Positions 1 through 39,355 of a DNA stretch of 39,355 nucleotides are shown here, piece after piece (the first letter of the stretch is position 1; each line of letters starts with the position of its first letter). This DNA is from Cyclobacteriaceae bacterium (GTDB taxonomy: Bacteria > Bacteroidota > Bacteroidia > Cytophagales > Cyclobacteriaceae). The notes under the pieces are model-generated. The model ran no database searches. It saw only the letters and a list, made by a program, of their open reading frames with translations, and had not been told where the DNA came from. Where the stretch lies: positions 1-39,355 of the forward strand of contig JABXHZ010000196.1 of NCBI GenBank assembly GCA_013373335.1. The letters run 5' to 3'. Both the position numbers and the translations under genes were made by a program.

Positions 1-450
1 GATCAGGAATTTGTTCAATCAGGCGATCAACTCCCCTACCTTATTTATTCAGAGAAGACTCATCCACTTACTAATAGTAGAGCAAAATGGAACTGGGATT
101 ATTTAAGCAATGAAATAATCAGTGCTTATCCTGGACCAGAGTTCGATTTACTTTCCTTAGACCAAAAACTACAATTGGAAAACCAGGAGTTTACTATTTC
201 CCAATTAAAAAACGGGATGGCAGTACAATTGAAGGAACTGCTTCCGAATCAATTGGGAAGTATTTATACAGCTCCTGTATTTCCAGGAACTGTACAACTT
301 ACCCATGGAGGAAAAATCATCTGCCTCCTACAAGACGCTCAAGTTACGGGAGGCTATCCCCGAATCCTTCAAATTCATGAGGATGATTTGAAAATAATAG
401 CTCAAAAAAAACCAAATCAGAAAATTCGATTTCAACTGATTACATCCTGA
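1..450 (+). CDS. pxpC: 5-oxoprolinase subunit C / biotin-dependent carboxyltransferase-like protein, 3' part only
   Basis: The frame is open from base 1 to a TGA at 448-450, so the gene begins before the window and only the last 149 residues are visible. The C-terminus carries the PxpC/KipA/YbgK signature: a PVFPGTVQL segment, then GGKIICLLQDAQVTGGYPRI, then a DLKIIAQKKPNQKIRF end that matches the family's 'DL..L.Q..PG..VRF'. Known members form a complex with PxpB (and PxpA) that cleaves 5-oxoproline to glutamate in the cytoplasm using ATP. The pxpA and pxpB partners would be expected upstream, outside the window. A TTG at 175 is in frame, but it lies inside the conserved domain and is not the start. 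Family call is good; the exact substrate is inferred from homology. Confidence 0.82.
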   Translation, partial: DQEFVQSGDQLPYLIYSEKTHPLTNSRAKWNWDYLSNEIISAYPGPEFDLLSLDQKLQLENQEFTISQLKNGMAVQLKELLPNQLGSIYTAPVFPGTVQLTHGGKIICLLQDAQVTGGYPRILQIHEDDLKIIAQKKPNQKIRFQLITS

Positions 451-576
451 GCCAAAAAAAACAACAGTTTCTATTCTTCAGTAAGACATTAATCGCCATT
501 TCTTAAGTTTTCAAATGTCATGTAATTCATTGCAGCCATCCTTTTCTGAGATATTTTTGAAAAAACCAGCTACCGA

Positions 577-608
577 TTTGAGCAAAGAAAGATAGACTGC
601 TATCTTGA
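577..608 (+). promoter_or_regulatory. candidate Bacteroidota-type promoter for the DUF4301 gene
   Basis: TTTG at 577-580 is followed by 20 bases and then TATCTTG at 601-607. This resembles the Bacteroidota -33 TTTG / -7 TAnnTTTG promoter, with one base missing from the -7 TTTG. It ends about 27 bases before the ATG at 635. It also argues against using the in-frame TTG at 605, which would lie inside the -7 element. It is a motif match only. Confidence 0.35.
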
Positions 609-634
609 AAGGAACTTTTGAAACCCTAATTTCC

Positions 635-2146
635 ATGAATGCAGAATTGATAGAAAAAATCAAAAAACAGGGAATGAACCCTGAACTTGTTCTCCAGCAA
701 ATTGAGAATTTCAAAAATGGCTTCCCATTTCTAGAAATTACCGGGCCAGCTACTCCAGAACATGGTATCCGAATTATGGAGGAAACCGATTTGGATCATT
801 TTCATCAAACCTATCCCGAAAAAGCCTCGAAAATTGAAGTAGTGAAATTTGTTCCTGCATCTGGAGCAGCTTCTCGAATGTTTAAAGATCTATTTGCTTT
901 TTTAGATGGAGACGGAGATTTAAGCAAAAGCAAATTCGTCCAAAAGTTCATGGATCAAATAGAGAAGTTTGCCTTTTTCGACGATCTCAATGAAGTTCTA
1001 AAAAATCGTGGAACTAGCATTATGGATTGTTTGGACCGAAAAGATTACAAGGAAATCTTGGGTGCCCTTCTATTGGAAGATGGCTTGGAATATGGAAGTT
1101 TGCCCAAAGGTCTTCTCAAGTTCCATCGATATGAAAATGACACAAGGACACCTGCCTATGAGCATTTGATAGAAGGAATGCAATATGCGGTCGGTAAGGG
1201 TAACAAAGTCAAAATACACTTCACGGTTTCTCCTGAACACGAAGAAAGATTCAGAGCAGAAATCGACGGAATTGTCCCAATTTTGGAAGAAGAGTCTGAG
1301 TTGACCTTCGATGTCAGCTATTCCCAGCAAAAAAAATCCACGGACACCATCGCGGTAACCATGAATAATGAACCATTTCTAGAGGATGATGGTAGCATTC
1401 TCTTCAGACCTGCAGGTCATGGGGCCCTTTTGGAAAATCTGAATGATATCGACGCAGATTTGATTTTTATAAAAAACATTGATAACGTCGTCCCAGATCG
1501 ATTAAAAGGACCTACCAAACAGTATAAACAGGCGATTGGAGGTCTTTTGCTGGAGATTCAAGAAAAGGTATTTGATGCACTTCGTAAGCTTGATCAGGAA
1601 ATATCAAGCACAAACGTTGAAGCCGCAAAAAATGTATTTCTGAATGAATTAGGAGGAAAACTCCCATCCCATTTTGACGCCCTACCACTCATGGAGCAAT
1701 ACCAATTCATTAAAGGAAAATTGGATAGACCGATTCGAGTTTGTGGAATGGTGAAAAACACAGGAGAACCCGGCGGCGGGCCATTCTGGATTTTAGAAGA
1801 GGATGGATCCCAATCCTTACAAATTCTAGAAACGGCTCAAATAAATTTAGCTGATCCTGACTCGGAGAGACACCTTCAAGCTGCTACACATTTCAATCCA
1901 GTAGATTTGGTCTGCGGTACCAGAAACTATAAAGGAGAAAAATTTGACTTACTCAAATTCCGCGATATGAATACAGGATTCATTACCGAAAAATCGAAAA
2001 GCGGTCGTGAGTTAAAAGCGTTGGAATTGCCTGGGTTATGGAATGGATCCATGTCAGGTTGGAACACACTTTTTGTAGAAGTTCCCCTCATCACGTTCAA
2101 TCCCGTCAAGACGGTCAATGACCTGCTTCGGGAGGAACATCAATAA
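635..2146 (+). CDS. DUF4301 family protein
   Basis: A 503-residue cytoplasmic protein with no signal peptide or membrane segment. It looks like the Bacteroidota family DUF4301, whose function is unknown. Recognisable features are the N-terminal segment MNPELVLQQIENFKNGFPFL, the phosphate-loop-like FVPASGAASRMFKDL around residues 75-90, FRPAGHGALLENLNDIDADL near 260-280, and VCGMVKNTGEPGGGPFW near 370-385. The AxGxxSR/GHGxLL pattern recalls nucleotidyltransferase folds, but that is only a resemblance. I chose ATG 635 over the upstream TTG 605 because a promoter-like motif covers 605 and the family usually begins close to this residue. The gene stands alone, 184 bp after the pxpC-like gene, and ends at a strong bidirectional terminator shared with the convergent methyltransferase. 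Confidence 0.8.
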   Translation: MNAELIEKIKKQGMNPELVLQQIENFKNGFPFLEITGPATPEHGIRIMEETDLDHFHQTYPEKASKIEVVKFVPASGAASRMFKDLFAFLDGDGDLSKSKFVQKFMDQIEKFAFFDDLNEVLKNRGTSIMDCLDRKDYKEILGALLLEDGLEYGSLPKGLLKFHRYENDTRTPAYEHLIEGMQYAVGKGNKVKIHFTVSPEHEERFRAEIDGIVPILEEESELTFDVSYSQQKKSTDTIAVTMNNEPFLEDDGSILFRPAGHGALLENLNDIDADLIFIKNIDNVVPDRLKGPTKQYKQAIGGLLLEIQEKVFDALRKLDQEISSTNVEAAKNVFLNELGGKLPSHFDALPLMEQYQFIKGKLDRPIRVCGMVKNTGEPGGGPFWILEEDGSQSLQILETAQINLADPDSERHLQAATHFNPVDLVCGTRNYKGEKFDLLKFRDMNTGFITEKSKSGRELKALELPGLWNGSMSGWNTLFVEVPLITFNPVKTVNDLLREEHQ

Positions 2147-2151
2147 AGAAG

Positions 2152-2180
2152 AAAAGCCGGAATTAAATCCGGCTTTTTTT
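2152..2180. terminator. bidirectional rho-independent terminator
   Basis: Perfect 10-bp stem AAAAGCCGGA (2152-2161) and TCCGGCTTTT (2168-2177) around a 6-base loop. It is followed by T's on the plus strand and preceded by A's, so it works in both directions. It sits between the stop of the DUF4301 gene and the stop of the convergent methyltransferase gene, whose stop codon (2179-2181) overlaps the T-tract. Confidence 0.85.
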
Positions 2181-3336
2181 ATTTCTTCCCTTCATAAAGA
2201 TCATATTTCAAAAGTCTGCAATCAATTGTTCCATTCCAAAACTCGATTCTCCGACTAGCTCTTAGCCCTACTTTTTTGGCAAGTTCTAAATTTCCCGTAA
2301 AAATATACCCTCGATAACCTGCGCATTTTTGCTTTAAAAAATCCCCTATTCTTCTATAGGTCTCAGCCAATTCCTCCACTTCACCCAAACGCTCTCCATA
2401 TTCTGGATTGAACATAATTACTCCTTTTGGCTTTTCCGGGATTTCTGTTTCGGCAAAATCACAAACTTGAAAATCAATTAAATCCTCTACTCCGGCAATG
2501 GCGGCATTTTCCCGGGCAAATGTGATGGCCTGAAGGGAAATATCGGAAGCTATGATTTTTACCCCGGGATTATCGATGATTTTATTTCTTAACTTTTTCA
2601 TTTTGGCTTCATAAGCTTCTTGAGGGTAACCCAAAATACTCATGAAAGCATAATGATCTCGATATAAACCAGGAAAACGGTTGGTTGCCATTAGTGCTGC
2701 TTCGATGGCTAAAGTACCCGATCCACACATGGGATTGATAAAGGGCACTCGTGTATTCCATTCTGTTGCATAAATGGTAGCTGCAGCGAGGTCCTCCATC
2801 ATGGGTGCTTTTCCAGGAATCTTCCGGTAGCCGTGTTTTGCTAAAGTTTCCCCTGTTGTATTCAGATAGATTTGAGCATGCGTATCCTTCCAAAATACCT
2901 GAACAACCAACCCTCTAAATTCTGATCCAGAATCGGGCCTTCTCCCAAATTTCTCCCTAAAACGATCAACGATGGCATCTTTTACCTTCACATTGACAAT
3001 CAAAGGGGTACTGACAGACTCATTTTCAACAACAGAGTTTACCGAAAAATACCCATCCACATCCAAATAATCCTCCCATGGAAGCGCCTTAATTCTCCGA
3101 TAGATATCCGAGGCATTTCGCAAATAAATAGATCGGATTTCAAATAAGACCTGGGAGGCAGTGCGAAGGTGAAGGTTTAAGTCCATGCAATCCTCCAAAG
3201 AAGCCCGGAGTTCTATCCCGGTCCGATGGATTTTTTCAGGAAAAAAGCCAAGATCTCTAATTTCCTGCTCCAAATAAGAGACCGAGCGGTCCTTGCAGGT
3301 GACAAATACACTTCTTCGTTCGTTGAAATCAAGCAT
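2179..3336 (-). CDS. THUMP-domain class I rRNA methyltransferase (RlmL/YpsC-type)
   Basis: A 385-residue cytoplasmic RNA methyltransferase. An N-terminal ferredoxin-like/THUMP region (about residues 8-160, with LRTASQVLFEI and the NVKVKDAIVDRFREKFGRRP segment) precedes a Rossmann SAM-binding domain. The SAM loop reads NPMCGSGTLAIEAA and the acidic strand reads IIASDISLQAI. The catalytic N6/N2-methylation motif reads NPEYGERLG, where the usual form in RlmL-like enzymes is NPPYGERLG. Known relatives make m2G in 23S rRNA (RlmL N-terminal half, YpsC); this protein lacks the RlmK half. A TTG at 3357 could add seven residues, but ATG 3336 gives the expected start directly before the THUMP fold. It stands alone. 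The target nucleotide cannot be told from sequence. Confidence 0.85.
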   Translation of the reverse strand: MLDFNERRSVFVTCKDRSVSYLEQEIRDLGFFPEKIHRTGIELRASLEDCMDLNLHLRTASQVLFEIRSIYLRNASDIYRRIKALPWEDYLDVDGYFSVNSVVENESVSTPLIVNVKVKDAIVDRFREKFGRRPDSGSEFRGLVVQVFWKDTHAQIYLNTTGETLAKHGYRKIPGKAPMMEDLAAATIYATEWNTRVPFINPMCGSGTLAIEAALMATNRFPGLYRDHYAFMSILGYPQEAYEAKMKKLRNKIIDNPGVKIIASDISLQAITFARENAAIAGVEDLIDFQVCDFAETEIPEKPKGVIMFNPEYGERLGEVEELAETYRRIGDFLKQKCAGYRGYIFTGNLELAKKVGLRASRRIEFWNGTIDCRLLKYDLYEGKK

Positions 3337-3496
3337 GCGCAAAAGTAGAGATTTCAAAAGAAATAATTTTCGATCACTCCGTTTAAAGAATTAATACTGG
3401 AAAGATCCCGAACGATTCCGTATCTTAACCAAGATTACTAAAGCAGATATCAGCTTAAAATTATCTTTTAGAATAACCCCTTAAAACCCTCACTTC

Positions 3497-4882
3497 ATGA
3501 TACGTATGCGATTTCTTTTCCCACTGTTTTTGTCTTTCATGATCTTAGGATCTTGCACAAGCCAAAAAGAAGACAAATCAGAGGAATGGAGGACTTTATT
3601 TAATGGAAAAGATCTTTCTGGTTGGAAGGCGGTAGCGGGAGATGCTACTTTTTCAGTAGAAAACGGTGAAATCATAGGTACGGCCGAAGAAGGATCCCCT
3701 AATACCTTCCTTATCACAGAAGAGATTTTCGGGGATTTTATATTAGAATTAGAATTGAAGGTCGAGCATATTTCCTCCAATTCAGGCATAATGGCCAGAG
3801 GTCAATTTGATCCAGCTGCTCGAGACGGTAAAGGACTAGTATATGGATACCAAATAGAAGCTGATCCAACTGATCGAGCCTGGTCAGGTGGAGTGTACGA
3901 TGAAGCACGTCGAGGTTGGTTATATCCGTTGGATTTAAATCCAGAAGCTAAATCAGCATTCAAATTGGGAGAATATAATCAATACCGAATCGAGGTAATT
4001 GGGGATGAAATCAAAACCTGGATTAATGGTCAAGAAGTAGCTTATGTTGTTGATGATACCGATCGGAATGGATTTATTGGCCTCCAAGTCCATAGTATAC
4101 AAAATCCAGAAGATGCCGGAAGAAAGACCTACTTTCGAAATATTCGAATCAAAACAGAAAATCTTGATCCTCAACCTTTTAATACTGATATTTTCGTTGT
4201 AAATAACCGAAAAAACGAGTTAATAGATTATGAGATTGCAAATGGTTGGAGGTTATTGTTCAACGGAAAAGATTCTGAAGGATGGGTTGGAGCTTACAAA
4301 GACACTTTCCCTGATTTTGGCTGGAGTGTAACAGATGGTATTTTATCCATCGCTTCCTCTGGAGGTGGAGAATCATCTTTTGCCGGAGACATAGTCACGA
4401 AAGAAAAATTCAGCGCTTTTGATTTAGCTTTTGAATTTAATCTTTCGGAAGGGGCAAATAGCGGTGTAAAGTATTTTGTCACTTTATCAGAAAACAATTC
4501 AGGTTCAGCTATTGGTCTAGAATATCAAATTTTGGATGACGAAAGACACCCGGACGCCAAAATGGGCAGAGACGGAAACAGGACATTAGCTTCTTTGTAT
4601 GACCTTATCACCGCACAAAAACAAAGCAGATTTGTGAAAAAGCCTGGAGAATGGAACAAAGGAAGAATTGTAGTGTACCCGGATAATAAAGTAGAACACT
4701 ATCTGAATGGAGTAAAAGTCCTTGAATACGTTAGAGGCTCCCAGGAATTTCGTGATTTGGTAGCCTTATCTAAATATAAAATTTGGGAAAACTTTGGAGA
4801 GGCACCTGAGGGTCATATTCTCCTTCAGGATCACGGAGATCAAGTCAGCTTCAAAAACATCAAAATCAAAACCTTAAATTAA
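3497..4882 (+). CDS. tandem DUF1080 (3-keto-disaccharide hydrolase-like) lipoprotein
   Basis: A 461-residue exported lipoprotein: signal peptide MIRMRFLFPLFLSFMILGSC with the lipobox LGSC, so the mature protein starts at Cys20. Two DUF1080 concanavalin-like domains follow in tandem. Domain 1 (about 30-215) opens with EWRTLFNGKDLSGWK and closes with YFRNIRIK. Domain 2 (about 250-460) opens with GWRLLFNGKDSEGW and closes with SFKNIKIK, so each half has the full family frame. DUF1080 proteins include 3-keto-disaccharide/3-keto-glycoside hydrolases that act on sugars oxidised at C3. The gene lies 11 bp upstream of a Tat-exported Gfo/Idh/MocA oxidoreductase, the usual partner that would make or remove the 3-keto group. 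The substrate is unknown. Confidence 0.85.
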   Translation: MIRMRFLFPLFLSFMILGSCTSQKEDKSEEWRTLFNGKDLSGWKAVAGDATFSVENGEIIGTAEEGSPNTFLITEEIFGDFILELELKVEHISSNSGIMARGQFDPAARDGKGLVYGYQIEADPTDRAWSGGVYDEARRGWLYPLDLNPEAKSAFKLGEYNQYRIEVIGDEIKTWINGQEVAYVVDDTDRNGFIGLQVHSIQNPEDAGRKTYFRNIRIKTENLDPQPFNTDIFVVNNRKNELIDYEIANGWRLLFNGKDSEGWVGAYKDTFPDFGWSVTDGILSIASSGGGESSFAGDIVTKEKFSAFDLAFEFNLSEGANSGVKYFVTLSENNSGSAIGLEYQILDDERHPDAKMGRDGNRTLASLYDLITAQKQSRFVKKPGEWNKGRIVVYPDNKVEHYLNGVKVLEYVRGSQEFRDLVALSKYKIWENFGEAPEGHILLQDHGDQVSFKNIKIKTLN

Positions 4883-4893
4883 CCCGGCAAATC

Positions 4894-6243
4894 ATGAGTA
4901 AGCAATCCAGAAGAACCTTTATCAAAAAAAGTACGGCAGCAGGTATCGGAGTATCTGCTTTAGGTGCCATTGGTTTTTCAGCAAAATCCTATGGTAGAAT
5001 CCTCGGCGCAAATGATAGACTGAATGTGGCTATCGCAGGATTGGGAAGAAGACTTGGGGCTTTTTATGAGCCAATTGGGTTGAAGTCCAGTAATGTCCAA
5101 CTCCTCTATTTATGCGATGTAATGGACAAGCAATTAACTCGTGCAGCAGAAAATTTCTCCAACCACATTGACTATCAACCCAAACTTGAAAAAAACATAC
5201 TTAAAGTATTAGAAGACAAAGACTTAGACGTTTTAATTAATGCTACTCCGGACCATTGGCATGCTCCAGGTACCTGGCTTGCTTTGGATCATGGAAAACA
5301 CGTCTACGTTGAGAAACCCTGCTCCCACAATCCCCGTGAAGGAGAGCTTTTAATTGCATTGCAGAAAAAATATGGCAAGGTGGTGCAAATGGGTAATCAA
5401 CAACGTTCAGCTCCGGAAAGCCGGGAAATCATCAAAGCTATTCATGATGGTGCGATTGGAAAAGCTTACAAGGCTGTGGCTTTTTACAGTAATGCTAGAG
5501 GACCGGTAGTCAACCCATCTCCTGCTCCAATTCCTGAAGGACTGGATTGGGAACTTTTCCAAGGTCCAGCTCCTCGAAAACCCTACATGCATGATACTTG
5601 GGATTACAATTGGCATTGGTATGGCTGGGATTATGGCACGGCTGAAACGGGAAATAATGCAACCCACGAGTTGGATGTGGCGCGCTGGGCGTTGGAAGTA
5701 TCATATCCAAGCCAGGTGCTGGTCGATGCCGGAAAGTATCATTTTGTAGATGATGGATGGACCATGTATGATACAATGGAGGCAACCTTCAAATTTTCCA
5801 ATGGGTCTACTATCGTTTGGGATGGAAAGAGCAGGAATAATTACAACACCTATGGCGCAGATCGTGGTACCATTATTTTTGGTTCCGAAGGAAGTGTTTT
5901 CGTCAACCGAAATGGATACAAGCATTACGATCGAACAGGAAAGTTGATCAAAGACAGCTCCTCTGCCGGAAATGAAGCTGGTACTGCTCTTGGAGGAGGC
6001 GGAGATATGAGTACTCGACATGTAGTCAACTTTTTCAATGCCGTTCGAGGAATGGAAAAGCAAAACTCTAATATTGAAGAAGGTGCCATTAGTACTTTAC
6101 TTTGCCATCTCGCTAATATTTCCTATCGAACAGGTGAATCACTTACCTGCGACAGTTCCAGTGGCCGAATTACCAATTCCAAAAAAGCGATGGAGCTTTG
6201 GTCTAGGGAATATGAAAAAGGCTGGGAACCTCCAAAAGTCTAA
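4894..6243 (+). CDS. Tat-exported Gfo/Idh/MocA family oxidoreductase
   Basis: A 449-residue periplasmic dehydrogenase-like protein. The N-terminus has a twin-arginine signal (SRRTFIKK, residues 5-12) and a hydrophobic stretch to about residue 35. This implies folding with bound NAD(P) in the cytoplasm before export. The Rossmann domain starts at LNVAIAGLGRR, the conserved EKP motif is at about 140-142 (HVYVEKPCSHN), and a substrate-pocket His lies in NNATHELDVARW. Known relatives interconvert hydroxyl and keto groups on sugars or inositols. The gene follows the tandem-DUF1080 lipoprotein after 11 bp and a strong terminator follows it, so the two form a unit likely to process C3-oxidised glycosides. 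The sugar is not predictable. Confidence 0.88.
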   Translation: MSKQSRRTFIKKSTAAGIGVSALGAIGFSAKSYGRILGANDRLNVAIAGLGRRLGAFYEPIGLKSSNVQLLYLCDVMDKQLTRAAENFSNHIDYQPKLEKNILKVLEDKDLDVLINATPDHWHAPGTWLALDHGKHVYVEKPCSHNPREGELLIALQKKYGKVVQMGNQQRSAPESREIIKAIHDGAIGKAYKAVAFYSNARGPVVNPSPAPIPEGLDWELFQGPAPRKPYMHDTWDYNWHWYGWDYGTAETGNNATHELDVARWALEVSYPSQVLVDAGKYHFVDDGWTMYDTMEATFKFSNGSTIVWDGKSRNNYNTYGADRGTIIFGSEGSVFVNRNGYKHYDRTGKLIKDSSSAGNEAGTALGGGGDMSTRHVVNFFNAVRGMEKQNSNIEEGAISTLLCHLANISYRTGESLTCDSSSGRITNSKKAMELWSREYEKGWEPPKV

Positions 6244-6251
6244 TTTTAAAG

Positions 6252-6284
6252 AGGCCGTATTCGAAAAAGAAAACGGCCTTTTTT
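6252..6284 (+). terminator. rho-independent terminator after the DUF1080/oxidoreductase unit
   Basis: Stem AGGCCGT (6252-6258) pairs with ACGGCCT (6273-6279) around a 14-base loop, followed by a run of T's to 6284. It separates the DUF1080/oxidoreductase pair from the hexuronate operon. Confidence 0.8.
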
Positions 6285-6324
6285 GAGTTTAAAAACTTAT
6301 CAACAGTTTCGCCATTAATTAGAT

Positions 6325-6339
6325 CTTTTGCATCAAAAG
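6325..6339. promoter_or_regulatory. short inverted repeat upstream of uxaC, candidate operator
   Basis: CTTTTG (6325-6330), CAT, CAAAAG (6334-6339): a perfect 6-bp inverted repeat ending 8 bp before the uxaC ATG. It could be a regulator site for the uronate operon or a weak mRNA hairpin over the ribosome-binding region. No repeat copy was seen elsewhere, so support is weak. Confidence 0.25.
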
Positions 6340-6347
6340 CAGTAGTT

Positions 6348-7787
6348 ATGAGTCATTTCTCATCCAAAAATTCATTTATTAATGAGGATTTTTTGCTTCA
6401 ATCAGAGTTTGCTAGAATACTCTATCATGACTATGCAAAAGACCTCCCCATCATAGATTACCACAATCATCTACCTCCAAGTGAGATTCGTTCCAATCGG
6501 GCATTTGGAACTATTTCGCAAGCATGGCTTGCAGGCGACCACTACAAATGGAGAACGATGCGCACCCTAGGCATATCCGAAAAATATATAACCGGAAAGG
6601 CATCCGATAAAGAAAAGTTTGAAAAGTGGGCGTTTACCGTTCCTTATACTGTCCGAAACCCACTTTACCACTGGACTCATTTGGAATTACAGCGCTACTT
6701 CGGAATCGAAGAATATCTTTCTGAAAAAAGTGCAACCAATATTTACGAATCATGCAATGATGCCTTATCCACAGAGGAGTATAGGACGCAAGGATTACTC
6801 AAAAAAATGAAAGTGGAAGTTGTCTGCACCACCGATGACCCCATCGATTCCTTAGAGGATCATTGGGGGTTTCATAGGGAAAATGCCGATCTTCTTCTCT
6901 TTCCTGCTTTCCGTCCCGACAAGGCTTTTGCTGTAGAAAATCCTGAAACCTATACGGATTATCTAAACAAATTGGAGCTTGCATCCAAAATTTCAATTCA
7001 AAGCTACGAGGACCTTTTAGAGGCGCTTAGAAAACGAATTGAGTTTTTTCACCAATCAGGTTGCAGACTCGCTGACCATGGCCTAGAACAATTGTATTTC
7101 TTTGAAAGGGATGAGTTTAATATTGAAGAACTATTCAAAAGAGTGCATTCCAAGAAAAATCTAAATACTAAAGAGATTCATTTTTTCAAATTTAAAACCC
7201 TTCAGATCCTTTGCAGAGAATACCATTCACGTGGATGGGTTCAGCAATTCCATTTAGGTGCTTTGCGAAATACAAATACCCGGAAACTTCAAGAACTTGG
7301 ACCGGATACAGGCTATGACTCTATTGGGGATTTTGATCAGGCGCGGGCTTTAGCTGGCTTCCTAAATTCATTGGACCAAACAGACCAATTATGTAAAACC
7401 ATTCTCTACAACCTTAACCCCCGGGACAATGAGGTTTTTGCTACCATGACAGGGAATTTCAATGATGGAAGCGTGAAGGGAAAACTCCAGTTTGGTTCGG
7501 GTTGGTGGTACTTAGATCAAATTGACGGAATGGAAAAACAACTCAATGCCCTATCCAACATGAGCATTCTTTCTTGTTTTATAGGCATGTTGACTGATTC
7601 TAGAAGCTTCCTTTCATTCCCAAGACACGAATATTTCCGTCGAATCCTATGCAATCTTGTTGGAAACGATGTACAAAAAGGGCTTTTGCCTGCTGATGAA
7701 AAATGGCTTGGTAAAATCGTCGCCGATATCTCCTACTACAATGCTAAAAATTACTTTGACTTTTCACCTGATAATTTCCAAGTTTGA
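6348..7787 (+). CDS. uxaC: glucuronate isomerase (uronate isomerase)
   Basis: A 479-residue cytoplasmic enzyme of the amidohydrolase-like UxaC family, close to the usual 470 residues. It converts D-glucuronate to D-fructuronate (and galacturonate to tagaturonate), the first step of hexuronate breakdown. Visible motifs are the metal-site HxH in IIDYHNHLPPSEI (His39, His41), the QFHLGALRNTN strand, and the C-terminal FIGMLTDSRSFLSFPRHEYFRR with the conserved TDSRS. It is the first gene of an operon: its TGA (7785-7787) is two bases before the ATG of the SDR mannonate reductase, with uxuA next. The start at ATG 6348 fits the family N-terminus. Confidence 0.95.
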   Translation: MSHFSSKNSFINEDFLLQSEFARILYHDYAKDLPIIDYHNHLPPSEIRSNRAFGTISQAWLAGDHYKWRTMRTLGISEKYITGKASDKEKFEKWAFTVPYTVRNPLYHWTHLELQRYFGIEEYLSEKSATNIYESCNDALSTEEYRTQGLLKKMKVEVVCTTDDPIDSLEDHWGFHRENADLLLFPAFRPDKAFAVENPETYTDYLNKLELASKISIQSYEDLLEALRKRIEFFHQSGCRLADHGLEQLYFFERDEFNIEELFKRVHSKKNLNTKEIHFFKFKTLQILCREYHSRGWVQQFHLGALRNTNTRKLQELGPDTGYDSIGDFDQARALAGFLNSLDQTDQLCKTILYNLNPRDNEVFATMTGNFNDGSVKGKLQFGSGWWYLDQIDGMEKQLNALSNMSILSCFIGMLTDSRSFLSFPRHEYFRRILCNLVGNDVQKGLLPADEKWLGKIVADISYYNAKNYFDFSPDNFQV

Positions 7788-7789
7788 TT

Positions 7790-8608
7790 ATGACCTCTAA
7801 ATTATTTGACATTTCAGACAAGCGGATCGCATTTTCAGGTGCTACGGGAGTCTTGGGAAAAGCCATCAGCCTTCACCTTGCTTCAGAGGGAGCTGAGCTT
7901 TTGATTCTTGGTAGAAATGCAACCAAAATCGAAGAGCTAATCCGAGAAATAGAAAAAACCGGTGGAAAGGCTTCAGGATATACATGTGATGTGACGGATT
8001 GGGAAAGCGTTTCCCAGGCCGCAAACCAAATTGAAGCTGATTATGGGTCAATCGATTTGCTAATCAATGCGGCAGGTGGAAATATGCCCGGAGCAGTAAT
8101 TCGTCCTGATCAAGATTTTCTGGATTTAGATCTTTCTGCTTTAAAGCAGGTTATGGATTTAAATTATCTCGGTTCGGTATTACCCGTCAAAGCTCTGCTA
8201 CCTCTGATGCTAAAAAACCAAAAAGGAAACATTCTAAATATCAGTTCTATGGCTGCATCCAGACCTATGACTAGAGTCATGGGCTATGCATCTGCTAAAG
8301 CGGCCATTGATAATTTTACAAAATGGCTTGCTGTAGAACTCGCCACGAAACATGGCCCTCATTTTAGGGTAAATGCCCTTGCACCAGGCTTTTTCCTTAC
8401 AGAGCAAAACAGGAGCCTTTTGACTGAATCAGATGGTTCCTTAACTACCCGAGGAAATCAAATCATTACCCATACCCCCATGAATCGTTTTGGAAAACCA
8501 GAAGATTTATTAGGCGCAGTTCAATGGCTTTGCTCCGATGCTTCTTCATTTGTTACAGGGACAATCGTAGAAGTAGATGGAGGATTCAGTGCCTATTCAG
8601 GGGTATAA
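7790..8608 (+). CDS. SDR-type D-mannonate oxidoreductase (fructuronate reductase)
   Basis: A 272-residue short-chain dehydrogenase. The NAD(P) loop is SGATGVLG (residues 16-23), the NAAGG motif follows at about 93-97, and the catalytic set is Ser152/153, Tyr166 and Lys170 (YASAK). The position between uxaC and uxuA makes it the likely reductase of D-fructuronate to D-mannonate, replacing the unrelated long-chain UxuB of enterobacteria. [10 protein letters not shown] matches SDRs that I associate with this role. ATG 7790 is chosen over TTG 7784, which overlaps the uxaC stop. The reaction is inferred from context; another sugar-acid or KduD-like keto-sugar specificity is possible but less likely here. 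Confidence 0.87.
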
Positions 8609-8634
8609 TCTATTATTGTAAAGCAATAAAACGT

Positions 8635-9813
8635 ATGAAACCAAGAATGGAACAAACCATGCGCTGGTACGGACCAAATGACCCGGTCAGCCTTCGGGAC
8701 ATCCGACAATCAGGAGCCACCGGCGTGGTCACTGCTCTTCATCACATCCCAAATGGAGAAGTTTGGCCTATCGAAGAAATCAAAAAACGGAAAAAACTCA
8801 TTGAAGATGAAGGCTTGAGCTGGTCCGTAGTTGAATCTGTCCCGGTGCACGAACAAATAAAAACCCGCACAGGAGACTATAAACTCTTTATTGAAAACTA
8901 TAAGCAAACGCTTAGAAATTTAGCCTCAGAGGGCATATTTACCGTTTGCTACAACTTCATGCCCATTTTAGATTGGACACGCACCGAACTTTACAAAGAG
9001 TTACCAAATGGGGCAAAAGCTCTTTTTTATGAAAAAAAAGCAGTCCAAGCTTTTGACCTATTTATCCTAAAAAGGAAGGAGGCATTTGAAGAATATTCTC
9101 CGGAAGAAATCCAAGAACTGCAACAGTATTACGATGCGCTGACTCCGGAAAAAAAACAACTAATTATCGACAATATTTTGAAAGGCCTTCCAGGGTCCGA
9201 GATTGGATACACCTTGGAGGAATTTGGAGAAATGCTCAAAACCTACGAAGGCATAGATGCCACCAAACTTCAGGAGCATCTGAGGCTATTTCTTGATGCA
9301 ATTGTTCCCGTGGCAGAGGAAGTTGGTGTTTACTTGACCATACATCCAGACGATCCTCCTTTTTCACTTTATGGTTTACCTAGAATCGTCTCTACTGCAG
9401 CGGATGCCAGAAGAATCATTCAGGACAATCCTAGTCCGCATAATGGTCTTTGTTTTTGCACGGGTAGCTATGGTGTGCGCTCGGACAATGACCTTATCGC
9501 AATGATCCGCGAATTTGGGGATCATATTAATTTCATTCATTTAAGAAGTACTAAGCGGGATGAGGAAGGTAATTTCATTGAAGAAAATCATTTGGATGGA
9601 GATGTTCCTATGGCCGCGGTAGTTCACGAATTACTTAAGGTCCAAGAAAAAAGAGGAAAGCGCATCCCTATGCGTCCTGATCACGGACATCAGATGTTGG
9701 ATGATTTAGGAAAAAAGACCAATCCGGGATATTCAGCGATTGGAAGGTTAAAAGGCTTAGCAGAAATACGGGGGATTGAAGAAGCAATTCTGTATCTTAA
9801 ATCCAATGACTGA
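8635..9813 (+). CDS. uxuA: mannonate dehydratase
   Basis: A 392-residue cytoplasmic enzyme (E. coli UxuA has 394) that dehydrates D-mannonate to 2-keto-3-deoxy-D-gluconate. The N-terminus [20 protein letters not shown] is the family signature. Metal and active-site segments are seen at [39 protein letters not shown] and [11 protein letters not shown]. The frame is open upstream to 8524, but ATG 8635 gives the expected length; ATG 8647 (four residues shorter) is an equal alternative. It ends overlapping the acetyltransferase start by 8 bp. The downstream enzymes KdgK and KdgA are not in this window. Confidence 0.95.
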
Positions 9814-10357
9814 AAAAGAAAAAATGATCGCTGGCCAATTGTACCAAGCTGGTGATCCAGTTTTAGAAGCTGAGCGAATTCAGGCCCGGAAACTCCTGAA
9901 AGAATTCAATGATTCGGATCCACAAGAGAAAGATTTACGGAAACGAATCCTTGAGAATTTATTGGGTAAAACAGGCAAAAACCTTTGGATTGAGCCTCCC
10001 TTCTATTGCGACTACGGGTACAATATCAGTTGTGGAGACAATGTCTTTTTCAATTTCAATTGTGTGATTTTGGATGTCGTACCAGTGAAATTTGGAGATC
10101 GGGTATTAGTGGGTCCAAACGTCCAATTTTATCCTGCAACCCATCCCATCGATGCCAAAATTAGAGGAGAACTCTGGGAATTTGGAAAAGAAATTCAAAT
10201 CGGGTCAGATGTTTGGATCGGAGGAGGAAGCATCATTTGCCCCGGCGTGAAAATAGGTGATCGAGCCATTATTGCTGCGGGAGCTGTAATTACCAAAGAT
10301 GTACCACCAGATGTAATAGTTGGGGGTAACCCGGGGAAAATAATTCGAGAACTTTAA
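9806..10357 (+). CDS. maa: maltose/galactoside O-acetyltransferase-like protein (LbH family)
   Basis: A 183-residue left-handed beta-helix acetyltransferase. The N-terminus [18 protein letters not shown] matches the Maa/NodL/LacA maltose-acetyltransferase cap domain (about residues 1-55). Hexapeptide repeats follow from about 70 to 180, and the catalytic His is His113 in YPATHPID. Known relatives transfer acetyl from acetyl-CoA to the 6-hydroxyl of glucose, maltose or galactosides in the cytoplasm. The start overlaps the end of uxuA by 8 bp, so it is translationally coupled to the uronate operon. ATG 9806 is preferred over the TTG-type extension at 9776 because the family begins with MTEKEKM. 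The acceptor sugar is unknown. Confidence 0.9.
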
Positions 10358-10368
10358 CCCATTCGGAA

Positions 10369-12144
10369 ATGACTCCATTTTATTCTAAGAAAGATCTTTT
10401 CTTCCAATTATTTGAACACTTAGGGGTGGTAGAGCTGAATCGCTATCCTTTTTTCAGAGACCATAATCAGGAAACATTCGAGCTAATTTTGGATGCCGCT
10501 GAACAGATAGCAAGCAAATCCTTGCGTCCCCTATTGACCGAAATGGATCGTAATGAACCGGTATTAGAAAACGGGAAAATAAAAATCCATCCTGGAATGA
10601 AAGAAATTGTTCGACAATTTGGCGAGGATGGCTGGATCAACGCAACCTTCCCCTATGAAGAAGGTGGCCAACAATTGCCTTGGACAATTCACTTAGCAGC
10701 TGGATTCATTTTACAAGCTGCAAATTATTCTGCGTCTGTTTTTCCATTTTTAACTTTAGGTGCTGCCAATTTAATTCGAACTTTTGGAAACAATGACCTT
10801 ATCAAACGCTTTACTCCTTCCATGTATAGCGGTGCATGGCAAGGTACCATGGCCTTAACTGAACCCGATGCCGGGAGTTCTCTGTCGGACTTGACCACCA
10901 CTGCTTATCCAACTTCCGATGAAGGAGTCTTTCGGATCAAAGGTCAAAAGATTTACATTTCCTGTGGTGACCATGATGCCTGTGAAAACATCATTCATTT
11001 GATGCTTGCTCGAATTGAAGGTGCTCCTGCAGGCACCAAAGGAATTTCGCTTTTTGTAGTACCGAAACTAATACCGGAATCCGGTGAAGCCAATGAAGTT
11101 TTTACAGAAGGGCTTTATCACAAAATGGGATATAAAGGAGCGCCTATAGCTCACCTCATGATCGGCTCTGAAAACGGAGCTCTCGGGTATCTGGTAGGCG
11201 AGCAAAATCAAGGTCTCCGGTACATGTTCCAAATGATGAACGAAGCTCGAATTGGTGTAGGAATGAATGCAGTGGCCATTGCACAAGCTGCATTCCAAGC
11301 TTCACTAGCCTATGCAAAAGAACGTCCTCAAGGTAGGAAACTTTCTGAAAAAGATCTGACCAAGCCTCAGGTCCCAATCATTGAGCATGCTGATGTAAAA
11401 CGGATGCTTTTATTCCAAAAAAGTATCTCAGAGGGATCTTTGGCTTTATTGCTTTATTGCTCCAGATTAATGGATGAATCTACCCATGAATCTGACCTGG
11501 TGGTTAAAAAGCAAAAGCATGCACTCTTGGAATTACTGACTCCAATTGCCAAGAGCTATCCTTCTGAAATGGGAATTCTAAGTACTTCTGCTGCTGTACA
11601 GATATTGGGAGGTGCAGGTTACACCCAAGATTTTCCTGTTGAGCAATATTATCGAGAAGCTAGAATCCACCCGATTCATGAGGGGACAACTGGCATCCAT
11701 GGTTTGGATTTGTTAGGAAGGAAGATCTTCCTGAATGATGGCCTGGGCTGGAAGGTTCTATACCAAAGTATTGAAGAGGACCTAGAAAAATATGAAGGAC
11801 CTGAAGATATTAGGGCAAAATTCGAAAAGGCTTGGAAAGAAGGCCAAAATGCTGCGGCTACTTTACTTCAAAAAGCACAAGAAGGTCCAGAAATTTTCCT
11901 GGCCGATGCTACCCTTTTCCTGGAGCTTTGTGGAATAATTTGCGTAGGATGGATGTGGCTGAGACAAGCTCATATAGCAACATTAAACCTTAATAAGGAG
12001 AATGCAGATACAGCATTTTTCGCTGGAAAAGTTGAAACAGCTAGGTACTTTATGGAATATGAATCACCAAAAATCTTCGCCATTTCCCAAAGAATACATT
12101 CCAATTCATACCCTACCCTTGAAATGCGTGATTATTGGTTTTGA
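10369..12144 (+). CDS. acyl-CoA dehydrogenase (DmdC/AcdA-like, with C-terminal extension)
   Basis: A 591-residue FAD flavoprotein, longer than the common 380-residue acyl-CoA dehydrogenases. It matches the roughly 590-600-residue branch that has an extra C-terminal domain (as in 3-methylmercaptopropionyl-CoA dehydrogenase). Segments seen are MALTEPDAGSSLSDL and GTKGISLFVVPK in the middle beta domain, NEARIGVGMNAVAIAQAAFQ, and QILGGAGYTQDFPVEQYYRE. The catalytic Glu is Glu438 in HPIHEGTTGIHGLD. It probably oxidises an acyl-CoA thioester in the cytoplasm and passes electrons to ETF. It lies 11 bp after the acetyltransferase and so probably shares the uronate transcript, although no metabolic link is obvious. 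The acyl substrate is unknown. Confidence 0.9.
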   Translation: MTPFYSKKDLFFQLFEHLGVVELNRYPFFRDHNQETFELILDAAEQIASKSLRPLLTEMDRNEPVLENGKIKIHPGMKEIVRQFGEDGWINATFPYEEGGQQLPWTIHLAAGFILQAANYSASVFPFLTLGAANLIRTFGNNDLIKRFTPSMYSGAWQGTMALTEPDAGSSLSDLTTTAYPTSDEGVFRIKGQKIYISCGDHDACENIIHLMLARIEGAPAGTKGISLFVVPKLIPESGEANEVFTEGLYHKMGYKGAPIAHLMIGSENGALGYLVGEQNQGLRYMFQMMNEARIGVGMNAVAIAQAAFQASLAYAKERPQGRKLSEKDLTKPQVPIIEHADVKRMLLFQKSISEGSLALLLYCSRLMDESTHESDLVVKKQKHALLELLTPIAKSYPSEMGILSTSAAVQILGGAGYTQDFPVEQYYREARIHPIHEGTTGIHGLDLLGRKIFLNDGLGWKVLYQSIEEDLEKYEGPEDIRAKFEKAWKEGQNAAATLLQKAQEGPEIFLADATLFLELCGIICVGWMWLRQAHIATLNLNKENADTAFFAGKVETARYFMEYESPKIFAISQRIHSNSYPTLEMRDYWF

Positions 12145-12221
12145 CTATTCTTGAATGAGACTCCCGTATTTTAAAAACATTTATTTATTTTGGCTTCTGA
12201 TATTTTGAAGAGAAAAATTTA

Positions 12222-13154
12222 ATGAAACGAATTTTAGTGAGTGGTGGTGGAGGATTCCTTGGAAGCCACCTATGTGAGCGTTTGCTCGAAGAAGGAAACG
12301 AAGTACTTTGTGTGGATAATTTTTTTACTGGAAATCGAAGAAATATCCACCACCTTTTGGATAATAAAAACTTCGAACTCCTTAGACATGACATCACGCA
12401 TCCGCTTTTTGTGGAGGTAGATGAAATCTATAATTTAGCCTGTCCCGCCTCCCCTATTCATTATCAATTTGACCCGGTGCAAACAACCAAAACTTCGGTC
12501 ATTGGTGCTATGAACATGCTTGGTTTGGCAAAGCGGCTAAAAATCAAAGTTCTTCAAGCAAGTACCTCAGAAGTATATGGTGATCCCGAAATTCACCCCC
12601 AACCGGAATCTTACAGAGGTAATGTCAATACATTAGGTCCTAGGGCCTGTTATGATGAAGGAAAGCGATGTGCAGAAACATTGTTTTTCGACTATCATAG
12701 ACAGCATGGAGTGTCAATCAAAGTGATGCGAATTTTCAACACCTATGGTCCAAGAATGCATCCTAACGATGGACGGGTAGTCAGCAATTTTATCGTTCAA
12801 GCATTGAAGGGTGAAGACATTACTATTTATGGTGATGGAAAGCAAACCCGTTCCTTTTGCTATGTAGATGACCTAATCGAAGGCATGTATCGATTGATGA
12901 ATTCTCGGGAAGGATTTACAGGGCCTGTGAATATCGGGAACCCGGGAGAGTTTACCATGTTGGAGTTAGCAAACCTTGTATTAGAACTTACAGAAAGCAA
13001 AAGTCAACTGAAGTTTCTCCCTTTGCCTCAAGATGACCCAATGCAACGGAAGCCTGTAATCGATTTGGCAAAAAAAGAATTGGGATGGGAACCTACTATT
13101 CCGCTTCGAGAAGGACTTATTAAAACCATAGAATACTTCAAGAGTATTATTTGA
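12222..13154 (+). CDS. UDP-glucuronate decarboxylase (UDP-xylose synthase), SDR family
   Basis: A 310-residue extended SDR that converts UDP-glucuronate to UDP-xylose with bound NAD+. The cofactor loop is [12 protein letters not shown] (residues 7-18). The UXS signatures are clear: [28 protein letters not shown] with catalytic Glu117, and [10 protein letters not shown] with Tyr144 and Lys148. [21 protein letters not shown] and [18 protein letters not shown] follow. No membrane anchor is present, so it is soluble. It stands 77 bp after the acyl-CoA dehydrogenase and ends at its own terminator. It likely supplies nucleotide sugar for surface polysaccharide, in contrast with the catabolic uronate genes upstream. 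Confidence is high. Confidence 0.93.
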
Positions 13155-13176
13155 TCAATGTAAAAAGTAGAATTAC

Positions 13177-13211
13177 AAATCCTGCCTCTATCGAAGCAGG
13201 ATTTTTTTTGA
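13177..13211 (+). terminator. rho-independent terminator after UDP-glucuronate decarboxylase
   Basis: Perfect stem AAATCCTGC (13177-13185) and GCAGGATTT (13196-13204) with a 10-base loop, followed by a run of T's. It is 22 bp after the stop codon and closes the unit. Confidence 0.85.
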
Positions 13212-13320
13212 TCTATTTCCTTCTGAATAAATTCTATTGTTACCGGGAATGATTTTTTCTAATTTCCAGAGGTTTATCACCCAGAAATCAAGTCAAGAAA
13301 AAGCCCTAAGGCAGGGTTCC

Positions 13321-13353
13321 TTTGCTTCAAGACGAAATTTCATTCAAACTTTG
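13321..13353 (+). promoter_or_regulatory. candidate Bacteroidota-type promoter for the M20 peptidase gene
   Basis: TTTG at 13321-13324, a 21-base spacer, then AAACTTTG at 13346-13353, close to the -7 TAnnTTTG form with the first T replaced by A. It ends 19 bases before the ATG at 13373. This is a motif match only. Confidence 0.3.
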
Positions 13354-13372
13354 AAAAACAAATAATAATCAG

Positions 13373-14893
13373 ATGAAAAAACTGGTTCTTCTTATCCTCC
13401 TCCCTATCTGTTCTTTAGGATTTTCACAAACCATTCCTTCAAAGGATAATCTTGAATCCTGGACTTATGCATCTTGGCAGCATGGCTTAAATCTCCTTGA
13501 AGAAATCGTCCAAATTCCAAATGATGCCGTCTATCCTGAACAGATCGAAGCCAATATCAAATGGTGCGAAGAGCAATTTTCAACAAGAGATTGGAAGTCT
13601 GAGACACTTGAAACTGGAGGAATCCCTATCCTTCTAGCCACAAAAGAAAATCCATCCGCTAGCAAAACCATTCTCTTCTATTTTCACATTGACGGACAGG
13701 CAGTAGATAAAAGCAAATGGAATCAGCCTGACCCTTATCAACCTGTTTTAAAAGAAAGAGATGCTAATGGGGAATGGAGAACCATCGAAATTGAAAGGCT
13801 TCAAAATGAATACAACCCAGAATGGCGAATTTTTGCCCGCTCCACTTCTGATGATAAAGGACCATTCGCAATGTTTTTGACCGCTTGGGATGCCCTGATT
13901 GATAGAAATATTCAGCCGGATTACTCAATCAAAATCATTTTGGATTTTGAGGAGGAACAAGGTTCTCCAAGGTTACCACAAGCTGTTCTTGACTACAAAG
14001 AGAAGCTTCAAGCTGACCTAATGCTAATCATGGATGGACCTCGACATATTTCAAATCGACCTACTTTAACTTACGGAGCGAGAGGCATTGCAGAAATGAC
14101 CTTAACGACCTTTGGACCCAAATTACCACAGCACAGCGGTCATTTTGGAAATTATGCACCAAATCCCGCTTTCCTACTAGCCCAACTTTTGGCAAGTATG
14201 AAAGATGAAAATGGACGGGTCAGCATACCTGGATATTACGATGGAATTAAGTTCACTGATCAAGAAAAAGCTATTTTAGAAGCAGTCCCAGATGATGAAA
14301 AGACCATTCAATCCCGATTGGGTATTGGGCGAACTGACCAGGTAGGAAACACCTATCAAGAAAGCATCCAATATCCTTCTCTTAATATTCGAGGAATGGA
14401 ATCAGCTTGGGTGGGACCTGAAGCAAGGACCATTGTACCAGCAACTGCCATGGCTGAGCTAGACATACGCTTAGTTCCTGAATCAAATCCAAATCGATTA
14501 TTTTCCTTAATTAGGGACCATATTGAAAAGCAAGGATTCCAAATATTGGATCATGACCCAAGCGATGAGGAGCGTATGAAATACCCCAAAATCGTGAAAA
14601 TGGAGAGTAAAATCTCGTATCAGGCTTTTCGAACATCCATGGAATCACCTGCTGGTGAATGGCTTCGTTCCGCTATGTATAGAGCTTTTGAGGAAGAACC
14701 TGTTCAGATCAGAATTTCCGGAGGAAGCATCCCTATTTCACCTTTTGTGGATGCGCTAAATATTCCTGCAGTAACGATTCCAACTGTTAATTCAGATAAT
14801 AATCAACATAGTCCTAATGAAAACATTCGATTGGGAAATTACAAAGAGGGAATTTTGACGATAATGAGTGTATTGACTCAACCTTTGAATTAA
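13373..14893 (+). CDS. secreted M20 family metallopeptidase
   Basis: A 506-residue zinc-dependent exopeptidase. A signal peptide (MKKLVLLILLPICSLGFSQ) directs it to the periplasm or outside. The M20 metal ligands are recognisable: FYFHIDGQAVD (His105, Asp107), ARSTSDDKGP (bridging Asp160), DFEEEQGSP (Glu194/195), LIMDGP, and a final His in NNQHSPNENIRLGNY. A lid/dimerisation domain sits in the middle (about 225-400). Family members are carboxypeptidases, dipeptidases or aminoacylases; the choice cannot be made here. It is a single gene with its own candidate promoter. It ends three bases before the stop codon of the convergent Nudix regulator gene. Confidence 0.9.
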   Translation: MKKLVLLILLPICSLGFSQTIPSKDNLESWTYASWQHGLNLLEEIVQIPNDAVYPEQIEANIKWCEEQFSTRDWKSETLETGGIPILLATKENPSASKTILFYFHIDGQAVDKSKWNQPDPYQPVLKERDANGEWRTIEIERLQNEYNPEWRIFARSTSDDKGPFAMFLTAWDALIDRNIQPDYSIKIILDFEEEQGSPRLPQAVLDYKEKLQADLMLIMDGPRHISNRPTLTYGARGIAEMTLTTFGPKLPQHSGHFGNYAPNPAFLLAQLLASMKDENGRVSIPGYYDGIKFTDQEKAILEAVPDDEKTIQSRLGIGRTDQVGNTYQESIQYPSLNIRGMESAWVGPEARTIVPATAMAELDIRLVPESNPNRLFSLIRDHIEKQGFQILDHDPSDEERMKYPKIVKMESKISYQAFRTSMESPAGEWLRSAMYRAFEEEPVQIRISGGSIPISPFVDALNIPAVTIPTVNSDNNQHSPNENIRLGNYKEGILTIMSVLTQPLN

Positions 14894-14896
14894 AGC

Positions 14897-15604
14897 TTAC
14901 GCTTTTTTCTTCAAGCTATAAAGGTAGGGAGCTTTATGTGAGCCACCGGCGTAAAGCTTCTCATGCCTTTCAAGTATGCCTAAGCTGAGCATTTTCCGTT
15001 GGAAATTAGCCCTGTTTAGCTTTTCCCCCAAAATCGCTTCATATACCTGCTGAAGTTCTTTCATGGTAAATCGTTCTGGGAGGAGATTTACGGAAAGTAG
15101 CTTTTGGTCGAGATGCGTTCGGAGATGATCCAATGCCTTTTTAACGATAAAATTGTGATCAAAAAGTAAATCAGGTATTTCATCAACCGAATACCAATTT
15201 ATAGAATCCGAAAAAGCATCAGGGGTTGGTTCTACTTTATCATAATCGATCAAAGCATAATAGCCTATCGAAATGAAACGGTCCAACAGCCAATGATCTT
15301 TGGGAAGATCTTCTTGATGGGCGGAAAGAATTTGTTTCATAATATCCGGACGGACTCTCTCGATGGATCCAAAGGTGTAAAACTGTTCCAAAAAAATCTG
15401 ATCCAAGCCCGTTCGTTCCAAAAGCCCTCGCTTCACAGCCTCATCAAGAGTTTCATTCACCTTAACAAATCCACCTGGTAGCGCAAGCCATCCGGTTTTA
15501 TGGTACTCGATGAGAAGAATTTTAAGTTTTTCACCAGAAAAACCAAAAATGACGGAATCATAAGCTATATGCGGGAGAAAACCCGTAGTCTCCAAATTGG
15601 CCAT
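14897..15604 (-). CDS. Nudix-domain transcriptional regulator (NrtR/AraR-like)
   Basis: A 235-residue protein with an N-terminal Nudix fold (about residues 10-150) and a C-terminal winged helix-turn-helix (about 165-230, FTMKELQQVYEAILGEKLNRANFQRKM, then GGSHKAPYLYSLKKK). This is the NrtR architecture. Bacteroidota members of this family (AraR-type) are sugar-responsive regulators rather than hydrolases. The Nudix box at about 44-66 is degenerate: in the REUXEE core both the first and last Glu are lost (R-G-L-L-E-R), so pyrophosphatase activity is unlikely. It is divergent from the secreted carboxylesterase with 86 bp between the starts. A perfect 9-bp inverted repeat in that gap is the obvious candidate operator. 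The effector is unknown; a sugar or ADP-ribose-like ligand is inferred from the family. Confidence 0.9.
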   Translation of the reverse strand: MANLETTGFLPHIAYDSVIFGFSGEKLKILLIEYHKTGWLALPGGFVKVNETLDEAVKRGLLERTGLDQIFLEQFYTFGSIERVRPDIMKQILSAHQEDLPKDHWLLDRFISIGYYALIDYDKVEPTPDAFSDSINWYSVDEIPDLLFDHNFIVKKALDHLRTHLDQKLLSVNLLPERFTMKELQQVYEAILGEKLNRANFQRKMLSLGILERHEKLYAGGSHKAPYLYSLKKKA

Positions 15605-15655
15605 GGAATTTAAAATTTACCCAAATAAATAGGATTTCAGACAAAATGCAATTAC

Positions 15656-15678
15656 TATTGTTTCAATCAGAAACAATA
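15656..15678. promoter_or_regulatory. perfect 9-bp inverted repeat, candidate operator of the Nudix regulator
   Basis: Half-sites TATTGTTTC (15656-15664) and GAAACAATA (15670-15678) flank the 5-base spacer AATCA. The site lies between the divergent Nudix regulator (start 15604) and carboxylesterase (start 15691). It ends 12 bases before the esterase ATG, where bound protein would block transcription. It also disfavours the upstream ATG at 15646, which would put the palindrome inside a coding region. Confidence 0.6.
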
Positions 15679-15690
15679 AATCCAGCAAGA

Positions 15691-17334
15691 ATGAGAAAGA
15701 AGGGCCTAGTGTTAATCCTTGTGCTTACTCAAATGACAATTCACCTTCAAAGTTATAGTCAGGAAAATTACGGTTTTCCTGTTCAAAAAAGCATCAAAAC
15801 TGGAATGATTGAGGGAATTTATGATACACAAACCGATGTACAAAAATTCTTGGGGATTCCTTATGGACAGCCTCCTATTGGACCATTGAGATGGAAAGCA
15901 CCATTGCCTGCTAAAAATTGGGATGGCATTAAGGAAACGAAAGCTTTTGGGCCAAGAGCTATTCAGGCACCTGTATTTGGGGATATGAATTTCAGATCAA
16001 ATGGAATTAGTGAAGATTGCCTCTACCTGAATGTCTGGACTCCTGCGAAAAGAAATGAATCAGGACTTCCGGTGCTAGTCTACTTTTATGGAGGAGGGTT
16101 TGTTGCTGGAGATGGAAGCGAACCTCGGTATGATGGCGAAAGTATGGCTCAAAAAGGAATTGTAGTCGTAACAGTCAATTATCGTTTAGAGTTATTCGGG
16201 TTTTTTGCGCATCCTGAACTATCGGCTGAAACGGATTACAAGGGTTCTGGGAATTATGGTCTTATGGATCAGAATCTAGCCTTGAAATGGGTAAGAGAAA
16301 ACATTTCATCTTTTGGAGGCGATCCTCAAAAAGTAACCATTGCAGGAGAATCTGCTGGATCCATATCAGTAAGTTATCAGATGGCTTCCCCTCTTTCAAA
16401 AGATCTAATCGCAGGAGCTATAGGAGAAAGTGGTGCAGGTATTAACCCTACCCTTGCCCCAGTTAAGCTGGAGGAGGCAGAAAAGACCGGAAAAGAATTT
16501 GCCGAAAAGGCTGGAATATTTTCCTTAGCCGAGTTGAGAAAGCTCTCAACCGAAGCGCTATATGAAATATATCAGGAATCTGGAAGATTTGGTTTCCCTG
16601 TTGTAATAGATGGATATTTTATTCCTAAAACCCTTCCAGAAATTTTTGAGGCCAAAGAACAAGCACAGGTTCCTCTTTTGGCGGGCTGGAATTCAGCAGA
16701 AATTCCAGGCATGGCTTTCATGCAAGGAAAGCCTTATACCAAAGAAGCCTTTATTCAAAAAGTAAAAGAAGTCTACCCCGAAAACTGGGAAGAGGTTTTA
16801 GCACTTCACCCCCATGAAACAGCACAAGAAGTGGAACAATCCGCAACTGATCTGGCTTCAGATCGATTTATTGCCTACAGCACTTGGAAATGGATTGACC
16901 TTCATTCAAAAAACTCCATTCAGCCCGTTTATCGCTACCTCTACAGCAAGTTAAGACCTGCTTTGCGCGACCCTAATCTTATTCCTGGTTTAGCTGGAGG
17001 AACTATGGAAAGAAATGGACAGGAAGCTCCCAAGGCAATTGGTGCTCCTCACGCTTGCGAAATTGAGTATGCCATGGGAAATCTTTCTATTGTAAATGAT
17101 TATGCATGGGAAAAGGAGGATTATAAGGTATCAGAAGTTTTCCAAAATTATTTCGCCAACTTCATTAAAACAGGTAATCCTAATGGCGAGAACCTACCGT
17201 TATGGGAAAAGATAGAGGTAAATTCCAACAGCCCGAGTTTTATAAATATTGATGTAGAAACCAGACTGGAAAAGTCTACCGTTGAGGAACGCTATCATTT
17301 TCATGACCGCTTTTATGGAAATACCAATAAATAA
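15691..17334 (+). CDS. secreted carboxylesterase, type B
   Basis: A 547-residue alpha/beta hydrolase of the carboxylesterase/lipase type B family. The signal peptide MRKKGLVLILVLTQMTIHLQ is visible only if ATG 15691 is used. ATG 15646 would add 15 residues before the signal and include the operator-like palindrome, so it is rejected. Family motifs are FLGIPYGQPPIGPLRWK, EDCLYLNVWTP, the oxyanion strand VYFYGGGFVAGDG, the nucleophile elbow GESAGS (Ser221) and the catalytic His454 in GAPHACEIEYAMG. It probably cleaves ester side groups, perhaps from plant or algal polysaccharide, in the periplasm. It is probably controlled by the divergent Nudix-type regulator. The ester substrate is unknown. 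Confidence 0.9.
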   Translation: MRKKGLVLILVLTQMTIHLQSYSQENYGFPVQKSIKTGMIEGIYDTQTDVQKFLGIPYGQPPIGPLRWKAPLPAKNWDGIKETKAFGPRAIQAPVFGDMNFRSNGISEDCLYLNVWTPAKRNESGLPVLVYFYGGGFVAGDGSEPRYDGESMAQKGIVVVTVNYRLELFGFFAHPELSAETDYKGSGNYGLMDQNLALKWVRENISSFGGDPQKVTIAGESAGSISVSYQMASPLSKDLIAGAIGESGAGINPTLAPVKLEEAEKTGKEFAEKAGIFSLAELRKLSTEALYEIYQESGRFGFPVVIDGYFIPKTLPEIFEAKEQAQVPLLAGWNSAEIPGMAFMQGKPYTKEAFIQKVKEVYPENWEEVLALHPHETAQEVEQSATDLASDRFIAYSTWKWIDLHSKNSIQPVYRYLYSKLRPALRDPNLIPGLAGGTMERNGQEAPKAIGAPHACEIEYAMGNLSIVNDYAWEKEDYKVSEVFQNYFANFIKTGNPNGENLPLWEKIEVNSNSPSFINIDVETRLEKSTVEERYHFHDRFYGNTNK

Positions 17335-17336
17335 CC

Positions 17337-17362
17337 AAAAGGAGCCTAGAGCTCCTTTTTTT
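17337..17362. terminator. bidirectional rho-independent terminator
   Basis: Perfect 9-bp stem AAAAGGAGC (17337-17345) and GCTCCTTTT (17351-17359) with a 5-base loop CTAGA, with T's on one side and A's on the other. It lies between the convergent carboxylesterase and PIF1-like helicase genes and serves both. Confidence 0.85.
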
Positions 17363-19628
17363 ATGTGTTTTTCGTTCCTGCCAGTACCATTTTCAAAGTT
17401 CCATAATCGTACTTGCCTTTGAAATGATCCCTTAACTCTTTGACTCCTTTAAATTTTTCTAAACTCCCCAAAATCTCCAAAATCACTTCACTTGGTAAAC
17501 AGTCTTCTAAATCAATCCTACCGAATGCAATGCCCTCTGCCAAATGAGATTTAATTGTAGATTCGGCAAGACCTCTTTCCAAAGAAATTTCAGCTATGGA
17601 CTTTCCTGACTCAAAAAGCTCCATTGTAATTTCAAGAGAATCTCCTTTTTGTCTTTTTGGTTTTGGACCTCCTGTTTTTCTTCTTCCTGTTTTTGATTTG
17701 ATATCTTTCAACCGCTCCAAAGCTTCTTCTTTAGCTTGGTCTATGAATTGTTTTCGGACTTTTAATAAATCTCCTTCAATCGCATTCATTATGGAGGGAA
17801 TTCCACCTAAAAAAAACTCTTCCAAAATCATTCGGATTTTTTTGATTTGGACAATTTTCTGGAAAAGAAGCTGCTCCAAAGATTCCAATCCCTGCAAATA
17901 ATTTTTTGTTTTGGAAAAATGGGATACCATCGCCATCTGCTCAATCAGACGCTTTAAAATCTCCAAAAACTTTTCTTCGTAATAATTCGAGCCCTTTTGA
18001 AGGCGCTCAAAAAACATATCCTTGTTTTCTGTAACTTGAAGATGGAGAAGTTGATTTTGAAATCGGCTGGAGTTTCCCAATTCAGCTTGGACTTGTTCTT
18101 TGATCCAAGGAATACTGGACTGCATACTTTCATCGACAAACTCAAAACTAGACTCCTGCTCCTTCTGAAAATAGACCAATTCTTTCAGGAAAGGCTCGAA
18201 ATCAAAGATTTCTCTGATGATTTTCTGCTGATAGCGCTCCCGGTGGATTTCCAATAGCTCTTGAAGCCTTTTTTGAGCTTTTGCAGAAAGCGAAAAATCA
18301 ACCACAGCCCGGTCTGAAAACAATAAATCAGCTTGAACCCTACTTCTAAGAATCAGTCCATCCAAACTTCTAAGTCGACTAAGAGCCACATACACCTGCC
18401 CAGGTGCAAACGCCTCCCCCACATCAATAATTGCCTTATCAAAGGTCAATCCCTGACTTTTGTGAACAGTCACAGCCCAAGCTAATTTGATAGGGAAATG
18501 GCTGAAAGTTCCAATCACTTCCTCATCCAATTCCTTGTTGGAGGGATTAATTACATATTTTTTATTTTCCCATATTTCCTTTCGCAAGGAAAAATCACCC
18601 CTTTCCCCATCCATCTTGACGGAAATCGAGTCTTCATCCAATGCAGTTACCGTAGCTAGTTTACCGTTAAAATATAGCCCCATTCCAGAGCTGTCATTTT
18701 TTATAAACATAATCCTTGCTCCAACTCGAAGTTCCAGTTTCTCGGGAATTGGATACAACGATTCAGGAAAATCTCCCCATATCTCGGCTTGGTAAAATGA
18801 AGACCCTCCAGGCAAATTTTGAAGTTCCTTGGTGTTAATCTGTTCCGCCTTGTAATTATGGGTTGTAATGGTAATACATTCGCTAATGGATTGAATTTCT
18901 TTCTCGGACTTGTAGTGCTTATTTAACAGCTTTATATCCTCTGAGGTGACTTGATTTTCCCTAAGGTGATTGAGAACTTGAATGAAATCATCCTCCTCCT
19001 GACGAAAAATTTTATCCAACTCTAAATAAACCATCCCGGATTGCTGAAGTGCTTTTGCTTCAAAAAAATGCATGGAAGAATAAAATCTTCGAAGAATCTG
19101 CCATTCCTGGTCTTTCACGATCGGAGGAAGTTGATAAAGATCTCCAATCAACAAAATCTGCACTCCTCCAAAAGGATCCTGAAAATTCCCTTTGACACTC
19201 TTCATCCGATAATCTATGGCATCTAGAATATCGGCTCGTAACATACTTACCTCATCAATAACTAAAAGATCCACCGACCGAAGTACGTTCTTTCTCACTT
19301 GATTTAAAGGATGCTTTCGGGCCAAGGTGCTTTGAGTGAAGAATCCATACTGATCTGTGAAATTTCCTTCTGGTTCCCGCACCGGCAAAAAACTTCCCAA
19401 AGGAAGTAAAAATTGAGAATGGATGGTCACTCCTCGAGCATGCAAAGCAGCAATACCTGTAGGAGCAACTACGATGTAGTTTTTGTAAGTATGATCAGCA
19501 AGTTGCCGTAAAAAAGTCGTCTTTCCTGTACCTGCCTTACCTGTCAGAAAAATTGGTGCTGCAGTTTGATTTATAAATTTTGCAGCTAGTTTTAATTTAT
19601 CCGTAGAAAAATCTTGCATCATAGTCAT
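17361..19628 (-). CDS. PIF1-like helicase with C-terminal RecQ-type helix-turn-helix
   Basis: A 755-residue superfamily 1B DNA helicase. Walker A is FLTGKAGTGKTTFLRQL (about residues 27-43), Walker B is LLVIDEVSMLRAD, motif III is LIGDLYQLPPI, and the C-terminal motifs are AVTVHKSQGLTFDKAIIDVG and YVALSRLRSLDGL. After residue about 470 comes a charged helical region, a basic stretch (GRRKTGGPKPKRQKG), and a helix-turn-helix (SIAEISLERGLAESTIKSHL). The last matches the HTH_40-type domain found at the end of some RecQ and PIF1 helicases in Bacteroidota. It probably unwinds duplexes or G-quadruplexes during replication or repair. Start ATG 19628 has nearby alternatives at 19622 and 19619. It stands alone. 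Confidence 0.9.
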   Translation of the reverse strand: MTMMQDFSTDKLKLAAKFINQTAAPIFLTGKAGTGKTTFLRQLADHTYKNYIVVAPTGIAALHARGVTIHSQFLLPLGSFLPVREPEGNFTDQYGFFTQSTLARKHPLNQVRKNVLRSVDLLVIDEVSMLRADILDAIDYRMKSVKGNFQDPFGGVQILLIGDLYQLPPIVKDQEWQILRRFYSSMHFFEAKALQQSGMVYLELDKIFRQEEDDFIQVLNHLRENQVTSEDIKLLNKHYKSEKEIQSISECITITTHNYKAEQINTKELQNLPGGSSFYQAEIWGDFPESLYPIPEKLELRVGARIMFIKNDSSGMGLYFNGKLATVTALDEDSISVKMDGERGDFSLRKEIWENKKYVINPSNKELDEEVIGTFSHFPIKLAWAVTVHKSQGLTFDKAIIDVGEAFAPGQVYVALSRLRSLDGLILRSRVQADLLFSDRAVVDFSLSAKAQKRLQELLEIHRERYQQKIIREIFDFEPFLKELVYFQKEQESSFEFVDESMQSSIPWIKEQVQAELGNSSRFQNQLLHLQVTENKDMFFERLQKGSNYYEEKFLEILKRLIEQMAMVSHFSKTKNYLQGLESLEQLLFQKIVQIKKIRMILEEFFLGGIPSIMNAIEGDLLKVRKQFIDQAKEEALERLKDIKSKTGRRKTGGPKPKRQKGDSLEITMELFESGKSIAEISLERGLAESTIKSHLAEGIAFGRIDLEDCLPSEVILEILGSLEKFKGVKELRDHFKGKYDYGTLKMVLAGTKNT

Positions 19629-19717
19629 TCAAAGAAAAAGCAGATAAAATAAAATCCCAATTTTATCAACTAGGAATATGGTGAGTAGCATTAAAAATTA
19701 TTCTGAATCCATCTGCT

Positions 19718-21346
19718 TCACCTCTTCTTTTTCGGCTTTTTATTTTCTGGATTTTTCAAAAACATTCTTCCCACTTCTGAAGGCATAATTTGCGTTATCC
19801 CTGTCTTACAGGTTTCCCAAATAAAATTAAACGGGCCTCTATACACATTTCGAGAAGATCGAAAGGTAGCCTTTCTATAGTTATTTTGATTGGGAAGATT
19901 GGTCTTACGAAGAGCCATATTTCCCGCAAATGAGGCCAACTTATTGATATCTTGAGTTTGCCCTTCTTTCACAATTTCAATTTGAAAATCCTCAAAATCA
20001 AAGGTAAGGTCACTTTGGGCCGTGTATTCTTTTGCATCCATTTGTAACTCCAATCGATGCAATTTCCCGGAGTTGATTTTGACTCCGGATAATTCTTCTG
20101 TTATAGCATTGAGTGAGGTCAAATCCATGGGTGAAAGAGACATTGTCAACTGAAATGACTCTTCCTCATATGGCACAGAAATAACAGCATTCAAAGGCGT
20201 ATTCCCCATAAAATTGCTCTGAAGGGATATCTTCATTGCCCGTTTCTTTCGTAAGGAATCAACTGTGACGAACCCATTAATTTGGGCATTCAAATCATCA
20301 AAGCGAATCAATCCAGGTTTTTCTTTACCATCTCCTATTTCCATATAGTCAAACCGACTGTTTTGGAGAAGTACTGTGTCTATATCCACGGGAAAAGGAA
20401 TACTTTCCAACAATCCCACAAAGAGTTTCTTAGGGGATTCAACAGGCCTAGGCTTATTTTTATTTCGCAAATCGACCATTACCAAGCTATCCAATACCAA
20501 TTTATTCGCAAACGAAGACCATTTTCCATAAAGATCACTATTCGCATCTATTCCCTTTAAGGTCAAACTCTTTAAATCAAAATTGATCATATCTTCCTGA
20601 TATTCAGAAATCTCAGATGCTTGGACTAAATCGTCTGAGGTGTAGAAAGAAATGTCATCTATTTGAATTTCCTGATGCAAAAGGTCCAGATTAACGGAAC
20701 CAATATTTAGCCTTTTCCCCTTGTTCAATTCCATTTGGAGATTTTTCAAACTGCTCTTTATTTCTTCCAATTCAAAAGGGACAATATGAGTTAAGATTAT
20801 TTTATCAGTCTGAATACCAGTTGCTTGAATTGATAAATCGGTAAAACCTCCAATTCTTCTTATTTCCGTACCCTCCTGAAGAAAAAGCTCTGCAGTTCCG
20901 TTTATTACTTTAAAATTTTTGATTTCTCCCCTACGGAGAAAATCCTCAAAAAACTTCTGAAAGGCATGAGATCCTTTTTTTTCTTCTGACTTCTCGTTAG
21001 TCAGAGTCAACCGAAATGCGGGTCTATCTAAAATTGCCTCGTCAATAACCAAATGCTTCTCAATCAAAAAATCCCAAATGTGAATATTGTACAAAATGAT
21101 TTTTTCAAGGCTACCGCTAAATGAATTGGAGTCTTCACTTTTTACAGGAATGATCATGATTCGCTCGAGCTCAACTTTTTGGCTTAACAAATTCACGGAT
21201 AAATCCTCAAAGTTCAGATCATAGGACCGATTGGGATTGGTATTAATCCGACTTCTAATCAAATTCCCAACCTGGGTAGACAGATAAAAAATTATCCCTA
21301 CAGCCAAGAAAAGTAGAAAGGATAGCCCAAAAAGAATTTTTTTCAT
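19718..21346 (-). CDS. AsmA/DUF748-like membrane-anchored protein
   Basis: A 542-residue protein with one N-terminal membrane segment (about residues 4-25) and a large region predicted to face the periplasm. That region is rich in beta-strand repeats, for example EDLSVNLLSQKVELERIMI, IHIWDFLIEKHLVIDEAILD and LTFDFEDFQIEIV. The tail is very basic (NPENKKPKKKR). The pattern 'membrane anchor, inner description of nested sub-elements, FNFIWETCKTGI near the end' resembles AsmA-like/DUF748 proteins that are thought to carry lipids between envelope membranes. I do not see a decisive motif, so the family call is tentative. It is divergent from the EEP-family gene with 49 bp between starts. Confidence 0.6.
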   Translation of the reverse strand: MKKILFGLSFLLFLAVGIIFYLSTQVGNLIRSRINTNPNRSYDLNFEDLSVNLLSQKVELERIMIIPVKSEDSNSFSGSLEKIILYNIHIWDFLIEKHLVIDEAILDRPAFRLTLTNEKSEEKKGSHAFQKFFEDFLRRGEIKNFKVINGTAELFLQEGTEIRRIGGFTDLSIQATGIQTDKIILTHIVPFELEEIKSSLKNLQMELNKGKRLNIGSVNLDLLHQEIQIDDISFYTSDDLVQASEISEYQEDMINFDLKSLTLKGIDANSDLYGKWSSFANKLVLDSLVMVDLRNKNKPRPVESPKKLFVGLLESIPFPVDIDTVLLQNSRFDYMEIGDGKEKPGLIRFDDLNAQINGFVTVDSLRKKRAMKISLQSNFMGNTPLNAVISVPYEEESFQLTMSLSPMDLTSLNAITEELSGVKINSGKLHRLELQMDAKEYTAQSDLTFDFEDFQIEIVKEGQTQDINKLASFAGNMALRKTNLPNQNNYRKATFRSSRNVYRGPFNFIWETCKTGITQIMPSEVGRMFLKNPENKKPKKKR

Positions 21347-21395
21347 GCATATAATTTAATCAGATATTTATGAAATCTTGAAACCCTTCCTAGCA

Positions 21396-22205
21396 ATGAA
21401 AAAAATACTACTTACCAAAATTCCTTTTCTCATTCTTTTATTTCTTTTTGGAACAACCTATTCTTCAATGGCTCAAGATTTCACATTGCGAATTTTATCC
21501 TACAACATCTATCATGGTGAAAATCCCAATAATCTTGGAGAATCCAACTTGGATTCCATCGCTAAACTTATCCTAGATCTTGACCCCGATGTGGTAGCAC
21601 TACAAGAAGTGGATAGCATGACCGAGCGTACCGCAGGAATCTATGGTCAAAAAATTAACCTTATTGCGGAATTAGCTAAAAAAACCGGAATGGAAGGGTA
21701 CTTCGCTAAAGCCATGGATTTTTCAGAAGGGGGTTATGGAGAAGGATTACTGGTAAAAAGTCCTGAAAATTTCCTGAAACAGACTCTTCCTATTCCTGCC
21801 GGAGGTGAACCTAGGGCTGCAGCATGGACTTCTCTGAAACTTGGCAATCAAATTATCTGGGTTGGTGGAACACACCTTTGCCACCAATTTCAAAATAATC
21901 GATTAGCCCAAGTTCAATCTGTTTTGGATTTTACCGAAAACAAAAATTCACCGGTAATTTGGATGGGAGATTTAAATTTCAAGCCATCTGACTTAGAATA
22001 CAGAGCCATTGATCCTAGCTGGCAGGATGCGGCAAAAGTAATGGAGGACGAATCCCCTACATATCAATCATCCTCGGAAGAGGGGCGAATTGATTACATT
22101 TGGTATTCTAAAAATCACTTTGAATTAATTCAATATCAAGTAATTCCAGTTTTCCATTCTGATCATTTCCCTGTTTTTGTAGAATTAAAATTAATAACCC
22201 CATGA
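21396..22205 (+). CDS. secreted endonuclease/exonuclease/phosphatase (EEP) family hydrolase
   Basis: A 269-residue metal-dependent phosphodiesterase-like protein. A signal peptide (to about residue 26, ending SSMAQ) sends it to the periplasm. The EEP motifs are complete: LSYNIYHGE (Asn), VVALQEVD (metal-binding Glu), GGTHLCHQ (His), VIWMGDLNF (Asp/Asn), RIDYIWYS, and the terminal HSDHFPVFVEL (Asp/His). It could cleave phosphodiester or phosphate-ester bonds in nucleic acids, inositol phosphates or phospholipids. It is translationally coupled (ATGA, 4-bp overlap) to a DUF1080 lipoprotein, which suggests a glycan or sugar-phosphate substrate. A TTG at 21378 is in frame, but ATG 21396 gives a proper signal peptide. 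Confidence 0.87.
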   Translation: MKKILLTKIPFLILLFLFGTTYSSMAQDFTLRILSYNIYHGENPNNLGESNLDSIAKLILDLDPDVVALQEVDSMTERTAGIYGQKINLIAELAKKTGMEGYFAKAMDFSEGGYGEGLLVKSPENFLKQTLPIPAGGEPRAAAWTSLKLGNQIIWVGGTHLCHQFQNNRLAQVQSVLDFTENKNSPVIWMGDLNFKPSDLEYRAIDPSWQDAAKVMEDESPTYQSSSEEGRIDYIWYSKNHFELIQYQVIPVFHSDHFPVFVELKLITP

Positions 22206-23050
22206 AAAAGACCTTAAGCTTGATCATTCTAGGATTATTTGTGTTGGCATGTTCCCAAAACAAGGATAAATCAGAAGTTGAATGGAGGGAACTTTTTAAT
22301 GGAAAAGATCTTCAGGATTGGCATGTTAAAATCCGAAAACATGATTTGGATGAAAATTTCGCCAACACCTTCCGGGTAGAAGAAGGCTTGCTCAGTGTCC
22401 GCTATGATGGTTATGAGGCTTTTGATCAGCAGTATGGTCATATTTTCTACAAAGAGCCTTTTTCATATTATCTACTTCAGGTAGAATACCGCTTTGTCGG
22501 CGAACAAGCTCCTGGTGGTGAAGGTTGGGCATGGAGAAACAGCGGAGCTATGCTTCATTCACAGGATCCTAAAACAATGCTGAAAGATCAGGATTTTCCT
22601 ATCTCCATTGAAGGTCAATTTTTAGGTGGAAATGGAAAAGACGAAAGAACCACATGCAATCTTTGCACACCTGGCACCAATGTCGTTTTGGCTGATACCC
22701 TTTTCACTCCTCATTGCATTAATTCCAATTCAAAGACTTTCCATGGGGATCAGTGGGTTCAAGCAAATTTCATTGTTCTTGGAGGAGAGGAAGTTCATCA
22801 CTTGGTAGGAAGAGATACCGTCTTCAGTTACTTTCAACCTCAAATTGGAGGGGGCATGGTCAATCCGGTTGATTCACTGGTAAAAAAAGATGGAACCCTA
22901 TTGGAATCCGGATATATCGCCTTGCAAAGCGAGAGCCATCCGATTGATTTTAGAAGGGTAGCGCTTATTGACATTTCTTCCTATAGAAATGATCGTGAAA
23001 AAATGAGTGAGCTTGTCCATCAGGCCTTATCCATAAAACCTATGAATTGA
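22202..23050 (+). CDS. DUF1080 (3-keto-disaccharide hydrolase-like) lipoprotein
   Basis: A 282-residue lipoprotein: signal MKKTLSLIILGLFVLAC with lipobox VLAC, mature from Cys17. One DUF1080 domain covers the rest, opening with EWRELFNGKDLQDWHVKI. The middle part has GWAWRNSGAMLHSQDP, ISIEGQFLGGNGKDERTTCNLCTPG (with a CxxC pair) and HCINSNSKTFHGDQW; the close is SESHPIDFRRVALIDI. Unlike the double-domain protein at 3497, it is a single domain of the longer, Cys-containing branch. It is translationally coupled to the upstream EEP hydrolase. It likely hydrolyses C3-oxidised glycosides at the cell envelope. The substrate is unknown. Confidence 0.85.
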   Translation: MKKTLSLIILGLFVLACSQNKDKSEVEWRELFNGKDLQDWHVKIRKHDLDENFANTFRVEEGLLSVRYDGYEAFDQQYGHIFYKEPFSYYLLQVEYRFVGEQAPGGEGWAWRNSGAMLHSQDPKTMLKDQDFPISIEGQFLGGNGKDERTTCNLCTPGTNVVLADTLFTPHCINSNSKTFHGDQWVQANFIVLGGEEVHHLVGRDTVFSYFQPQIGGGMVNPVDSLVKKDGTLLESGYIALQSESHPIDFRRVALIDISSYRNDREKMSELVHQALSIKPMN

Positions 23051-23185
23051 GGGTAAATCACAAGATTTTTTAGCAAATTCAAATTAATCATTAGATTATT
23101 TAAAGATTTCAAAGCCTCATTTTAGAAAATTTGTTTTTAGCTATTGAAAATTTTTAGCCCCAAAATTTCAATTTACCCAAAAATT

Positions 23186-23224
23186 AGGCTAGATTTTACT
23201 AGAAATTTTTCCTTACACTAGCCT
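23186..23224 (+). promoter_or_regulatory. inverted repeat ending just before the carotenoid oxygenase start
   Basis: AGGCTAG (23186-23192) and CTAGCCT (23218-23224) form a perfect 7-bp inverted repeat with a 25-base AT-rich loop. The right arm ends 8 bp before the ATG at 23233, so an mRNA hairpin would cover the ribosome-entry region. A DNA-binding site is an alternative. The rest of the 182-bp gap is AT-rich and shows no clear promoter. Confidence 0.3.
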
Positions 23225-23232
23225 GATTATTA

Positions 23233-25431
23233 ATGATTTTCAAAAAACTCTGGAATGCTTTCCTTCGCATTTTTGGCAAAGAAACATCCATCCCAGCCCA
23301 TTCACCATCTCATGAACCCCTCCTTAAAACTTCAAATAAAGAAGTTAAAGGAAGTTTAAAAGTAATTGAAGGAATACTTCCAACTGACATTTACGGAGTT
23401 TTCAATGTCTCACTTCCAGTAGGGTCCGTTAATTCTGATGGGCTCCCCTTCCCTGAAAAAACAAAAGAAGGAAAACATAATCCAGAGTTTGGATCTCCGA
23501 TAATGAATGGTGACGGAATGGTGATTCAGGTGAACTTCAACAATCCTGAACCAACCATCCAAAGCAAAATCATGAAAACCCCTTGTTATTATGCTGATTT
23601 GGCAACCAAGCAAGGAACTCCTCATCATGGATTGATGGGTTTTCACAATATGGGTATCACCCGAATGAGCATGGTCTTTGGTGCCAGGAATGAACTGAAT
23701 ACTTCCACCCAACCTGTAAAATTCAAGGGTCAAAAAAAAGGAAGCCTAATGGCAACTTATGATGTAGGACGTCCTTATTTGTTGGATTCCGAATCTTTGG
23801 AATTGATTACTCCTATGGGAAAATGCAGCGAATGGATGACAGCCGAACCCCCTATGGTACCCTGGCCCTTTGGAATTGTACAGACTTCAGCCCATCCCAT
23901 CTTCGATCCGGTTACGCAGGAAGTTTTTACCGTCAACTATTCGAGAGATAAAGGTTCCTTCACCCATTTGGAACAAACTATTCACCATCTGAAGAACAAT
24001 AGGGAATCCTTTAAAGACAAACTTGAAAAACTGGCACATGAACTGGTTGATCATGAAGATGACAAACATGTTCATCACCAAGTGACCAACTTTTTCCAGG
24101 ATTTGAATACACATGTGGAAGGCAATCCACACGATCCTGACGAACCCAAAGGAGATGTTTTCATGTATTTATTGGCTTGGAATGGAGAAGGCCCTGTGGT
24201 TCATTGGGATCTTGAAGATCAATTTGGGGACAAACTGGCGATCTATGAATGCATGCACCAAATGGGAGTTACAGAGGATTTTATTATTCTTTCCGACTGC
24301 TCCTTCAAATTTGCATTGGATTTACTATTTGACAATCCTTTCCCAGAAAGTAAAATAATCGAGCGCTTAATCAGGAGATTGGGTACTGTAAAAATGGAAC
24401 CATTTACCACGGTTTATTTAGTCAAGCGGGCAGATTTGGATCCTAAAAAAGAAAAAGTAACGGCCTATAGACTTGAAAGTCCTATCCCTCTAGAAACAAT
24501 TCATTACAGCTGTGATTATTCTAACCCTGACGGTGTCATCACGCTGTATGGGGTCCACAATGCTGCTACCTGTATTGCAGAATGGGTACGAACTTTTGAC
24601 AAAAGAGCATTAGACAAGAAACCCGTTGATCCCGATTATTATTCTCTTTTTGCGGTAGGAAGCATGGATATAAGCCGCTTGGGAAAATGGAAAATTGATT
24701 CCAAAACTCTCAAAGTCCTTGAAGAAGAAAGTCAGGTTTATGAAGATCCTGGAAAATATAAGGAAGATCATTTGGGCCCAAACACATGGACTATTGTTTT
24801 ATATACTTATCGAGATATTCTTTCTGCTGAAAAAACAGTCCCAACCATCAAACAGCTTTGGTATGTCAGTGATGGAACCGAACCGAACCTTTTGACTGAC
24901 TTTGTCTATAAACTGTATAAAAAATATCCTCACCGAAAGCTTTCCCTAGAGGAAATTAAGGATGCAACAAGGCGGGAACTTCCATTTAGTGTAACTCGCG
25001 TGAATTTGGAAACCATGGAGCCGGAGGATTATTTCCAATGCGAGAAAAAAACCTATATCCGAGGAATTCATTTTATTCCAAAGAAAAGCCCAACTCCCTC
25101 AATTCCAGAAGAATTAGATGGATATCTTTTTTGCCCAACTCAGGTGGGACACCAACAATCTGATGGAGATTGGAAATATACAAGTGAGTTTTGGGTTTTC
25201 GATGCCACCTCCATTGCTCAAGGACCAATCTGCAAACTGGCAAACGACGATGTCAAATTTGCCTTTACACTTCATACTTCATGGATGCCGGAAAGCGGCC
25301 CATCTGATCAAAGTTTCAGGATTTCGACTCAAGATGACTATGATGAGGTTATCAATAATCTTGGAATTAAAGCCGATCAAAAATTTTTGAAGCAATTCTT
25401 TGAAGAAAATGTATACCCTCATTTCAAGTAA
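23233..25431 (+). CDS. carotenoid oxygenase (RPE65/CCD) family protein, enlarged
   Basis: A 732-residue protein, well above the usual 450-550 for bacterial members. The four iron-binding His of the seven-bladed propeller can be placed: His221 (QTSAHPIFDP), His342 (YECMHQMGVTEDF), His424 (ETIHYSCDY) and His681 (FTLHTSWMP). Other family marks are the N-terminal YGVFNVSLPVG and GDGMV, a second-shell Glu candidate in RRELPFSVTRVN, and the near-terminal SEFWVFDA. Known relatives split a conjugated double bond with O2, giving apocarotenoid or stilbene-derived aldehydes. A His/Asp-rich insertion (about 240-310) lengthens the His1-His2 gap. No signal peptide is present; the N-terminal amphipathic helix (MIFKKLWNAFLRIFGKE) may bind the inner membrane. 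The stop is directly followed by the ATG of the kinase-cyclase gene. The substrate is unknown. Confidence 0.85.
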   Translation: MIFKKLWNAFLRIFGKETSIPAHSPSHEPLLKTSNKEVKGSLKVIEGILPTDIYGVFNVSLPVGSVNSDGLPFPEKTKEGKHNPEFGSPIMNGDGMVIQVNFNNPEPTIQSKIMKTPCYYADLATKQGTPHHGLMGFHNMGITRMSMVFGARNELNTSTQPVKFKGQKKGSLMATYDVGRPYLLDSESLELITPMGKCSEWMTAEPPMVPWPFGIVQTSAHPIFDPVTQEVFTVNYSRDKGSFTHLEQTIHHLKNNRESFKDKLEKLAHELVDHEDDKHVHHQVTNFFQDLNTHVEGNPHDPDEPKGDVFMYLLAWNGEGPVVHWDLEDQFGDKLAIYECMHQMGVTEDFIILSDCSFKFALDLLFDNPFPESKIIERLIRRLGTVKMEPFTTVYLVKRADLDPKKEKVTAYRLESPIPLETIHYSCDYSNPDGVITLYGVHNAATCIAEWVRTFDKRALDKKPVDPDYYSLFAVGSMDISRLGKWKIDSKTLKVLEEESQVYEDPGKYKEDHLGPNTWTIVLYTYRDILSAEKTVPTIKQLWYVSDGTEPNLLTDFVYKLYKKYPHRKLSLEEIKDATRRELPFSVTRVNLETMEPEDYFQCEKKTYIRGIHFIPKKSPTPSIPEELDGYLFCPTQVGHQQSDGDWKYTSEFWVFDATSIAQGPICKLANDDVKFAFTLHTSWMPESGPSDQSFRISTQDDYDEVINNLGIKADQKFLKQFFEENVYPHFK

Positions 25432-28400
25432 ATGTTAAAAGAAATTGGTGATATCCATTCCCTAAAGCTGCTTTATGAAAGCAATCGAAGCAAACTCTTC
25501 ACAGCAAGTAATGAAGAGGGTGAAAATATATTGATTAAAGAGGACCTGACAGGTGATTTGGGACGGTTGCATAATGAAGCGATGATCGCCAATCGCTCAT
25601 CCCATGCTGGTTTTAATCCTCAAGTAATTCTTTACAATAGTCGGGTAGTGATGGTTCGGGAATTTTTGAAAGGAAAATCCCTAAATGAAATCATTGAAAA
25701 AAAGCCTCTACCGATCGAAAGCTTTATTCATTTTGCAATAAAAATTTGCCATCAATTACAGGATATTCATAGTAGTGGAACCCTCCACAACGACCTCAAC
25801 CCCAGGAATATCATCATTGATGAGGAAATAGATTCCTGCCGATTAATTGACTTCGAATTTGGGACATCCATTCAAAATTTAGAATTACAATTTGAACCGC
25901 TCAGCACCATATCTGGCACCATCGAGTACATTTCTCCGGAACAAACAGGGAGAATGAATAGAAAGCTCGATCAGCGAAGTGACTATTATTCCCTGGGTGC
26001 TACCTTCTATGAAATGCTAACCGGACAGCCTCCTTTCGAGGGCGAAGATGTTTTAGCAATCATTCATTGCCATTTGGCAATTCAGCCGATTCCTCCTAGA
26101 AAGCTGAATCCAAACGTCCCTAAGTTTTTAGACAAAGTTGTTCTAAAGCTTCTGGCAAAAAATGCGGAGGAACGTTATCAATCTATTCCTGGACTTTTAG
26201 CGGATTTGAATCTTTGTGAGCATCAGCTGAAAAAGAATGGCACAATTCAGGATGGAGAACCGGGTCTGACAGACATCGCCTCCAAGCTTCATATTAGTCA
26301 GCATCTTTATGGACGAGATAATGAAGTAAGTATTTTAAAAGCCCGCTTTGCAGATGCTTGTCTTGGCAGAAAAATACTGATGACGATTGGAGGGTATAGT
26401 GGAGTTGGAAAAAGTGTCCTTTGTCAAGAACTCTACAAGGAAGTATCTGTGCAAAACGGTCTATTCCTATCCGGAGCCTTTGATGTCCTGGATCGACAGA
26501 CACCTTATTTGGCCTTTATCAAGGCATTCCGACAGTTTGCGGATTGGTTAATGGCCGAGTCACAAGAAGTACAGCAATACTGGGCTAAAAAACTAAATCG
26601 AGACTTAAAGGGACTAGGCCAAATTATTGTGGATATGGCGCCTAAACTGCGTTTCATTCTTCCTCCACAGCCTGAATTAGTAAGCCTAACGGGATTTGAA
26701 AATCAACAGAGGATCCAGTTTACCATCAATGCTTTCCTTCAAAGCCTTGCTTCGGAAGACACCCCGTTGGTTCTGTTTCTCGATGATTATCAATGGGCCA
26801 ATGATGCTTCTATCGAATTGCTAAAAAGTCTCTTCAATAATTACAATTTGACCCATTTGATGGTTTTGGTAGCCTATCGGGATAATGAAACTCCAGAATT
26901 CCACCCTTTTTCCCAAGCCATCCGAACGATCAAATCCAATAATCTCGATGAAAGCCACCTTCTGATTGAAGAAATTCATTTACAGCCTTTGAGTGAGCGG
27001 CATGTTGGGATTTTGATTTCAGACACCCTTAAACTCGAATCACTCGAAGTCGCGGAATTAGCTGAGTTGATTTACTCCAAAACCAAAGGAAATCCGTTTT
27101 CAATCAATAAGTTTTTGGAGTCTTTATACAAAAACAAGCTGCTTGAGTTTGATTATACCAAAAACAAATGGACCTGGAGTATCAAAAAAATCCAGTCTCA
27201 GAATTTAAGTGATGACATTGTAGAATTACTTCTTCTTCGAATTCGTGAGCTACCTGAAAATGCACTACAGGTCATCAAGGCTGCTTCAGTATTCGGGATA
27301 GAATTTTCTCTGCATCAATTATCCATTATTACCGGTAAACCTACAACTGAGATTCATTCTTTCCTTTGGCCATTGATCCAGGAAGGATCTTTAATTCCAA
27401 TGGGAAATGATTATAAATTTATTCCTGAATTCTACAGCGAAACAAATCGGGATATTCATTTTCGTTTTGCCCATGCAAGAATTCAACAAGCCGTTTATGC
27501 CCTGTTGGAGTCTTCAGAAAAATCACTCTTTCACTTTGAGGTTGGACAAATCTATCTGCAAAAATTAAATGAGCAAGAGATAGCCGAAAGGCCTATTGAA
27601 ATCGCCCTTCATTATTCTTTGGGCTATGATGAAATTTCACGATCAAGCAACAAGGAAGAGATTGGATGGCTACTCCTCAAAGCAGGAAAGAAATCTGCAG
27701 AATCCGCCTCATTTGAAGGTGCTTTGACTTTCACCGAAATCGCATTTGAGCTTCTTGGTGATAAGCTGAAGAAATCTGAAAAATTTCAACTGCTACTAGA
27801 AGGATTAGAATACTCCTATCTGTTGAAGGATACCGAAAAGCAGGAAAAATTTGAAAAATTAGCCTTCGGAGAGGCTGAAACACTAATCGACCGTGTACTG
27901 GTCAACGAAGTCATTGTCCGGTGCTTAGGCTTTGCCAACCTACCAAAAAAGGCAGTGGATATCGCCCAAAAAGCATTGTTAGAAGTTGGAATCCATATTC
28001 CTGAAAAAGCGAGCAAATTACAGGTCATGTATCATGCGATCATGATTCAAGTGTTGATCCCCCGAAAGAAACTGCTCACAATCAAGGATATTCCAGAGAC
28101 TAACGATCCCTTAGCCCTGGCAACATTTAAGCTATTGCTAGCTGCACTTTCATCTTACTTTTTCGTCAACATTTCTACCTATCCCATTTTGATTTTTCAA
28201 ATGCTTAAACTGACGATAAAGAAGGGAATGGCTCCAGAATCGGTTGTAGGAATTGCTTCTTATGGATTGATCTTGACAACTGCCCTTAAAAAACCGGCAG
28301 ATGGTTATGAAGTAGTAAATAATTCCTTGGAATTATTGAATAAGCCGGATCGAATGAAGTATGCCGCCACCATCAATATGATGTATGTGTCGTTTACCTC

Positions 28401-30570
28401 CCACATCAAAAACAATATTGTGGATAGTATCCCGCTTACCTATGAAGGATACTTGAAAGGATTGGAATATGGAAACATGGAGTATGCCTGCTGGAATTTA
28501 TTTTTCAGTACGGCTATCAAATTTCATGTAGGAAATGATTATAAAGCGCAACTTGAAGAGGCTATAGAAACCGAAAAGTTTTCCATTCAATATAATTTTT
28601 CAAATCAAGCAGCGATCACCCAAGTAATTGAAAAGTGCTTGGCAGTACACCTTGCTGATGAAAAAGACCTTGAAAGCGAATTGAAAAATCTTCCTAAAAA
28701 ATTGGAAGAGAATTTCAGAACTGCCGAAAAAGAATCCAATCATATCTACCTCCTATCCTACTATGGATACATAGGAGCTACTCACCTGTTTTTCGGGAAA
28801 TACAGTGAAGCATTTGAGTATTATGAACATTTCCCCCTTCATATCAAGGACCAACCCAACTCATTTTTCATTAATTATTACAAAATAAACCGAGCTATCA
28901 ATGCAGTCTTTTTGATGAATCAAATCCGCGATGAAAAATTCCGAGGAGTCAATTTGAAAGATATTATTAATGAAACAATCTCGGAACTTAAATACCTATC
29001 CAAATTAAATCCGGTTTCTTATGGTCCCTACATGTCATTGTTAAGGGCCGGAATGAACTATCAAACAAATCAAGAATTGGATGTCCAATTGATGGAAAAC
29101 AGTATTACCCAACTGAAAGATCTACATCATCCAAGATATTACATCCTATTTGCAGAATTACTAAGCGTCCTTTTCAAATATGAGAAAAATCCCCGACACG
29201 AATATTGGAGAAATCAAGCCGCTTCAGAGGCAAGAAGAATAGGTGTAGAAGCAAAATCGATCCGATTGCTTCAAGAAGAAGATGAGGGAAATATTCAAGC
29301 TACTGAAAAGGAGAAAATTAAAAGAGGTTCTGTTTCTTCCAGTGAGATTGGACAAATCGACACAAAAACCTTGGTTAAAACCATGGAAGCTTTGGTGAGC
29401 GAAATAAAGTTAGAGGCGCTGCTTGAAAAACTCATTACCTATGCCATGGAAAATACAGGCGCCCAAGAAGGACATTTTCTTATCAACCGAGAAGGAAAAT
29501 GGATTTTGGAGGTTTCAACCATAGCTAATCACCAGTTACATACCCATTTCCCAAAGGTAGAACTTGAAAAAACAGAAGAGGTCAGCGCAGCAATCATCAA
29601 TTATTCCAAAGCAAGCAAAGAACCTCTGCTAATCGAAGATGCCTTGCTTTCCCAGCCTTTCGATACCGATCCCATCGTTCGGGAGAAATCACTTCGATCT
29701 GTTTTGTGTATTCCGTTTATTAACCAGTCAAAGATTTCAGGGATCATTTATCTCACACATTCCCTCAATAAAAGCGCCTTTTCAAAGGAACAGATCTCCC
29801 TTATGCGATTAATGGCAGCTCAAATCGGCGGCGTGATTGAAAATGCCCTTCTTTATGAAAACATGGAGCGATTAGTTGCAGAAAGAACTAGAGAGTTAGA
29901 AGAGGAAAAGCAAAAAAGCGACTCCCTATTGCTCAATATTCTTCCTAAAGAGATTGCTTCTGAGTTGATTCAAAAAGGAAAAGCATCTGCCAGACTTCAT
30001 GAGAAGGTTTCGGTAATGTTTGTTGATATCAAGGATTTTACAAGGATTGCTCAGCGTATGAACCCAGATGAATTGGTTCAAAATCTTCAAGTCTTCTTTA
30101 CTAAGTTTGATGAAATCATGGACAAGTATGGCATCGAAAAGATAAAAACCATTGGGGATGCATATATGGCTGCAGGTGGAATCCCAAGTCCTTCAGAAGA
30201 CCACGCTTATAAAATCACAGAGGCAGCTCGGGAAATACTTTGTTTTTCTGATGAATTCAATAAGAAAAGCGCTTTGGAAAACAAGCCTATTTTCAATGTT
30301 AGAATAGGAATTCACATTGGACCGGTGGTTGCCGGAGTAGTCGGTCATCGTAAGTTTGCCTACGATATTTGGGGAGATACGGTAAACATTGCTTCCCGAA
30401 TGGAAAGTAATTCAGAAACTGGAAAAATCAATGTTTCTGAAGATTTCTATAAAACCATCAAGGATAAATACAGCTGCGAATTCCGAGGTGAAATAGACGT
30501 AAAAAATAAAGGGATGATGAATATGTACTTTATTCACCACCCCAAAAATCCTGAGCATGTAGAAACTTAA
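25432..30570 (+). CDS. multidomain signalling protein: Ser/Thr kinase - AAA ATPase - helical repeats - GAF - adenylyl cyclase
   Basis: A 1712-residue cytoplasmic protein. Residues about 8-265 form a protein kinase domain with Lys36, Glu49 and catalytic loop HNDLNPRN (119-126, Asp121). DFG is changed to DFEFG (Asp140 kept), there is no glycine-rich loop, and ISPEQTGRMNR follows. About 290-600 is an AAA/NACHT-like ATPase with Walker A GGYSGVGKS (320-328) and Walker B LVLFLDD (446-452). About 620-1290 is helical, TPR-like. A GAF domain is at about 1310-1475, a coiled coil (LVAERTRELEEEK) near 1480-1505, and a class III cyclase at about 1525-1700. The cyclase has both metal Asp (1532, 1576), Lys1572 and Asp1645 (the adenine-selecting pair) and Asn1652/Arg1656, so it should make cAMP as a homodimer. 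The architecture follows the giant STK-AAA-GAF-histidine kinase sensors, with cyclase output instead. Zero-gap coupling to the carotenoid oxygenase gene upstream suggests a shared pathway. Confidence 0.9.
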   Translation: MLKEIGDIHSLKLLYESNRSKLFTASNEEGENILIKEDLTGDLGRLHNEAMIANRSSHAGFNPQVILYNSRVVMVREFLKGKSLNEIIEKKPLPIESFIHFAIKICHQLQDIHSSGTLHNDLNPRNIIIDEEIDSCRLIDFEFGTSIQNLELQFEPLSTISGTIEYISPEQTGRMNRKLDQRSDYYSLGATFYEMLTGQPPFEGEDVLAIIHCHLAIQPIPPRKLNPNVPKFLDKVVLKLLAKNAEERYQSIPGLLADLNLCEHQLKKNGTIQDGEPGLTDIASKLHISQHLYGRDNEVSILKARFADACLGRKILMTIGGYSGVGKSVLCQELYKEVSVQNGLFLSGAFDVLDRQTPYLAFIKAFRQFADWLMAESQEVQQYWAKKLNRDLKGLGQIIVDMAPKLRFILPPQPELVSLTGFENQQRIQFTINAFLQSLASEDTPLVLFLDDYQWANDASIELLKSLFNNYNLTHLMVLVAYRDNETPEFHPFSQAIRTIKSNNLDESHLLIEEIHLQPLSERHVGILISDTLKLESLEVAELAELIYSKTKGNPFSINKFLESLYKNKLLEFDYTKNKWTWSIKKIQSQNLSDDIVELLLLRIRELPENALQVIKAASVFGIEFSLHQLSIITGKPTTEIHSFLWPLIQEGSLIPMGNDYKFIPEFYSETNRDIHFRFAHARIQQAVYALLESSEKSLFHFEVGQIYLQKLNEQEIAERPIEIALHYSLGYDEISRSSNKEEIGWLLLKAGKKSAESASFEGALTFTEIAFELLGDKLKKSEKFQLLLEGLEYSYLLKDTEKQEKFEKLAFGEAETLIDRVLVNEVIVRCLGFANLPKKAVDIAQKALLEVGIHIPEKASKLQVMYHAIMIQVLIPRKKLLTIKDIPETNDPLALATFKLLLAALSSYFFVNISTYPILIFQMLKLTIKKGMAPESVVGIASYGLILTTALKKPADGYEVVNNSLELLNKPDRMKYAATINMMYVSFTSHIKNNIVDSIPLTYEGYLKGLEYGNMEYACWNLFFSTAIKFHVGNDYKAQLEEAIETEKFSIQYNFSNQAAITQVIEKCLAVHLADEKDLESELKNLPKKLEENFRTAEKESNHIYLLSYYGYIGATHLFFGKYSEAFEYYEHFPLHIKDQPNSFFINYYKINRAINAVFLMNQIRDEKFRGVNLKDIINETISELKYLSKLNPVSYGPYMSLLRAGMNYQTNQELDVQLMENSITQLKDLHHPRYYILFAELLSVLFKYEKNPRHEYWRNQAASEARRIGVEAKSIRLLQEEDEGNIQATEKEKIKRGSVSSSEIGQIDTKTLVKTMEALVSEIKLEALLEKLITYAMENTGAQEGHFLINREGKWILEVSTIANHQLHTHFPKVELEKTEEVSAAIINYSKASKEPLLIEDALLSQPFDTDPIVREKSLRSVLCIPFINQSKISGIIYLTHSLNKSAFSKEQISLMRLMAAQIGGVIENALLYENMERLVAERTRELEEEKQKSDSLLLNILPKEIASELIQKGKASARLHEKVSVMFVDIKDFTRIAQRMNPDELVQNLQVFFTKFDEIMDKYGIEKIKTIGDAYMAAGGIPSPSEDHAYKITEAAREILCFSDEFNKKSALENKPIFNVRIGIHIGPVVAGVVGHRKFAYDIWGDTVNIASRMESNSETGKINVSEDFYKTIKDKYSCEFRGEIDVKNKGMMNMYFIHHPKNPEHVET

Positions 30571-31979
30571 ACCCTCACTTGGGTGGTTCCTCCTCCTTTT
30601 AAAGTAATGGGGACCGGTTGATTGGTTTTCCAACTTCCACCAGTAAAATCCGGTACGTCAATGGAATTGGAACGGTTTGCCACAGACCATTCACTCAGTG
30701 GGCTTATACAGCTCCACAAAGCTGCGTCATACACATCCTGATCCAATGGAAGTCCATTTCGAAGACAATCAATCAATCTCCAATCCATCATAAAATCCAT
30801 ACCTCCATGTCCTCCGATTTGCTTCGCTAGTTCCCCAACTTTTTGGACGATCTCGGGAGTATATTTCTTTTCAAGTTCTTTCATTTCCTCTTCTTTCATC
30901 CAGCTATGGCCTTTTGAAACTCGGGGTTGAGGATATTTCTGCGCATAACCCTCCGTACCACTTACAACGTGAAGTCGACTGTATGGGCGAGGTGATGTCA
31001 CATCATGTTGAATCATGATCGACTTACCCAGCTTTGTTTTTACGATTGTGGTATTCATGTTTCCACGATAGGACTTGGCGGCAAATTCTGTCCAAAAAAC
31101 ATCTTTCTCAGCCAATTCTTCTGCCTTTTTTTTCATCTGGAAATCATTAGAACTTAAAGAGGTCAAATACTCCATTTGATCTCCACGGTTCACATTCAGA
31201 ATTTGACAGATTGGACCTAAACCATGAGTGGGATACAAATTCCCGTTTCGAAAATTTTCTCGAAGGCGCCACATATTTTGATAGCCAGTATCCTTATCAA
31301 AATTTAACCATAGCAAATCGTGTATATAGGCTCCTTCCACGTGAACGACCTCCCCAAAAAATCCCTCACGGGCCATTTTTAGAGTCATCAATTCAAAAAA
31401 ATCATAGCAACAATTCTCCAATTGCATGCAGTGCTTTTTTGTTCGCTCAGAGGTTTCTACGAGTTGCCAACATTCATCCAATGTTCGTGCAGCAGGTACC
31501 TCCACAGCTGCATGTTTTCCTACCTCCATGGCATAAACAGCCATAGGCGTATGCCACTCCCAAGGCGTTGCGATATAAATCAAATCTAAATCAGGTCGTT
31601 CACACATTTTTTTCCAGGCATAAGTGCTTCCCGAATAAAGCTCAGGTTGGTGAACAGTTCCTGCTAGAGACTGCTTCGCTTTTTCTGCACGTTCGGGTAA
31701 AAGGTCGCACAAGGCTTTAATTTCAACTCCCTCAATTTTACTGAGTCGATCAACTGCCCCTGGTCCTCGCATCCCTAGCCCAACAATTCCTACACGCACT
31801 ATATCAAGTTTAGGGGCTGCATAACCACACATATTAAAAAGCTGTTCACGCTCATTTCCATATTGCGCCTCCCAAGGCAAAAGAGATTGGGATTGAGCGG
31901 CAACATTGCCTAGCCCGAAAAACCCCATACCTGCAGCACTAGCAGATTTCAAAAACTCCCTTCTTCGATTGGATTTCAT
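30567..31979 (-). CDS. Tat-exported GH109-type glycosidase (Gfo/Idh/MocA fold)
   Basis: A 470-residue protein. The Tat signal RRREFLKSASAAG (residues 5-17) is followed by a hydrophobic stretch to about 29. The NAD-binding loop is VGIVGLGMRGPGAVDRL. It matches GH109 (alpha-N-acetylgalactosaminidase-type, NAD+-dependent glycosidases) along its length: ATPWEWHTPMA, a VEVPAA segment in place of the EKP of dehydrogenases, LDECWQLVE, QLENCCYD, GNLYPTHGLGPI, GHGGMDF and SPLSEWSVANRSNSIDVPDF. Known members hydrolyse GalNAc glycosides by transient oxidation at C3. It is a single gene, flanked upstream by the terminator of the DUF2892 gene. Its TAA overlaps the TAA of the convergent cyclase gene. Family call strong; exact sugar inferred. 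Confidence 0.88.
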   Translation of the reverse strand: MKSNRRREFLKSASAAGMGFFGLGNVAAQSQSLLPWEAQYGNEREQLFNMCGYAAPKLDIVRVGIVGLGMRGPGAVDRLSKIEGVEIKALCDLLPERAEKAKQSLAGTVHQPELYSGSTYAWKKMCERPDLDLIYIATPWEWHTPMAVYAMEVGKHAAVEVPAARTLDECWQLVETSERTKKHCMQLENCCYDFFELMTLKMAREGFFGEVVHVEGAYIHDLLWLNFDKDTGYQNMWRLRENFRNGNLYPTHGLGPICQILNVNRGDQMEYLTSLSSNDFQMKKKAEELAEKDVFWTEFAAKSYRGNMNTTIVKTKLGKSIMIQHDVTSPRPYSRLHVVSGTEGYAQKYPQPRVSKGHSWMKEEEMKELEKKYTPEIVQKVGELAKQIGGHGGMDFMMDWRLIDCLRNGLPLDQDVYDAALWSCISPLSEWSVANRSNSIDVPDFTGGSWKTNQPVPITLKGGGTTQVRV

Positions 31980-32057
31980 ATTGATTTAGATTGATTTGAG
32001 AAACTAGTTAAGAAAAAAACTGTAAAAGTCTAAATGCTATTTGACTAGGACTTCAAA

Positions 32058-32086
32058 CAAAAAAACCGGAGACAACATATCTCCGG
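32058..32086 (-). terminator. rho-independent terminator downstream of the DUF2892 gene
   Basis: On the minus strand, CCGGAGA (32086-32080), a 7-base loop and TCTCCGG (32072-32066) are followed by seven or more T's (plus-strand A's at 32058-32065). It ends transcripts of the DUF2892 gene, so the GH109-type gene downstream needs its own promoter in the roughly 80 bp between. Confidence 0.85.
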
Positions 32087-32118
32087 CCTTTCCCAAAACT
32101 ATTACGCATTATCTAAGT

Positions 32119-32328
32119 CTATTCGCCTGTACGCTTACAAGTATTTAATCCTAATGGAAGGTATAATGGACAAAAACCAACAAAACTGGTTAGGGTAAAA
32201 ACCACACCAACCACTACGGCAATTATTCCTAATGTTCCTGCTAATACATCCGAGAAGTATAACCCGATCAGTATCGCCGCTAAGACTAGTCTAATGGCCC
32301 TATCGGTATTTCCCATATTTTTTTCCAT
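32119..32328 (-). CDS. DUF2892 (YgaP-type) small inner-membrane protein
   Basis: A 69-residue protein. The N-terminus MGNTDRAIRLVLAAILIGLYF is the DUF2892 signature (in which NxGxxDRxxR leads into the first helix). Two membrane helices (about 12-32 and 35-55) are separated by a short turn, and FCPLYLPLGLNTCK at the end keeps the typical Cys pair. DUF2892 is fused to rhodanese domains in YgaP; alone its role is unknown, possibly in sulfur or redox traffic. ATG 32328 and ATG 32316 are both possible; the family motif starts at the second. It is 179 bp from the hydrolase-OsmC gene and has its own terminator. Confidence 0.88.
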   Translation of the reverse strand: MEKNMGNTDRAIRLVLAAILIGLYFSDVLAGTLGIIAVVVGVVFTLTSFVGFCPLYLPLGLNTCKRTGE

Positions 32329-32364
32329 GGCATTTTTGGGTTAAATGATTGAAAATGAATTAAA

Positions 32365-32400
32365 ATCACCATTTGAAGGTCTATAATTTCCTTTGGTGAT
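32365..32400 (-). terminator. imperfect hairpin with T-rich tail, possible terminator of the OsmC operon
   Basis: ATCACCA (32365-32371) and TGGTGAT (32394-32400) pair perfectly, and inner AAGG/CCTT add a second short stem with a 4-base bulge. On the minus strand the hairpin is followed by TTTTAATT. It lies about 108 bp after the stop of the hydrolase-OsmC gene and 37 bp before the DUF2892 start, so it could end the long glycan operon or act as a 5' hairpin. Weak. Confidence 0.3.
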
Positions 32401-32404
32401 ACCA

Positions 32405-32416
32405 TGACAAAAGTCA
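32405..32416. promoter_or_regulatory. TGAC-N4-GTCA palindrome, possible CRP/FNR-family site
   Basis: TGAC, AAAA, GTCA: a perfect 4+4+4 palindrome of the spacing used by CRP/FNR-family regulators. It is 76 bp upstream of the DUF2892 start. One short site without a second copy is weak evidence. Confidence 0.2.
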
Positions 32417-32507
32417 CAGATAAAGCTGATTTACAGAATTTCACGAAAAATCCTATCCTAAGCCAGAAAATAACCTTTTTAAAATTCTGTTACCAAGTCA
32501 AAAAATC

Positions 32508-33725
32508 TCAGGCAATCAATTCTGTTTTTATCAAAATATCTTCTTCTAGCGTTCTATGAACCGGGCATCGATTGGCAATTTCAAGGAGCCGTTGCCGCTG
32601 AGCAGGGTCTAAGTCCCCTTCCAGAGAAATTCTACGGGTAAACTGACTTACCTTCGATTCGGATTTGTGAGAATGTTCGGAATCTTCTCTGTGGACTCGC
32701 TCATGATTTAAGTAAACAGTTACTTCCTTCAATAGCCATTTCTTTCTCTCTGAATACATTTTTAAAGTCATAGCCGTACAACTTCCCAAGGAAGCCATCA
32801 AAAAGTCATAAGGTGTAGGACCCAAATTCTTACCCCCTACCTCAATCGGTTCATCCCCAATCAAGTGATGATGGGGAGTTTTAATTTCAGTAGTGTAGCC
32901 ATCTCCAGCACTAAGCCGAACCATCACTGGATGGCCCTTTGTTTCATTTTCTTTCTTTGGACTAGCGGGAACATAGCGATTACTCCAAGAAGCAACCAAT
33001 TGCCCAATATAAACTGCATCCGAATCTTTGGAAATCAAATGATCAGCCCCATCCAATGATACAAAGCTTTTGGGATGAAAAGCTGCCTCATAAATCTTTT
33101 GGGCATTCTCTATGTCTACAACCTGATCTTGTGGCGAATGTAAAATTAAGAGAGATTTTTTTAGCCTCTTCAGCAAAATCTTCAGAGGTTCTTTTTCCAA
33201 ATCTTCAACAAAATCATTACCCACGAAAAAAGGTTTCCCCCCAATGGAAACCGGGGTTTTCCCCTCTGGAGTTGTTTCTTTTGACTCTTTTGAAGAAAGG
33301 ACTTGAATATGAGCAGGGTCTGCAGGGGCACCTATGGTTACCAAGGCAGCCACGGAAGGAATCCTAGCTGCAGCGTGCAAAATTGCCGTACCCCCTACGG
33401 AATGTCCTAATAGTAATCTGGGAAATTCATAATTTTCTCCCAAAAACCCCGCAGCATCAATTAAATCCGAAATATTTGAAGTGAATTCTGTATCTGAACC
33501 TTCCCCCTCCTGAGACTTTAAACCTGTAAAATCAAAACTTAATACAGCAATTCCTTCATTAGACAAGGCTCTTGAAATGATACTAATTGCAGAAAAATTC
33601 TTCGAACAGGTAAAGCAATGGGCGAAAATGGCAAAAAATAATGGCTGACTATCTAATGGATGGTACAAATAGCCCTTAAGGTTAACACCCTTGCGATTTT
33701 TAAAAATAATTTCTTTTGGATCCAT
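32508..33725 (-). CDS. alpha/beta hydrolase - OsmC fusion protein
   Basis: A 405-residue cytoplasmic two-domain protein of a known fusion type. Residues about 1-250 are a serine hydrolase with nucleophile Ser109 (LLGHSVGGT), Asp200 (HSPQDQVVD) and His229 (GADHLI). Residues about 265-405 are an OsmC/Ohr-like domain with the redox Cys pair Cys316 (LGSCTAMT) and Cys387 (ANRCPVHRTLEE). OsmC domains reduce organic peroxides by a thiol mechanism; the hydrolase half may release or handle fatty-acyl hydroperoxides. This coupling is inference. It starts 5 bp after the stop of the DUF6503-like lipoprotein gene and so appears to be the last gene of the glycan operon. Confidence 0.9.
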   Translation of the reverse strand: MDPKEIIFKNRKGVNLKGYLYHPLDSQPLFFAIFAHCFTCSKNFSAISIISRALSNEGIAVLSFDFTGLKSQEGEGSDTEFTSNISDLIDAAGFLGENYEFPRLLLGHSVGGTAILHAAARIPSVAALVTIGAPADPAHIQVLSSKESKETTPEGKTPVSIGGKPFFVGNDFVEDLEKEPLKILLKRLKKSLLILHSPQDQVVDIENAQKIYEAAFHPKSFVSLDGADHLISKDSDAVYIGQLVASWSNRYVPASPKKENETKGHPVMVRLSAGDGYTTEIKTPHHHLIGDEPIEVGGKNLGPTPYDFLMASLGSCTAMTLKMYSERKKWLLKEVTVYLNHERVHREDSEHSHKSESKVSQFTRRISLEGDLDPAQRQRLLEIANRCPVHRTLEEDILIKTELIA

Positions 33726-33730
33726 TTAGG

Positions 33731-34471
33731 CTAATTTACCATCTCTACTTGAATGTTTTCCAAATTGATTTCTGACAATAATTCAAGCTCCCCTTTTTCA
33801 AAGAGTTCCTGCATTTTTTCAACAGGCGTGTTTTTATCCTCAGGTTTATAATTCAAATAATTCTGAAAACGAATACCCTGAACTGTCTGAGCTGAACTTA
33901 CTTCTCGAAAACGAATACCTCCACCATCTGTATGATAACTGTAGGCCATAAAATCCACAAAAAATGTTTCTGAATGTATCCAATAAAGGAACTCATCGTC
34001 AAAATCATCCCCTCCTCCCTCTTTCTGAAAAGTTACTTTGATCAAATGATAAGGCTCTCCTTTTAATTCTGTCTCTCCCAAATAATTTTTGATAACCGCC
34101 GCATCATTCAAACCATAAGGTAAAAGAGCAAAATAGGCCACTGAATTGACTGATCTAGAAAAAGCTCCAATTCGCTCTTCTGTCAAAGTATCTATAGGGG
34201 TCCCGTTTACTGTTCGCAAAAAGCCATCGTTATTAAGTACATCTCGTACGAGCCCTGTTGAATCCGAAAATTCACGGGAATACTCAAAGCGATTTGGACT
34301 TTTGAAAATTTGGTAGTGGAAATCCCTGAAGTCAAAATCGATCCTTGCAGACTCATAGCGCTTTCCCCCATGGGCTTCGATAGCTTTGTCTACAATTTTT
34401 TCAGCTTCTGTTCTGGGCGAACAAGCAATTAGAAAACCCAAAAAAAGAAATATTAAGACATTGATTTTCAT
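33731..34471 (-). CDS. DUF6503-like lipoprotein
   Basis: A 246-residue lipoprotein: MKINVLIFLFLGFLIAC with lipobox LIAC, mature from Cys17. The N-terminal EAEKIVDKAIEAHGGKRYESARIDF pattern (Ala-Ile-Glu-Ala-His-Gly-Gly core) and a mostly beta remainder resemble DUF6503/LolA-LolB-like proteins of Bacteroidota, of unknown role. It is a clear paralogue of the C-terminal 247 residues of the gene just upstream: same length, same lipobox position, same AIEAHGG core. Translation is coupled to that gene by an ATGA overlap (34468-34471). It may bind or carry a lipid or glycolipid across the periplasm, but this is only a guess from the fold type. Confidence 0.75.
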   Translation of the reverse strand: MKINVLIFLFLGFLIACSPRTEAEKIVDKAIEAHGGKRYESARIDFDFRDFHYQIFKSPNRFEYSREFSDSTGLVRDVLNNDGFLRTVNGTPIDTLTEERIGAFSRSVNSVAYFALLPYGLNDAAVIKNYLGETELKGEPYHLIKVTFQKEGGGDDFDDEFLYWIHSETFFVDFMAYSYHTDGGGIRFREVSSAQTVQGIRFQNYLNYKPEDKNTPVEKMQELFEKGELELLSEINLENIQVEMVN

Positions 34472-35211
34472 TTGTTTACAAATTTAAATTCAAAGTTATC
34501 ATAGAGATAATCAGCTCTCAAATATAGTTTTTCTCCCGCTTCATTGATGCGATAGCTTTTTCTGATTCTATAAAATGTAAAGGGCGTAACTTGGTTAAAA
34601 TCAATATTTTCAACCAGGCTCCTATGGTCACTTAATTGGACCTCATTTCCCATCATACGTTTGGAAATGGGATCAAAATAATACCACCAAATATCATTTC
34701 CCTCTCCATACTCCACTCGAACAACCTCCGCTTCTCCTATTGGGGTTTTCTGAATTCCTTCCGAAACAAAAACAGAACCCTCTTCTTCCATCAGTTTCCA
34801 GGGTTGGGCAAAGGCATAGTAGGCTGCATCAAAATCCTTTTTCTTGGAGGCCAGAAAATCAGGGTTTTCTATTCCATTTCCGGCTATGGAATAATGGGTT
34901 TTACCTTTTGAAAAAGAAAGTACATGCTCCACCGAGTCTTGAATCCAGAAAATCTTTCCAGAAAATTCAGGTTTAAAAGAAAACTGAATCTTTTGATCCG
35001 TTTCTTTTTCAACTGAACCGTCTTCCTTCAACAATTGAGTCCATTTTCTAAATGATATAAATTCTAAATTATCCCAGTTTTCCTGTCCTCCATGTGCTTC
35101 AATAGCCTCTTTTATGATTCTCCGTGCTTCCCTTTGTTCCTTGGGTTCACAACCCCAAGAAATCAATACCACCAGTACCAATAAACCTTCGAGGAGTTTT
35201 TTGAAATACAT
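34468..35211 (-). other. internal in-frame lipoprotein unit within the GT-C fusion
   Basis: From ATG 35211 the frame encodes 247 residues starting with a textbook lipoprotein signal (positive MYFKK start, hydrophobic LLEGLLVLVVLIS, lipobox ISWGC). Length and layout match the 246-residue paralogue immediately downstream. It could be produced by internal initiation, or be released by signal peptidase II cleavage before the Cys if the segment inserts N-in. Which one happens cannot be seen from sequence. Confidence 0.55.
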
Positions 35212-36573
35212 ACTTTCAGATAATTTTTCTTTGAAGATAGGGAAGTAATCCCAAGCTAAGGCAATCCCAAGTATTCCATATTCCAAGAATAGCCAGGCTG
35301 GACTTTCTTCAACAGGTATTTTTCCATAAGCCTGATACGAAAAGATCAATGAAAAACTCCAGGCAATTGCAGAAATTCGATTGACAAAAAGGCTCAAGCC
35401 CAAAACCGGCAAAATATACCAAGGATGGACTACGGGCTGAAATAAAAAATAGATTAGGTAAACCCCTACCCAAAGATCAATCAAAGGAATCAAGCGCTGG
35501 GGCTTGAGTTTTAAAGTCGTGAAAAGAATAATTATAAATGTGACTCCACCCAAGATCTTGGTCAAATAGTAAATGGTATTATATCCCTCTATCCAATAAC
35601 CTATTTCCCTACCCAAATAATAGATGGAAGCGTTAAATTCGAATTTTCCCTGATAAAGCTGGAGTGTCTGGATAAAATTCCCCCAAGCATCCTCCCAAAT
35701 CAAAGGCAAAAACGAAATACTGATTGCTAAGATTACCCCAATCCAGAAAAAGGCATGAGCCCGAGTTCTCCTAAACAAAAATAAAGACGGAAGTAAAATC
35801 AAAGGGAGTAATTTGGTACTTACAGCCAACCCCCAAAAAGACCCGGAGAGAAACTTTTTATGGCGAGTTAAAGCCCATATACAAGCAAGAAGAAAAAACA
35901 AAACCAACCCTTCAAAATGAAGATTTCCTACAATTTCCTGGATCACGAAAGGATTTAGCCAATAGAGAATAATTTTTCCCGCTGGTATTGCCAGATGTCT
36001 GAAAATCCTCAAAAACAATAAAAATACACCTACCTCTATCCCAATTAAAATGAGTCTTAGCAGGAAAATACCCCTATCTAATTCACCAATTGAGAAAAAA
36101 GATGCGGTCGCAAATAACAATTGATTTAACGGAGGATAAACGGAGAAATAATCAGGAGAATTAAGTAAAGGAATAGTTTTTTCAAAAAACCTAGTAGAAT
36201 CCTCAAATCCCTCCTGACGCATCCACTGATGGGGGGTATATTCATAAGGATTCTCTCCAGAAAGTACCACTTCCCCATCCCAAAGGAAACGGACATAATC
36301 CTCTGACCAAAGTGGAGTTGAATGGATTAATAGAGTCCGAATAAAAAGGCCGAGTATAAAAACACCTAACCAATTTTTTAGTCCTCTCCACTGCCAAAAT
36401 AACCCCAGCATTGCCAGGAAACTGAGAAGATAGACTAGAAAAATGAACTGAAAGTCCTCTCGAGGGAAATGATATCCTAAAAGATAATTCCCACCAATCA
36501 GTAGAAAAATAAAAACACCAACCAGAATATGATTATGCTTTTCTTTCACAAGCCTAGTTGCTTTCGGAGCCAT
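34468..36573 (-). CDS. GT-C mannosyltransferase-like protein fused to a DUF6503-like lipoprotein
   Basis: A 701-residue protein. Residues 1-454 are a polytopic membrane GT-C glycosyltransferase with about a dozen helices. The first loop carries LWSEDYVRFLWDGEVVLSGE NPY (acidic pair after helix 1-2), as in polyprenyl-phosphomannose-dependent mannosyltransferases. From residue 455 comes a complete lipoprotein precursor: MYFKKLLEGLLVLVVLISWGC, then REARRIIKEAIEAHGG and a beta-rich domain like the next gene's. Either this is a true fusion or a lost stop codon, and an internal ATG at 35211 could make the lipoprotein on its own. The start overlaps the upstream lipoprotein gene by 28 bp. It probably adds sugar from a polyprenyl-phosphate donor made by the GT2 gene upstream (37447-38145). 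Confidence 0.8.
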   Translation of the reverse strand: MAPKATRLVKEKHNHILVGVFIFLLIGGNYLLGYHFPREDFQFIFLVYLLSFLAMLGLFWQWRGLKNWLGVFILGLFIRTLLIHSTPLWSEDYVRFLWDGEVVLSGENPYEYTPHQWMRQEGFEDSTRFFEKTIPLLNSPDYFSVYPPLNQLLFATASFFSIGELDRGIFLLRLILIGIEVGVFLLFLRIFRHLAIPAGKIILYWLNPFVIQEIVGNLHFEGLVLFFLLACIWALTRHKKFLSGSFWGLAVSTKLLPLILLPSLFLFRRTRAHAFFWIGVILAISISFLPLIWEDAWGNFIQTLQLYQGKFEFNASIYYLGREIGYWIEGYNTIYYLTKILGGVTFIIILFTTLKLKPQRLIPLIDLWVGVYLIYFLFQPVVHPWYILPVLGLSLFVNRISAIAWSFSLIFSYQAYGKIPVEESPAWLFLEYGILGIALAWDYFPIFKEKLSESMYFKKLLEGLLVLVVLISWGCEPKEQREARRIIKEAIEAHGGQENWDNLEFISFRKWTQLLKEDGSVEKETDQKIQFSFKPEFSGKIFWIQDSVEHVLSFSKGKTHYSIAGNGIENPDFLASKKKDFDAAYYAFAQPWKLMEEEGSVFVSEGIQKTPIGEAEVVRVEYGEGNDIWWYYFDPISKRMMGNEVQLSDHRSLVENIDFNQVTPFTFYRIRKSYRINEAGEKLYLRADYLYDNFEFKFVNK

Positions 36574-37433
36574 TCATCTTCTACTCCATTTTTGGTCCAA
36601 TAGTCGATCAGCATTTTTTCCTTTCGAATAGCAAGAGACCGTTCTTCTCGACCACTTGGCGATATACGTATCTCTTCCCAACTCACAATCTCAAAGGGAA
36701 AAGTTTTAATAAATTGAATCTTTACCGTACGGTTCAATTCAGGGTATTCAATTACAAATTGATTGGTCTGCTGACCCAATTCTTCTAAGCTTATTTCTGC
36801 CCGATAGGCTTTGAAGGGGATATGAGCAAATCGTTGAAAAGTTAAAGATGGAATTAAGCGAATATTACCTTTTGGCACCAATTCCGGATTCAACCGTATT
36901 AAATTAAAAATCTCATCTTCAGAAGAGGCATCCACTTTAAGCTCTTGGTCTCCTTCCGACTCAAAGTAAGAAAAGAGTTTTGCCTGATACGCTGCATTTT
37001 TCCAATTCAATTGAGCAAAAGTTTGGCCGCACCATTCCGAAACAGAGTGAGTGATTTTAAATGCAGGAACATCATCCTGGACTGGAGTAAATACCGACAG
37101 CATGGTATGGTAGGGATAAATCCCTGTCTCGAAATCCCTTGTCATATTAAGCTTGAGGACTTTTCTTGCATCTCCTCCAGCACTTTCCGGATCATCTAAT
37201 TTAACCTGCTTTCTTCTGGAAAAATCTTCAGTAACAAAAATCATTACCGTTTTTCCTTCCCGCTCTTCTCCGTACCGACTCTGCTTCAGGTCAAAGACAT
37301 TAATCTCTGCTTTTCCTTGATACCAATAAGCCCCGAATTGCTCTTCATCAATGATTTCTCGGCTTTTAGGACCACAAGCCGTAAAAAAAACGAATAACAA
37401 AAAGGCCGATAAGGCAAACCACGTAGATTTCAT
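36546..37433 (-). CDS. conserved lipoprotein of unknown function
   Basis: A 295-residue lipoprotein: MKSTWFALSAFLLFVFFTAC with lipobox FTAC, mature from Cys20. The rest is soluble: FGAYWYQGKAEINVFDLKQSRYGE near the start, AGGDARKVLKLNMTRDFETGIYPYHTMLSVFTP, and SVSEWCGQTFAQLNWKNAAYQAKLFSYFESE in the middle. Homologous Bacteroidota proteins exist, and some carry loose cell-division-style names that I cannot support. I see no catalytic motif. The gene sits between the polyprenyl-phosphate sugar synthase (13 bp upstream) and the GT-C gene (28-bp overlap), so it probably serves the same envelope-glycan pathway. Confidence 0.75.
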   Translation of the reverse strand: MKSTWFALSAFLLFVFFTACGPKSREIIDEEQFGAYWYQGKAEINVFDLKQSRYGEEREGKTVMIFVTEDFSRRKQVKLDDPESAGGDARKVLKLNMTRDFETGIYPYHTMLSVFTPVQDDVPAFKITHSVSEWCGQTFAQLNWKNAAYQAKLFSYFESEGDQELKVDASSEDEIFNLIRLNPELVPKGNIRLIPSLTFQRFAHIPFKAYRAEISLEELGQQTNQFVIEYPELNRTVKIQFIKTFPFEIVSWEEIRISPSGREERSLAIRKEKMLIDYWTKNGVEDEWLRKQLGL

Positions 37434-37446
37434 AAATCAAAGTGCT

Positions 37447-38145
37447 TCAGGCTTTCCAATATTTAAAAATGGTCAAAATTATTTTATATCCTGCACCAAT
37501 TACTCCTTTTACCGTTCCACTCACCTTGGATACTCCAATGCGCTTTCGATAGGATACGGGTACTTCAAGGTATCTCAATCCCCTTTGATGAGCCTTGATC
37601 TGCATTTCAATAGTCCAACCATAATTTTCATCCCTCATTTCCAATTCGAGTAGCTTTTTCCAAAGGATAGCACGAAAAGGCCCTAAATCAGAATAATGAG
37701 CTCCCTGAATCCATCTCATCAAAGTCGTTGCAAGCCAATTTCCAAAAACCTGGGGCAAAGTCATGGAGCCTCTTTCTCGATTTCCCATAGCTCTTGACCC
37801 TATTACCATGTCAGCCTTCCCCTCTTCAATAGGCTTGATTAACAAGCCCATTTCTTCTGGATAATCACTAAAATCACCATCTAAAAATACCAATACGTCG
37901 GGTTGAACTTCTTGGCTTTTAATCCAATCCATGGCAGTAAGGCAGGCTTTCCCATAGCCCTTTTGCCCTTCGAAAACTACAATAGCACCTGATTTTTGAG
38001 CAACCTCTGCGGTTGAGTCCGTAGAATTATTATTGGCCACAACAATATGCCTCACCCAGCTAGGAATAGCCGAGATAACCTTCGGAATAGATTTTTCTTC
38101 ATTAAAAGCCGGGATGATTACATCCACTAGAAGTCCTGACGACAT
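37447..38145 (-). CDS. GT2 polyprenyl-phosphate sugar synthase (dolichol-phosphate-mannose-synthase-like)
   Basis: A 232-residue cytoplasmic-face glycosyltransferase of family 2. Motifs are VIIPAFNEEKSIPKVI (nucleotide binding), VVANNNSTDSTAEVA, VFLDGDFSDYPEEMG (the metal-binding DxD-type site), VIGSRAMGNRERGS and the DPM1-type SDLGPFRAI and YGWTIEMQIKAHQ. It has no C-terminal membrane helices, as in the soluble DPM1 type. It is expected to transfer hexose, likely mannose or glucose, from a nucleotide sugar to polyprenyl phosphate. A GT-C enzyme two genes downstream would use the product. Gaps of 5 bp and 13 bp to its neighbours show an operon. The sugar is not certain. Confidence 0.88.
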   Translation of the reverse strand: MSSGLLVDVIIPAFNEEKSIPKVISAIPSWVRHIVVANNNSTDSTAEVAQKSGAIVVFEGQKGYGKACLTAMDWIKSQEVQPDVLVFLDGDFSDYPEEMGLLIKPIEEGKADMVIGSRAMGNRERGSMTLPQVFGNWLATTLMRWIQGAHYSDLGPFRAILWKKLLELEMRDENYGWTIEMQIKAHQRGLRYLEVPVSYRKRIGVSKVSGTVKGVIGAGYKIILTIFKYWKA

Positions 38146-38150
38146 GAATT

Positions 38151-39355
38151 TTACTTTCCTAAACTATATGATCGAAATGAGGTGATAAACACCATCCCAT
38201 ACCCAAAGGCAAGCATAGCATGAAATGGTAAAAACAAAAAATATTCATAACGAAAAGCCAATATCACCATAAAGGTAAATATGAGAGAAAGCCCACCTTC
38301 GATCCAAGTTGTCAGAGGCATAGAAATCTTCAGGTAGCGATTTGTTTTAAGATTAGATTTACCGGCCTCTAGATTGAATTTGGGAGTTCGAATAAAAGGA
38401 GACTTCTTACCACTTAGTCCTTCCCATACTGCCTGTGCATTATGCAAAGCCATCCCCATGGAAACGGAAAGAAATAAGGGTAAAATCAAAATGGATTCCA
38501 ATAAACTGGCCCAAAAGCGTTTTCGTGAATAGAAGTGGGAAACAAAATACACCAATGCAATAATTGCAAAACCTATTAGGAACAGACCCGCAATTCTTGT
38601 CAAAGAAGTCGAAACCCCATTCAAACCCAACCAAGCCACCCCAATGCTTGAAAGGCTTACTGTAAGAATTACCAGGAAAATACTGCTATTGAATAAATGG
38701 GCTACAGCATGCATTTTGGTTTTAAAGGGAAAATTGGAAGCGAGGACAGATTGGGCATGTTTTCGAGCACATTCAGCGCCGCCCTTATTCCACCGGAACT
38801 GCTGTGATTTAATTGCTGACATAATGGGCGGAAGCTCGGCCGGGGAATGGATTTCTGGTTTATAGACAAACTTCCATCCCTTTTTTTGAGCCCGATAACT
38901 CAAATCCAAATCCTCAGTCAACGTATCATCCTCCCAATTCCCGGCATCAACAATACAAGTTTTTCTCCATACACCTCCGGTACCATTGAAATTTATAAAA
39001 GCTCCCAAAGTATTCCTTCCTACTTGTTCGATCGTAAAATGAGCGTCCAAAGCAAAAGCTTGAAGTCGCGTTAATAGGGAATGATTTTCATTCAAATGCG
39101 TCCATCGGGTCTGAACCATTCCAACACGATCATCTTGAAAATAGGGAATCGTTTTTTTCAAAAAATCGGGATTTGGAAGAAAATCCGCATCAAAAATGGC
39201 AACAAACTCTCCTTTGGCAACAACCAGCCCTTCACGAAGAGCCCCAGCTTTAAAGCCTTTTCGATTACTACGATGAAGGTAAACAAAGGGAAAGGCGGGA
39301 TATTGCTTTAGTTTTGCCTGAATCAAACCACTTGTTTCATCAGTGCTATCATCCA
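38151..39355 (-). CDS. cellulose-synthase-like GT2 membrane glycosyltransferase, 5' end cut by window
   Basis: The frame is open to the last base of the window and begins inside the GT-A domain at DDSTDETSGLIQAKL, so the Met start and first strand are missing; about 400 residues remain. The processive GT2 motifs are all present: the entering DDS, FDADFLPNPDFL, TLTEDLDLSYRAQKKGW (TED base) and QQFRWNKGGAE (QxxRW). Four or more membrane helices fill the C-terminal half. The family includes CslA-type beta-mannan and cellulose synthases. The TTG at 39324-39326 is not a true start. It is the first visible gene of an envelope-glycan operon running to 32508. The polymer made is unknown. Confidence 0.88.
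   Translation of the reverse strand, partial: DDSTDETSGLIQAKLKQYPAFPFVYLHRSNRKGFKAGALREGLVVAKGEFVAIFDADFLPNPDFLKKTIPYFQDDRVGMVQTRWTHLNENHSLLTRLQAFALDAHFTIEQVGRNTLGAFINFNGTGGVWRKTCIVDAGNWEDDTLTEDLDLSYRAQKKGWKFVYKPEIHSPAELPPIMSAIKSQQFRWNKGGAECARKHAQSVLASNFPFKTKMHAVAHLFNSSIFLVILTVSLSSIGVAWLGLNGVSTSLTRIAGLFLIGFAIIALVYFVSHFYSRKRFWASLLESILILPLFLSVSMGMALHNAQAVWEGLSGKKSPFIRTPKFNLEAGKSNLKTNRYLKISMPLTTWIEGGLSLIFTFMVILAFRYEYFLFLPFHAMLAFGYGMVFITSFRSYSLGK

Follow-up and report, generated by a model that had tools for sequence, protein, structure and literature searches.

A GT87-type glycosyltransferase fused in frame to a complete lipoprotein precursor in Algoriphagus and a second lineage: a candidate bacterial polyprotein

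The locus considered here raises the question of how a lipoprotein is made when its precursor forms the C-terminal end of a multi-pass membrane enzyme. The window (the whole stretch of DNA analysed, 39,355 nt of contig JABXHZ010000196.1 from a Cyclobacteriaceae genome, assembly GCA_013373335.1) carries an ORF of 701 codons with zero internal stops, in which residues 1-454 are a GT87-type membrane glycosyltransferase and residues 455-701 are a complete lipoprotein precursor in the same single frame (Table 1). The initial annotation described an in-frame fusion of a GT-C glycosyltransferase with a lipoprotein precursor whose signal opens at Met455, and offered stop-codon loss, internal initiation, or a natural polyprotein as explanations. 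The description is confirmed on both points; after Met455 come YFKK, a run of hydrophobic residues, and Cys475. The explanation that we narrowly consider probable is that this genuine fusion acts as a bacterial polyprotein, from which a LolA/LolB-like lipoprotein would be released by Lgt and signal peptidase II.

Table 1. Coordinates of the fused ORF, its parts, and neighbouring genes in the window.
Feature	Coordinates	Strand	Basis
Fused ORF, glycosyltransferase and lipoprotein precursor	34468..36573	-	701 aa, open frame without stop
GT-C/GT87 glycosyltransferase part, residues 1-454, polytopic	35212..36573	-	Pfam GT87; positive-inside charge pattern
Glu91-Asp92 acidic pair, first large periplasmic loop	36298..36303	-	Invariant in fused proteins
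Met455, ancestral lipoprotein start codon, now internal	35209..35211	-	Met in 8/8 fused proteins
Internal lipoprotein signal sequence, residues 455-474	35152..35211	-	pN/pS; M455 and K459 invariant
Cys475, predicted lipidation and cleavage site	35149..35151	-	Cys conserved; lipobox score
Mature lipoprotein domain, residues 475-701, LolA/LolB-like fold	34471..35151	-	AlphaFold, Foldseek
Next gene, DUF6503 lipoprotein, 246 aa	33731..34471	-	Pfam DUF6503, E 1e-36; ATGA overlap with fused ORF
Preceding gene, 295-aa lipoprotein-like protein, no assigned family	36546..37433	-	28-nt overlap with fused ORF
GT2 resembling polyprenyl/dolichyl-phosphate sugar synthases	37447..38145	-	Pfam Glycos_transf_2; best NCBIfam match AglJ, E 5e-36, below cut-off
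Processive-type GT2, runs off the window	38151..39353	-	Pfam; NCBIfam PgaC/CelA-like, below cut-off

The assembly of the window's genome is 85% complete and comprises 460 contigs, a state in which a missed stop codon or a frameshift error could have joined two genes, but the recurrence of the open frame elsewhere makes such an artefact extremely improbable. Within Algoriphagus, a genus of marine bacteria, matches were found in 74 of 76 genomes. Seven of these carry the fusion: the window, A. kandeliae, A. limi, A. marincola, A. marincola HL-49, A. formosus, and the MAG HF-Din22; those of A. limi, A. kandeliae, A. formosus, and A. marincola are isolates, and the fused Algoriphagus proteins are 58-83% identical to that of the window. 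A family-wide search of 397 genomes, with matches listed down to about 217 bits, gave at least one further fusion among the matches listed, an ORF of 679 codons in another genus (G137); the fusion was not found in seven other searched genomes of that genus. Sequencing error and a stop-codon loss peculiar to one strain are ruled out because seven Algoriphagus genomes, isolates included, and a separate second lineage carry the fusion; an evolutionary loss of the stop or frame boundary is supported instead. Separate genes with a stop codon in related genomes, named by the initial annotation as grounds for doubt, are the arrangement in 67 Algoriphagus genomes, where the two genes are nearly always adjacent, whereas the frame is uninterrupted in the six fused Algoriphagus relatives. 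Each fused genome gave a single match, so no second, spare copy of either part was found in them. Several other candidate fusions were rejected: three genomes (G033, G086, and G090) for which the open-frame column had suggested a fusion have several stops between the parts, and in G019/G075, G167, G211, and G150 both genes are in one frame with a stop in between.

A conserved ORF of polyprotein type with two origins emerges from a tree of 82 concatenated pairs (8 fused, 74 unfused), in which each of the two gains is forced by well-supported branches; according to this tree the fusion arose twice independently, in Algoriphagus and in G137. G019/G075 had appeared by score to be the nearest sisters and were rejected as such, the tree placing other unfused species closer. 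The unfused Algoriphagus pairs consist of orthologous parts in the same order but as two ORFs. The overlap is exactly 4 nt (ATGA) in 40 of the 74 unfused pairs, which puts the start of the downstream gene in another frame, and the pair gives two separate translation products; because the two co-operonic genes usually overlap in this way, they are probably translationally coupled. Overlaps of this type occur among the closest unfused relatives on the tree (L059, L004, and L005), and the fusion may have come from a small indel close to the 3' end of the first gene, shifting the reading so that it misses the stop and runs on in the frame of the second gene.

Other arrangements of the pair were also seen. 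Both genes share one frame in eight unfused pairs, and in five of these (L003, L036, L093, L094, and L095) they lie within 30 nt of each other; in L003, L036, and L093 one stop codon and 3-6 nt lie between the genes, arrangements that are one substitution short of fusion. In L101 (G311) a transposase-like stretch of about 1.5 kb parts the glycosyltransferase gene from the lipoprotein gene, which suggests that the pair was broken up by an insertion element. The two genes do not always stay adjacent, since in a further genome (G282:C16:327543-328253 and 333296-334585) about 5 kb separates the glycosyltransferase gene from the lipoprotein gene, whose product is 75% identical to the lipoprotein part of the G137 fusion.

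The window's enzyme is a member of GT87 (Pfam PF09594, E 6e-12, with a score of 46.2 bits where the cut-off is 25) and has an NCBIfam match to MptB that is below cut-off; MptB is polyprenyl-phosphomannose-dependent. For the G137 enzyme the matches are to both MptA and MptB, again below cut-off. Hydropathy and charge give a GT-C layout: there are many TM segments, and the first large loop on the periplasmic side holds an acidic pair, Glu91-Asp92. By analogy, these two residues are candidates for the acidic catalytic residues of GT-C enzymes. The position of this Glu-Asp pair in a large periplasmic loop is comparable to that of D58 of PimE (PMC12041525). Likeness to PimE and MptA/MptB thus covers the GT87 match, the polytopic form, and the acidic pair, and extends to the polyprenyl-phosphate sugar synthase-like gene in the neighbourhood of the fused ORF; this GT2 gene is a candidate donor maker for the glycosyltransferase. 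The window's enzyme differs in being joined to a lipoprotein, and we know of no enzyme of the PimE or MptA/MptB type that is so joined. The G137 ORF has the same genetic layout, being flanked by a DUF6503-like gene and by a lipoprotein-like gene whose 297-aa product, encoded upstream, resembles the window's 295-aa preceding protein.

The AlphaFold model of the whole chain (pLDDT 48) was rejected for the enzyme as too low in quality, so that topology was based on charge and hydropathy; the model of the lipoprotein domain alone was used. Charges over 82 homologues obey the positive-inside rule with the C-terminal tail in the cytoplasm, and the tail is net positive in 89% of unfused glycosyltransferases. 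The parity of the last TM segments requires residues 384-416 to form two helices, as they do in the low-confidence AlphaFold model. The tail of the fused enzyme (about residues 443-454) is predicted to be cytoplasmic, and the lipoprotein signal would therefore begin on the correct side of the membrane.

The signal from Met455 reads MYFKKLLEGLLVLVVLISWG-C475 and has the features of a lipoprotein precursor, namely a charged start, a hydrophobic core, and a lipobox Cys preceded by a small residue at -1; the full signal (charged start, core, and Cys) is retained in every fused protein. It begins at residue 455, and would be N-terminal only in a product that starts at Met455. The lipobox is not the "textbook" one that it was first taken to be, as SWGC has Ser at -3 and Trp at -2; F or W at -2 and S, A, or G at -1 are usual in Algoriphagus lipoboxes, and the score lies inside the range of ordinary A. 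limi lipoproteins (lipobox and start-context statistics were drawn from 800 kb of A. limi). Within the four-species group pN/pS is 0.52 for the signal vs 0.15 and 0.13 for the flanking domains, and among the seven fused Algoriphagus proteins only M455, K459, and C475 of the 21 signal residues are invariant, the other 18 varying. Position -1 is nevertheless G, S, or A in all seven, and the position of Cys475 is Cys in 8/8 fused proteins and in 71/71 scored unfused homologues. In a scan of 439 ORFs of at least 250 codons, taken from 800 kb of A. limi and the window (the A. limi orthologue lies outside the sampled stretches), the fused ORF was the sole one with a lipobox-like signal after at least two TM segments and none after it. 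LspA is encoded in the window's genome; Lgt was not found in that 85%-complete genome and is present in 6/6 fused relatives checked. Topology, selection, and lipobox scores favour an internal signal that is still working.

From Met455 to the end of the ORF there are 247 residues, and the mature domain from Cys475 has 227. The AlphaFold model of this domain (pLDDT 76) has RseB, LolA3, and the LolA/LolB superfamily as its best Foldseek matches; a LolA/LolB fold is thus indicated for the predicted model (Foldseek probability 1.0, E down to 1.6e-5), at TM-scores of at most about 0.5. The predicted mature domain has its best fold matches in the superfamily of LolA, LolB, RseB, and mycobacterial LprG; what separates the window's domain from LolA/LolB-like proteins is that TM-scores here are only about 0.5 and that it has no Pfam family match. 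The resemblance first noticed between the fused lipoprotein and the 246-residue lipoprotein encoded next holds for length and layout but not clearly for sequence, where homology is weak (hhalign probability 55% over 80 columns around an AIEAHGG motif). The window's domain is not matched by the DUF6503 profile, which finds one of the seven fused relatives at E 0.009. Because of this weak homology, the idea that the fused lipoprotein and the product of the next gene are close duplicates was dropped.

As there is no stop between the parts, translation that reaches the end of the glycosyltransferase should run on through the lipoprotein, and a fused chain is expected in any case. In the proposed mechanism the glycosyltransferase would insert first, its C-terminal tail staying in the cytoplasm, and the internal signal would enter the membrane as a further segment and send the lipoprotein domain to the periplasm; Lgt would then lipidate Cys475, and LspA (signal peptidase II) would cut before it. 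Signal peptidase II cleavage of the fused protein, which we infer from its sequence, would free the LolA/LolB-like lipoprotein, leave the enzyme with one extra C-terminal membrane segment, and yield the two in a 1:1 ratio. By analogy with GT-C enzymes that depend on polyprenyl-phosphate sugars, the acceptor to which the enzyme adds a sugar may be a glycolipid or glycan in the periplasm, and the glycosylated product may be handled or carried by the lipoprotein. Among the initial explanations the natural polyprotein is thus favoured, on topology and on the selective retention of the key residues of the signal; we are evenly divided over the fuller statement that this is a twice-evolved polyprotein in which signal peptidase II, acting at the internal lipobox after lipidation by Lgt, frees the lipoprotein from the C terminus of the glycosyltransferase.

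A fairly unlikely explanation, though one with several observations to its credit, is that translation also initiates at Met455, so that most of the lipoprotein is made as an ordinary precursor and the full-length chain is a by-product or second form. Met455 is invariant in the seven Algoriphagus proteins and is Met in G137 too, A is at -3 in 7/7 fused Algoriphagus genes, and 6/7 have no other ATG within 60 nt; an A at -3 promotes initiation in Flavobacterium johnsoniae (PMC6847099). By a start-context model built on 147 A. limi genes, which tells real starts from internal ATGs with an AUC of 0.94 on the data used to train it, the contexts in the window and A. kandeliae outscore 99% of comparable internal ATGs and 81-91% of real starts, and they exceed synonymous reshuffling (P 0.013 and P 0.006, respectively). 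Local RNA at Met455 in Algoriphagus is also more open than at most internal ATGs, but the tests are not mutually independent. A. limi and the marincola group show no excess over reshuffling (P 0.6-0.7), and HF-Din22 is borderline (P 0.09). G137 has a poor context: C occupies both -3 and -6, and the score exceeds that of only 8% of real starts, yet the signal and the Cys are kept. The start-like features may be relics of the ancestral start, and even if Met455 does serve as a start, ribosomes translating the glycosyltransferase should still produce the fused chain.

A further explanation is a tethered, bifunctional protein, in which the old signal would escape cleavage and act solely to anchor the lipoprotein domain in the membrane next to the glycosyltransferase. 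The topology allows such an anchor, and anchors too drift in sequence yet remain hydrophobic, as the signal has. An anchor has no need of Cys475 or of a small residue at -1, however, and both are kept while 18/21 positions vary; Lgt and LspA, moreover, occur in the lineage. We regard the tether as improbable.

The literature searched offers no precedent for processing at a lipobox that lies far within a multi-pass membrane protein. The closest known kind of polyprotein, by analogy, is probably FbcH of Bradyrhizobium japonicum, the cytochrome b-c1 polyprotein that is cut by signal peptidase I; in it, as here, one ORF encodes a polytopic membrane protein and then an exported protein that brings a full signal of its own into the interior of the chain, the parts being separate genes elsewhere. 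The present case differs in that a glycosyltransferase is paired with a LolA/LolB-like lipoprotein, that the cleavage is predicted, and that the internal signal is a lipoprotein signal, so that Lgt lipidation and signal peptidase II cutting would be required. If the predicted cleavage is true, lipoprotein processing is not confined to N-terminal signals; Lgt and LspA could excise lipoproteins from multi-pass membrane proteins, and pipelines that scan N termini alone for lipoprotein signals would miss such cases. It would likewise follow that an overlapping gene pair can become a polyprotein within a few steps, and that a glycosyltransferase and its partner lipoprotein are fixed at equal amounts. 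The two independent fused lineages, together with their unfused relatives, make the question directly testable.

Two further ORFs of the window may be mentioned. An alpha/beta hydrolase and an OsmC domain occur in a single ORF at 32508-33725 (minus strand), another fusion near the one described here, and a very long ORF of 1712 aa lies at 25432-30570 (plus strand).
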